Origin: Medicago truncatula
Lineage: Eukaryota; Streptophyta; Magnoliopsida; Fabales; Fabaceae
Direction of reading: 5' to 3'
NCBI RefSeq assembly: GCF_003473485.1
Contig: NC_053046.1
Span: 43,609,832 to 43,673,831 of the forward strand
Length of the DNA stretch: 64,000 nt
The notes under the pieces are model-generated. The model ran no database searches. It was not told where the DNA came from and saw only the letters and a list, made by a program, of their open reading frames with translations. A program made the position numbers and the translations under genes. Below, piece after piece: positions 1 through 64,000 of the stretch; within the stretch, counting starts at the first letter, position 1, and every line of letters begins with the position of its first letter.

Positions 1-610
1 AAGAGTGAACATGAATACTTCAATATCATTTAGAGAAAGAAAAAAATAAGACAACGTTTATGTGGCACTTGTTTTAGCAATTTTAAATTTTGAATGAACA
101 CTTATAATTGGTTATGTTGTTTTGATAATTTGGATTATCACGTAATTTAGAAAATTGATATTTTGATTATAGGTTGATATACCATCTTATTTGGTTTGAT
201 AGTTATCATGATATGAAAATTATCAATCATATTTAAAGAGCAATCAAATCACTCAATCAAAAAAAAATGTTAAAATGAGCGTATTGTTGTGTAACTCCTG
301 CACGCTCACACATCATTCATGCATGTTTTCACATAATGATACATCTCCTTTTGTTTGTAGGGCTAGTGTTTTGTTTAAGGAAGGTGGTTAAATATCTTAT
401 TTGCATAAATCAATATACTACCTCAATCCAAAAGTACTTGGATGATATAGTAAAAGATCTCTTTCAGTTTAACTAGAGGTTTAAAATTTGAATTCAATCT
501 TAATGAAGATATTGGTCATCCGTTGTAGTCATATCTGACTTGAATGATTAATCTTTACATTTGCACGTTTATGTTACTTGGTTCACACCATAGAAAAATC
601 AATATCTTTT
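1..610. other. AT-rich intergenic stretch, nothing recognised
   Basis: No open reading frame of convincing composition, RNA gene or terminal-repeat structure was seen in this stretch. It is simple AT-rich plant intergenic DNA leading into the repeat that starts near 611. Confidence 0.5.
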
Positions 611-1200
611 ATCTTATCTTTCGTCTTTATTATAAGAATAATTTTTTTTTGACAAAAGTAAATTTTTTTGACCAAAAATGTTATATTATTTTTGAACCAC
701 CATAAATAACAATGAATATACTATTCAACATTTTTTGAAAAAAAGTTATAATAAAATTTACGGTCAATGGCATATTAATTATTATGATCATAATTTTTTG
801 TATGTAAACCTCTTGTTGTAGATTTTGATCGTAATTCAACAAAATCTTTGGCTTTGACATGGTATTTGCTTTTGAACTGAATAAGTGTACCTGACTTGTG
901 TTAGATTCATTTCAAGGTAGTTCAACTCAAATCCTAGCTTCAATTCAATTTTAGTTATTTGATTAATTGATTTATTTTATTTGCTATAGCCTATATCTAT
1001 GAATTTAGGTCTTGTTTCAATTATTAACGGAATAATGAATTCTTTTTAATTTTTTGTTTTTGTTTTTCTCTTCAATTCAATGTGATTCATCTAAGAGATT
1101 CCTTTTTTTTTTATTTTCTGAATCTATTTAGGTGTTGCTTCAGTTATTAAGGAAAATGATTTTTTTTAAATATTTTTTTATTGTTAGTGTTCATTGTTTT
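611..1200 (+). repeat. third copy of the foldback-family repeat
   Basis: This stretch resembles the right arm of the large foldback (about 16126-16700) in the same orientation. Shared landmarks are a block beginning TTCAAGGTAGTTCAACTCAA near 912, the TTATTTTATTTGCTA block, and repeated GTGTTGCTTCAATTATTAA-type motifs that occur twice in each copy. Only one arm is present, so this is a solo or truncated member. No coding capacity was seen. The family is not one I can name. Confidence 0.65.
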
Positions 1201-1369
1201 AAGGGTTAATGTGTTTTTCACCCCTGTAATATATGTCATTTCTGATTTTTGTCCCTATAAAATTTTCGGTTTGATTTGCACCCTCGTGATAGAATAATTT
1301 CCCGCATCAACCACAATTTAAAACCATGATACCACAAATAAATGGAATTAATGATGTAAAACTGAAAAC

Positions 1370-2177
1370 CTTGATAACCCTATGAAATACACGGGAAAGA
1401 TTACATGCCTAAAACAACAACTAAATTAAAATAATGCAGACATATCTTAACATAGCTGCTCAAAATCTCACAAGATTTGATTTAATGAAACATATAGTAT
1501 ATGATTCATGACAAGTGAAATAAAGTGGATGAAATTCTCGGTAGTACTTACCCAACAGAAAATTGACCTTTTTTTCATGTCTCCCATCAAATAATCAATG
1601 ACACGGTCAACATTTTTCCTACAAAATTATGATATCCGACACAAAAATATATGATTACATTTGAATAACTTTTTTTCTCAAACTATTGTCGGCAGTAGTT
1701 GTTAAAAAAGTGTAAAACTGTGACAGAGTACTAAAATTAAACTTTTAATTCATTGAACGCATTGCGGACTAGTGTTATCTCCACCAAGGAGGCGTCTTAA
1801 GAAAATTTTCCTGAGTCTCAAATTGTAGCCATGAAACCAAAACTTTCTTCTGGGAAAGAAAAAGACATGTTAGTTATCATTTGTAAACAACAAAAATCCA
1901 ATATGTACCCATGAGCGCTTTAGTTTACATTCTTAGTAATGTGAAAATAAGATGCAAGCATCCCAATGCTCACTGCCATTTCTCTTACTACGGCCATGTT
2001 GTTTCGGAAATGAGAGGTCCCGTCAAAGAATATATAGAATAAGATTAATCAAGATCAAAGTAACAAAAAATGCTAAAGCCAAAATAAAATGCAAACGTCA
2101 ACCCATAAAAAATTCACCTTCACTGTCATGATATGCAGTTCGCATTTTCGAAGGATCGTAATCTCGGCTGTATGTTG
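1370..2177 (-). CDS. possible unrecognised multi-exon gene, partial or a gene relic
   Basis: Five short exon-like blocks on the minus strand have acceptor and donor dinucleotides and phase-compatible joins: 2118-2177, 1929-1987, 1785-1849, 1552-1618 and 1370-1408. The joined reading stays open for about 96 residues with ordinary protein composition. It includes DYDPSKMRTAYHDSE, REMAVSIGMLASYFHITKN, VLVSWLQFETQENFLKTPPW and NVDRVIDYLMGDMKKRS. Donors include GTAAGT at 1551 and GTAAAC at 1928. The second acceptor (GCCGTAG) has a weak pyrimidine tract. I found neither a start nor an end codon exon, and I do not recognise the family. It could be the internal part of a real gene or a dead fragment. 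The splice joins were read by eye. Confidence 0.4.
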
Positions 2178-2523
2178 CTGATCGAATGGTTATAATTTCA
2201 AGTATAAACATCAACATTTACTGATTGATGTGGCCATTACATTTTGTCACTGCAGTCAGTAACGAACCCAGGAAATTTGAATAGTGATGGTAATATTTAA
2301 AATAATGAATAAGTAAATTCAATTTAGGTTTAAAATATTAAACAAAGTATAAAGTACTATGTTTTAAAAAATCAAACCAAGTAAAAGAAGAATAAAATTG
2401 GAAAGAATTTAATTAGCGTGACAACAAATAATTGATGTGCTGCTACATCAGTTAATAAATATGAAAACACGTGAATTGTCGTGTTCATTGACTACCGTGA
2501 CAACAAATAATTGAATTGTATGT
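2178..2523. other. intergenic, nothing recognised
   Basis: AT-rich sequence between the candidate gene blocks and the first MITE. A short near-repeat of the phrase CGTGACAACAAATAATTGA occurs at about 2417 and 2498. No other structure was seen. Confidence 0.4.
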
Positions 2524-2532
2524 ATAAAATAA

Positions 2533-2722
2533 GAGGAATGCTAACAACACTCATTCTAACACACATTTTTCAACACATTCTCTTTAATTGGTTAAAACAT
2601 ACGTGGGTCCCACCAAATCATGTGGATCCCATATAAATTTGATGGATCTCATGTGAGTTTTAACCAATCAAATAGAGTGTGTTGAAAAGCGTGTTTTAGA
2701 ATGTGTGTTGCTAACATTTCTC
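2533..2722. mobile_element. Mutator-type MITE, 190 bp
   Basis: Terminal inverted repeats of about 66 bp start GAGGAATGCTAACAACACTC on the left and, read from the right end, GAGAAATGTTAGCAACACAC. The element is flanked by a perfect 9-bp direct repeat ATAAAATAA (2524-2532 and 2723-2731). A 9-bp target duplication with long G-initial inverted repeats is characteristic of Mutator-like elements. There is no coding capacity, so it is non-autonomous. Confidence 0.85.
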
Positions 2723-2843
2723 ATAAAATAATTGTACATTGACAAAACATATGATTTAAACTCAATTTGAAAACATAAATATTATTTATGGTTGAAATAA
2801 ATAGGAGAGATGGATGGCTCTAATAGTTGCATATATTATTATT

Positions 2844-3179
2844 GGGGTAAAATTATTTTGGTCCATGAATGTGTAACAAATAGTCATAATCGTCCCTCAA
2901 TGTATCAACATTTCAAAAAATAGTCCTTGAATGTGCACTTCATTAGTCACTGACATTAAAATAATTTGTTAATATTGTCATATTAGTATTTTAATATACT
3001 TATTTTCATTTCAGTCCTATTATGAAAAGAGTTATTGTGACTATTGATGAATTATTTTAGCGTCAAGGACTATTTGACTAACAAAGTACATAATCACGAA
3101 CTATTTTAAAATTTTGATACATTTAAAGACAATTGTGACTATACGTTACACATTCAGAGACCAAAATAACTATTACCCC
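2844..3179. mobile_element. Mutator-type MITE, 336 bp
   Basis: Inverted termini start GGGGTAAAATTATTTTGGTC on the left and GGGGTAATAGTTATTTTGGT when the right end is read inward. Similarity continues for about 65 bp. The flanking 9-mers ATTATTATT (2835-2843) and ATTATTATA (3180-3188) match at 8 of 9 positions. The interior is non-coding. It lies 121 bp from the preceding MITE. Confidence 0.75.
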
Positions 3180-3460
3180 ATTATTATATTGTATTTTAAA
3201 TATGAATGTATGGCATAAAAGAGGAGGATACCATAACTAAGCGTCAAACTACAAGCCAAACCAACAAAAAAAAACATATATATGAATGAAAAAATTAAAA
3301 TTGATGTGAGGGTCTTGGCCCACATAGTTCTCTATGTGGGTCCGTCCCTGACAGCAATTGATCTGGATTGATAATATAGTATACCAAAATGTACAAATAT
3401 ATTAGGCCATGTTGATACATTTTTATATTCAATTAGTTTTAAAAGCAAAGTAGCTATATA

Positions 3461-4115
3461 CAACTCATGGTTTTAAATTGCGGTTTGCAAAAACAATTGT
3501 GGCTGCAATATAAAGTATTTTTATGTGTCCGCATATTTGTGAGATAATCCGAGTTGGCCAATGCATTTCTCCTTCTTTCTCATCCACCATTCCCCCAATC
3601 AAACACACTGCAACTTTCTCTTCACAACAACAATCACCCTTCTACTCATTATCACCTTCTAACCCTTTTCCTCATTTTCCTTCAAATCACTTCAGGATTA
3701 TCTCAAAAATTACACCTTTATTCTTAAAAAAATGTTTGTAGTTATGGATTCCTTACAGAAAACTTCTGAAAAGTGTTTACATTCACAACTCATGGTTTTA
3801 AATTGCGGTTTGCAACAACAATTGTGGCCGCAATATAAAGTATTTTTATGTGTAAGCATATTTGTGAGATAATCCGAGTTGGCCATCGCATTTCTCCTTC
3901 TTTCTCATCCACCATTCCCCCAATCAAACACACTGCACCTTTCTCTTCACTACAACAATCACCCTTCTACTCATTATCACCTTCTAACCCTTTTCCTCAT
4001 TTTCCTTCAAATTATTGCTTCAGGGTTATCTCAAAAATTACACATTTATTCTTAAAAAATGTTTGTAGTTATGGATTCCTTAGAGAAAACTTCTGAAAAG
4101 TGTTTACATTCACAA
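3461..4115. repeat. tandem duplication, 325-bp unit, two copies
   Basis: Copy 1 spans 3461-3785 and copy 2 spans about 3786-4115. Each begins CAACTCATGGTTTTAAATTG and the copies are about 95% identical with a few small indels. Each contains a short serine/proline-rich open frame (72 and 82 codons), but the frames differ in length and end. The C/T-rich composition looks like untranslated or intron sequence rather than a conserved protein. No function is assigned. Confidence 0.8.
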
Positions 4116-5344
4116 CTATGGCATGCATGCGTAGGTGCCAGGGCTCAAGACACCTACACACTATTTCTCTTTCAACTGTTCTAGCTTCTACCATGGGGTA
4201 GGATGTACATGGTTTGGATAAAATATACTCACTCCGTTCCATATTAGATGATCTAGTTGACTCCGACACACGTACCTATGCATATGTTTTATCTTTGATA
4301 TCTTCAATTCTCTACTAAAAAAATTATGAAAATTTAATATTTTAAATAAAGCTTTGATATCTTCAATACTCATAGAATAATATTAGAATATAATAATTAA
4401 ATAAAGCTTTTTTTTAATTAAAAAGCTATTTTGACTTCTAATTGAAAGACCCCATGTACAGTCCATTGTTGCTCTATCATTAATTTTTCAATTTGAGCTG
4501 AAATAAACAATTTATGGGTTGGTTCACGAATTCTACTTTTTTTCTTAGGATAAGAAACACGTTAGTCCTGTACCCAAAAAAAAAAAATACACGTTAGTCC
4601 AACCATTTTTCCTTTTCCAATTTTATTTTATTTACTATTTTATCCTTTTTATAACAATGTTTAAATTATGAATTAAAAAATAGATAAACCTTATTATAAT
4701 ACTCCACTATAATATGAACAATATTGTCTTAAAAATATATGAAAGAAATAGGAGATTTGGGTTGGATTTTTCATAATTTCAATTACATCCTTAAACAATT
4801 TTTTCAGTAACAATGTTATATTGTTGGTGTCATTAATAAAGGTAAAAGTTTATATTATATTTGCAATATTAATGTGGAACTGAAAAAGATAAGCATAATT
4901 TGTTACAATAAATCACAAACATCTATACATATAATTTTAATCAAAATCTAAATTTCATAAAATATTTATCTAAAACTTGCAGAAAGACAGACACTCACGT
5001 GCCCGTCATTTTGCTCTTTTTAATGTGCTAACACGTATAAATTATCAACAATATTTTATATAAATTTTGCGTGTAAATTACAAACGACATTTTATATAAT
5101 TTAATTTTTTATGTAAATTAAAAAATATAAATATAGACATTTGTGACTTTCAATTGTAACAAACTCAACAAACCAAATTTATCTTTTTCAATGAGAACAA
5201 TAATATAACAAATGTAACAAAATTTCTTATCTTTTTTTAATTACAACAATAATATAAAAAAAAAAAATTAAGAGTATAATTAGACAGATCAAAATTTGTT
5301 ATAGATTACATTGTGAAAAGTTAGTCCATGAAGAAAAAGATTAA
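4116..5344. other. intergenic; possible degraded Stowaway end
   Basis: AT-rich DNA. At about 4230 the phrase ACTCACTCCGTTCCATATTA resembles one end of a Stowaway-type MITE, but no matching second end was found, so it is at best a truncated copy. Nothing else was seen. Confidence 0.35.
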
Positions 5345-6017
5345 GGCTGTGTTTGGTAACACAAAAAAGCTAGTTTATAGCTTGTTGAATTAACTTATAA
5401 GCTCGTTAGATGAAAACGTGGCGTGTTTGGTATAACAAGCTTTTTTCATGAGCTTATAGCGTTTTTTGAAAAGCTATTTCAAGTAGCTTTTTAGCTTATA
5501 GCCGGTAGCTTTTTATATTTTCTTCCAACTTTAATCCTATTAATTTAAATTAATTATTTTTTAAATTAAACAACTACCCATGTTCATCTTTATAACCGCC
5601 CCATTTTTTCCCTTAAGACACTAACCTGATGTACACCACACAAAAAATAACTAGTCTATTGTACGTTGTAAAATTTTATATATTCTAGCTCACATTTTGT
5701 TTCCACATTTCTCTTATTTTTGGGATTCATAAAGCAAAGATCAAAATTGTCGGTGAATTTTTTTTAGGATTAAAGGTCGAAGAATTTTTTTATGGAGACT
5801 AAGACCAAAAGTTTGAATATTTATAGGGACCAAAAACATATTTAACTATAATTAAAAATATTAAAAATAAATACATTACAAAAAAATGTGTGTGTCTATA
5901 TGTATATTAAAAAAAAAATGTAACAGCTAATTTTACCAAACACATTATTTTTAATAAGCAAGTTTTTCAGCTATAAGCTATCAGCTAGCTTATAGCTTAT
6001 TTTTACCAAACAGAGCC
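5345..6017. mobile_element. PIF/Harbinger (Tourist-like) MITE, 673 bp
   Basis: Ends are GGCTGTGTTTGGTAACACAA on the left and GGCTCTGTTTGGTAAAAATA read inward from the right. Both are followed by AGCTTATAGC-rich subterminal blocks. The flanks show a 3-bp TAA duplication (5342-5344 and 6018-6020), the size and type used by PIF/Harbinger elements. No transposase frame is present. The right end lies 65 bp upstream of the likely TATA box of the SKP1-like gene, so it may carry part of that promoter. Confidence 0.7.
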
Positions 6018-6082
6018 TAAGAAATTTTGAAGAAAATATTTAATTATTAGGAAATAAAGATCATTAAAAAAAATAAAATCGT

Positions 6083-6092
6083 CTATAAAAGG
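6083..6092 (+). promoter_or_regulatory. likely TATA box of the SKP1-like gene
   Basis: CTATAAAAGG is a near-consensus plant TATA box 78 bp before the ATG at 6170. It leaves room for a short 5'UTR of roughly 50 bp. Confidence 0.65.
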
Positions 6093-6169
6093 AGCAATAG
6101 AATACAATTATTTGCCACAGATAACTTTTCCCTTTCCTCCAAAAGTCCAAACCCTAACCCAACAATACG

Positions 6170-6625
6170 ATGTCATCAAACACGATCTCTCTCAAAACCT
6201 CAGACGGCGCCATTTCCGAAGCCTCGCCAACTCTCACCAAGAACATGAAAACTGTTCAAACCATCATCGGTGAAGCCGATGCTGACGTTTCCATCATTCC
6301 TCTCCTCAACGTTTCCTCCAGCCACATCAACAAGATCATTGAATACCAAACTCTCTCAGACGATGGCAAAGAGAAAGAATTTTCCGTCGAGGAACTGAAT
6401 AACGATGAGGTGAAGGAGTTTCTTCTTGCAGTGCATTACTTGAATATGGAGAGTCTTTTTGAGCTTCTGACTGGGGTTGTTGCTGATCGGATTAAGAACA
6501 AGAACGTTGGTTATGTGAGAGAGTATTTCGGTGTTGAGAATGATTTTACGCCCAAGGAAGAGGCTGAAGTTCGTCAAAGGAATAGTTGGACTTTTAAAGG
6601 CGACGAAGTCGAACCTGATGAATGA
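6170..6625 (+). CDS. SKP1-like protein (ASK family), intronless
   Basis: A 151-residue protein encoded without introns. SKP1 is the adaptor of SCF ubiquitin ligases: it bridges CUL1 and F-box proteins in the cytosol and nucleus. The N-terminal half follows the Skp1 BTB/POZ pattern (ISLKTSDGAISEASP near residues 6-20, IIPLLNVSS near 42-50, HINKIIEYQTL). The C-terminal half has the F-box-binding helices (AVHYLNMESLFELL, VADRIKNKN, VREYFGVENDFTPKEE). It ends in RNSWTFKGDEVEPDE where canonical SKP1 ends near ENQWAFE. It is divergent: the acidic loop between helices is shortened and the C-terminus has an acidic tail. The length is close to the usual 150-170 residues. Such divergent single-exon ASK genes are common in plants. 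A Tourist-like MITE sits just upstream. Confidence 0.9.
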   Translation: MSSNTISLKTSDGAISEASPTLTKNMKTVQTIIGEADADVSIIPLLNVSSSHINKIIEYQTLSDDGKEKEFSVEELNNDEVKEFLLAVHYLNMESLFELLTGVVADRIKNKNVGYVREYFGVENDFTPKEEAEVRQRNSWTFKGDEVEPDE

Positions 6626-8570
6626 AAAAGAATCGTGAGCTTTAATGTTTACCTTAGAAATTAAACCTAATATTATTGAATTTAAACTTAGGTTTTGTTT
6701 TTTCTGGTGTGAATTGTGGTTGTGATGTTTTGAATTGATCATGAAAGTGTTTCTATCTTCTATTTTATTTTCCATTGTTCAACTTAATCGTTTTTTTTAT
6801 GTCAACTTGATCATTATTCGATTTTATGCGTAAATAATTTAAATCAGTACATATTGTTGGATGCCAATTGCTAGAAACCCTATTTTGTGCGTAAAATGAT
6901 TTCTACTGTTGGCTGCTAATTGCTATAAACCCTAATTTTATTGGCTTTTGTAGAGAATAGGGCTATGAAGTATTTAGCTAATAATGAAATCAGAATTGTG
7001 AAATTGATCCAATTATGTAGAAGTTATAAACTCTAATCAAATTCTGGCTGTTCTTGATCTTGCAAGGGAGGGGTGTACCTCCCCTAATCGAACTCTATTG
7101 GTTTGTGAAATTGAAGAAGAGTCTATAACAAACTTTGTCTTGACTTTTGCCCCATGTTTCAAGTTAGTCCCTTATTTTATCATATTTCAAATTTGTTTTG
7201 GACATTGCGCAACATTGATCAAATTGGTATATTTTGTCTCTTCCAATTAAAAAAAAGTGTCTCTTTGAAAAACTAAGAAACCACGATTATTTGTTACTTC
7301 TACAAATTCACATTAGTATTGCAATTCCACATTTGTATTGCATAAGGGGGACGAGAAAAGTATTCCAACTGTGATCCAAACATAGGGTAACATTTATCTC
7401 ACCCAAATTGATATCAAGGGAATCAAACTTAAAACGTTAAGGAGGGGCACACTCTCAAATATCATAAGGAGGGCCAATACCACCCCACTTTCTCAATTGG
7501 GTCAGAGGGTAACATTGTTAACATTCCTAAGTCAATCTTATTGAAGGAAAAAAAAAACATTGTTAAGTCAACACATTATCTCACACATAGAATATTGGGG
7601 AACACACATTGTTAACGTTGGTGAGTTGACACATTATATGTCACACATAGAATAATGGGGGACATTAATGATACAATTTTAATAATAGAGGTTGTATACT
7701 CACTTAAAGGGCAAGGCAACAATATTGAGGACTATTTAGTGACAAATGTGGTTTTTATACAATAAGAGATTTCTATTTTTATACAGCCCGCGATATCTTA
7801 AAAAACATATATCAATGATATACATTCTTTGGTCAATGATATAAGCAAAATTCTATTTTTTTTATAGGTTCTATTTATTAAATAAATCTAACAAATAATT
7901 TTTTGTTTATAATAGTGATTGGAGAATATATATGGCTTCTATATATATATGATAATCACTGTTTATATCGATGAATATAATAAAAATCGGTAGTTTATAA
8001 AAATAGATTCAATTAAAAATCGTTTAAGGTTGAGCTTTTACAAAATAGCCAGTTAAAGATCCAAGCTAACTTGCCATACGGGTAAATCCTTCAGGGAAGT
8101 GCAATTTTGTGCCCGTAAGGTTGTGTGATCATGTGTTATTATTGGAGGTGTTCATCATTGTTTGTGGATTAACAAAAGTGAATACTCTCTTATAATTTGG
8201 TGTTATCTCTTCGGAGTTCAATTTTTTTCCCTCCAGTTCTCAGGAAAAAGGGTGTCTGATAATTTGAAGGTTGGTAGAAAGATAAGTAAAATCTAATCAA
8301 GAATTTTCCATGAACAATTTGTTTCGGTGATGTAGATTAACCACTTGAGACCAATTGCTTATCTCAATAGTCTAGTACCACCATGTATATTATTATTAGA
8401 GTAAATTAAATTACACTCGCATCCCTAAGAGAAGCTTGAATTACAATGTCTTTATTTCTTATGTTAAAATATACACTTCTCCTTCTTTGAAAAGTTAAAA
8501 TTATAGTCTCCTCCCCTATAAGATGCTTGAAATATAACTTTACAATCATCTCTCTTAATAATTAAACATG
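6626..8570. other. intergenic, fragments only
   Basis: AT-rich sequence downstream of the SKP1-like gene, whose 3'UTR probably occupies the first 100-200 bases. A partial direct repeat is seen at 7572 and 7629 (a phrase containing CACACATAGAATA). Nothing else is supported. Confidence 0.4.
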
Positions 8571-8575
8571 CAATT

Positions 8576-9366
8576 TGTTGTGAATTCGAACTCAAAACTC
8601 ACACAAATACAAACTATGATGTGTGGAGCAAAAGAAAGTAGTAACCAATATCAAAGTGAACACAAGCAACATCAATAATAACAACACCTAGATCTAATCT
8701 AGTAATCAAAGTGAAAAGCTCAAAACCACAAGCAAAAGATAAAGGGAGAGAAGAGAGGAACAAACACACAAAAGATTGTTGACCTAGTTCAGTCCAACTT
8801 GACCTAATCAGGGGGAGAGATTGATCTCTCCAATCCACTATCAATGAGTTCTTACAAAGAGATACAAATGGGTTGCAAGAAATTAGCTTCAACAATTTCA
8901 CAAAGAACAACCCTAATTTCTACCCATTTTCTCAATCTCACCAATGAACAAGACACTCAATAATTTTCACTCACCCAAGGTGTTTACAATGTTTCCCAAT
9001 CTAAGAGAACTCTAATCAAAGACCCTCAACCCTAAAGTTACCTCCTTTGATTTCCCAAGTTTCTCTCTTTTCAAGCTCTCCTTCAAAATCTGCAAAGAAC
9101 ACTTATATAGCAGTCTTCAGCTGTCAAAATTGTGTCACGTTTTCCCAAATCGTGACATGTTTGGTGCGTACGACCCAAGGTACGACCAACCTTATCCTGA
9201 AAACTTGCCCAGCAAACCGAAAATTGTGTCACGTTTTCCCAAAATCGTGTCACGATTGGACACCCTGCAAAACCATGCTCACTGCCCAGAAAATCATGAC
9301 ACGCTTGCTAAATCGTGTGACGATCCTTAAAGTTCCAAATTTCACAATTTCAAGGCAATTTCAATA
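8576..9366 (-). repeat. LTR of the gag-only fossil (downstream copy)
   Basis: A direct repeat of 10771-11549 at about 94-95% identity by eye. It carries reiterated ATCGTGTCACG-type phrases near its element-5' end, seen in both LTRs. It ends TA where the partner ends CA. Confidence 0.9.
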
Positions 9367-10770
9367 TTTCTCCACCTTGAATTCAAATTGATGATGATGC
9401 CACTTTAAGTATCAACCACCAATTCCTTTTTCTTTTCCCTTGCATCCATCTACACCAAGTAGCTTCACAAGTCTACACCAAACCCTCTTCAACCACGGAA
9501 CGTCTCCCGTTTCCTTGAAGATCACCTTGCATCCAATCACCCTTGGTCTTTTAGGTAATCACACAAGCCACATCATATATTCTTCAAACCCCAGAATGCC
9601 TTCCGTCATCATGAAGAATTCACATGCTCACAGCTAGAGCATAAACACCCAAGGCCTCCATAGTTGTACCATTCTCGGTGTCATCCACTCCACCTCAAGT
9701 TGAGCTTTCTCTTCCTCAACTTCCAAATGCATACTCACAATATGCTTCTACCTTCCAACTCCTCCACCTTAAAGGTTGATCACGGGTACTCTTCACACCG
9801 CCTCTCTAGGCTAACAATGAATATTCTTCCCATCGCCTCTCCAGGATGATGTTGAGTGTTTAACGTCTCTCCAGACAACCACCACTCTACAAGGCATCAA
9901 TACCAAGGTGAGAAACCTCACCTTCATCCTCCCAACAACTCACAACCAAAGCACTCGCATCCTCATACTCTTCGGACACAACTTGCGCGGGGTTCTCATT
10001 GTCCTCCGGAAAATCCCTCTTGAAGTGATCAAACTTGTGACACTTAAAGCACTTATACTTATCCTTGTTACCGCTCTTTGAGCTTCCTCGGTTACCTCTA
10101 CCTCCACCATTTCTTCTTGAAACACTAAGGCCTTCACTGTTTTCATCCGCTCTGAAGTCCTTGGACTTGGTCAACTCCTTGGTTCTTAAAGTCGCTTGAA
10201 CTTCTTCCAAGGTGACAGTGCCTTTTTTGCCATAGAGTGTGGTATAGTTGAAGGATTCAAATGATCTCGGTAGAGCATACAACAAGAGTATAGCTTTGTC
10301 TTCATCCTCAAGTTGCACCTCAATGTTCTCAAAATCATCAAGGATTTTGTTGAACTCTGTTAATTGTTCCGTCACGGTCTTTGACTCCACCATCTTGAAT
10401 GAATAGAGTTGTTGCTTAAGGAATTGCCTATGAGCCAAAGACTTGGTCATATACAATGACTACAACTTTGACCACATCACCTCTGCGGTAGGTTCCTTCG
10501 CGACATCCCTCAAAACTTTGTCACCAAGGCACAAGACAATGACACTTCTAGCCTTGTCCACCATCTCGGTCTTCTCCGTTTGTGTCATGGTGATCGGAAA
10601 CGCACCTTCACCCTTCAAAGCTTTCTCACAATTTTGTTGTATAACACCGCTTGCATCTTCACCTTCCATAACCCAAAATTGTTACTTTCGGTGAACTTCT
10701 CAATATCCCACTTTGAACCTATGGTACTCACTAAACCAATTCAATCTTATGCCCCACGATGGGCGCCAAT

Positions 10771-11549
10771 TGTTGGAAATTCGAACTCAAAACTCACACC
10801 AATACAAACTATGATGTGTGGAGCAAAGGAAAGTAGTAACCAATATCAAAGTGAACACAAGCAACAATAATAATAACAACACCTAGATCTAATCTAGTAA
10901 TCAAAGTGAAAAGCTCAAAACCACAAGCAAAAGATAAAGGGAGAGAAAAGAAGAACAAACACACTAAAGATTGTTGACCCAGTTCGGTCCAACTTGACCT
11001 AATATGGGGGAGAGATTGATCTCTCCAATCCACTATCAATGAGTTCTTACAAAGAGATACAAATGGGTTACAAGAAATTAGCTTCAACAAGTTCACAAAG
11101 AAAAACCATAATTTCTACCCATTTTCCCAATCTCACCAATGAACAAGACACTCAATGATTTTCACTCACCCAAGGTGTTTACAATATTTCCCAACCCAAG
11201 AGAACTCTAATCAAAGACCTTCAACCCTAAAGTTATCTCCTTTGATTTCCCAAGTTTCTCTCTCTTCAAGCTCTCCTTCAAAATCTGCAAAGAACATTTA
11301 TATAGCAGTCTTCAGTTGTCAAAATCGTGTCAGGTTTTCCTAAATCGTGACACGTTTGGTGCGTACGACCAACCTTATCCTAAAAACTTGCCCAGCAAGC
11401 CAAAAATCGTGTCACGTTTTCCCAAAATCGTGTCACGATTGGACACCCTGCAAAACCATGCTCACTTCCTAGAAAATCGTGACACGCTTACTAAATCGTG
11501 TCACGATCCTTAAAGTTCCAAACTTCACAATTTCAAGGCAATTTCAACA
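10771..11549 (-). repeat. LTR of the gag-only fossil (upstream copy)
   Basis: Partner of 8576-9366. In element orientation this is the 5' LTR, next to the primer-binding-site-like sequence. Confidence 0.9.
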
Positions 11550-11554
11550 CAATT

Positions 11555-13300
11555 AATACACCTTAATATATTTTAACAAAAATAAATATTTTTATGATAT
11601 CTACTATAATGCCCGAGACTAGAGAGGGCGAGGAGTGGTCGCCGGTGCACAATGCATAACAATGGGCGGAGCTTTTAGACGAACCGAATCACATCGGAAT
11701 AAGAGGATCCTGAGACCGTGTAGGTATGTGAACACATGGTTGAAGGAGGACTTATAAGAATTGTTTGGTACTACCTTTATCAACAATATGCATATTCTTT
11801 TCCGTAGCCCGTTACATAAGAACTTCATAGTTAAGGGTGCTTGACTTAAAGCAATTTTGGAATGGATGGTCTAGAAAGTTTCTCAAAAAATGTGTGAGTT
11901 ATTTGGGACAAAGCACGCTGAAATTGTTAAGTAGAACATCGAAACTGGGTTTCAAACCCCAAGTCTTTTCCTTGTGTGCGTGATGTTTCATTGACTCTTA
12001 TTATTTTGTCTATCAACCAAAAAATAATTATATTTTGACATTATGGTGATATCTTATGAATTATATAACAAAGTTTTCTATGGTTCGGGTCGACTTTTTG
12101 TTTGATGGGACGGTCCTAATTTTTTCCCCTTAAAAACCAAATAAAACAATTCTTTTAGCATCAATCAAATTTTTTATTTAAATAGAAATTTATGAATAAA
12201 AAGAAAAATATTAATAAATTTTTTGTGGTTCTTAAAATAAATAAAAAGTTAATTTGTTGTGAAATAGTGTATCAAAATGCGTAGAAATCATGCATAAATT
12301 ATAATTATTAAAAATATTTGTTAAAACCCCTATGAATTGACGTTAGGGTGGTGATTTTTCCTTTTAAGGTACTTTTCCTAATTGAAAACAACATGTGAAT
12401 TGAGAGCAATCGTCAAAAATAAACTGATAAATCAAAATTCACGACGTTTCATACACGTTCTTAATTCAACATATACTTGCTCATAATTGCAATATGAGCA
12501 TTTGACAAGCCAATTTTTGTACAAAGTAGAATCCTAATAGGCATAATCATATATCTCTTGGGAGAAACCAATGAAAAAAAATTAACAATATGTTCATCCA
12601 ATTGGAAGAATACTTTCGTTATGGAATTGTCACATCTCTCAATTGTAACACCAATCTCATCGATGGTATTTAAGTTAAGCCAAGCTAGTTCTCCGTCTTC
12701 TTTTTTTCTTAACAATATATTGCCCTTATTTCTTCCCCACTTTTTTTCTTATTCAATAAAGTTGGAAGGAATGACCTTAAATTCATTAGTAGAAAGAACA
12801 TATACAAAGAGTGTCATAATGTAGTAGCATAACCTAACGTTTTAAAACCAGAATCACCATGTGGAAATGGTAGTAAGTCACCTTCAATCTTTGAAAATAG
12901 ATTTGTTCAGTCTAATTTGACTCTATTCTTAAATTTCTAAATTAAATAGACAAAATATGTTAAAATTAGATGGAACAACACTAAACCAAAACTTGGTAGT
13001 AAGTGTCCTTAGGACATTGTTTAATCATTCAAAAGTAATAATTTTTACATTTCAAAATTTGTAATTATGACTTTGACATGTGTTTGACTTTATTTTCCAG
13101 ATATTTTTTTTTTTATGTTCCTTAATTAAATAATGTCCTTGGAGCACTTTGTTAGCATCATAAATAAAGATCCATCATTAACATTATTTCAAATACATTT
13201 GATTTAATCAACAAAATCCATTAATAAAATCATGAACAGTAAAATTAAAATTACCAACAAAAAAAAATTGATAAGATGATTTTTTTTTTTTATTGTGTTA
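11555..13300. other. intergenic; possible old SINE remnant near 11900-12025
   Basis: Near 11955 there is a tRNA B-box-like GGGTTTCAAACCCC, followed by TTGTCTATCAACCAAAAAATA. That resembles the 3' end of the better SINE copy at 30749. On the minus strand, 12461-12820 has a weakly protein-like reading (about 84 codons) that I could not assign; it may be a fragment of an F-box-associated domain. Otherwise AT-rich DNA. Confidence 0.3.
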
Positions 13301-13392
13301 ATGATTGAAGCAGCACACAAATAGATTCATAGATTTAGAAGAAGAAATGATTGAAGCAGCACACAAATAGATTCATAGATTTAGAAGAAGAA
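13301..13392. repeat. 46-bp tandem duplication, two copies
   Basis: The unit begins ATGATTGAAGCAGCACACAA. Copies at 13301-13346 and 13347-13392 are identical. The unit resembles motifs that recur inside the foldback arm (GAAGCAGCACCTAAATAG near 13701), so it probably belongs to that repeat family. Confidence 0.85.
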
Positions 13393-14119
13393 AAATGAAT
13401 CAATTAAAAAAGTTCAAAATAAAAAACACACACATAAGTGAAAAGTGCTCAAACAAAATTACGAACTTCAAAAAAACAGAAAATCATTTCACACAAATTC
13501 TATTAGCAAAATCATTCAAACTAACAAATTGATCACAAACTCATAAACACAAACACTAAAAGAAAATCAAAAATCAATATTCCGTTAATAATTGAAGTAA
13601 CACCTAAGTGAATTAAGAAAAAAAAATGAATCAAGTATTTGAATCAAATCGAATAGAAGAGAAAAATAAAAAATAAAAAATATCATTATTCCACTAAAAA
13701 TAGAAGCAGCACCTAAATAGTTCATAGATTTAGCAAATAAAATAAAATTATTGATCAAATCAAATTGAAATTGAATTAAGGGTTTGAGTTTAATCTAAGA
13801 TTCAAAGAAAAAAAATACACTGATCTTTTTTTGGGTGAGATTTATACAAAAACTACGATGAGAATAATTATTATATAATTGAATGTAAATAATATAATAA
13901 TATTTTGGTCAAAAAATGATGAATATAAAGTTTTTATTATTTTTCTTTTGTCAAAAGAAATTTATTGTTATTTATGGTGGTTTTAACAAAATAATATTAC
14001 TTCCTAAAAAACAATATCGTCGTTTTTTGATCAAATAAAATTATATTATGATGATAAATAATGTCATGATGATAAATATCAATAAGTTTCAGTGGCAATA
14101 TATTGAAAGTAGGTAGTGT

Positions 14120-14227
14120 TTATTGATCATCATCACCAGTAATGGGTTCCTCTGAGTCTAAGACACTGAGTGTGACTTTGATTTTCACAATATATGTGGC
14201 AATGTCGTTGTTCTCTTCCTCCGCCAT
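14120..14227 (-). CDS. small open frame in the left foldback arm (35 aa), doubtful gene
   Basis: On the minus strand an ATG opens a 35-residue frame starting MAEEENNDIATYIVKIKVTL and ending in DDDQ. The mirror position on the right arm (15923-16000, plus strand) has a 25-residue version starting MAEEENNDIVTYVVQIKVTL. The first 20 codons are conserved between arms, with changes mainly toward similar residues. It may be a captured first exon or a coincidence of repeat conservation. The product is not recognised. Confidence 0.3.
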   Translation of the reverse strand: MAEEENNDIATYIVKIKVTLSVLDSEEPITGDDDQ

Positions 14228-15922
14228 TGAAATTTCTAATGTAGGGAAGAGTTTTTGTTAGTGACTTGATTAATTGTATAGAAGATGAAAATGGCGAGGT
14301 GAATGAATCCTAGCAAGCTATTGTGCATGCAATGCATTTGAGTTCCTAAGACACTTAATTTGGGGACAATTGTTTGTACTAAATTAATTTTTCTTGTTTT
14401 TTTAAGAAGAAAAAAACTATATTCATTCAAATTGTAAATTGACAGAGTACATCATTCAACATTACTTAGAACCTAAAATAAATCTGACAACAAATTCACT
14501 GCATCCAAGTTAATAGCATATAAATGCCTACAAATATTACAATAAAACTAAAGATGGCGGGAATATTCATGGCTCCGGATCTGCAACGTTGACGTTTAGA
14601 TCATTGATTAAATAATTAATCTTTAGTAGGAATCAAATGAACACATGAACAAGATGGAATATCAAACAACGACGTACAAGCACCGAACAATACAGCACCG
14701 CACTCAAACGATGAAATTACAAAGAAAAAACCTAGATCTATATAAATCACTTTTTTTAATTGAAAAAGAGAGAAAAATATGAAGAGAGGTGATTTCGAGT
14801 CAAAATTGATTGAAAACCACCCCTCAATAAAAAAAATTGAAGACAAAACCTATTGAAAAAATTAGGGCAACTTGTTGTACAATAAAAAAAATGAAAGAAA
14901 AAACATACTGAAAAATTTAAGGTCAACTTGTTGGAGAGGGATAAGTTATAGAGAGAAAGAGAACCATGATTTTGTTAGTAGCCATTAAATAGTTTATTTT
15001 TCTTAAAAAAATTTAATTAATGTTTCCATTAAAAATTATTGAATAGAGAATAGAGATTCCTAAGATGTTTATTGAGTCTTTCTTAAGAATCTTTATTCAA
15101 TAATTTTTAATGAAAACATCAATTATTTTTTTTAAGAAAAATAAACTATTTAATGGCTACTAACAAAATAAGAGTTCTCTTTCTCTCTAACTTCTCCCTC
15201 TCCAACAAGTTACCCTTAACTTTTTTAGTGTGCTTTTTGTTCCATTTTTTTTTATTGTCCAACAAGTTGACCCAAGTTTTTTCAATAGGTTTTTTCTTCC
15301 ATTTTTTTTATTGAGGGGGTGGTTTTCAATCAATTTTGATTCAAAATCACCTCTCTTTATATTTTTCTCTCTATTTCAATCTAAAAAAGTGAATTTCATA
15401 TAGATTTAGGTTTTTTCTTTGTGATTTCTTTGTCTGAGTGCGGTGATGTATTGTTCGGTGCCTGTACGTCGTTGTTTGATATTCCGTCTTGTTCCTGTAT
15501 TCATTTGATTCTTATTGAAGATCAATTATTCAATCAATGATCCGAACGTCAACGTTGCAGATCCGAAGCCATGAATATTTCGGTCATCTTTAATTTTATT
15601 GTATTATTTGTAGGCATTTGTATGTTATTAACTTGGATGTTGCAAGTTTGTTGTCAGATTTATTTTAGGTTCTAAACAATGTTGAATGATGTACTAGTCA
15701 ATTTGCAATTTGAATGAATATAGTTTTGTTTTTTCTTCTTAAAAAAACAAGAAAAATTAATTTAGTACAAACAATTGTCCCCAAATTATTAGACTCTTAG
15801 GAACTCAAATGCAATGCATACATGCACAATAGCTTGCTAGGATTCATTCACCTCGTCATTTTCATCTTCCATACAATTAATCAAATCACTGACATAAACT
15901 CTTCACTGCATTTGAAATTTCA

Positions 15923-16000
15923 ATGGCGGAGGAAGAGAACAACGACATTGTCACATATGTTGTGCAAATCAAAGTCACCCTCATTGTCCCAGACCTATAG
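15923..16000 (+). CDS. small open frame in the right foldback arm (25 aa), doubtful gene
   Basis: Mirror copy of the frame at 14120-14227. It ends earlier, after IVPDL, and is followed by a (GAT)n-like run. See the left-arm entry. Confidence 0.25.
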   Translation: MAEEENNDIVTYVVQIKVTLIVPDL

Positions 16001-16999
16001 AGAAACCCATTCCTGATGATGATGATGATGATCGAGAAACACTACCTACTTTCAATCAATTGTTTCTGAAACTTATTGTTATTTAACATCATAATACAAT
16101 TTTATTTGACCAAAAAGCGATATTATTTTTTAGGGAAGTCATATTATTTTGTTAAAACCACCATAAACAACAATAAAAAAAAATTGACAAAAGAAAAATA
16201 AAAATAAAAACTATTATATTCATCATTTTTTGACCAAAATATTATTATATAATTTACATTCAATTACATAATAATTATTCTCATAATAGTTTTTATATAA
16301 ATCACACCCAAAAAAATATATTAGTGTATTTTCTTTTCTTTGAATCTTAGATTCAATAAAAAAAAATTATAGTAGAGGAACCTTTGATAATCTCCTGTTG
16401 TTGATTTTGCTTCAAGGTAGTTCAACTCAAACCCTTGATTGAATTCAATTCAATTTCAATTTGATTTGATTAATAGTTTTATTTTATTTGCTAAATCTAT
16501 GAATTGTTTAGGTGTTGCTTTCAATTATATATTAATAGAATAATTAAAATAATATTTATTTATTTATCTTCTCTTCAATTCAATTTGATTCAAATAATTG
16601 ATTTTTTTTTCTTCATTCACTTAGGTGTTACTTCAATATTGAAGGGAATAATGATTTTTGATTTTTTTTTTTTTTTTACTGTTAGTTTTGATGATTTTGT
16701 CAATTTGTTAGTTTGAATTATTTTTCTGAAAAAATTTGTGTGAAATAATTATATATTATGACAAAAACAAAAGAAAAGAATTATTTAGTTTGAATTATTT
16801 TTCTGAAGAAATGGTGTGTGGATGTTGGTTGTTGTTTAGGTTTCATTGTTGATTGAATTTGGGAAAAATCGTACAATCAATATGAGTTGGTGTTAATGTT
16901 TAATGTTTGCGAGTATAAATATTAAAAAAGATCAAATGAATTTACAAAACAAGATTAAATATTATATATTAAGAGATAGAAAATGATTTACCTCCAATA

Positions 17000-17600
17000 T
17001 CAGATCATTGTGAATAATCGTTCTCGTCCATTGCGAAGTAAAGCTCTTCAAAACGCTAAAAAAATCATCAAAGAGTCGCAAAAATTAAATTAGATTACTT
17101 TGATTGTTAGAAGATCTAAAATTTAGGCAAATAGTAAATCTATAAAATTGAATCCTGTGAAACTTGCTATAAAAATTAGATCAAGATGGATTTATCAACC
17201 TCTATTATAAAAAGCGGATGGCGCGGCTGAAACGCCTACATCATGCCCAGTTGTGTTGGTGTGGTACGAAAGGGGAAAGTGGCCGGTACAACGCGGTGTC
17301 AATTTGGGCAAAGGTGGTCGCCGCAACCTTGTAGTTAAAAAAATGAGAAAAAATAGGTGTATGATACAAATAGAAGAAGCAGAGAGAGGATCGATAGTAG
17401 ATAGGATGAAAGAGAGAAGAAAACAATGGAGGTGTCAAGGATTGATATGATAAATGATGCAGAGAAATAAGCGAACAATGGAAGAGAGAATGATGAAGAA
17501 AGATGTGGTGCGGCAGCAATGTATTTATTTAGGGTTACAGAAATAACTTAGGCTATTTAGGCCTACTGTATGGGCTTAGGTTAACCGTAGTCCAAAAAAA
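17000..17600 (-). promoter_or_regulatory. promoter-like motif cluster with possible 5' transcript region (minus strand)
   Basis: Read on the minus strand, this has a site II-like AAGCCCA (17571-17577), AGGCCT, a telo-box AACCCTAA (17529-17536) and an AATAAATAC TATA-like element in that order. A C/T-rich 5'UTR-like stretch (17240-17520) follows. Farther down is an exon-like block (about 17000-17057) with a TTTTTTTAG acceptor and GTAAAT donor. Telo-box plus site II is typical of plant translation-related and growth genes. No start codon or recognisable protein follows before the foldback. It may be a gene decapitated or displaced by repeat insertions. Confidence 0.3.
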
Positions 17601-18896
17601 AGTAAGTTGTATAGTGGAAATTTTGTGATATACCCCTACATATGTACTTTCACCCGCACAATTAAAAATAAAAATTTAAAAAAATCCAATTTTACTCTTT
17701 TTCAATTTAACTTTATATACATTGATTTTTCACCATCACTTTCAACATTTTCTAATCCATTAAGAATTCACTCTCACATAACATTAAGATATTTATTTCC
17801 ACTAAAACCACTTAAAACATTTTTTATGTGTATATTTTTCCCTCGAAAATGTCTATAAAATATTTCTTGATTTGAATAAATTTTTGAAATACTCGTATTT
17901 ATATTTCTGGAAGTCTTGTATAAAACATTTCAGGATTTTTTACAAATTTCAAAAAACACCTTGAAATCTTAACATTTGTAAGTAGGGGCCAATAACACTA
18001 GTGGAAAATGTTGATTTGCAAGTGTGAAGTAAGAGGATCCATAATCTATTACCTTAAGGTTTTGAATCAGAGTGTGATGTCTCTCTCATAAGTGTGGTTG
18101 TTCTAGCATCGATGTGGACGGTCCACCAAAGCTCCCCTCGTAACCCAACAGAAAACACATCAGCATCCATTTTTCAAATATCATGACTAACAATGTGTAA
18201 ATAAGTTTTGAAAAATATTGGTTGAAAACCAAGCATCGTATGAATACATAGAAAATATAACACTTTTTACCTCTTCCATATAAACGAACATGAAGAGTTG
18301 GTTTAGCATAATAGTACCAATAGAAGGAATAATGAGTAGTTGTAAACTCTTAAGATTGATCATTAGATTGAAAGAGACGCATGGAGAAAGAATTTCCCTT
18401 TTCACGATACTAGCTTGTGTACACCAAGTGTTGTTCCCCATATTTTTGGTACTAAAACATCTTTTCTTGAGATAATATCTTGATATAAGCATAAGTTTTT
18501 TTTTTTTTGACAAAATAAGCATAAGTTTATCAAGTCAACAAATTCACATTTTTAATACATATTTGAAATCACCCACTTGGGTTGGATGGGATTTTACTAA
18601 AACTCGAAAGTTTAGCTTTTACAAAATCCATGATGGTTTAATGTAATTTTGTTAAACACACTTTAAATCCAAATATGGAATTAATTAAATATAGATTTTT
18701 TTTTTTTACTTGAGAAAGTAACTTTATCATAATTTTTTTAGGGAACCATTCATCATTATTCATCAAAATGATAAAAGTATTTTGAGGTTAATTAATATAT
18801 ACGATCGATAGAAAAAAGTATAAAAGTTTTTTGAGGTTAATTAATATGTACGATGGATAGAAAAAATATCAAATGTCCAAGTCTTAACTTATAAAA
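17601..18896. other. intergenic, nothing recognised
   Basis: AT-rich. A minus-strand frame of 111 codons at 18187-18522 has no family resemblance and low-complexity composition; I do not support it as a gene. Two near-identical phrases (TTTTGAGGTTAATTAATATG) occur around 18780 and 18830. Confidence 0.4.
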
Positions 18897-18980
18897 ATGT
18901 CGAAATTGTTAGATCGGATGTTATGACGGGGATTCGAACCCCGACATCTCCATTTTATGTGTATAAATTTACAAAAAAAA
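18897..18980 (+). repeat. truncated tRNA-derived SINE copy
   Basis: Similar to the middle of the SINE at 30749-30891: TGTCGAAATTGTTAG, then a B-box GGGATTCGAACCCC and CATCTCCA, ending near an A-run at about 18972. The A-box part is missing, so it is 5' truncated. Confidence 0.6.
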
Positions 18981-18995
18981 GTATCAAATGATTTA

Positions 18996-20001
18996 GAGTT
19001 TTTCTATTCACACCCTATATATTTCTGGTTACACACAATTTTTTTAAAAAGTTTTTTATAATACCAAAATTGTACTTTTATATAAAAAAAATTAAAATCT
19101 TAATTTCATTCATTGTCACACTAAAATTTCACTCTCTTTCACCCATCAACGATCAAACAATCATGATGTTCAATTAATCTCTATGGAAGATTAAAGAGTG
19201 AATCAAAACATCTTTCATTCATACTCGATTGCATATAAATAAGTGAATTTTTTCTTCTTTTTCAATAATGTTGGTTTCAATTTTGTTCTTCTTGTTCAAC
19301 TGTATTGTACGACAGTTTCAGTTTTAAATTGTTGAGTTTAACTTAAATTCAGTTTAAGTAGGTTCATGTAAACTTAGTTTACATAACCTACTTAAATTGA
19401 GTTTAAGTATGTACACTTAAACACAGTTTACATGACCTACTTAAACTAAGTTTACATGTACATACTTAAACTGATATTACGTATAATCATTGAACAAGGT
19501 TGAACTTTTAGATGTACACTTAAACTCAGTTTACATAACCTACTTAAACTTAGTTTACATGACCTACTTAAACTCCGTTTAAGTACATATTTAAACTAAG
19601 TTTACATGAGCTACTTAAATTAAGTTTACATGATCTACTTAAACTGAGTTTAAGTATGTACGTACACTTAAACTTAGTTTACATGACCTACTTAAAATAA
19701 ATTTACATGTACATACTTAAATTGAGATTACGTAGAATCATTGAACAAGGTTGAACTTTTAAATGTACACTTAAACTCGGTTTACACTAACTACTTAAAC
19801 TGAGTTTAAGTATGTACACTTAAACTTAGTTTACATGACCTACTGAAACTAAGTTTACATGAACTACTTAAACTGAAGAGGAATTTTAGGGTGTAACCAA
19901 GAAAAAATGAAGATGCTTTTTGAAAATTAAATTTTATGGAAGGATAATTCTGTCATTTTGGGGTGCAACCAGGATTAAACAGAGTGTAATTAGAAAAACT
20001 C
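18996..20001. mobile_element. Mutator-type non-autonomous element, 1,006 bp, with internal minisatellite
   Basis: Ends are GAGTTTTTCTATTCACACCC on the left and GAGTTTTTCTAATTACACTC read inward from the right. Similarity extends about 40 bp. A perfect 9-bp target duplication AATGATTTA flanks it (18987-18995 and 20002-20010). No transposase frame is present. More than half of the interior is a tandem array (19320-19875). Terminal structure and duplication size point to the Mutator superfamily. Confidence 0.88.
19320..19875. repeat. minisatellite of palindromic units with a ~251-bp higher-order period
   Basis: Many copies of a roughly 20-25 bp unit built from ACTTAAACT(C/G/A)AGTTTACATG and CTTAAACTGAGTTTAAG. 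The second is itself a palindrome. A landmark block (ATTACGTA followed by ATCATTGAACAAGGTTGAAC) recurs at 19476 and 19727, giving a higher-order period of 251 bp. The array is confined to the interior of the 18996-20001 element. Confidence 0.85.
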
Positions 20002-20325
20002 AATGATTTATTGTCAATTATTTAATAAGTTTTTTTTTGGAAAATTATTTAATAAGTTAAAAACACATAATTAAAATGAGTTTAATTAAGTCTCTAAAAA
20101 AAAACATATATTTTGTTAGTTTATTTAACACATGCTTCAGATATGCATTGCAGTGTCAATAAATTAAAAAATTAATTTTTTTTTTTTACATAGTATATAA
20201 ATTAAAGTCATATTTCTTTAAAAAAAAAATTAAACTCGTGTTTGTTTACGAAAAAATTAATAAAGGTTGATAGAATACGACGACGTTTAACAAGGTAGGA
20301 ACCATTCTGTGAAAGCTTTCACGAC

Positions 20326-21128
20326 GAGTAAATAGTCAATTTTCTCTCTGAAATTGTAAGTTTCATCAATTACCCCCTGAAATTTCACAACGTTAGTCAA
20401 TTTACCCCTCCGTCAAATTTTTCTGTTAGTGAACATGACGTTTTGCAAATACCCCCCTGAAGTTTTGCACTTATGTGCAAAATGCCCCCCAAACTTAAAA
20501 ATTTATATTATTTTTTCTTAAAAACAAATAATTAATAGTTAAATATTAAAGCTAACTATTAATTTTGAAGTTTGGAAAAACTACATACATATATACATCA
20601 AAATAGGGAAAAATGTGTATTGTTAAAGTGACAATAATGGTTATTTCTAATAGACAAATTATTATTTTTAGAGGTTTATAAACAAATTAATAATCAGATT
20701 TAAATTTATATTTTCTCCTTCACCATCTTAGTCTTTTAACTCCTATTTAAATTTATATTTTCTCCTTCACCATCTTAGTCTTTTAACTCCTTCAACAATT
20801 TGCTCAAACCATTTAAACTACACAACGCCCAATATTAATCCACAAATCATCCCATTATTGTCACTTTAAAAAATACATATTTTCCCCATTTTGGAGCCTA
20901 TTTTGATGTATATATGTATGTAGTTTTTCCAAACTTCAAAATTAATAGTTAGTTTTAATATTTATTTATTAATTGTTTGTTTTTAAGAAAAAAATAATAT
21001 AAATTTTTAAGTTTGGGGAGCATTTTGCACATAAGTGCAAAATTTCAAAGGTATTTGCAAAACGTCATGTTCACTAACAGAAAAATTTGACGGAGGGGTA
21101 AATTGACTAACGTTTTGATTATCTACTC
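20326..21128. mobile_element. Mutator-type foldback MITE, 803 bp, upstream of ENO3
   Basis: Termini are GAGTAAATAGTCAA on the left and GAGTAGATAATCAA read inward from the right. The arms stay complementary for about 300 bp; for example AACGTCATGTTCACTAACAG near 21061 matches the left arm near 20440. A perfect 10-bp duplication CTTTCACGAC flanks it (20316-20325 and 21129-21138). The spacer holds a 47-bp tandem duplication (20698-20791). The right end is about 150 bp upstream of the ENO3 ATG, so the core promoter or 5'UTR of ENO3 lies next to or inside it. Confidence 0.85.
20698..20791. repeat. 47-bp tandem duplication
   Basis: The unit begins ATTTAAATTTATATTTTCTC. Copies at 20698-20744 and 20745-20791 are identical. 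It lies inside the spacer of the foldback MITE. Confidence 0.9.
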
Positions 21129-21287
21129 CTTTCACGACTGAACTGAATCTCAGTTTCTCAGTCTTAAAAGAAGAAGAAGCAATAGCAACAAACTAGTTGT
21201 AACAAACCTTGAACTCATTTACTTCATCACCACTCTTATCTCCGAGCGCGTGAAGAAGACGAATACACCGAAGAATCGATCGTAGAA

Positions 21288-24200
21288 ATGTCCGTTCAAG
21301 AATATCTTGATAAATACATGCTTTCCCGTAAACTCGAAGACGCCGTCAATGCCGCCGTTAGAGCCAAAACCTCCGATCCCGTTCTCTTCATTGTAATATC
21401 TCTCTCCCACTCTCTTGAAGAATCTTCTCTTTTTGTTTTCATTTTTTTGAATTTGAATTTGTAACTGAATTTTGCAGTCGAATCATATGAAAAAAGGAGT
21501 ACAATCGGTGATTACGAAAGTGAAAGCGAGGCAAATTCTTGATAGTAGAGGAATTCCAACTGTTGAAGTTGATTTGTATACTAATAAAGCTATGTTTCGT
21601 GCTTCTGTTCCATCTGGAAACTCCACTGGCATGTAAGATGTTGATTTTGTATTTTTTAAATTCTTTATTATATGTTTTGATGCATTTCAATCGAGTTTGC
21701 GTTGAGTCCGTAGTAATTGATTGTGCGAGGCGATGTTATTATATGTAAGATGTTGATTATGTGCATATATTTGGTTCTGCCTTGATAAAAATTGATTTTG
21801 TGAAATTGATTTTACTTAGAAGTGAGTTGATTGTGGAGTGATTTATGTTTGGATAGGTTTGCATAAAAGTGAGTTGAAGGGATAAATTTGAGTTTAGAAA
21901 TCAATTCTACAATGAAAACTACAAACTATAGCTTCAAGTTAGAATTGATTATACTGGAGATCAATCTAACATGTCAAAATCAATTTACACTTCCAGAATC
22001 AATAAAGCCATAATAATTAGGGGGGAAAAAGTTTTGATAGGGGAAAGTGTGAAGCGCCGTCGTTATAGTCGCTGAATGTGTGTAAGTTTGGTTCTGTGGC
22101 GACACAAATTGTTTTTGAATGAATTGGTTTTAGTTAAAAGTGAGTTGAATGGTAATTGGTAAAAGTGAGTTGAACGATAAAATTTAGTGTAAAAATCACG
22201 TTTAGACTCAAAAGCTACAGATTCTAGCTTCAAGTTAGAATCAATTCTGGAGGAAAAATCAATTCTAGTCACAAGCAACCAAATGTGTCAAAATCAATTT
22301 TACACCTCTTGAATTGAATTCCGGCTGCTCCAGACGTGGAACAAAACATCGAAAACACATCCATAAGTGTCTATTATTAGTCATTTTGGTCATTGAATCT
22401 ATTTTTAGGTAGTTAATTTAGTTTATAAATGTGTTTTTCGTTGGTCAATTTAGTTTTGAAAGGGACTAGGGATATGTTTGTGATTTCAGTACATTTAGGG
22501 ACCATTGTGACAGTGCCTTCAGGGACAAAAATAGTTGTTTGTGTAATTGTGTATATTTGTATAAGTTTTAATAATCATTTGTTGTTAATGTTATTAACAC
22601 CAGTGTTGTTAAATAGTGGCACTATAGCTTAATAGAATTTGAACAAAACGCTATTGTTCCGTGAAAATTAATTTGGTGCAAAGTTTTGTCAAATAGAGGC
22701 TATAGCAGTGCTATAACACTGTAGCATAGCGGAATTTGAACAAACCACTGTTTTCTGCGATCCAAGGTCGATAACACTGATGATCATGTTTCATTGCCTA
22801 AACTTTCTATGCGGAACTTAAAAGAAAACGAAAGTGGAGTGAAGATGCTATTTCATATTGAATATTCTGATGCAATTTTACTTGAATTGAATCTTAGTTA
22901 CAAATGAACTACGAGATATTTATATCTCTGCTGAATTGTGCTGACTCTGCACAGTTAGTTACAAGGCAGTTACAAAGCTCAAGCCCTGTTCTATATCTAA
23001 GGCTAGCTACTATACACTATTAGAACGGCCCGACCAATGTGGCTAGGCTGATTGAGACTGTAAACTCCACTGCGCTGTTTAGGTGATTCTCTGATTGGGC
23101 ACAACATTCTGCTCATGTTGATCTTTTTTTTTTTGTTGTTGCTAGCTAGATTATCATTTTTATTGATCAATTATAGAAATTGATTAACATTGACTGTTCG
23201 GGTTGATGATTCATTTCAGGTATGAGGCTGTTGAGTTACGGGATGGGGACAAAGGTGTATATCTAGGAAACGGTGTTGCTAAAGCTGTTAAAAATATAAA
23301 TGAGAAAATATCTGAGGCGCTGATTGGTATGGATCCAACACTGCAGTCCCAGATTGATCATGCTATGATAGACCTCGACAAAACAGAAAAAAAGGTATTT
23401 CAACATCTTTCTGCTGGGAGAACACAAGTTTATTTGGTAGTTAAATCCAAATTGTGTATTTTTCTGTCAATGCTTCTATGTCACATTTTAAGACAAAATT
23501 GGAAACCGGGTAGGGAAAAAAACTTGACTCTCCTAGTGAGGTAAAGCTTGGTTGTTGTCACTTTCTCTCTTGCTCTTGTTCAGGATAGGAGTTTTAGCAT
23601 TCTTTAGTTATAGTGATGGATTCAACACAGATCATCAAAATCAACATTTTGTTTCTGTTGCAGGAAAGGAAAAGAAGTCTATCTTAGACATTTATTTATG
23701 ACATGTTGTAGTTAGCTTAAGATACACTTTTGTTTCGTAGTGGGTTTTACTATAACATTTATCAATAATACAGTTGGGACAATGCTTGGTTCTTACTCAT
23801 AAGTAAGTAACTCAGTTAGGGAAATATTAGTTTCATTCTCTATATATTTTCACTGTTCTATTCTCTTTCCTTTCGCTTTTTGTCTCTCTAACAAGGTGCA
23901 TACTTAGGTTAGCATGAGAATATTATGCTGTTAGAAAAGTGTTGGGTTCAAAACGGATATTATAAAGGATTTGAATTTCAGTAAGGTGGGAATTCATAAT
24001 ATATCTTTTATATTAGCTGAGTAAAAATTCAGCAGTTTGGTCAATTTGAATAGTCGAAATCCAAAATATCAAGTGATTGCTTGTCTTTCTTCCGTTATCA
24101 TCCGGAGATTTTGATGAAAGTAGTCCGAGTCAATAATTCTTATGACCTACATACGTTATGAGCAGATACCTTCAATGACTTGCATGTTTGAATAATTCGT

Positions 24201-27200
24201 CTTAAATGACAGCTCTATCTAATCTAATTCTACAACGTTTAATAATTTTTAATCTGTTTTGTTTCTGATTTTTGCTTGCAGGGAGAACTTGGGGCAAATG
24301 CTATATTAGCTGTGTCCATTGCTGCATGTAAAGCTGGGGCTGCTGAAAAGGAAGTATGGCTTGTCATTTGATATTTTTATTTTCATTTAAAGTTTAATCT
24401 GGATACGAGTTTATTTGTTCTGTGAAGCTTTCATGAATCTAAAAGCAAAAAATTATCAGGTTCCACTGTACAAGCACATCGCTGACCTGTCTGGAAAAAC
24501 CAACCCAGTACTTCCTGTTCCTGCTTTTACTGTTATAAGCGGTGGAAAACATGCTGGAAATAATCTGGCAATTGAGGTATAATTTTTATTACACAGAAAT
24601 TTTCATTAGTGTTTCTGTTATCTTACTTCTATTATTTCCTATAGACATTTATGATTTATGAGCAATTTTTCGATCATGAGCCGCAAAGTTAAATGGCCAA
24701 TGAATGCGGAAACATTTATTTTATATTAAACTAATTATAAAACAACTTGGGGCTTACACACTTTTGCTGTAACCTACATCTGGTCAGTTCTTTGTCGTTT
24801 ACCTTTGGATGTTGGATTGTTGAAATTGATTATGTTCTTAATCTGACCTTTAACCATCAATAAGTATAGTTACTATTAAATCTGTGTTTTCTCTGCTGCT
24901 TCATAGTGATTTGAATTCTTTCAAATGCGAAAGCTTTCTTATATTATTGTTATAGGAAATCATGATTCTTCCAATTGGAGCAAGCAGATTTGACGAAGCA
25001 CTGCGAATGGGCTCTGAGACCTATCATCATTTAAAGGTGATTGTCTTCTTCTTTTTTTTTCTTTTCCACTATCCTATTTTTTCAGTTTTTGTTTTCTATG
25101 TTTAGATATCTTTTCTCATAATCTCGTGCTTTGTAATGTTCCCATGCTCGAATATTATCAAGTTTAATTGTGTCATGTTGTTCAGCTCTATTACAATGAT
25201 TAAGGTCCCTGAGATATGTTGTTTAAGCTGATACATTTATATGTTGTTCATGACAAAAGGGCAGGCTGTTATTACAGAAAAATGTGGGCCACATAACTGT
25301 AATGTCGGTGAAGATGGTGGCTTTGCTCCTAATGTCTCCAGGCAAGCTTTTTATCTTAAACACTCTGGATTTGTACAGTTTTTAAAATTCTTTACTTTTA
25401 AATGAATATATGAAATGGATATAACTCTGTTTTAGAAGAAAGGAAAGAAAAAATATCTCCAAAACTGGTTTATACAGTATTATATAATATGATGACTGAT
25501 TAGAATCAACAATTAAGTTGGTTGGTAGCTTATTTGTTATTGTTATTTCTTTTACTCTCTGATTTGTTGGATATATAAGATCTCTGGTCGTCAGAAATAT
25601 ATGATAATATGCTATTGTAAGAATCCCGTGTGTATTTTGCTTCTTAATCTAACTTGTTCTGAGGCAACTATTGGACTGCTTCATATTATAATTACAGAGT
25701 ATCATTCTACTTGATGAATGCAGTTTTTTAGAACTAATTCCTATGCATTTGTAGGGTATTTTTAAATTAAGGTAAAATATAAATTAAGAGTGAAATTTGT
25801 TTAAGAGAAAAGTGTTCAAATTTATACGGGAGATGTGCACAGTTAATCCACGCAGATTCTAAAAAGTTTAGATTAGACAACTGTTTAAAAATTTAAATTA
25901 CAAAAAAATGCATGGTTAATTAGTTCATAATATTGCATAAAAAAATTAATTGGTTCATAATAATTGGTTTTAAAGTTTAGAAGTTAAGAATAATGTGTCA
26001 TTATTGAGGTAAAGTACACCAAGACTTAATTACTCTTAAGAAAGTATTCTCTAATTTAATATTTTTGAGTGGATTGTACGAAGTTTCTCTAATTTAATAG
26101 TTTTTATGTCAAGTATTTTTATTGTTTTGTATAAATCACTTGTTTTTATGCTTGGGTAATGTATTACTAAGTATGTCCATTCTAAAATAATTACTTCTAG
26201 AGATTTTATGATGTTATAATCTTATTTCTTCTTTTGAGCTGACTTTTTAAAATATCATCAGCTTTAGAGAAGCCCTGGATCTTGTAAAGGAGGCCATTGG
26301 TAGAACCGGTTATGATGAGAAAATAAAGATAGCTCTTGATGTCGCTGGTACAAATTTTTGTATTGGTAAGTAATTATACTTTTCTGTTTCTTATTTGGTT
26401 CTAGATTCTTGAGAAGGTAAAAGTTGTCGATTCTTGCATACTTTATCATTGCTTATTGATCTTATAATGAGAAACTGTTAGGAGCTCACGGACCCTCTAT
26501 TAGGGAGGATTTGGATCCTCTAACTTTCTCTCTATCTCTCTCTTGATTTGATTCTCTCACTTCTTTTCCCTCCATTATAAACATCATTATCTCTCTTTTT
26601 TTCTCCATTTTTCGTCTAAAGTCACTCTACCTTTCCCTCCCAACAGGTAGAGGGTGCTTGCCCCTACTACTGATAGGATTACTAGAGTTTATTATCGAAA
26701 AAGAGGAAACATTGTGAACTCTTAATTACTTAGGAATTGCAAATTGCTTGGAGAAACTGTGTTATAGCAGTGTTATGAACTGGTTTACAGAATCATTTAC
26801 AAACAAATAGAAGTAGTTCATTTCACTTTGCCGTCGTTGCAAAACAATATTAGTCTAGCTTAGAGTTGTAGAATTAGCTATCTTATGTGTTAATAATAGC
26901 GCTATGCATTCCAAAGTCTACCACTAATGGTGTTATGTCGTTTGTCTGTATCTTTACATCTGAATCTGGTAATATTTTTGTTGCCACCTGATCATAATTA
27001 TTTTCTTTTTCGGGGGGGGATTGATTGTTATTTTTGGTTTACATACCACACTGTTCAAAATTTAGTGAGACAAACAATTAAGGCTTGAAAAGGTAAGAAA
27101 TAAATTGAAGGTAAAAAGGTTGTAGGTTGAACCACAATGCGTAATGGTTATGAACTTCAATCTTTAGAGCTTGTCATTGGCTTATTTTAACATTTCATTT

Positions 27201-29874
27201 TAATCACTAATTTTATGCTCGAGTCATTAATTAATTTAATGGAATGTAGTAAAATATTTCACTGTTGTCTTCTTATAAGGCTGACACCTTTATTCTGTGA
27301 AGTATCTCACCTCAAGGCATTTATAAACCTCCAGTGCCTTTTGACACCTTTTACTTTTCACTGTTAACCAGTTTATGTTGTTCTATGCATGCTTTTCCCT
27401 AAAACAGGTAAAAGATATGATCTGGACTTTAAATCTCCTCAAAAGTCGGGGCAGAATTTTAAGTCAGCAGAGGATATGATAGAATTGTATAAGGAACTAT
27501 GTACCGGTAAATCAGTCTATTTACCCCTTTGCAACTGAGTTTGTTATAAATTATTTAGGCTTTACCGCATATTTATTTTTTTGTCTTTCTTTATGAATTT
27601 GTAGAATACCCAATTGTATCAATAGAAGATCCATTTGACAAGGAAGATTGGGAACATATCAAGTATATCTCAAGTCTTGGAATTTGCCAGGTATTATTTA
27701 TTGAAAAGTTAATATTTGATTGGAATCAGTCAAGTTTCATTTCATTCCTTTTTAAGAGTCTTTCAAGGTTTTTGTATGCTAACCACGGAAATCTTGTGTT
27801 TTTTCTTTTATGCTATTATTGGTCTTTTTTTGTTATACCCTTGACAGTTCCCCATTTTTTGTCTCTGCAATAGTTAAAGGGTACAATTGACAAAATAATA
27901 ATTAATGTAACATTAAACTTTGAATTTGGCAAATAAATAATAATATTTTTTCCTAAAAAATTGACACTTAAAAAAAAAAAAAAGATAGGGAGTTTCTGTT
28001 AAGCAGCTATAATTTGTTGGCTGGGCATCCAAAGATTGATGCTTTTTATTCTGTAGTAAGCATTACCGTTTTGGAGGTTATGGGATATTTTAATGAATAC
28101 TAATAATTAACAGGTTATTAGTGTAGCAATGGCATGATGACACATTACAGTGGGTTGAGCATTACTAAAGTTGCTTATTGGATACTGATTAGAACTTCTG
28201 TTGATATAATTTGAATGATTTTGCAGGTAGTAGGGGATGATCTGTTGATGTCTAATGCAAAGCGCATTGAGAGAGCAGTAACTGAGTCTGCTTGTAATGC
28301 TCTTCTTCTTAAGGTAACTGAATATTGTTTCAATAAACTTTCAAGGGGTTGCTTTGTCTAATAATAAATTTAATCTTATCTCAGTTTGCTTAAACTTAGA
28401 GTTTTCCATTTTTTTATCATATGAATGCTAAAAATTTTGTTGATGGAATGATAACTAATCCTGTTTCATAATTAAGTTGAAGCATTGGGTATCTACAAAC
28501 TCTGGAAAAGGTTAATTTTTTTGTGCAAATACGAGATCACAAGTTACAAAGCTAGTTTGTATGAAAGAGAAAAATATAAGATCACAATTTACAAATCTAG
28601 TTTAGTTTATATGAAAGAGAAAAATATTAAAAGAGATTGCTGGTACTTTAGTTTTGCCACTGTGTTTGCACTTTTTTTTTTCTCTCTCTATTTATCTAGA
28701 GGGCATTTTAATTTTAAGGGCAATGTTATTTGAACAACATTTTCTTGTGACAACCTATTAGACAACCAAATAATACAAAGAAATTTAGGTAATGGCACAA
28801 AAATCAAAGCAATAGAGAGAAAAAGTAGAAGGACAATGTGAGTAAGAGAGAGAAAGTTGTTGCAAAAGTTGTCAAAAAATAGTTGTTCAAATATCATTTC
28901 TCTAATTTTAATCCTCCTCTTATGTACTTCCCTTCTATTTTGTTGAAGAAAAGAAACATGAAAATGTGATTATTTCCCATTGTGATCCAGGTCAACCAAG
29001 TTGGAACTGTTACAGAAGTCATTGAAGTGGTCAAGCAGGCAAAGGAAGCGCATTGGGGGGTGGTGACATCTCACAGAAGTGGAGAAACTGTAGACTCTTT
29101 CATAGCTGATTTATCTGTTGGCCTTGCTGTTGGTCAGATTAAAGCAGGAGCTCCTTGCAGAGGAGAGCGATTAGAAAAATACAACCAGGTCTCGTTCACA
29201 TTCTTATGCTGATGGTTTTACAGTTATAGATTATGGCTAATAAAAAAATATTACAACCCTACTTTTTTATAAATTAAACCCCGCCCATGAAAAAATGTTG
29301 TCAGTTTTATGAAAAAATGTTGGTGGGTTTTAAGTGGTGATTTTAGGGGACTTCGTGTGTTGTGAGCATGTTTTCTGTCCGTTGCTTTCAGGATATCTTG
29401 GCCCAATGAACTGTCTCTATTCCTCTTGATAATTTTCTCTCTTCAATAAACAAAAACCGGAGATTGAATTGTGCACTTACATAACTTAGCCCTCGAAGTA
29501 TTTTACATGAATTTTTTACTAGCTGCGAGTCTTATTTAGGGATACAGTGATGTTTTTATGTACATATTTTTTCTTTTTTTCTTGTTTGTCCAGTTAAAGT
29601 GAAACAACAGAAAAAATATCATAAATAAAAAATGAACATGGTACTAGAAAACTCCTGTTATGATAGGATCCGAAAAAGTGTTGAACTCCTCATGAGTCCA
29701 TTATAGGCAGTCAGACTTTACATTTGCAATGCAACGAATGCTTGTTTCTCTTTGTTTTTTTTCTCCATGTGAAGGTAAAGTATGACAACTATCTGAAATT
29801 TGATACAGTTACTTCGGATCGAGGAAGAGCTTGGAGATCAAGCAGTTTATGCTGGTGAAGATTGGAGGCAGTAA
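21288..29874 (+). CDS. ENO3: enolase-like protein, ENO3 type (473 aa, 13 coding exons)
   Basis: Coding exons: 21288-21392, 21478-21632, 23220-23394, 24282-24353, 24460-24576, 24956-25036, 25265-25341, 26262-26365, 27408-27506, 27605-27690, 28227-28313, 28991-29188 and 29809-29874. All joins are in phase. Enolase interconverts 2-phosphoglycerate and phosphoenolpyruvate; the plant ENO3 group is thought to be cytosolic and its activity is doubtful. Conserved enolase residues: His200 (GGKHAGN), Glu209, the Asp in ALDVAG, SIEDPFD, VGDDL, Lys in [17 protein letters not shown] and Lys in [10 protein letters not shown]. Canonical NVGDEGG reads NVGEDGG here, so the catalytic Glu (yeast E211) is Asp252. 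Residues 1-42 form an extra N-terminal segment ([20 protein letters not shown]) resembling a Dpy-30/RII-type dimerisation motif. Intron 7 starts GC (25342) and ends AG. The start codon is the first ATG of exon 1. Confidence 0.95.
21765..22318. repeat. two related MITE-like copies inside ENO3 intron 2
   Basis: Copies at about 21765-22008 and 22083-22318 share TTTGGTTCTG, AAAAGTGAGTTGAA, AGCTTCAAGTTAGAAT and GTCAAAATCAATTTACAC-type phrases in the same order. Ends were not resolved. The superfamily is uncertain. Confidence 0.6.
22600..22790. repeat. dispersed-repeat-like segment in ENO3 intron 2
   Basis: Contains two related phrases (CTATAGCTTAATAGAATTTG and CTGTAGCATAGCGGAATTTG), each followed by AACAAA. 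It suggests a small degenerate internal repeat. No function was seen. Confidence 0.35.
28718..28902. mobile_element. Mutator-type MITE, 185 bp, in ENO3 intron 11
   Basis: Ends are GGGCAATGTTATTTGAACAA and, read inward from the right, GAGAAATGATATTTGAACAA. A perfect 9-bp duplication TAATTTTAA flanks it (28709-28717 and 28903-28911). Related copies lie at 58093-58282 and about 61032-61150. Confidence 0.85.
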
Positions 29875-30738
29875 GAGATAACAATTTCTTCAGGTTGATT
29901 TTTTGAGATATGCTTTTCATGTGAGTTTGATAGTTTAAATTTGCTGTCCGAAAAGGCCAAAAAGATAGGTTGAACTTCACTGTAGTACAGTATATACTTT
30001 TTACAATGTATTTATTTGTACCAAAATTTTACATAGTGTTGCCTCGATTGCGCTATTTGATTTTAGCCTGTATGACTGAGTATTTAGGAATATATGCATA
30101 AGAAAATGCAGCTTAAAAATTGTGGAATATTTCAACGAATCAAAAATTTTGTGGGCAAGAGATATTGGTTTGGTCACAGTTATATCTAGTTTTGACAATG
30201 GTTTTATACTACTATTACATCCATTGTTGCTGGAAGAATTCACAGTGAATATTCTTGAGTTGAGATGGTAATTAGGGTGAAGTGATCCAGAAGAACCAGG
30301 ACTGAAATCTTTGACATACTACATGCAAAATGAATACGGCAATTGTCGAAGAATATAAATATTAGAGTATATGTTATGCATAAATTCATGCATTCTTCTA
30401 GAGTTTTAGTTTGTCTTTGATATAGTTCTTATTAAATTCTGCAAGTACTTCATAAAATGATGGCCTTAAAAGGTTTTGTTGTACAAGGATACTTTTACCG
30501 AATAAACAATCAATTTGGTCCATAAACCATCGTTATTTCTCCTATTTAATCTTCGAACTGGAAAATATAAGCATTCCTCCATTTTTTTTTTTATCTTTGA
30601 ACTGAAAAAAATATTAAACTATTGTCTGTGTTTTTTTTTTTTTTTGAAAACTACCATATTTAGAATTACCTTGTTTTATTTATAATTTTTAGATTTTACT
30701 TGAATTGATACTTGAAGAATGTTTACGCAACTATAAAT
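29875..30738. other. ENO3 3'UTR and intergenic
   Basis: The first few hundred bases are probably the ENO3 3'UTR. The rest is AT-rich with no supported feature up to the SINE at 30749. Confidence 0.5.
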
Positions 30739-30748
30739 TTGGAGATTT

Positions 30749-30891
30749 ATCCAGAAGTCCTAGCTCAACTGGCAAAATGTCGAAATTGTTAGGCCGGATG
30801 CCATGACCGGGGTTCGAACCCCGGTACCTCCACTTGTGTGTGTGAGTTTATAATGGCTTTGCCATTTCGTCTATCTACCAAAAAAAAAAAA
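30749..30891 (+). mobile_element. tRNA-derived SINE, 143 bp
   Basis: Pol III promoter boxes are visible: A-box TAGCTCAACTGG near 30760 and B-box GGGTTCGAACCCC near 30810. An A-rich tail of about 11 bases follows TCTATCTACC. A 10-bp target duplication TTGGAGATTT flanks it (30739-30748 and 30892-30901). Related truncated copies lie at 18897 and possibly 11900. Confidence 0.8.
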
Positions 30892-30901
30892 TTGGAGATT
30901 T

Positions 30902-31470
30902 TGTCATGATATACTTCCATATAATTGTGTTTTTTCAAAAACTAATTTTGTATAATTATTACTATTGATTTATCTGAATCAAAATTTTAATAAAATAAAC
31001 AAAGAAAATGTGAAAATTTTGTACCAAAAAAAAAGTGAAAATTTGGATGGATATGAGAGGACTACTTGAAAATTACCTTATTTAGAATTACATTGCTTTA
31101 TATAGAAATAGAATATTTGAATCATTTATTTATATTCAATATCAATTTGATCTGTTACCTTTTTTAACTGGACTTTTTTTCATTATTTTAAAAGTTGTAC
31201 ATTGATAGTTTAAAAAAAATAATTATTTCATATTCTGTAAAAAAAAAAAATCCATTTTTAGTCAAAAATTAGGAGGTTGTTTTTGGAAACGATTAACTTT
31301 TGATCCCAATTGAATTATCTTTAATTTTTTTATTAACATAGTGCAATTAATTTTTGTTACATTCCCTACCAATTACAAATCATATTATATTATTATACTC
31401 CTAAAAATATAACGACGTGTCTACCAAAGCCCAAAAACATTTGAATGAAGACGTAACGGATTTCATGTTA
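30902..31470. other. intergenic, nothing recognised
   Basis: AT-rich sequence with several A/T runs between the SINE and the next Mutator-type element. No feature was seen. Confidence 0.4.
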
Positions 31471-31479
31471 ATTATATTA

Positions 31480-32600
31480 GAAAATTGTAATGAAAATTTC
31501 ATATTGACACAAGTAAAAATATTAAAATGTCCTTAACGGCAGTTAACAACCGTTGGATAAAGCACCGGCAGTTAATAACCGTTGGGACATACGGGTTTTG
31601 ATCCCTTTTTCTCTCCGAGCGCTAGCGGTACTCTCCTCTTTACCTTTCCGCATCATATCCTCTCTAATAACCTGCTAAACAATGGTTCTAACCTAATCTA
31701 ACTTATGCATTCATCAAACCTAATCTAACTTATGCATTCATCAAATCTAATCTAACTACATTATCACATTATGGTTATCATTATGCCAAAATTAAACTTA
31801 ATCATATATGATAAATTAAACTTAGACATTCATAAAATTTAATATAACACATTCATCAAACTTTATGTAACATAACATGCCACATTATGTCATTCATCAA
31901 ACTTGCCGAAAAAACAAACTTATAAATATCATAACATATATGCATTACACAAATATACGGTTATTATATCATTATGTCCAAACTAATCAAACTTGTCAAA
32001 AAAAAACAAAAATGCAAACTTATAATCATTATAACATATATACATTATAAAATTGAACATATTTGCAAAAATATTACACAAAAAAAAAAGCAAGATTTTC
32101 TCACTTAGGCATTCCATCAAACACCTTATGTGCATTTCAAAATACTAGCACAATAGTGTTAATTCAACATCAAATTCAACTACATTGTACCTAAACCTAC
32201 TCTAAACAATAATGCCAACAAAAACCCTACATTATAACATCAAATTCTAACATAATTTGCAATTTCAAAACCTAACCTAAACACTAAAGTTTTGCTAAAA
32301 TTATGAAAACTAACACCCTAAACAACCTACATTGCATGCAAATAGAAAGAAAATAACTTACTTGTTAATTACTTGAAGAAATTTGACTCAAATCCGTGCA
32401 ATTGAAGTTGGGGTGAAGTTGGTTTTGTGTTGTTTTGAACTTGTAACCAGAAACTGGAAGTTTTTTGCATTCTTAAGATACAGAATGCAACGGCAGTTAA
32501 CTGCCGGCGGTTTTCTCAACGGTAGTTAACTACCGCTAAGGGCCTTAACGTAATTTGCTTGTGTCAATGTGAAGTTTCTTATGTCAAAAAAACAATTTTC
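31480..32600. mobile_element. Mutator-type non-autonomous element, 1,121 bp
   Basis: Inverted ends of about 75-80 bp with indels. Both start GAAAATTG and share CATATTGACACAAG / CACATTGACACAAG and GGCAGTTAAC / GGTAGTTAAC. A perfect 9-bp duplication ATTATATTA flanks it (31471-31479 and 32601-32609). A short tandem array of a unit like CCTAATCTAACTTATGCATT is present at about 31690-31760. Subterminal GGCAGTTAAC / CCGGCGG motifs are repeated at both ends and might be transposase-binding sites. No coding frame is present. Confidence 0.85.
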
Positions 32601-32620
32601 ATTATATTAAAGAGAGATGT

Positions 32621-32746
32621 GGTTCAGTTGTTGGTAGGACAATGCATTATTATATGTAGGGGCTGGAGTTCGAACCCTAAATACCCTACTTATTCAACTT
32701 ATAAGGTGAATTCTAGCCACTAGACTATATAAAAAAAAAAAAAAAA
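32621..32746 (+). mobile_element. tRNA-derived SINE, second family, 126 bp
   Basis: A-box-like GGTTCAGTTG and B-box-like GAGTTCGAACCC, then CTTATAAGGTGAATTCTAGC and an A-tail of about 17. It is flanked by AGAGATGT (32613-32620 and 32747-32754). The same family occurs inverted at about 37900-38025. It lies 12 bp from the Mutator-type element's target duplication. Confidence 0.75.
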
Positions 32747-32927
32747 AGAGATGTAGCTCTACCAAATAACACAAATTACGGTTTGATTGAGAGATTCTTT
32801 CTCTGGAACGTAGTCACCTAATTTTAGTAAGAAATCATACTAATTAAGAATCTCTTAAATATTTGATCATTTATTTTTAAATAGAATCTCACCAATGATT
32901 TTATATACTTTTATGTTTGCAAAAACA

Positions 32928-32934
32928 TATATAA
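32928..32934 (+). promoter_or_regulatory. likely TATA box of the MCTP gene
   Basis: TATATAA about 30 bp before a 5'UTR-like exon that ends at 32999 in a near-consensus donor (GCAA then GTAAGTG). Confidence 0.5.
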
Positions 32935-32959
32935 ACAAAAAAAAAAGTCCAGCTTTAGC

Positions 32960-34250
32960 AACTTCTCCCTTAAACACAAGTCTGAAACAAAGGCTGCAAG
33001 TAAGTGTCCCTTCATTCTCACCCCCTGTTGTTCTCTAGTATATATATTTTTTTTTTCTTTCTATTATTATTAGATGAACTGTTTTGTAAAAAAATGTTTA
33101 GAATGAAAGAAGTTCGCGTGCATGGATGCTTCAAAAATAGTATTTCGTAGATGTGGCATACGGTACCCTTGTATGAAGGTTTCATAGCTTTTGTGAGCAA
33201 TAAAATATTCATATATTAGTTTACATCTAGGTCTAGCACTAGCACAAGTAGTTGATGCACAATATGTGAAAGTTGTAAACCCTATTATATCCGGTTCGAT
33301 TGGGTTGTTTCTCTGGATTAAATTACGTCGTAATGTTTTTATCACAAATGATGTTTGTCATAATGCTTTATTATATTATATAGTTTTTCTAGTTTTTTCT
33401 GTCTCTAGTGATCCGACTATCATTCTTATCTAGGCATAATCATCATGTCTTCTCTCTACATGCTCAAACCACCTACGCGTAGGGAATCTGGTTCAATTCA
33501 TACTAAAAAAAACTTCATACATTTGTTCCTAAATATACAAGTCATTAGAAAGAAAAAAAATGTTTTCCCAGATATATCCTGGATTAATTCCACTAAGTAA
33601 CTTGATTTGTGAACTTAAAAAAAAAATATTGATTTAGGGATTTTTCGACAATCATTAAAACTGGGGGTTGTTGTTGATTAGTTTGTTGATTTGCTCAAAA
33701 TTACTAATTGTTGTTTAAATATTTGTTGATTTGCTCAAAATTGGTCATCGTTGCTGCATGATTTGTTGTTGCATAAAAGTACAAAGCTTGATTTGCTCAA
33801 CATTCATACACAATGAATACAATAAGTACAATGCTGATTTTTATTAATATGTGTGAAAATTGCAAAAGTAGCTCATTATAAGGGACATATAAAAAAATAA
33901 ATAAGGGACATAGATAGTTGCAGGCCTAAGCAGCACCTAAAAAGCCGGTTGAAAAGTGGATGGAATCTTTTCCAGTCTAGAGACTGGCGGATTACCCTCG
34001 AAAGAAAGGATACAAATCCGGTTAGGAAAGACTTGTAAGAAATATATGTGCTTGGTTGTTTTGTCTACCAACCCTGAAAGAATTGTGACTCTTTTTTCTT
34101 TGTCGGCTGTAAACCAATTTCGATCTTAGCCAATCTCAGGTTGACCGTCTCTTCGGCCCCCTTTCGATGCACTTACTTTGTGATTTTCAAGGGTTTTTGG
34201 ATGGCCACTCCACTAATTTAGTTTTAATACTTCCTTTTGTTATATTTGCA
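32960..34250 (+). other. probable 5'UTR exon and 5'UTR intron of the MCTP gene
   Basis: A donor GTAAGTG at 33000 and an acceptor TATATTTGCAG ending at 34250 bracket a 1.25-kb stretch without coding sequence just before the MCTP ATG. This gives a leader exon of about 40 bp and a short second UTR piece (34251-34266). It is inferred from splice signals only. Confidence 0.5.
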
Positions 34251-34266
34251 GCTACTATTACCAACC

Positions 34267-36558
34267 ATGGCATTGGCAAAAGTGGATTTCAGTTTGAAGG
34301 CCATTTCTCCCATTACAGACAATTTAGGAATCACATCTCAGACTGATCTTGTTGAAATCAATCTCTTCTTATTCGTAAAGATAGTCAGAGCCCGAAATTT
34401 GTTTGCACATAATGGCCATAACAATTTGGATCCTTATGTGGAGGTGACAGCTGGGAGGTTTCTAGGGAGAACCTTTTGCTTACAGGGAAACACAAATCCA
34501 GAGTGGGACCAGGTCTTTGCACTTGAGAATGATCAAATTGAAAAGGAAGGGATAAAAACTGTTGAGATTTTTGTGAAGGATAATGTTGCTAGGTATGATC
34601 CATATTTGGGTATGATTTCATTGGAAATTTTTCATATTCCTAAAAGATTTCCAACTGATAGTGCACTAGCACCAAAATGGTTTGTACTAGAAGATGAATG
34701 TAAGAGACGATATAGGGGAGAGCTTATGATGTGTTGTTGGATAGGAAATCAAGCTGATGAAGCATTTCATGAAGCTTCGCATTTACAATTAGGTCATGTG
34801 CTAATTAGTGCTCGTCATACTCTTAATACTTGCTCAAGGGTATATATTATGCCTAGGGTTTGGTGTCTTAGACTTAATTTGCTTCAAGTTGAGGGACTTA
34901 TACTTGAAATTGATGACCCATCTGAAAGCTCTGACATTTTCATCACTGCTACTTTTGGGAATGGGACTAGGACACTCGCTAGCAAGTCGGTGAAAAGCAA
35001 TAATGGAAATCCAATATGGAATGAAAAAGATATTTTGTTTGCTGTGGCAGAGCCCCTTGATGAAATATTGTTTTTAACTGTGGAGCAAGGAACATTGGCA
35101 AGGTGCAAGAGGTTAGGGACATGTGTATTTCCTGTGAAGAAGGCACAAACACCATTACAAAATCCGGATCGTCTTGTAACCATGGATGTTATACAGAATG
35201 AAAGATTTTTTGTCGGTAAGCTTAGTATGAGGGTCACTTTGGACGGCGGGTATCATATGTTTGATGACGATCCACGGTACAGCACTGATGTGAATCCAAC
35301 AGACAATGGGGTCTGGAGACCAAACATTGGAGTTTTTGAGATGGGGATATTGAATGCTACAGGTCTTCCAGAGATGAAACCTCAAGGTCGCACCGATGCC
35401 TATTGTGTAGCTAAATATGGCTCAAAATGGGTTCGGTCAAGAACTGTTGTTAATAGTCTTTCTCCAAAGTGGAATGAGCAATACTCTTGGAAGGTCTATG
35501 ATCCATCTACATTTTTCATTATTTCTGTGTTTGATAATAGTCAATTACATGAAGAATATATAGCTGCTGGAGCAAACGATACAAGGATAGGGAAGGTGAG
35601 AATCAGTCTATCAGAAATGGAAATCAACACCGTTTACAATTATTCTTATCCTCTTGTTCAACTTCAACCTTCTGGGCTGAAGAAGATGGGGGAAATTCAA
35701 TTGTCTTTCAAGTTTACTAGCCCTTCTAAAGCTAATTTGTATAAAAAGTACACAATGCCAATGCTTTTTCCACAACATTTCGAGGATCCGCTGTCTCAAG
35801 CTCAGTTATACGGATTAAGGCAACAAACTATCGAGCTTGTGCGGTCAAATATGAGCAAAGCTGAACCGCCGTTGAGAAATGAGGTTGTTGATTATATGCT
35901 AGATTCACGTGAAATCGTGTGGAGTATGAGAAGATGTAAAGCTGATTTTGAGAGGATTAACGTCTTTCTAAATTGCTTGGTTGGTATTTACACTTATTTT
36001 GATGACGTACGCAAGTGGAAAGATCTTGTTTCACCAATTATAGCTCACTTGTTGCTCGTCGTCTTGTTCTTTCTGCCTCAATCGTTGTTGCCAGCAATAT
36101 TTCTTGCTCTTATAGTCCATATGCTGCAGGAATTTCAAATAAAGCCAAAAACATTATCCCATGCAGATTTGCATTTGTCTCATGTGCATACAGCAAGTGA
36201 AGATGAATTGCAAGAAGAGTTTGATCCAATGCCATCCAAATTCGAAGACATCATTTTGATGCATAGATATGATCGATTAAGAGTTTCAGCTGGAAGAGTT
36301 GTAACACAGATGGGTGAGTTTGCTGCTACAATGGAGAGACTGCAGTCTCTTTTGAGTTTCCAGGATTCAACAGCTACAATGTTAGTTATGATTTCGTGTC
36401 TGATAATAGGGATTGTGGCTTTGGCTGTTCCTTTCCGATATCTTGTCTTTGTTTGGTTTCTTTATTTTCTAAGGCATCCAATGTTCCGTTCACCTTTTCC
36501 TCCATTTTATGAAAATTGGATTCGAAGGATGCCTTCAAAATTAGATAGCATGATATGA
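34267..36558 (+). CDS. MCTP family protein: multiple C2 domains and transmembrane region (763 aa)
   Basis: A single coding exon starting at MALAKVDFSLKAISP (the frame opens 30 bp earlier at a TTG; this ATG is the first). MCTPs sit in the ER membrane and their C2 domains bind plasma-membrane lipids. Several tether ER to plasma membrane in plasmodesmata or bind FT-like proteins. Visible domains: C2 at about 30-130 (LDPYVEV, NPEWDQVF), C2 at about 197-295 (divergent, few acidic Ca2+ ligands), C2 at about 352-465 (GRTDAYCVAKYGSKWVRSRT, SPKWNEQYSW), then the plant phosphoribosyltransferase-like C-terminal region (about 600-763) with membrane hairpins near 587-620 and 703-735. It ends in PSKLDSMI, like the usual PARTDCML. 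It has three C2 domains rather than four, as in the FTIP1/MCTP3/MCTP4 size class, but is clearly divergent: the first C2 has lost part of the acidic loop. Confidence 0.93.
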   Translation: MALAKVDFSLKAISPITDNLGITSQTDLVEINLFLFVKIVRARNLFAHNGHNNLDPYVEVTAGRFLGRTFCLQGNTNPEWDQVFALENDQIEKEGIKTVEIFVKDNVARYDPYLGMISLEIFHIPKRFPTDSALAPKWFVLEDECKRRYRGELMMCCWIGNQADEAFHEASHLQLGHVLISARHTLNTCSRVYIMPRVWCLRLNLLQVEGLILEIDDPSESSDIFITATFGNGTRTLASKSVKSNNGNPIWNEKDILFAVAEPLDEILFLTVEQGTLARCKRLGTCVFPVKKAQTPLQNPDRLVTMDVIQNERFFVGKLSMRVTLDGGYHMFDDDPRYSTDVNPTDNGVWRPNIGVFEMGILNATGLPEMKPQGRTDAYCVAKYGSKWVRSRTVVNSLSPKWNEQYSWKVYDPSTFFIISVFDNSQLHEEYIAAGANDTRIGKVRISLSEMEINTVYNYSYPLVQLQPSGLKKMGEIQLSFKFTSPSKANLYKKYTMPMLFPQHFEDPLSQAQLYGLRQQTIELVRSNMSKAEPPLRNEVVDYMLDSREIVWSMRRCKADFERINVFLNCLVGIYTYFDDVRKWKDLVSPIIAHLLLVVLFFLPQSLLPAIFLALIVHMLQEFQIKPKTLSHADLHLSHVHTASEDELQEEFDPMPSKFEDIILMHRYDRLRVSAGRVVTQMGEFAATMERLQSLLSFQDSTATMLVMISCLIIGIVALAVPFRYLVFVWFLYFLRHPMFRSPFPPFYENWIRRMPSKLDSMI

Positions 36559-37895
36559 AAATGCAGCTCTATGGTTCTTTTTTATCAGGAAATTAGGAAT
36601 AAGCCAACATTGATGCAGATGCAATTTGCTTAGTTATTTTGTTTTTAATGATGAATATTTTATTTATTGATGTTTTTATTGGTTGTGCAAATACTCTCTG
36701 AAATTAGGTTTTTGGAACCTGTGATGCTTCCAAATGATATCATTACCTGCTACTCTTGTATGCGTTGATTCCAAATCATATAATGTTTCTGTTGCACAAT
36801 GCTGAGAGTTATACATTAGATGAGATATAGTCCGAAAACGTGTTTATCAGTGATGAGGTAGCCCTCTCCATACAAACCGGTTTTGTAATGGTTGAGTTAG
36901 AGCCAATGTACATATATCGTATTAATTATATGGCACAGTTGAAAAAGAAAGAAAAAAATGGCTCAAAGATGAATCGAACATGGAATTTTGGTGAAAGACC
37001 TTGTATTTTGGCAAGGCAAAAAAAAAGGATTTAAGGCACTGTAGTGCTATTAACCAAGTAAACAACTTCTAAAACAATATACTATGTATTTTGATCAAGA
37101 CTTCATTTTGCTGAAAGACCTTATATTTTGATCCCCTTGTTTACGAAAATATCTTGTTTACGAAAATATCATGTTTTGATTCCCTTATTTTAAATATCGG
37201 TTTTCTGGTTCATCATCTCATTTTTTATGTCATTTTCATTTATGATGTTGCAACGTTTATTAGACGACACTTGTAGCTCAAATACTTTAAAATGTATGAC
37301 GTACCGGTATCATATCGTATCATGCACTGATACATGTCCGATACTCCTCGATACGCAATGGGAGAGTATCCGAAAATTAACTAGGTAATATTGTTCTCTT
37401 TTTGTGATATATAATTGACTAACTGTCATTTTCTTTATTATCAATATTGTTTATATTTATATTTCTGTTGTTGTTTACCGTCTATTTTGTGTTCTTTTGT
37501 TTGTCTGAGACGCTCCTATTGTTGATTGTCGTGTGAAAACAATTTCATTATTATACCTTATTGTTGTTCTATGTGTTTGGTCTAGGTTTTACGCATATTT
37601 TTTTGCTTTTGAGTTTTAGTTCATAGTTTGTGTTTTGAGTTTTAATATGTAGTTTAAATTTAATTTTTTATTAAAGTATCTCAGCCGCATCGTATCTTAA
37701 ATTTTAAAATTTTTCCGTATCGACGTATAAATGTCGTATCGTATCAGGTATCTGGGCTTCATTGGACAACACCAAATATATTTGTCAAAAAAAAAAAAAT
37801 TGTCTAAAAGTGGTGCCACATCATAGAAAATATGATAAAAAATGAGAAGCGGGACCAAAATTCCAAAAAATGTTAATCACTGTAACCAAAAAAAG
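36559..37895. other. MCTP 3'UTR and intergenic; GTATCGTATC-rich repeat fragments
   Basis: The MCTP 3'UTR probably covers the first 100-250 bases. At 37295-37375 and 37680-37755 there are stretches rich in CGTATC / GATACG phrases in both orientations, suggesting an old repeat with inverted ends. The limits are unclear. Confidence 0.4.
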
Positions 37896-37899
37896 CAAT

Positions 37900-38025
37900 T
37901 TTTTTTTTTGTTAGGTAGCCTAGTGGCTAGAATTCACCTTATAAGGTGAATAAGTGGAGTGTCCGGGGTTCGAACTCCGGCCCCTGCATATAATAATGCA
38001 TTGTCCTACCAACTGAGCTATATCC
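37900..38025 (-). mobile_element. tRNA-derived SINE, inverted copy
   Basis: Reverse-oriented relative of 32621-32746: a T-run (A-tail) at 37899-37909, the CACCTTATAAGGTGAATAAG block, a B-box complement GGGGTTCGAACTCC and an A-box complement CCAACTGAGCTATA. Both Pol III boxes are present. Confidence 0.75.
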
Positions 38026-38219
38026 AAAAATCAATTTTTAAAACATGATGATCAAGACTTCATTTTTTAAAACAGACGACCATTTAAACAAAAAAGAAAA
38101 TGAAATTTTTATCCTTTATTTCAAATAGAGTTTTTGGTCTGTCGTCTCATTCTCATTTTAATACAAAAAGTTGAGTATAAGTATGCACCGTTCAACAACA
38201 ATTTTACCATAGTTGGTGT

Positions 38220-40500
38220 TTCTTAAACTAGGACTGTTCTGAGGTTGAAGTTGGGTCGTCCACGTCCTTTGCGCATGTGCTTTTAATAGTGGGCCGGTTT
38301 CTCAAGTCTAATGAGTGTTTTGTGGTGTTCAATGTCTACGCTCCGTGGGATGTCTCCCGTCAGCAATCTCTTTGGGAAAACATAACTAGCAGGTTGGTTA
38401 ATTATGCTGATCAGAATGTGTGTCTGTGGGGACTTCAATGTGGTCTGTAATGTGTCTGAGAGGCGTAGTGTGGGAACCATTGTTTGTCAGTCAGGGATAG
38501 CCGGTTTGAATCATTTCATTGACGGTAATTTGTTGGTTGATTTACCTCTTCGGAGTCGGAGTTACACGTGGTACAGAGGTGATGGTAAATCTGTGAGTCG
38601 CATTGATCGATTTTTATTATCTGACAGGTGGTGTTTGACTTGGCCCAATTTTTTTCAGCTGGCTTCGACAAGAGGACTGTCGAACCATTGCCCGCTGGTT
38701 CTTTCTGTCGATGAGGAGAATTGGGGTCCTAAACCGTTACGTATGTTGAAATGTTGGGAAAAAATTTCAAGTTATAAAATTTTTGTTCGGGATCAGTGGT
38801 AATCCTTTCAGGTGGAGGGATGAGGTGGTTTTGTGTTGAAAGAAAAATTCAAATTAATTAGATTGGCTTTGAAAGACTGGCACCAGAAGCATTCACAGAA
38901 CTTATCTGCAAAAATCATGTATGTCAAAGATAAAATTACGGCTTTTGATCTGAGAGGTGAAACAGAGGATCTTTTAGATCACGAGGTTAAGGAGTACCAT
39001 GAGTTGTCTGATGAATTGTTTTCTTTATCTCGAGCGCACACTAGTATCTGCTGGCAACAATCTCGGGGCTGCCTATAGGGGGTGACCTGCGCCGTTTGTC
39101 TTTTTGGGAACCGCTGATCAATCGTATTCAATCTAGACTGTCGGGGTGGAAATCTAATCATTTGTCCTTCGGTGGTCGCCTGGTTCTGTTGAAGTCTGTC
39201 TTGTCATCTTTGTCTGTTTATGCTCTTTCTTTTTTCAAGGCTCCTTCAGGTATTGTCTCCTCTATTGAATCTATTTTAAATTGTTTTTTTTTTTTTTGGG
39301 GGGCGGGGGGGGTGATGACCACAGGAAAATTACTTGGATTTGAGTTTGTGGTATAGGGTGTTGTCGGCGAGGTACGGAGAGGAAGGTGATTTTTTGTTGG
39401 ATGGTGGGAGGTACGCCTCGGCATGGTGGCGCACCATTGCTGCCTTGCGAAAGGAGCTTTGGTTTCGTGACCATACAACTAGGTTGGTGGGGAATGGTAA
39501 ACATATTTATTTTTGGTCGGATGTGTGGGTTGGTGGGGTGTCTCTTAGAGAAAGATTTAGCAGACTCTTTAACTTATCAATGTCAAAATGGATGTCTGTT
39601 TTTGAGATGTTTCAGTTAGGGTGGGGGGAGAATGGTGAGGCGTGGAAGTGGAGGCGGAGGTTGTTTGCGTGGGAGGAGGAGCAGGTGGGGGAATTATGTT
39701 TATTGCTTCAAAATGTGACTTTGCAAGTTGACAATGAAGACATGTGGCTATGGTCGTTGGAAAAATCAAATGTTTACTCTGGTCGTAGTGCTTACAATTA
39801 TCTGACAACTCAACCACCAATTGATATTCCGGTGGCAGCAAAGTCTCTTTGGTATAAGGATATTCCTCTTAAGGTTGTGGTCTTTGCTTGGCACTTGTTT
39901 CGAAACAGGTTACCAACTAAGGATAATCTATTTCGCCGTGGTGCAATAAATTACGATTCTTGTTTGTGTGTTGCTGGGTGTGGTTCTTTGGAAGTTGTCG
40001 ACCATTTATTTTTTCATTGCTCGTTTTTTGGGTCGGTTTGGAACAACATTCTTCAATGGATTGGTCTTTCTATTGGTATTACCGAGTGATGCTTCAAATC
40101 ACTTCAATCAATTCGGTTTTGGTGGTGGAGGTCCAAGGGTGCAGCTTTCTTTTTCGAGCGTCATATGGTTTGCTACTGTGTGGAAAATTTGGAAGAAAAG
40201 AAACAATAGGATCTTCAATGGTAAAGAGTGCTCAATTATGCGTTTAGTGGACAAAATTAAGTTATTCTCTTTCTCGTGGTTGAAGGAAAAATTTGTTCAA
40301 TTTTCCCTCAATTACCATGGATGGTGGCTTAGTCCCTTGGCAGTGTTGGGTTATGGTTAACTGTTAGTTTCTTTCAGCTTTGTTTTTTGCTGTTTTCGTT
40401 TCCCTTTTGTAAATATTGTTTCGGACTGATTGTTTGTTCCTTGGCACATCTTGTGCTAGGAATGACTCTTTGTTTTTGTAATATATATTCCATTTTAAAA
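38220..40500 (+). mobile_element. decayed L1-type LINE with the reverse transcriptase core deleted
   Basis: The 5' part (38310-38802) encodes the rear half of an endonuclease: VFNVYAPWD, then CGDFNVVCN, SYTWYRGDGKSVSRIDRFLL and GLSNHCPL. Next comes a linker frame (38833-39078). At 39062-39255 the reading resumes at GLPIGGD / SFWEPLINRIQSRLSGWKSN, the segment after the catalytic core. The YADD-bearing RT core is therefore missing. 39334-40089 holds the late ORF2 region with a zf-RVT-like domain (SLWYKDIPLKVVVFAWHLFR, NRLPTKDNL, CxxCG-like, DHLFFHC). The C-terminus continues in another frame at 39968-40360 (IWKKRNNRIFNG), so at least one frameshift lies near 40070-40090. The tail near TTGTGCTAGGAATGACTC is shared with another LINE end at 42570-42715. 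Confidence 0.88.
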
Positions 40501-41270
40501 GTCTAAACAATGCAATCCTGTACTTAACCATTTTTAATTTACAAATGTATATTACACATTGATATATAAAGACTCCAAGCTTCATAGTACTTCCTATGTG
40601 ACAAATACTAGAAAAACACAACAAAATTTCCCCTTCCGCGATTAAACAAGTACGTGATTTAAAATGTAAGGATTACCTTGAATATCAGTAAAGCAGCAAT
40701 GCAGTAATATGGATTGAATGCTGAGCTGTTTCAACTTCACCAAAACTCATCTCCCAACTTTTTTTTTTCTTTTCTTTTTAACAAGACAATGCACTTATGA
40801 CTTATATGCTGAGCTGTTTTAACTTCACTTGACCTCATTCATTTCAAGTTTAAAGAGAAACTTTTTTTGACAGAAGTTCGAAGAGAAATATGGATTGAAT
40901 TTTCAATATTTTTTTACAGCTGTTACAAAATGCATTTGTCGGGAGTAAAACCGTTGGACTACAAACACATGCTTAGACCATTTTAATTTGCTATGAGACT
41001 AAATCTCAAGTGAACAGCAGGACATTTGGTTTTTTTAAAACCAAAGCGCTATTTACTAACTAAACAATTTCTAAAGACATTATACCATGTACTATTTTTA
41101 AGTAATTACACCAAAAGTTTGTAGTCATCTCTAAATCAAAGCAATTTGAATTGTCAATCTATCTCATGACACCTAAAATGCCAAAAGTACAACAAAATGG
41201 ACACGGAAATGTTGCATACACATAATAAGCAGTGCCGGTCCCACCACCTGTGAGAACAAGTCATTAAGGG
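40501..41270. repeat. duplicated segment A with a broken tRNA-Gly copy
   Basis: 40541-40980 resembles 43336-43840. Shared order: ATATTACACATT, TATATAAAGA, AACACAACA, a GATTTAAAATG..AAGGATTA block, then AGAAGTTCGAAGAGAAATAT, GGATTGAATTT and a tRNA-like end. It has drifted and carries indels. The resemblance implies that a unit containing a tRNA-Gly gene was duplicated locally. Confidence 0.7.
40931..40972 (-). pseudogene. tRNA-Gly pseudogene fragment
   Basis: Reads GCATTTGTCGGGAGTAAAAC then CGTTGGACTACAAACAC. Compared with the intact gene at 43760-43831 it keeps the acceptor ends, part of the T arm and the D arm, but lacks the whole anticodon arm and variable region (about 30 bp deleted). Confidence 0.75.
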
Positions 41271-42569
41271 TTTGTTTGGTGCGCAAGATAGGGTAGAGAT
41301 GGGATATGACAAAGAGCTGGATAATGATATTAACATGATAGACATGTATCATGTCATGTGTTTGGTGCACACATGATAAGAAATATGATTGCGTCCCTAT
41401 TTACCACTAAAAACGAACAAGTATTAGAAGAAAAAAACAATCTTTTCGTAGAAAATAAAGAAACAATTCCAATCGAGAACTATAGAAGCAAGACGATAGT
41501 GTGAGTGGAGTTCATCAGTTGTTTGGAGTCGAAGATGGGTCGAATAGAAAAAATGTGTGTGTGTTTGATATAGTTTTATGCTATCACGGACCCTGAATAG
41601 ATTTTGTAAAATTAGCGATGGTTGAAAGGAATAAAAAATAGACAATGAAGTATATTTGGAATTCCTTAAGTCACTCGAAGCTATTTTCTATAAATTAAAT
41701 AGATAATAGATTTATAGAAAATAGCTCCGGAAGAACCCTCAGGAGCTCAATCTCATACTTCATCATTTATAACTTCGTTGCAAGTTCATATTATAGAGTA
41801 GTATATAAAGATTCAAAAGCTCGTAGAACTATCTTATGTGGGACTTGTAACTTTTGCAAAATAAGAAAAACACAACATAATTTTCCTTTTCACAACCAAA
41901 CAATTGAACTCAAATTGTTAATAAGTTCTACCAAATGATTACTAAGACCCCTTTCTCCATGGACCGGAGGGTTAACACACACAAAAAAAATATATATAAG
42001 GATTACCTCTAAAAACTAAAAATAGTAGCTACTAACCTACTCACTCGTTGGGTTTATTATGCATTGTTAAAGGGGATTTTTATTGGTTACTATGTAGTCA
42101 ACTCCACTTAATGAGATAAGTTGCTCTCACAGGCACCAACGAGAAGGTGAGGTCATCTTTCTTTTCGGCAGCCGCCTTAAAGCCGAATAAAGGGAGGAGG
42201 TTTGGTTGTTGTTGTATCATGTCATAGATACGAAGTATATTTCGTCGTTTAACCATGACTGATCTCCGTCATGAAAACACATAAGACAGTTTTCATCTCT
42301 CAACCAAATTTTTGTATGTGCATGAACCAGAAATCAAACTCTTGCCACCAATGTATATGGACCCAAATCCCTTAACACTAATCAGTCCATTATTTTTTTT
42401 TATTTGTCTCTGGTGCATTTTTTTTTTTTTTTAAATCTGGATATCCTCTACATAAAGAAGTTAAACTAGGTCACTCAAATTTATATTAAGGAGAATCAAT
42501 TTGAGACCTTGAGGAGGAGCACGCCTTAAGGTCTCAACCCAAGACCTCTTTTTTTTTCGGGGGGCATTG
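41271..42569. other. intergenic, with a third fragment of the duplicated unit
   Basis: At 41781-41910 there is another partial relative of the unit flanking tRNA-Gly (ATATAAAGATTC, GGGACTTGTAACTTTTG, AACACAACATAATTTTCC). No tRNA part was seen. A GTTTGTTTGGTGCGCAAGAT phrase at about 41272 resembles a MITE end, but no partner was found. Otherwise AT-rich. Confidence 0.45.
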
Positions 42570-42715
42570 ACTAAGTCTTCCTTTTCTTTTAGTTCTTTTC
42601 ATTCCGACTTGTAGTTGTTTGTTAAACTCGGGTGTTCTACTTAGGGTACGCCTTGTGCTAGGAAGAATATTTTTTTCGTTGCTAATATATTTTATTTTTG
42701 CTTATTCAAAAAAAA
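42570..42715 (+). mobile_element. LINE 3' end fragment
   Basis: Shares CCTTGTGCTAGGAA, a T-rich stretch, GTTGCTAATATATTTTATTT and a terminal A-run with the 3' end of the LINE at 40380-40500. It is a heavily 5'-truncated insertion with only the 3'UTR left. Confidence 0.6.
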
Positions 42716-42815
42716 CAATCAACCAATATTTTTATTTATTTTAGTGTATAACACAGTTAAACAAAAATGTTTTTTTTTTATAGAAATTTAACCAAACAAA
42801 TATATGTATGTTTAT

Positions 42816-43027
42816 GGCCAAATACATCTTTTGGTTCTTAAATATCATATTAATTCTTTAAATTTTTTAAATTTTAAATAGGTCGTTTAAGTTGTTAATT
42901 AATACGCAGTTACCCTTTAAGAACCTATTTGAAACTTAAAATAATTTAAAGACCTATTTAAAACTTAAAATATTTAAAGGACTAACTTTATATTTTTGTC
43001 AAATTTAAACGACCGAAGGACGTATTT

Positions 43028-43030
<3 letters not shown>
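42816..43030. mobile_element. small inverted-repeat element (MITE-like), 215 bp
   Basis: Left end GGCCAAATACATCTTTTGGT, with the right end read inward GTCAAATACGTCCTTCGGTC. Inside are inverted phrases AGGTCGTTTAA / AAACGACC and AAATAGGTC / GACCTATTT. No clear target duplication, because the right flank is a dinucleotide run. Confidence 0.55.

Positions 43031-43072
<42 letters not shown>
43031..43072. repeat. (AT)21 microsatellite
   Basis: An uninterrupted run of 21 AT dinucleotides directly at the right end of the MITE-like element. Likely length-polymorphic. Confidence 0.97.
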
Positions 43073-43074
<2 letters not shown>

Positions 43075-43759
43075 TTTTCTATTAATCTTTATACAATTAT
43101 ATCAAATTTAATTATGCAATTAAATATAATCAAAGCCTATTTCTATATTCAAAATTAAATTTGTTTCAAACTATCCAAACAATATGAATTGTTAAAGAAA
43201 AAAGAAATAGTGAAAGATAAGAGTTTGTTAACTATAATACATAGCCGATTATAACTTTTTTGCACATATAATCGGCAATGTTTCTCAGGTGAATAAACTC
43301 TCATATTTCACCATTTTTTAATATTTTTTTACTAGCTTATATTACACATTAGTATATAAAGATTTCAAAGTTTACAAAACCAACCTATACGGGACTTCTA
43401 ACTTTTGAAGAAGAAAAAAACAAACAAACAAAAAAGCACAACATAGTTTCCATTTTCTCAATTAAACAAACATATGATTTAAAATGGAAGGATTATAAGT
43501 TGAAACTGTCACAGCTTCACATGACCTCATTTATTTCAAATTCAAAGATAAAAACAATTTTGAGAGAAGTTCAAAGAGAAATATGGATTGGATTTCTGAT
43601 AGATTTTAGATTTTGTTCATATATATAGACACAACATAGGAAAAGACAGAGAGAAACTGAAGTATGCAGAATTGGTTTTTGACAGAAAGAGTAAATATCA
43701 TAAATTTAAATTTATTCAAAAAAAGTAAATATCATAAATAGAACCAACAAAAAAGCAAA

Positions 43760-43831
43760 TGCGTTTGCCGGGAGTCGAACCCGGGTCTATTGCTTGGAAG
43801 GCAATTATCCTAACCGTTGGACTACAAACGC
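43760..43831 (-). tRNA. tRNA-Gly (anticodon UCC)
   Basis: On the minus strand a 72-nt cloverleaf forms. Acceptor GCGTTTG pairs with CAAACGC and the discriminator is A. The D arm contains TAGTCCAACGGTTAGGATA, matching the A-box. The anticodon stem-loop TTGCC-TTCCAA-GCAA gives anticodon UCC (43796-43798 on the plus strand). The T arm is CCGGGTTCGACTCCCGG with a perfect B-box. The gene's end at 43760 is followed by a T-poor flank (on the minus strand TTTGCTTTTTTG), which includes a TTTTTT terminator about 10 nt downstream. All pairs are intact, so it is probably functional. Confidence 0.97.
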
Positions 43832-45651
43832 TTGCTTGTTTTGTAGTTTGCTTGATTATTATATATTTCAGTATATCAATTATTTATGTTCACTATAGTC
43901 TTTTTATTCGAATGTTTATACCTCCATTCGACATGTCGTAATTCTATCATTAAAAATCTTAGATGATTTTTTTACTGGAAGAAATCTTTGATGAACTAAA
44001 TAATTATAAGATGCCTAATATTATTCTTATTTAACTTGATATTATAGTATATTAGGCGGAGGGGCTATTTTTTTTCCTATCAATCTTCAAAGTCAAAGGC
44101 ATGTGATTCAGCAAACTTGATAGCTTCTACAAATGCAAAAGTTGTATAACTTTTCGTATTTTAATCTAACTATGAATAAAAAAAAATAATCTACTCAATT
44201 TGATAATCCCAACCAACCCAGTTTTTTTTTCAAGTGCAAGTTATCCTATTTTGAATTGATTTTACATAGTAAACTGTAGCTACCCATGTACTTATTTAAA
44301 TTGGGCTAAGACAAACAAACCAAATCATCCAAAAAATAATAATAAACAAATAAATTATACAAAAACACTTAATAAGAATTTTGCTCCTCTAAAATGAATA
44401 ATTCATTTAGATAATAAAATGAGTAATATCAATCAATTTTTTTTGATAAGGTCAAAAGAAAGGTTGGGCATCCGGGAGAATCTGCAGCATCCTAATTAGG
44501 TTGGCATCCCACAGAAAGCCCCATCCTCTACCGCCTTTCCAATACGTAATATTATTAAAAAAAAAAAAAATTACAAAAGAGAGGAGACTATGCCAAAACC
44601 CTCAAAATGAAGAAAAAAGACAAATAAAAGGAAAAGAAAAAGTTGTGAAAATCTATAGTTTGATAGCTCATTTATGTCTCGTACAAAATCTACCAACAAC
44701 GTAGAAGGCAAAATAGTGAACCAAGTAGAGTCATCTATGTCATGTCCCTCTGCAAGCCTATTCCAGAACCAAACCTTGAAAAAATCTTAGGTTCCGCAAT
44801 AAATATCAATAACGGATAACAGATAAAAAAATATATATTATAAATACATTATAATAAATCATGAATGTGTTAAAATAAAAGCACCTATTAACTTCATACT
44901 TTACTCACTTTATAATATCAAAATATCAAAATCTCTTCCATACACCTACTATTATTTCCATTTACACTTGATTAGATGTTGAAATAACAAGACAAATGCA
45001 TGGGAAATGATAGCAACTGAAGTGTTCACCAACGATGCTCATTCAACCCAATAAAAATAAAAACAATAAAAAATGTTTTTGGAACAAAATCCGACATTAA
45101 CACGGTATGTATATACAGTTCCGACTTTTATAGTATTCATTTTCATTATTCGATTTCAACATCACTCACAACCGAATTGTATTTTAAACTGTCTCAGATA
45201 TCATGTCCAATTTTTGCGTATCTAAATAAAATAACACATTTCATAAAAAAAAAAAATAGTAATAAATAAATAAATAAATTATCTACACTCCATATTTGTA
45301 CCTCAAATAAAAGAACGGTGCAAATCTCAAAATGGGTTGAAAAAATCAAAACCCCTTTGATTGAGTGATGAGTCTCCCAACCTATTGCATTCCACTTGCA
45401 CTTGTACATCAATCACACAATGTTCCTTGTCCTTTATCAAACGACAAATTTCACATGAAATATCATATATTAAACGACAAACTTTTAAACCATATAATAA
45501 AAAATAAAAAATAAAAAATATTAAATATCTTACTCTATGGTCCATAATTACAAGATCACAATTCACATATACTCTTATTCTGAACCACACACAAAAACAC
45601 ACATAACAGAAACCTTAACAAAGTAACACAAACATAGATACAATTATTACA
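43832..45651. other. intergenic and AGPase promoter region
   Basis: AT-rich. At 44450-44790 the minus strand has weak protein-like readings (for example KVWFWNRLAEGHDIDDSTWF) beside an A-run, possibly a LINE or gene fragment; not resolved. The last 100 bases (45550-45651) are A/C-rich 5'UTR leading to the AGPase ATG. Confidence 0.4.
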
Positions 45652-48600
45652 ATGGCTTCTATGGCTACTACAGGTGTTATCAAAGTACCACGTTGTTCTT
45701 CTTCATCATCAAATATAAGAAACAAAGCCATTCAAAGAAGTCTTTCATTCTCATCATCACAACTCTCTGGAGACAAGATTGTTACAGTTTCTGGTGGTGC
45801 AGGAAGAGGAAGGTGCATCCGGAAGCATGTGATCGTCACTCCTAAGGCTGTTTCTGATTCACAGAATTCTCAGACTTGCCTTGATCCTGACGCTAGCAGA
45901 GTGAGTTTATATCTTTTGCTTTTGGTTGTTTTTCTTCCTTTTTTAGAGCTAAGAGCTGAATGAAAAGTAGTTAAAATTGTTAATTTTCTATCACATATGA
46001 GTGTATGTCAAATCATATGTTAGTGTTCGTGTCGGTGTGTTAGTGTTCGTGTTGTGTCCAGTATCCGTGCTTCATAGCTATAATGTAATTGTTATCAGAA
46101 GAAAATAATTTTTGGTTTCTCTTGTAGATTGAATTGAAATATGTGAAAATTTTAATTTTAGATTAAAGTAGAATGTTTTGTTTTATTTTATTTTTGTGAC
46201 TGAAGTGTAATGAAAATGTGATTATTCATTCAGAGTGTACTTGGCATTATACTTGGAGGTGGTGCTGGTACTCGTCTATATCCACTCACCAAGAAGAGAG
46301 CAAAACCAGCTGTTCCTCTTGGAGCTAACTATAGACTCATTGATATACCTGTTAGCAACTGCTTAAACAGCAACATATCTAAGATCTATGTTCTTACTCA
46401 ATTCAATTCTGCGTCCCTCAATCGACATCTTTCTCGTGCTTATGCAAGCAACCTCGGTGGCTACAAAAATGAAGGTTTTGTTGAGGTTCTTGCTGCTCAG
46501 CAAAGTCCTGAGAATCCTAATTGGTTCCAGGTATAACTTTGCCTTAACTATGTTTTCAATTAGCTTTCCTCTTTATATTTTTTGTTTTTAATCGGTTTTA
46601 TAATTGTGTTATGCTCATCTTGAACTACGTTTTACTTTGGAAAGTTAGTAATTTACTAGTATAATGTGTCTCAGATTTTTTTATCGAGATTAGTCGACTA
46701 TAGTTGGTAAAGGCCTACCACTGAATGGAGATCAGACGATTTGTTTTTACTTTTAAAATCTGATTCTCAATACAAGTAAAAATCATAACCATGTGATCTT
46801 CAATGTACGACCACGACTGCATTTGCAATAACTTTTAATTCCCCCGAGTGTTTGGCATTATCTGACGGCCTTTATCGTCCCTTGAAGTGATATTTCCAAA
46901 AATTTGATGTGGTCATTGCAGGGTACTGCAGATGCTGTGAGGCAATATTTATGGCTTTTTGAAGAGCATAATGTTTTGGAGTACTTAATTCTGGCCGGTG
47001 ACCATTTGTATCGAATGGATTACGAGAAATTTATCCAAGCACACAGGGAAACAGATGCTGATATCACTGTGGCTGCATTGCCAATGGACGAAAAGCGTGC
47101 AACTGCTTTCGGTCTGATGAAGATCGATGAAGAGGGGCGTATAATTGAATTTTCAGAAAAGCCAAAAGGAGACCAGTTGCAAGCTATGAAGGTGAGTCCA
47201 TAATTCTTACCTAAACAAATGCTTCAGAAGTTACAATAATATTTATTCTCTATTATTAGGTCGATACTACCATTTTGGGTCTTGATGATGAAAGAGCAAA
47301 GGAAATGCCTTTTATTGCTAGCATGGGTATATATGTTATCAGCAAAAATGTGATGTTAGACCTGCTTCGCGACCAATTTCCTGGTGCAAATGACTTTGGG
47401 AGTGAAGTGATTCCTGGTGCTACTTCCATTGGAAAGAGAGTATGTGTTCTTTCTAGTTGTTCAATTTCAAGAAACTTTGACTTTTTTCTAAAACCTCATT
47501 ACGATAAAGGTCAATGCTTATATTTGGAGTTTCCAACTGTTGAACTTTATAATCTTGCTATAAAACATTCATAGCTTAAATCTCAGGATCTTGAGGTAGT
47601 TTTTGTGAAAAATTCACAGGTGCAAGCTTACTTATATGATGGCTACTGGGAAGACATTGGTACCATTGAGGCTTTCTATAATGCAAATCTCGGAATCACC
47701 AAAAAGCCTGTACCTGACTTCAGGTAAATAAATAGGCTATATGCCATATAATCATCATATTGTCATGTCAATGTACTCGATGAGAGCATCTTGGTCATGA
47801 TGTTTATGGATATTAATTTCAGTTTCTATGATCGTTCATCTCCAATTTACACCCAACCGCGATATTTGCCTCCATCAAAGATGCTTGATGCAGATATTAC
47901 TGATAGTGTTATCGGAGAAGGATGTGTGATTAAGGTAAATTGTTTCCGAATTTGTTCAAAGAAGGAGATTTATACTTTTCTTGACAATGATGTCAAATAT
48001 AATTAGATGAATTTAATTGGGAGAAACGTGCATTTTTTTCGGTTCCCTAGAACTGCAAAATCTTCCATTCTGTGGTCGGGCTGCGATCTTGCATATCAGA
48101 AGGTGCTATTATTGAAGACACTTTGTTGATGGGCGCAGATTATTATGAGGTAAAATGCGGTTCAAATTACTTGTTACTTGCGCTGATCATTATTATAGTT
48201 TGATTTAAGCAGTTGAAATGCTTAGATGCAGCGCAATTCATTCATTTGCTTGTGTAAGTTACAAGGGAATAATCCTAACTGCAACATTGATTTTCTGATT
48301 TCCAGACAGAAGCTGATAAAAGTTTTTTGGCTGCTAAAGGCAGTGTACCAATTGGTATTGGCAGAAACTCCCATATCAAAAGAGCAATTGTTGACAAGAA
48401 TGCTAGAATTGGAGAAAATGTGAAGGTTATATAATATCATCCAACTATTTACACTTCCATTCCCTATTTTACTTTCTAATCCATCTTCTCATATTAATCT
48501 TGACAAGTAATTGGCTTTCTCCTATCATATACTCCCTCTGTTCCTAATCTTTGGTCCTTTTAGGTTTCGACGTAAAGCTTAAGAAACAATCAATTTAAAC

Positions 48601-49130
48601 ATAAACCAACTTACCTTTATTATTCACAATTTTTTCAAAATCTCATAATAATTCGCTAACTTTCTCTTTCATTATTTATATCAAATTAATTACTCATCTA
48701 TATATTTTCAATGTACGACACCAAGTAGACATGAAATTCATTTTATGTATTTTTTTTGGGTTGTAACTTGTAAAGGTATAAAGGGAAAATAATTTTCTAA
48801 ACAAACCAAAGATCTGAGACATAGAGAGTAATAATTGTAGTAGACATGGATGTTGAAGAGTCTTGAAGAAAGATTCTATTTATTTGTTTTCTTCTCATAC
48901 TTCTTTTTGCGATGTTTTGTTGGCAATGTACTCAGTTTACTTAGTTTCCATTCATGTAAACATTTAACTAGATCGTAACTTTTAGAAATCTTACATATGG
49001 TTTCAATTCTCAGATAATTAACAGTGACAATGTTCAAGAAGCTGCAAGAGAAACAGAAGGCTATTTCATTAAAAGCGGGATCGTCACAATAATCAAGGAT
49101 GCGTTAATTCCTAGTGGAACTGTCATTTAG
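45652..49130 (+). CDS. APS1: ADP-glucose pyrophosphorylase small subunit, plastidic (515 aa, 9 coding exons)
   Basis: Coding exons: 45652-45900, 46234-46530, 46922-47191, 47260-47439, 47620-47723, 47823-47934, 48051-48149, 48306-48425 and 49014-49130; all joins are in phase. The enzyme makes ADP-glucose from glucose-1-phosphate and ATP in the plastid, the committed step of starch synthesis, as a tetramer with large subunits. Residues 1 to about 70 are a Ser-rich transit peptide. The mature start QTCLDPDAS carries Cys76, equivalent to the redox-switch cysteine of potato small subunit. Then come the nucleotide loop [20 protein letters not shown], the catalytic-Asp region [11 protein letters not shown], the G1P-binding FSEKPKG and the C-terminal left-handed helix ([14 protein letters not shown] to IPSGTVI). 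The Q-T-C start and the ending [11 protein letters not shown] identify the small, catalytic subunit. Exon 8 uses a weak donor (GTTATA). Confidence 0.97.
46015..46085. repeat. dispersed-repeat fragment in AGPase intron 1
   Basis: GTGTTCGTGTCGGTGTGTTA and GTATCCGTGCTTCATAG match, inverted, the repeat at 51705-51880 (GAAGCACGGACACGGACACC). Both carry stacked CACGGACAC-type phrases. Confidence 0.6.
48532..48828. mobile_element. Stowaway MITE (Tc1/mariner), 297 bp, in AGPase intron 8
   Basis: Left end CTCCCTCTGTTCCTAATCTT; right end read inward CTCTCTATGTCTCAGATCTT. Flanked by TA on both sides (48530-48531 and 48829-48830). CTCCCTC(T/C)GTTCC and a TA duplication are the Stowaway hallmarks. It is non-coding and lies within the 588-bp last intron. 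Confidence 0.85.
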
Positions 49131-49627
49131 AAGATCAATGCACGCCACGATTTTGTATAAACTACACTTGGAGCTTAAACAAAATCATGCTACCACTGTG
49201 ATTTTGTCAAATCTAACGCGAAGGGTTTAAACTTTTGTTTCCTAATGTTGAGTGAGACTTTGGAGTTCATCATTAATGGTGAAGGGTTTGAACGGTTATG
49301 CTTCCACGTCTAAGATAGGCTTTCATCTCTATGCTTTATGAGCTATTTATTTTTTGGCTAGCTGCTTGTAAATAATAGATGAAGAGAGGACCTTCTTTTG
49401 AATAATCAAGTTTTATTTGTTGCTGTAAAATTCGTTAATCAACTGAATAATAGTTACATTATTCTGTATTGTCGGTTAAAATTGACAACTTGACAAAAAT
49501 TTAATACGCCAAAGATGTTCATTTTCAATCAATCATTATACAAGTTATACTTCCATCTACACATGTATGTGGTTCAAAATTGGAAGAAAAATATAATGAT
49601 ATTGTAATGTAAAATGTACTGACAAAA

Positions 49628-51219
49628 TCAGCTCTTGAATCTGATGCTTCGACTGATATTTGCGTTAATTCCCGAGGATTCCCCGCCATAAGGTGAGAAT
49701 GATATTTTGATACTCTGAACCTGTCCCTTGTGATTCTTAACAGATTTTTGATGCTTGAGCTGCACATTGATTTAACCAGAGAATGCGAAATAGTAAACAC
49801 GAAAAGCAATGGTTGAACATTTAAATTTGAGGAGTCTGTTAACTACAAGGAGTAAGTGAAAGTACCTTGTAATTCTTTCTAGGATTCTTTTTCGACTTGT
49901 TGCGACTTCGAGTTAGTCCTCTGTTCTTTAACATCTGCAGCACATTGGTGACCAAGTTAAGACTTTAGTATTTCCAGAAACATATAAACAATTAGAGTGA
50001 AAACAAGAGAGATCAAGTAAGAGAACCTGAGAAGTGATATGGCGCTTTCCGTCCACAGTCTCCTCAGGCAAAGAGGGGACAGATGATTTCCTGCAAAAGC
50101 AAATGAATCTTTATTTTCATTTCGAAAAAGATAGGAAAATAAAAAATATTCAAGCCAAAAGAGCTCCAAAACTTCACCTTAAATCGGTCGAATAGGTCTC
50201 AGCTTTCGCAGCACGTTTTGTAGGTCGCAATTTTTTTGCTTGTTCGCAAGCATCGTTATCCTCATTGTTGTTATCCTCTGTCTTAATTCCAGTACCAGCT
50301 AACACCCATTTCTCGTATTTTTTCCTTCGTTCACCAAAATCATCTCTCTTAGGCTCATCATCTCCAGACACCACCTTAGCTCAAAAGGGGATCAGTCAGA
50401 TGTTTCACAAAACAGGCGTTACAAAAATGAAAACAATGGAAAGAGTTCGTCTGAGATCGTGAATAGCATGGTGGCTGATAGTTTTGTACGTTGCATACGA
50501 ACTAAACTGAATATAGAAATAGTTCGGGGGATAGTTCAGCGATCAGCCTTAAAGTTTGTAGGAAGCACTACAGATAACATGTATCTATCAATAAAATCTT
50601 AATTTTAGTACCTTTAGTTTCTTCTTGTTAGCCTTAATAAACTGTGAAACTTTACATGAGACAGAACCATTATACAGTCCAGTAGGCATCTTAACATCCA
50701 CAACAGCATCGTCATCAAAATCATCATATGTTGCAAACTGGCTGTGAAAAATTTGTAAATTGCCAGTAAGCTCTCAAACGTTGTAAACAAGTAAGATAGA
50801 AGATACGACTATATCACCAAATTAGTCTCTGATTTTGTCGGACACTCTCAAATATGTCAAAAAAGTTCTCTCAACTCTATTAAGTTGTTAAGTTGATCCC
50901 TTATACTTAACTACTTACTATCAATCTGGTCCGTATATAACAACTTATTATCAATTTACTCCCTAACATTACCATCAAATTTGACCTATGGTTTGGTGAA
51001 AATAAACAAGAGTAAAGACATACCCATTAGTTGGTGTAAAACGCTTAAGAGAATTACTGGGCTTAGGAGCAATGTGACTGTAAAAGCCCTGCAAACCAAT
51101 GTGATGATCCTTCAGCCATGTTAACGTGGTTCAACAAGTAAAATCAAAATCAAAATCAAAATCAAAGATTGAGATGTATAATTAACCTGAAAACGATTCA
51201 CTCCTCTCCTCCGCATCAT
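49628..51219 (-). CDS. Sas10/Utp3 C-terminal-domain protein, short form (229 aa, 7 coding exons)
   Basis: Minus-strand exons in order: 51187-51219, 51024-51088, 50612-50741, 50178-50374, 50027-50090, 49866-49934 and 49628-49759; all joins are in phase and the stop is TGA. Sas10/Utp3 (THALLO in Arabidopsis) is a nucleolar component of the small-subunit processome for pre-rRNA. The last 80 residues match the Sas10 C-terminal domain: NRGLTRSRNKSKKNPRKNYK, KSVKNHKGQVQSIK, YGGESSGI and the ending SRSIRFKS. The middle is acidic then basic (FATYDDFDDDAVVDVK, KRDDFGERRKKYEKWVLAG). Full-length Sas10 proteins exceed 600 residues and carry an N-terminal Sas10/C1D domain. That domain is absent and the start MMRRRGVNRF fits a complete short protein. 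It could be a truncated paralogue or a distinct short family member. Confidence 0.87.
50810..51000. repeat. dispersed-repeat fragment in an intron of the Sas10-like gene
   Basis: Contains serial phrases like AAATTAGTCTCTGATTTTGT and TTACTCCCTAACATTACCAT, the wording common in plant MITE or retroelement debris. The ends were not found. Confidence 0.35.
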
Positions 51220-51410
51220 ACTTAAACACCACTCTTTCAATGCTTTGCGGCGGTGGATTGTGAAACAATAAAGAAATAAAGTATTAGGTTAATTATGGGC
51301 TTGGGCCTAAAAATAAATTAAAAGTGTTAAAATAATTAAACTTGAGCTCCAAGTATTAGAGTGTGTATATATATTATTATTTATATATAGACAGACACAC
51401 ACACAAACTC
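51220..51410. promoter_or_regulatory. bidirectional promoter between the Sas10-like gene and SmD2
   Basis: The two genes start head to head. Within about 190 bp lie tandem site II motifs TGGGCT and TGGGCC at 51296-51307, and a TATATATA run (51382-51388) serving the SmD2 side. Site II elements (TGGGCC/T) bind TCP factors and mark plant growth and ribosome-biogenesis promoters. Shared control of an rRNA-processing protein and a spliceosomal core protein is plausible. Confidence 0.6.
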
Positions 51411-52721
51411 TACATAACACAGATCGGTGTTGGTGTTTGTTCCTTCCGAATTTTAGATTTCCGTTTGTCATCTGCTGCTGCTTTCAGGTAAATTGCTCCT
51501 CCCACTCTACCACTTGTCTTCTTCCGTTTGTTCGTGCTATTTTTTTTTCTTTCAATTGTCGCTGCTTTTATGTATTCATATTATTCCATTAACTAACTAC
51601 CTGATTATCGTGTCTCGTTGTTGTAGTCCTTTTAATATATCTATCTTTGAGTAAAGATCAAATTTGGTCTCTCGCAAATTTTCTTGATTCTCATTCCAAA
51701 GACCTATGAAGCACGGACACGGACACCGAACACGACACGGATAATGACACGCCGACACGGATAATAATTTGAGAAAATGACATATTTTAGTGTAATCATA
51801 GGTTTTTGTCGGTGCTTCATAGCCGAAGAATCAAATTAATCGGACACACCTAATCCGAGGAGTATCCATGCTTCATAGCCGAAGACAAATTATGACCCGT
51901 TTGGATTAGCTTAGCTTATTTTAAAACACTTATATAAAACAGTCTATGCAAATAAATAAGTTTACTTGTTATTTATAAAGGTAGTTTTTGAAAAGAAAAA
52001 TGAAAAAAATATATATATATATCTCAATCCAAATGGAACCTATGCTTTTGACTCATCATAAACTAGGTTTTGAACGGAACTCTCTCCTTTTATCTAGGTT
52101 TTGGACCAACTAAGCATGACAAGATTGACATGGGTAGAATATTTTTCCAATGGACTAATTTGTCCCTATATTAAATTATCCTAAATTAATTTGAATTTTG
52201 AATATTATATTTTGTCAGAACTAACTAAATCAGGTCGTGAAAAAAAGTTGTGAGGGACCAAATTGTTTGTATTTTTAGTATATGATATGATAGGATGATA
52301 TTTGTGCTCTTTGCAATTTATCCAAAAGTTTAGACTCCATTCCCTTTTTCTTTTCTTTTTATTGTTCCAGTTTATCTACTCTTGTCAGTTTCAACTTCAC
52401 TACAGGAATTTGGCATCTGCCTAGAAGTCTCCTTCAATAAAAGGAGGTATGTATTCTCTTATTAATTATTGTAACATGTGCCTTAAAACACAAGTTAATG
52501 GACTAGTTATAGAAATTTTTATGAAATTCATACATTCAAAGTTAAATTTTTTTTTTTTTTCCATCACACGATTTCTATTGGTAGATAACTTAACGCCTTC
52601 CTTAAAGGCACATGTTGGCATGACAGAAATCTATTGAAGTTATTATCATTACTAGTGCTATTTAATTTGCAGCTATCTAACATGTTTTGTTTTCTTTGCT
52701 TTGTTTTTTCTTCTCAAGCCA
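51411..52721 (+). other. SmD2 5'UTR exon(s) and introns, with repeats
   Basis: A leader exon probably ends at about 51487 (CTGCTTTCAG then GTAAATTG). A second UTR exon may lie at about 52406-52446, before GTATGTATTC. The intron holds a CACGGACAC-type repeat (51705-51880) and a small MITE-like stretch (about 51895-52040) with ends GACCCGTTTGGATTAGC and GGTTCCATTTGGATTGAG. UTR exons are inferred from splice signals only. Confidence 0.5.
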
Positions 52722-53445
52722 ATGGAAGATGTATGTTATTCATTCTTTAATGATCTTTTTTATTAATTTTTTGCATTACAATTGTTTCCTACTACATTAT
52801 TGTTGGATGGTTGTTTAATTCTTTATGTGAACTCTTACAGGCAGTGATAATGAACCAGGAAGAGGAATTCAACATTGGACCACTATCTGTGCTCTACATG
52901 AGTGTTAGAAATAATACACAGGTGTGTTTTTTTATATATTTATATGTTAAGTTTAGTGTTTGCCAATTATTTCCAAGCTAGACACTGTGATTTCATGTTA
53001 GACGCGCGTCTAATGCTATCCCACTGCAGAAACAAACAGAGGCATGTATATCACATATTGAAGTGTAGGTTCTTATGTAGGGTTCAAAACATTTGTGCAG
53101 GTACTGATAAATTGTCGGAACAACAAAAAGCTTCTAGGTCGTGTCATGGCTTTCGATAGGCACTGCAATATGGTTCTTGAAAATGTTAGGGAAATGTGGA
53201 CCGAGGTATGCATTGTTTTGTTTATTTGATTTTGTTTACTTGATTTTGCTGCATTGTTTTGTTTATTTGAATTTTCTTCTCTGCTTGCTTGTTACACAAG
53301 TTAAAATGTTTTGCTTGTGTTGTATCAGGTTCCAAAGACTGGTAAAGGAAAGAAAAAGGCTCAGCCAGTAAACAAAGATAGATTCATAAGCAAAATGTTT
53401 CTTCGTGGAGATTCTGTCATCATTGTTCTTAGGAACCCCAAATAA
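52722..53445 (+). CDS. small nuclear ribonucleoprotein Sm D2 (103 aa, 4 coding exons)
   Basis: Coding exons 52722-52730, 52841-52921, 53101-53205 and 53329-53445, all in phase. SmD2 is a member of the seven-protein Sm ring that binds the Sm site of U1, U2, U4 and U5 snRNAs, in nucleus and cytoplasm. The Sm1 motif is visible in [20 protein letters not shown] and [19 protein letters not shown]. The D2-specific insert [16 protein letters not shown] follows, then the Sm2 motif [19 protein letters not shown]. The first coding exon is only nine bases (MED), chosen because it is the ATG in phase with a strong GTATGT donor. The N-terminus [14 protein letters not shown] is acidic as usual. Length and sequence are normal for plants. 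Confidence 0.96.
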
Positions 53446-54070
53446 ACTACTATCTCCATCATTCTTTCATAGTAATTGGCTCTTGTTTTTGCCTTTGTTA
53501 TCATGCATTCTTGTTCTTGATAATTAAAGCCTTCAAATTATATTGTTATGTGGAGAACATGATTAAATGATTTGTGGATCTCTTTTTCAATTATGCATGT
53601 ATTGACATGTACATTTAAGGAATGTATGTATGGAATAGTTCTAATTCTGTGAAGAGTATGCGTTGCTTTTTTATCCAATTTCAATTTTCTCTACCATAAA
53701 GTAAAGAGTATGCGTTGCTTTTTTATTCAATCTCAATTTTCTCTACCATAAGGTTTCTTTATCTTCAATTTTTTTTTATAAGAAAACCGTTATTATAATT
53801 GTAAAGATCTTATGTTCAATGATTCGAACATTGGTTTGACACGTCGTAGAAGATTAGTCCAAACAAAAAAAAATGAAGTTAATATATTGTTTATATTTTC
53901 ATTTTCCGTTTACTTGCAAAATGTTCATCTTCGTGCATATGTTTTTTTAAGCATAAAATTTAAAATCATAGGCATGGGAGTAAACTTTTTACAAGTAAAA
54001 ACATGAGAAAATAAGTCCACTTATCATATGTCGGATTTGAAGTTGACTATGTTACGTTGTGAACTTAACA
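53446..54070. other. SmD2 3' region and intergenic, with a 52-bp tandem duplication
   Basis: The 3'UTR of SmD2 probably occupies about the first 200 bases. Copies of a 52-bp unit beginning GAGTATGCGTTGCTTTTTTA lie at 53654-53705 and 53706-53757. Nothing else was seen. Confidence 0.6.
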
Positions 54071-54612
54071 CTTTCAATTAGACTAATACCTCAAAATAGT
54101 CCTTGAATTTTGAAAAATCGGCCAATTTCGTCCCTGAATTATTCGAAATATCAAAATAGTACATGAATTTACAAAATGTCAATCAAATTAGTCCCTCTGT
54201 TAAATTGGTCTGTTAACGGAGGTGACGTGTCACGTTAACCTCTGACAAAGCGTACCACGTCAGATGCCACGCAAGCAGGGACTAAATTGATGGATTTACA
54301 CAAAATTTCCAAGGACCAAATTGATGGATTTTCAGAAAATTCGCAACGGCTCTTTCCCATCTTTGTGAGTAACGGCTCTTTCTCCACTTCCTCATTTAAG
54401 GCTATTTCTTCCCCAAATATATAAATTTGGAACCTAATGTTATAATTCCTTACATATAAATTTGGAACCTAATGTTATAATTCCTTACATAGAGTTCAAA
54501 ATCCCCAAAATTTCTTCCCCAATTCAAAAAACTTAGAACCCTAATTTTTTTTGATTAAATTCGAAATTCATAAATCAAGTGCTCTGCCTTGTAGATTCAG
54601 TGTTTAGAATTG

Positions 54613-55131
54613 ATGGGTGGTGCGCGAATGGGCAAAAACAACTACAACAACCGTTATTCATCTTCAAGCTCTATGTACAATGATGATGTGAGAGAGCTTC
54701 AATGTTGGTGTCCTAGAATTTGTGTTGTAAGAAGAGCAAACACTGTCAATAACCCAGGAAGGCTTTTCTATGCTTGCCCTCTGCATAAGGTTTGTTTAAC
54801 AATGGTTATTTGATGTATGAATGTTTTGTTTAAATTATACTGATTTTGTCTTTTGATTGTATAGGATGATTGTGAAAACTGTAATATTTTTGTGTGGGTT
54901 GATGAAGCTGAAGAATTAGGCTATTTTAAAAACAATGATGCTGGTCATGGAAGAAATGCAAGGTTGATCGAGAAGCCAAATGATAGGGGCAGAGAAGAGG
55001 TTTGGAGGGCAAGGTTGATGGATAAAGTTGATTGTCTAGGAAGTGAGCTTAGGTTGATTAAGTTATTGATAGGAGTATTTTGTTTGATTGAGTTGTTTAA
55101 AATGCTATTGTATTGTGCCAAGTCCATGTAA
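54613..55131 (+). CDS. GRF-type zinc-finger protein with C-terminal hydrophobic segment (147 aa, 2 exons)
   Basis: Exons 54613-54789 and 54865-55131, joined in phase, with the stop at 55129-55131. The GRF zinc finger (residues about 30-72) shows CWCPRICVVRRANTVNNPGR, LFYACPLHKDDC and CNIFVWVDE, the usual CxC, NPGR.F..C and C..F.W.D pattern. A charged, coiled-coil-like stretch (RGREEVWRARLMDKVDCLG) and a hydrophobic tail (LLIGVFCLIELFKMLLYCAK, probably membrane-anchoring) follow. GRF fingers bind single-stranded nucleic acid in proteins such as topoisomerase 3-alpha, NEIL3 and APE2; small plant GRF proteins of this layout have no settled role. It lies entirely inside a Mutator-type element, beside a transposase remnant, so it may be an element-borne accessory gene rather than a host gene. 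Confidence 0.82.
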
Positions 55132-55487
55132 TGTTGTAATGAAAAAAGGTTGTCAATGAATGAATCAAACCTTTCTGTCAAAAATATTCAATCACATTGG
55201 TCCTTGAATTATATTCATATCCATCATTTCGATCCTTAAATTAGTAAAAAAAACATCAAATTGGTCCTTGAATTATCATAACAGAAATCAATTTGATCCT
55301 TTGGACATACATTTGCTGAACAAAGAAAAAATAAAAGACAAACACTTTGATTATAAAAAGACAAACATTTGCATTATATCATAAGTCAATATTCGAGTTA
55401 ATAAGTCATTACATAGCCAAAAAAACAACAGTACATAGCCAAAAAAACATTAATTAAACTAGTCCAAAAGCATAATTAAAACATGCA

Positions 55488-55751
55488 TCACTGTTTTCGA
55501 AATCCTGGAGTTGGGATAAACTCCATGTACTGCGGTTGAGTAGAAGCGGATGGCCCGTAAATTGGATTTGGAACTCTAACAACATCCTCTTGTTGCACCT
55601 CAGTAGCAACATTCTCAACAACCGTTTCCACACTTGCCATACTTTGTACTTGTTCTTCAGGCTCAGTGTCAATCCAATTCTTTGGTCTCCTAGCCACACC
55701 TTGCTTTGCACAACTTCTTGAGTTATGTCCCATCAATCCACATCTTCCCGC
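55488..55751 (-). pseudogene. C-terminal remnant of a MuDR-like transposase
   Basis: An exon-like block after a TTTTAG acceptor at 55752 reads RCGLMGHNSRSCAKQG, fitting the C-x4-H-x4-C part of the zinc knuckle at the end of many MuDR/MULE transposases. An acidic, low-complexity tail ends PTPGFRKQ. No upstream transposase or SWIM region was found between here and the right terminus, so the gene is deleted for its catalytic part. Confidence 0.6.
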
Positions 55752-56274
55752 CTAAAACTAAAACCAAAATTTCACAAAAAAACGGACATAAAACAGGGAT
55801 AAACGAACAACGGTGAATGGAAAACGAAGTTGAATGGCGTTACCTTGACAAACCACGAAATCTGACTTCAAAACCGAATCTTTTCCAAGGATGATCGCCG
55901 GTGATGATGATGATTTTGGTGAAGTGAAGAGGGTGACGGTTTAGGCGGGAAGGTGAAAGGTTAGGGACTTGTTTGATGCTTCTGAGTGAAAATCTGAGGA
56001 TGAAAGTGAATGGTAATAGAGGGGTATAATTGGAAACACAGGAAAAATGAAACTGAAATGTTAATTTTTGAATTTTGACCATTTCCATCAGTTTAGTCCT
56101 TGTACACGTGGCTGACACATCATCACTGTTAACGGACATTTTGGACGGAAGGACTGATTTGATGGACGTCTGTAAAATTCAGGGACTATTTTGATATTTC
56201 GAATAATTCAGGGACGAAATTGGCCGATTTTTCAAAATTCAAGGACTATTTTGAGGTATTAGTCCTTTCAATTA

Positions 56275-56425
56275 GTTTACCGGTGATGATTGATTTTGGG
56301 TTGTGAGCAAATTTGAGGTTTTATGTTTTATTACATTATTAATGAAATATGTAAATAACAATTTTTTTTCGAAAACTTACAATGGGTCTAAGCTTCTTTG
56401 ACATATAAATAATTTGAGGTGTCCT
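56275..56425. other. intergenic, nothing recognised
   Basis: Short AT-rich stretch between the Mutator-type element and the SINE-like sequence. Confidence 0.4.
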
Positions 56426-56427
56426 CG

Positions 56428-56505
56428 TGAGCTTAGCTCAATTGATTGGAACAATGCATAATATATGCAAGGTCCGGGGTTCAAACCACGGCCACTAAAA
56501 AAATA
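56428..56505 (+). repeat. tRNA-like SINE head
   Basis: A-box-like TTAGCTCAATTGATTGG and B-box-like GGGGTTCAAACCAC with AATGCATAATATATGCA between them, then a short A-run. Related to the 32621 and 37900 copies but lacking their CTTATAAGGTGAA tail. Confidence 0.6.
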
Positions 56506-58092
56506 TTGAGGTGAACCATATTTTTTATAAAAATGATGAGAGCAATGGTAAATGTTTATAGAACCCATATATTTTTTTTTTTTAGACGAAGCGGTAAACA
56601 CCATTAAAATTTATACATACTGTAAGGTCTCAATTTCGAACCGAATGAAGATGTCTAACCTAACCATTTTGGTATTGTCGGTTGAGCTATGTTTTACGTA
56701 CATAACCCATATTTTCATTATAATGATAAGTGATGAGATTTTGGATTATGATTTTAAGTTATTTATTACATATTGATTTTAATTTTAGAAATTAGTACAC
56801 ATCTTTAAATAATTAAGAAAAACAATAAAAGGTGACATGTCTTCTACATAGGCATATGCATGGTAGTAACATCGCGGTAACATTTTGGTGACATTATGGT
56901 GTCTATGTCATATGACATTGGTCAACAATAATCTTACAATTGTGCAAAAGGACAAAAACTCATGACTTTCTTCTCTCTCACTGACAAGGATTTTTTTTGT
57001 CATTTTACACACTTATGACGTTGTGGTTGGTCAATGTCACATGACATTTGGCACCTTAATATCACCAAAGTGTTACCTAGTGACGCTCCACATCACTAAA
57101 AATTAAGGGTCAAATTCATGGAAGCATTAAAGGCGAAGACAATGGTAGCCTTTGAGTTTGATTGATTATATCCTCTCATTCAATTTATTTATTTTAAAAC
57201 AAATTTCGTCGGAATATCTATTCAAACTTTAATATACCTAAAAAGAATTCATGATTAAATGTCTAAGATTTGAAAAATATGATGACTAAAATTGTTGAAA
57301 AAATAAAATGACCAAAATTAGAGATTTTTTATAATAGATGAACCCAAACTACATTAAACCTTTTATTTTTTGGACTAAATTACATCATATGTCACTTAAG
57401 TTATTTAATTATAATAAAATAGTTCTACAAAGTTTTTTTTGTACCACTTAAATCTTTTAAGTTAATTAATTGTAATAAGTTGATCATTTGAGTTACTTCC
57501 AAATCAACTAGATGTTTTAAGTTATTTAATCGTAATAATTTGAAGTTTTCAGATATTAAAAATCTAAATTATTCAAAACCTGAACGTTGTAATTAACTGA
57601 TCTAAGTGGTAAAAAAATTGAAGAACCAATTTATTTTAATTAAATAACTTAAAAACTTTGAGGTAATTTTGTCTTATTTTTATGAACAACATCCAAAGTT
57701 CAGTACTCATTTCTATCTTGACTTTGCTTTTCTCTTTTATATGTGTGGCCATACATACATACATACTTCTGCCACATGAGATCTGAGTGTCTCTGTTCTG
57801 ATTTTGAAGGTTCATATCATAGCGTATGCAGGGATTGTACTTGGAACGTACCTTGCCTTGCTAAATGAATTAAATAAGGGTTTTTCCAACTAATGTTTGT
57901 AGGACACTTTTAACGATTTTAAAATAAGAATTATTTTCGCAAAAAAATCATATATTTTTAATTTTCAATGCAATCATTACACAACCTTTTATAAAACGTT
58001 AAATTTAAAGCTTTTAAAGAGTATCATGAGACACTCGTAACCATTTCTCATTAAATAATATGAATCATTTAAGTAGTTCTTCTTAGTCTTAA
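56506..58092. other. intergenic with two inverted-repeat elements
   Basis: About 56865-57105: arms containing GGTAACATTTTGGTGACATT and, inverted, GGTAACACTTTGGTGATATT, with GTCATATGACATTGGTCAAC mirrored; a MITE-like hairpin. About 57373-57673: GACTAAATTACATCATATGT at the left and GACAAAATTACCTCAAAGTT read from the right, with ACTTAAGTTATTTAATT mirrored; a second MITE-like unit with weak 9-10 bp flanking similarity. A (TACA)n run occurs near 57755. No gene was seen. Confidence 0.55.
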
Positions 58093-58282
58093 GAGTTGTG
58101 TTATTTGAACAACCATTTATGTGATAATTTATGGGACAATCAAAAATTTATAAAAAAAATAAAAAATACGTATTGATACGAAAATCAAAACAATAAAGAG
58201 AAAAAGTATATACATAACGTGAGAATAAAAAAGATGGTTGTTGCAAAATTATCAAAAAATCGTTGTAAAAATATCATTTCCT
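58093..58282. mobile_element. Mutator-type MITE, 190 bp
   Basis: Same family as 28718-28902: left end GAGTTGTGTTATTTGAACAA, right end (read inward) AGGAAATGATATTTTTACAA. Flanking 9-mers TAGTCTTAA (58084-58092) and TATTCTTAA (58283-58291) match at 8 of 9. Confidence 0.7.
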
Positions 58283-58291
58283 TATTCTTAA

Positions 58292-59458
58292 TATGAGTAA
58301 CTCATTATTTTATAAATTTTTTTGTACAAACTACTTTATTGAATTTTATTATCTAAATGTTTGAAAAAAAAAAATCAATTGAATACGGTTTTTTTTCTAG
58401 ATTGTGTTACCAATCCTTCTAATTCCAATAAATTGATAAGTACTTCGCCAAAAGAAGAAAAAAAAAATTACAAGTGTATATGGCTACCAAAATAGAAAAT
58501 GATCGGGCTAATAAGTGTCTTAAGAATATTGACTAAAAGGTATAGATCAAAATTGGTGATTGAAATTTTTTATTAAAAGCTTAAAAGTCAATAAAACTTT
58601 TAGAGAGACTAAACAAAAAATTGATATATTTATAAGGAAAAAAAAACATTTAACCCTTTCTTTTTATTCTTTTTAAAGACTTAACTTGTCGAATTTGTGG
58701 GGCACAAGTTAGCATAGACATTGAAATAATTATCCCGCTAATTAGAAAATTTAGGATTAATGGGTGCAAAAAGCACAAAATAAAGAGAGATTGCTAATAG
58801 AAAGCTTAAAAAAAAAAAGTGATGGGATGAGAATCTTGACTTCACGAAGATTTTCAAATGATGAAAATGTAAAAGTGGAGAGGCCATGCCCAATAATAGA
58901 CTTGAATAAGTAAAAAGGTCCAAGTCTTTTTCATTTCTAAAGGTTTATAGTAACATTCAATTGAAACCTCGATATTAATTTCATCATTAACTAGAGTTAT
59001 TGCAATAAACCAGGACACCTTTGTTTAACTTGTTAGTGTACTTTGTATTCAAGAAAAGCTCAAAACAAAATGAAGAAAGGTTAAGGTAATTTTGCTAATT
59101 CAAGCATTCAATTTGGGAGAAAGGTTGCAAATTAACAAACCTTTTGGGTATGTAATGCCATCGATACCAAAATTTTCTTTCCAAATATAACAAATTAAAG
59201 CCATGATTGGGAAGTACTATTGCTTTTTCTCTAGATTCTACTACTCTAGATAGTCGGTTTTGGTTGGATAATAACAATCATTGTAAATCATACACTATAG
59301 TGGTCATAATAGTGGCACAAAAATGAGGGACAGTAAATTCACGCTCACTTTAGTTTTAGTGCTTATTATTGCTGCGACCATCCTAGATTTTCACCATATT
59401 GTGGAAGGCATAGTCTATTTAGGCTAAATAGGACACTCTATTAGGAGTTGCCAAAGAT
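58292..59458. other. intergenic, nothing recognised
   Basis: AT-rich DNA with A-runs. No gene, RNA or repeat structure could be supported. Confidence 0.4.
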
Positions 59459-59461
59459 TAA

Positions 59462-59599
59462 GAGTGTGTTTGGTAGGACGATGCAATTCAAAATCTCGTG
59501 TCCTAAGATTGAGAAAACGTGAAAATAACGAAGTTTGGATTTGTAGAGTTGGCTAAAACGCAGGTTGGTGGGTATCCCACTGTGCAAACAAACGCATAC
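59462..59599. mobile_element. short Tourist-like MITE, 138 bp
   Basis: Ends GAGTGTGTTTGGTAGGACG and, read inward from the right, GTATGCGTTTGTTTGCACAG, with TAA on both flanks (59459-59461 and 59600-59602). The 3-bp duplication suggests PIF/Harbinger. The inverted repeats are short and imperfect. Confidence 0.5.
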
Positions 59600-59779
59600 T
59601 AAGTATAAACATAATTCTCAAATGAATTTAACGTGATTTGCAAATTGTCTTTTGATGAACAATTCACTTCTCACTTCTGAGACGAACAGATTCTTCTATT
59701 GAAAGTTTGCTCATTATTCTTTACAATTTATAAAATTAAAGTTTAATTGATATTCAATGTTAATAATAGCTCAAGATTG

Positions 59780-60020
59780 CAAGGAATTGATGTCTAGTAT
59801 TTCCAATGTGTGTGTTCTATTTGTTAGTAGGAACCAAAATTCTAATGCTCATAATTTGGCCTCTTTGGCAAAAAGTTGTGGGAGATAGAACTTGGATAGG
59901 TTTAGTCCCTGATAATGTGTTGCTTTCTGTTTATGGAGATCAAAACTCTACCTGTTGTAATTCTCTAAGCTGTTACCCAGCTAGCTGTTAATGAAAGTTG
60001 TTTTCACTTAAAAAAAAAAA
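59780..60020 (+). mobile_element. LINE 3' end with RNase H-like remnant and poly-A
   Basis: The reading FVSRNQNSNAHNLASLAKS, then (in another frame) GDRTWIGLVPDNVLLSV, matches the end of the RNase H-like domain that closes many plant L1 ORF2 proteins (RxxNxxAHxLA...W). A frameshift lies between the two parts near 59870. A short 3'UTR and an A-run (60010-60020) follow. It is a strongly 5'-truncated insertion. Confidence 0.75.
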
Positions 60021-60436
60021 ATGTTAATAATACAAACAAATTTACACTTGAATTTAATCATACCTCATCAAATAAATAAATAATTGTAGAAAACTTATAT
60101 CAAAGTGAAAATGAAAGGGTTCAAAGTAGGAATGCAAACAAACCAAGTCTAGCTAACCTAAATATTTATCAAGTCAGGCGTGGATAGTTCATATATAGTT
60201 CAACTCATTTATATTGTAATCCGTAAACTCTAAATAAATATCAATGTATATGAAAGTTTTGTTTAGCAAAACCACACTAAGGAAATGGATTGTCACCATT
60301 GATTTTTTTTTAGTAGAAAATAATGTGGACAGTTTAACCATTGATCTCTACAATAGCATGCGGTCAAGATTAATAAATTTTGACAATTGATAATGTAGAG
60401 ATTGATTGCCAAAATCCCTACCTAATTTCTTTTAAG
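60021..60436. other. intergenic, nothing recognised
   Basis: AT-rich sequence between the LINE end and the tandem duplication. No feature is supported. Confidence 0.4.
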
Positions 60437-60644
60437 GTGTTTTGTAGTTTACCACTTTTCTTTCATTTTCATCCTTATTATTTTATTAGTTGTGTATTAT
60501 TTTATAAGTTTTGTTATTTAAAAATTTATTTGATTGATAAGTGTTTTGTAGTTTACCACTTTTCTTTTATTTTCATCCTTATTATTTTATTAGTTGTGTA
60601 TTATTTTATAAGTTATGTTATTTAAACATTTATTTGATTGATAA
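60437..60644. repeat. 104-bp tandem duplication
   Basis: The unit begins GTGTTTTGTAGTTTACCACT. Copies at 60437-60540 and 60541-60644 differ at only about three positions, so it is recent. Confidence 0.92.
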
Positions 60645-61031
60645 CTTTTGCGACAATCATAATTTTACAAAAAAAAAAAAGGGTATTCACACAAAAATCT
60701 TTTTCTTTTGATAGGCAAGAGTGCAAACATAAAAAAGGAATAGAAGACCGTCCAACATAATTGAAATGTCTTGTAGATTTTAGTCTATATCAGGTGCTCA
60801 TATATATTATTAAAAAAAAGGAAAAAATAATTACAAAAAAGAGCTGGGTGATACAAAGAAATAAAAACACACCGGTGAATGTCTATTGTGCGGTGTATGG
60901 ACCAACCGTCAACACAAAATGGATCCAAGAACCAACAACTTCTTACGACAGCAACAAGTATAACGTCTTTTTCGAGTCAAACAGTCCAACATCAAAGACT
61001 GATGAGAATTTTGAAACCTCCCCCAAGGTTA
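60645..61031. other. intergenic, nothing recognised
   Basis: A 104-codon frame (60761-61075) is read in two overlapping frames and has no family resemblance. I see no supported feature. Confidence 0.35.
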
Positions 61032-61150
61032 TACGGTGCCAAAATAAAAATCAAAGTAATAGAAAGAGAAAATAAAAACATAATGCAAGTATAAAAGAGA
61101 AAATTATCACAAAAATTGTCAACAAATAGTTGTACAAATATCATTTCACG
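61032..61150. repeat. truncated MITE of the 28718/58093 family
   Basis: Shares AAAATCAAAGTAATAGA, GTCAACAAATAGTTGTACAA and ATATCATTTC with the right halves of the other two copies. The left terminus is missing. Confidence 0.6.
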
Positions 61151-63011
61151 TCTTTTTCATTTACCCTAGTTTAAATGAAACAAAACTAATGAATATGCAT
61201 TCATTTTATAAAACATACGCAAGTAATTGGGAAAAAAAATTTTATAAAACATACGCAAATCCTATTACATAGTATATTAATCACATGTACAACATAGATA
61301 TGAGATTTTCCTTAAAAAAAACATAGATATGAGATTTGTTCAATTCATCGACACTATCCTATTACATATTTAAAGTAAACGAGTTTAAGAAAACGAGTCT
61401 CTAGTAGCATAAATCTTATGAAAAACAACTTATGAATATACAATTTTTATTTGTAAAATCTTATGAATTAATATAAAAACTTATTTATTTGCATAAGTTC
61501 TCTTTTATAAGTTTAAAATAAGTTTAATCCAAACTGAACATACATAGTATATTATCAATCTTTGGTATTGTAAATAAATTTTTAAAAGAATTAAAAAATT
61601 TGGATTTTAATTTTTTTTTTTGAAAAAAGGATAATTTTTAGTAATTAAAGTGTTATTAAAGTCATTTTTGAGGGCCCTTAGTTTCAAAATTCAGTCCAAT
61701 CTAAACCTAGTATGTCTAATGGGCTGGTCAAAGTTTGCCTCTCTAACTAATTCGATGGATAGTATAGTGAAGTATTTGAAAAAACAACTGAAGACCAACC
61801 CCCATCATAGAAGCATTTCACTTCGCTTTGTCCTCCACCACTTTTGTTTTTCCAAAAGTACCGTTCAAAACTCACATAAAACTAGAAACATCGTTGATTC
61901 TAATAGGGATAATGGTGTTTAATCTAACAATATGAGTACTGCTAATTAAGTTAGGTATTATGTACCACTCTACCACATTGCATCTCAACTAATAAAAGAG
62001 TTATATTCTCATCATGTCCTAAATTAATTGACTCGTTTAACTTTTCAATAAAATATTAATTACTTTTTTCAATTATAACTATAATTAATGTTACTTTTAT
62101 CATTTTCAATTTAATATATTGCATTTTGCATTTATGATAATGGTAAATAAACAAATATTTGACAATAGCACTTTTTTGAAGAAACAAATACTTGACAATA
62201 GCACTTAAAACCATTTTTCTTTCCTCTTCACTAATACATTTTTTTAATAAGTTTGAAATGAAAAAAAAAACTCACTTAAATTGAGATGGAGGGAGTAGTT
62301 TTATCATTATCTACAAATATACTTTTTTACAGAAAAATGTGAAACACTTCTCCCTTTTTCTTTATATTTCACACCATCCAAATCTCTCTCTTTCCATTCT
62401 CTCTAAACTTCCAAACAAAGTTTAATTGCATAGTATTTATATATGTGTACATGCAAAAAAGATGATTGTTCTTCTCCTTTTTAAAATTGTTCATTCTCTT
62501 ATCTCAGCAGAGGTTAATTCACGCTCGACATTTTTCAGCATAAGTCAACTCACAGTGACACTTTTAAGATTGGATAACCGACTTAAAAAGTGATTAAACC
62601 GATATTAAAAATAACAATATGAGTTAACTTATACTGAAAAATACTAAACATAGATTAACTTATGCTGAAACAAAGGAATGAACAATTTTATAAAAGAGAA
62701 GATTAATTTTTATACAAAGAATCACATATTCTTAAACACTAAAATATTTGATTTTGTGACCATATATAAGCAAGTTGCACTTCAAAACAAAAAAAATTTG
62801 ACCATCTTGAATAAAAACAAATGTCCAATAACTTCTATCATATTTAATGTTATTATTCATAAATTACCCTTCAACTAATGTGATTTTTTTCTTTGACGGA
62901 ACAAGTTTCCATGAATGATAATTTAAAAATTACAATTGTATTTTTTATAACTTTAAAAGAAATAATGACACAAACTAATTTTGTTAAAGGGTGTCATTTT
63001 TTGTTATTCCA
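61151..63011. other. intergenic; one truncated Stowaway-like end
   Basis: At about 62280 TTGAGATGGAGGGAGTA looks like the right end of a Stowaway MITE; no left end was found. An ACATAGATATGAGATTT phrase is repeated at about 61283 and 61320. The 90-codon frame at 61650-61922 was not recognised as a protein. Confidence 0.4.
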
Positions 63012-63155
63012 TCCGTTTTTAAATATAAGCAAAATTAATTTTTTAAATTCATTCAATTAATGATGTATGTGATTCATAGTATGAACCATATACATCATTA
63101 ATTCAATAAAATTAAAAAGTCAATTTTACTTATATTTAAAATGAATGGAGGACTT
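63012..63155. mobile_element. near-palindromic Stowaway-like hairpin MITE, about 140 bp
   Basis: CCATCCGTTTTTAAATATAA on the left mirrors TTATATTTAAAATGAATGG on the right. The arms (including TTCAATTAATGATGTATGTG / CATATACATCATTAATTCAA) pair almost without interruption, leaving almost no loop. The termini resemble Stowaway (CTCC(G/A)TTTTT). It sits about 250 bp upstream of the ATG at 63401. Confidence 0.7.
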
Positions 63156-63400
63156 ATATTCAAGACGGGAGGGGTATTTAATCGGAAAAGTATAGGTTAA
63201 TATTTTACTGTGGAGATTAATAATTTATTACAGCAATGACACAAATATTTAAGCAAAAATTGAGAGACAGTGGCTTTTGGGGTCCCTCAGTTTGTGTCCT
63301 TATCTCCAACCTTTTTGTCTTTGTTCCTTTCTGGTCCCGTTTCTACTTGTTCATTCCCCACTTTTTTAGCTTTTAGACCCCTCCACTTCTCTCACTCCTC

Positions 63401-63685
63401 ATGTCTTCTTCTTCCTCCTCCTCTTCTTCTTCATCACAACCATCTTCACCTTCAATTACTCCTTATGATGTTCCTTCTTCCTCAAATGTTGTTACTGACA
63501 TTCCTGGTCCTAGCACTTCTCATCAATCTGAAGAAGCTCCTTCATCTTCTTCCTCTCGCCAACGTGCTATGAATGAAGTATGGCTTGAACCTGTTGTTGA
63601 AGCATTGGCTACTCAAGTTGCCATTGATGCTTCTCATTATCATGGTCGTCTTGCTGCTGCTTCTGCTCTTGCCATTATTTTTCAG
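63401..63685 (+). CDS. first exon of an unrecognised serine-rich protein (gene continues beyond the window)
   Basis: 95 codons from ATG to a CAG/GTCACA donor at 63686. Residues 1-12 are a serine run (MSSSSSSSSSSSQ). A Ser/Pro-rich disordered part follows to about residue 50. From about residue 56 to the exon end it becomes ordered and helical: NEVWLEPVVEALATQVAID and SHYHGRLAAASALAIIFQ. The last part looks amphipathic to hydrophobic. The C/T-rich leader (63270-63400) is a typical 5'UTR. No domain is recognised and the following exons lie beyond 64000 or inside the unread intron. A hairpin MITE lies in its promoter region. Confidence 0.6.
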
Positions 63686-64000
63686 GTCACATTTTCTTCA
63701 TTTTATTTTTTAAATTAATTAATAAAGTTTGTTAATATAATCAATTAGGTTATGTTTTATATGTTGAGTCCAACAATGAAGAATTATATTTTTTAAGGAA
63801 AAAAATTGAGTGAGTTGTTGAATGTGTAGCATGTGTAACTGATCCAGCTTTTTCAGTTCCGAAAATGGACAAATTATTGGTCAAGTCAAACATTATGCAT
63901 TGTAACCTGCAGAGATATATGCAGATACCCTTTATGTAAAAATAATATTTCTTTTGGATCATTTGTTAAATTTCTTCTTGTGATATGATGATTTTTTAAA
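63686..64000 (+). other. intron 1 of the edge gene (incomplete)
   Basis: Sequence after the donor at 63686 has intron-like T-rich composition and no clear acceptor followed by an open frame before the window ends. Confidence 0.45.

Follow-up and report, generated by a model that had tools for sequence, protein, structure and literature searches.

A short Mutator-like element (MULE) in Medicago truncatula raises the question of whether the GRF zinc-finger gene that it encloses belongs to the transposon or to the host. We analysed the stretch of 64,000 nucleotides in which it lies (the window, C5:43609832-43673831) and searched 430 Mb of the genome for related loci. Sequence analysis of the window places the element at positions 54081–56264, a length of 2184 bp. 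Its terminal inverted repeats (TIRs), at 54081–54232 on the left (plus strand) and 56113–56264 on the right (minus strand), were compared with one another and found to be 100% identical across the first 80 bp and 86% identical across 150 bp. Sequence comparison also revealed a perfect 10-bp direct duplication, CTTTCAATTA, on both sides of the element (54071–54080 and 56265–56274); the target-site duplications of MULEs are about 8–11 bp long. The duplication score is 10.5, a value of 8 or more being reached by 0 of 2000 random anchor pairs, and we take an 11th agreeing base (G) beside the duplication as a coincidence. Long TIRs, a target-site duplication, and termini and an interior in common with DDE-encoding copies together give this element the features of a MULE. 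The earlier note had proposed a recently inserted Mutator-type element with about 80 bp of identical ends and a perfect 10-bp duplication. Both the ends and the duplication are borne out, and they would fit a recent insertion.

Two further repeats are present inside the element. Upstream of the GRF coding sequence, the 5′ leader contains an exact 35-bp tandem duplication (54419–54488, plus strand) which, among the loci scanned, is tandem solely in the window copy and is probably of late origin. Repeat analysis (D1, D4, I2, I6, I7) located TIR-like repeats of the GGTCCTTGAATTA type between the ends of the two genes (55187–55301) and beside the left TIR (54276–54343); these repeats might be the trace of an old join between a GRF-bearing and a transposase-bearing element. 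Elsewhere in the window, an open 776-aa frame at 34228–36555 contains three stretches of C2 type together with the C-terminal domain of a plant phosphoribosyltransferase. We take it to be MCTP-like, and it is probably an ordinary host gene. A copia-type gag piece (PF14223) lies at 9890–10459 and a piece of a LINE-like element (zf-RVT, PF13966; weak Exo_endo_phos) at 38386–40086.

The GRF gene is located on the plus strand and has two predicted exons, at 54613–54789 (aa 1–59) and 54865–55131 (aa 60–147 and the stop codon), which are separated by a GT-AG intron (54790–54864) whose splicing is predicted from sequence. It encodes 147 aa with no inner stop, confirming the description of an intact two-exon gene that faces a zinc-knuckle piece on the minus strand. 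Pfam identifies a GRF zinc finger (PF06839; 40.4 bits against a cut-off of 25.9) at aa 30–73, encoded at 54700–54906 and interrupted by the intron. The four zinc cysteines are invariant across 12 aligned proteins, and a profile search returned the GRF domains of NEIL3, ZCCHC4 and APE2 as the closest solved structures. In those proteins the same finger is a domain of repair or methyltransferase enzymes, whereas here, in the window protein and the others scanned, it stands as the sole Pfam domain in a small, hydrophobic-tailed protein. The layout of the GRF protein consists of a Ser-rich start, the finger, a charged stretch and, usually, a hydrophobic C-terminus. For the window protein, the best 19-residue hydropathy window covers aa 123–141 (55054–55110, plus strand) with a mean of 2.24 on the Kyte-Doolittle scale only; 99% of 1000 shuffles fell below 2.02 and their maximum was 2.41. 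Judged by hydropathy only, such a segment is found in 13 of the 18 GRF proteins recognised among 22 loci, the other four loci (L041, L042, L048 and L051) having given no regular-expression match. The five proteins that lack it are L033–L035 and the truncated L043 and L045. The segment is a possible tail anchor; the GRF protein is probably a nucleic-acid-binding helper fixed to a membrane.

At 55488–55751 on the minus strand lies the truncated C-terminal end of a MULE transposase, which was recognised by comparison with relatives and which carries a CX2CX4HX4C zinc knuckle; this tail has no Pfam match. Over 86 aa it matches, with 94% identity, the last part of a 183-aa C-terminal piece in a related copy, L015, and that piece is itself 72% identical over 146 aa (blastp) to the transposase end of a longer element, L056. 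An internal deletion junction was placed at 55748–55750, where both flanks are collinear with L015 and L015 has 583 extra bases. The earlier description of a transposase remnant thus stands insofar as a truncated tail is present, but the tail is better seen as the product of a 583-bp deletion relative to L015. Since the window copy equals L015 minus these 583 bp, it is an internally deleted, non-autonomous derivative, with a C-terminal tail only in place of a complete transposase of its own. Judged by blastp against L056, one transposase is represented by different pieces in different copies of the family: 122 aa of the N-terminal part in L016 (75% identity), and stretches of the DNA-binding-to-DDE region in L020 (73% and 86%), a copy that combines window-type TIRs with a GRF gene. 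Pfam names the L020 piece alone (MULE, PF10551, 35 bits) and has no match for the L015 and L016 pieces. The N-terminal transposase region, likewise without a Pfam match, is presumably PB1-like.

L056, which has related termini (the two TIRs are 85% alike over 152 bp), is full-length. Its open frame of 671 aa encodes MuDR DNA-binding and MULE domains, and more coding pieces come after it. L056 has no GRF match: the flanks of the GRF gene align to it but the GRF gene itself does not. Nearly the same protein is encoded at two other places, where GRF is absent from the matches listed, bringing to three the full-length window-type transposases without a listed GRF. The window family therefore includes GRF-less full-length elements, by which its short copies could be mobilised in trans. 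The complete transposase that the earlier note had suggested looking for between GRF-flanking termini was not found, in that no pair of window-type termini was seen to enclose both a full transposase and a GRF gene; L056 is full-length but without a GRF match. Window-type termini, a transposase tail and, in its interior, an inverted repeat of 388 bp were found in a 4.1-kb element at L055 (124–4267), which has no GRF match.

We next consider the termini around GRF genes across the genome. When GRF genes were searched for flanking inverted repeats, as the earlier note had proposed, the window-type terminus was found in all 20 of the best GRF relatives fetched (the window copy not being counted) and on both sides in 15 of them. 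Both outer ends could be set in 13 relatives: nine have a perfect 9–11 bp duplication, in L020 the duplication has a single mismatch, and no duplication was seen in L009, L013 or L027. A 21-base terminus pattern has 82 matches on one strand and 94 on the other, compared with 0 for its reversed control. Among the terminus matches listed, which cover 100 of the 176 pattern places, an exact terminus is present within 4 kb at 40 of 65 subfamily loci, with both termini at 18 of 65, and, for the other families, at 1 of 38 GRF loci. These matches also contain 30 terminus pairs, three of which have one right end in common. They enclose a GRF gene in 18 cases and a transposase tail in 15, at least three enclosing both and 0 neither.

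The orientation of the two genes is also highly consistent. The GRF subfamily of the window comprises 117 loci, clustered by hand among the matches listed (more matches exist), and a Pfam list of 94 GRF rows was reduced by clustering to 92, of which 76 belong to other families and 16 to the window family. Among the matches listed, a MULE transposase end lies within 4 kb of 45 of the 117 subfamily loci and 39 of the 76 other-family loci, and every paired locus is convergent (45/45 and 39/39, together 84/84; random-position control, 0.1%). This test used 130 of 150 and 146 of 150 listed rows, those dropped being mainly second pieces of one place. Within the same distance and the same matches, no transposase end was detected at 72 of 117 and 37 of 76 loci, respectively. 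The 16 window-family loci of the Pfam list include three convergent ones and 13 without a listed tail. For two GRF family sets, convergence with a part of the clade transposase within 6 kb was found for 33 of 48 and 21 of 38 strong matches, and for 1 of 15 and 3 of 19 weak matches, with a 100.5-bit row (C6:9627016) counted among the weak ones. Two GRF loci, C2:15938938 and C1:21721207, are divergent from the transposase part. Here we used 144 of 145 transposase rows and 63 of 98 and 57 of 108 GRF rows, after weak, split or repeated rows had been dropped.

Counting from the transposase side gives a similar orientation. We selected 73 long-frame clade transposases by hand, requiring at least 400 aa of open frame and no stops, and left out C5:28998305 as a second piece of another place. 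A convergent GRF gene accompanies 27 of the 73 and none has one in another orientation (random control, 0.7%), while 46 of the 73 have no listed GRF. All 144 clade DDE rows taken together give 47 with a convergent GRF, 1 with a divergent one and 96 without a listed GRF, and at one further locus, L057, inspection by eye found no GRF in 1.8 kb. The best 150 of the 923 candidate MULE domains in the genome have a listed GRF within 8 kb at 1 of 150 places. Comparison of 91 of these 150 places with 43 of the 145 clade places gave an overlap of 0, and we therefore tentatively take the best 150 domains to be mostly of other lineages.

One GRF subfamily stands outside the GRF-MULE claim. This WIRYSK subfamily (L033–L035, L044, L053 and L054) has a long charged linker, and L044 has a hydrophobic end. 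No MULE partner was found in the 3.4 kb downstream at two of its loci, L053 and L054, and at one of this pair, C1:27397394, a MULE domain is convergent 6 kb away. Reading frames at L054 look Ulp1-like, with no Pfam match for the one frame tested, and the subfamily is possibly another transposon type. At L029, a further GRF frame (3927–4178, plus strand; 20.4 bits, below the cut-off) faces minus-strand MULE transposase pieces at about 6024–7488, beside a GRF-less element. An array of at least three GRF exons with a spacing of 720 bp is found at C5:17487121-17488737.

Two elements of other families, L031 and L032, hold a transposase and a GRF gene between one pair of TIRs. In L031 (TIRs 95% alike over 208 bp) the plus strand encodes the transposase and the minus strand the GRF gene; in L032 (TIRs 97% alike over 301 bp) the strands are exchanged, GRF being on plus and the transposase on minus. 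Each is flanked by a perfect 9-bp duplication (TAGAAAATA for L031 and TAATTAATA for L032), and their domain matches are PF03108, PF10551 and PF04434. They represent distant families and are apparently complete two-gene elements with a putative exon structure. A convergent second gene is thus present in L031 and L032 as well as in L015, L016, L020 and the window copy, the transposase of the last being truncated. The GRF gene is not universal in the clade, since L056 and L057 were found without it. We consider it likely that GRF is the often-paired second gene of one MULE clade and that the copy in the window derives from a two-gene element by internal deletion, with loss of autonomy. Weighing against this are the 46 of 73 long-frame transposases with no listed GRF, the GRF loci with no detected transposase end or a divergent one, the five proteins that have no hydrophobic tail and the weak constraint within the window family. 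The earlier proposal of an accessory transposon family is supported by the termini, the convergent neighbours and the two apparently complete two-gene elements; the view of GRF as an odd cargo for a transposon is not, and GRF is better called the transposon's second gene.

Within the window family, GRF could by now be a passenger which persists through short copies amplified by GRF-less full-length elements, and we judge the chances of this to be evenly balanced. Full-length window-type elements without GRF do exist, and the GRF gene is intact in 10 of the 24 window-family copies, three of these 10 having an in-frame 105-bp deletion. Constraint on the gene is weak here: the family dN/dS is 0.52–0.56 (L021 and L026, in which exon 1 is replaced, being left out of the largest set), and in the intact sets dN is above intron divergence (0.049 vs 0.031 and 0.051 vs 0.044). 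By region, the intact sets give a dN/dS of 0.18–0.20 for the N-terminal part, 0.69–0.73 for the finger, 0.88–1.25 for the linker and 0.49–0.54 for the tail. Stops show no shortfall in the window family relative to the shuffle expectation (3 vs 5.4, P 0.21). Set against the passenger reading is an excess of synonymous changes over the same kind of expectation (39 vs 27.7, P 0.007), together with the lower dN/dS of other GRF families. In two family sets of six genes each, which were chosen for open frames and in which many dS values exceed 1, dN/dS is 0.13–0.36 in 29 of 30 pairs, one pair being saturated. Over the last 35 columns of these sets dN is greater than dS in 4 of 30 pairs, such that the hydrophobic character of the tail appears to be kept more than its letters. 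We read the substitution patterns as suggesting that the window-family GRF was under constraint in the past and that this has been relaxed in the short copies. Because the passenger reading is limited to the window family, it is compatible with the two-gene helper explanation. A close GRF subgroup (L002, L003 and L004, at C4:5720261-5722186, C4:853928-855836 and C3:32149382) has an in-frame 105-bp deletion in which the linker is gone and the finger and hydrophobic tail are kept, the gene being otherwise intact.

Under the two-gene explanation that we prefer, the clade transposase consists of the presumed PB1-like N-terminal region, a MuDR DNA-binding domain, the MULE DDE domain, a SWIM finger and the zinc knuckle. 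The GRF gene, often tail to tail with it in the position of mudrB, would encode a transposon helper. As in NEIL3, the finger may bind DNA or RNA in single-stranded form; the charged linker may be self-pairing, and the C-terminal anchor would keep the protein in the nuclear envelope or ER, exposed to the nucleus or cytosol. There it might assist integration or the repair of transposition intermediates, or shield element transcripts from silencing, and short copies like the one in the window would be mobilised in trans by related full-length transposases. A bolder version, which we put forward tentatively and regard as rather unlikely, is that a tail-anchored MULE protein that binds single-stranded nucleic acid would place integration, repair or escape from silencing at the nuclear envelope or ER, and that GRF-only short copies may be helper-only satellites.

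We think it rather unlikely that the GRF protein is an anti-silencing factor similar to VANC instead of a transposition helper. A membrane site would suit small-RNA work. VANDAL elements encode sequence-specific anti-silencing proteins (PMC5735166, PMC10398659) and, like the GRF clade, carry accessory genes beside a transposase (VANA, VANB and VANC; PMC5735166). VANC, however, has DUF1985 and DUF287, and Pfam has no match for either in the GRF proteins scanned (the window protein and three others). We would rank a helper role in the position of mudrB, the best-supported reading, first and anti-silencing second.

The two readings that would detach the GRF gene from the transposon fare poorly. 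In one, a MULE made a one-off capture of a host GRF gene (a Pack-MULE) and the transposase tail is an unrelated remnant. MULEs often acquire fragments of host genes (PMC6446971), and the GRF gene of the window copy has an intron whereas the GRF frames of L031 and L032 are continuous, but we set this capture aside as very improbable because of these two distant, apparently complete two-gene elements and the convergence seen in many families; GRF is also rare near the best 150 MULE domains (1/150 among the listed GRF). In the other, GRF genes are ordinary host genes that adjoin MULEs since the genome is full of them, which the 37 of 76 other-family loci without a transposase tail within 4 kb (among the matches listed, and thus no tally of host genes) would suit, but which is contradicted for the tested families, and left with almost no probability, by the convergence of 84/84 paired loci, by random-position controls of 0.1–0.7% that set chance proximity aside, and by TIRs and target-site duplications that enclose both genes.

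Second genes have precedents among MULEs. In maize MuDR, which makes a 9-bp target duplication, mudrA and mudrB are convergent. MuDR is likewise a TIR element with two genes, the mudrA transposase and mudrB, but in the clade described here the second gene encodes a GRF-finger protein with a tail-anchor-like end, and some members have no listed second gene. Jittery and AutoMuTAnT are single-gene MULEs with a mudrA-like transposase; L056, in which no GRF was found, is of the same kind, whereas the GRF-bearing elements differ from them in having a second gene. The MuTAnT elements of M. truncatula target TA repeats and have a mean TIR of 47 bp (PMC4486113). In Mutyl, with mutB, and in plant MULEs with a PMD gene, the second ORF is antisense to the transposase, as here (PMC6446971), but that second gene is mutB or a plant mobile domain and not GRF, which goes unmentioned in the main text of that paper. 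MULEs with second genes are already known (PMC6446971). GRF in this role did not turn up, and no link between the GRF finger and MULEs was found in the literature searched, with most subscription papers and Repbase outside its coverage.

What a second gene contributes to a MULE is a matter on which this clade may bear. The mudrB gene of MuDR has been described as required for integration, and MuDR deletion derivatives with mudrB alone are known (PMC8224964); elsewhere its function is described as not well defined (PMC4486113). Members of this clade exist both with a GRF gene and apparently without one, and some keep a long open transposase frame; a comparison between them would directly test the second gene's contribution. 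In a study of Asteraceae, GRF-type fingers appear among the enriched domains, beside (retro)transposon domains (PMC10359422). If the reading given here is true, many of the plant genes that carry the annotation 'GRF-type zinc finger' may belong to transposons and should not be taken for expansions of host families.
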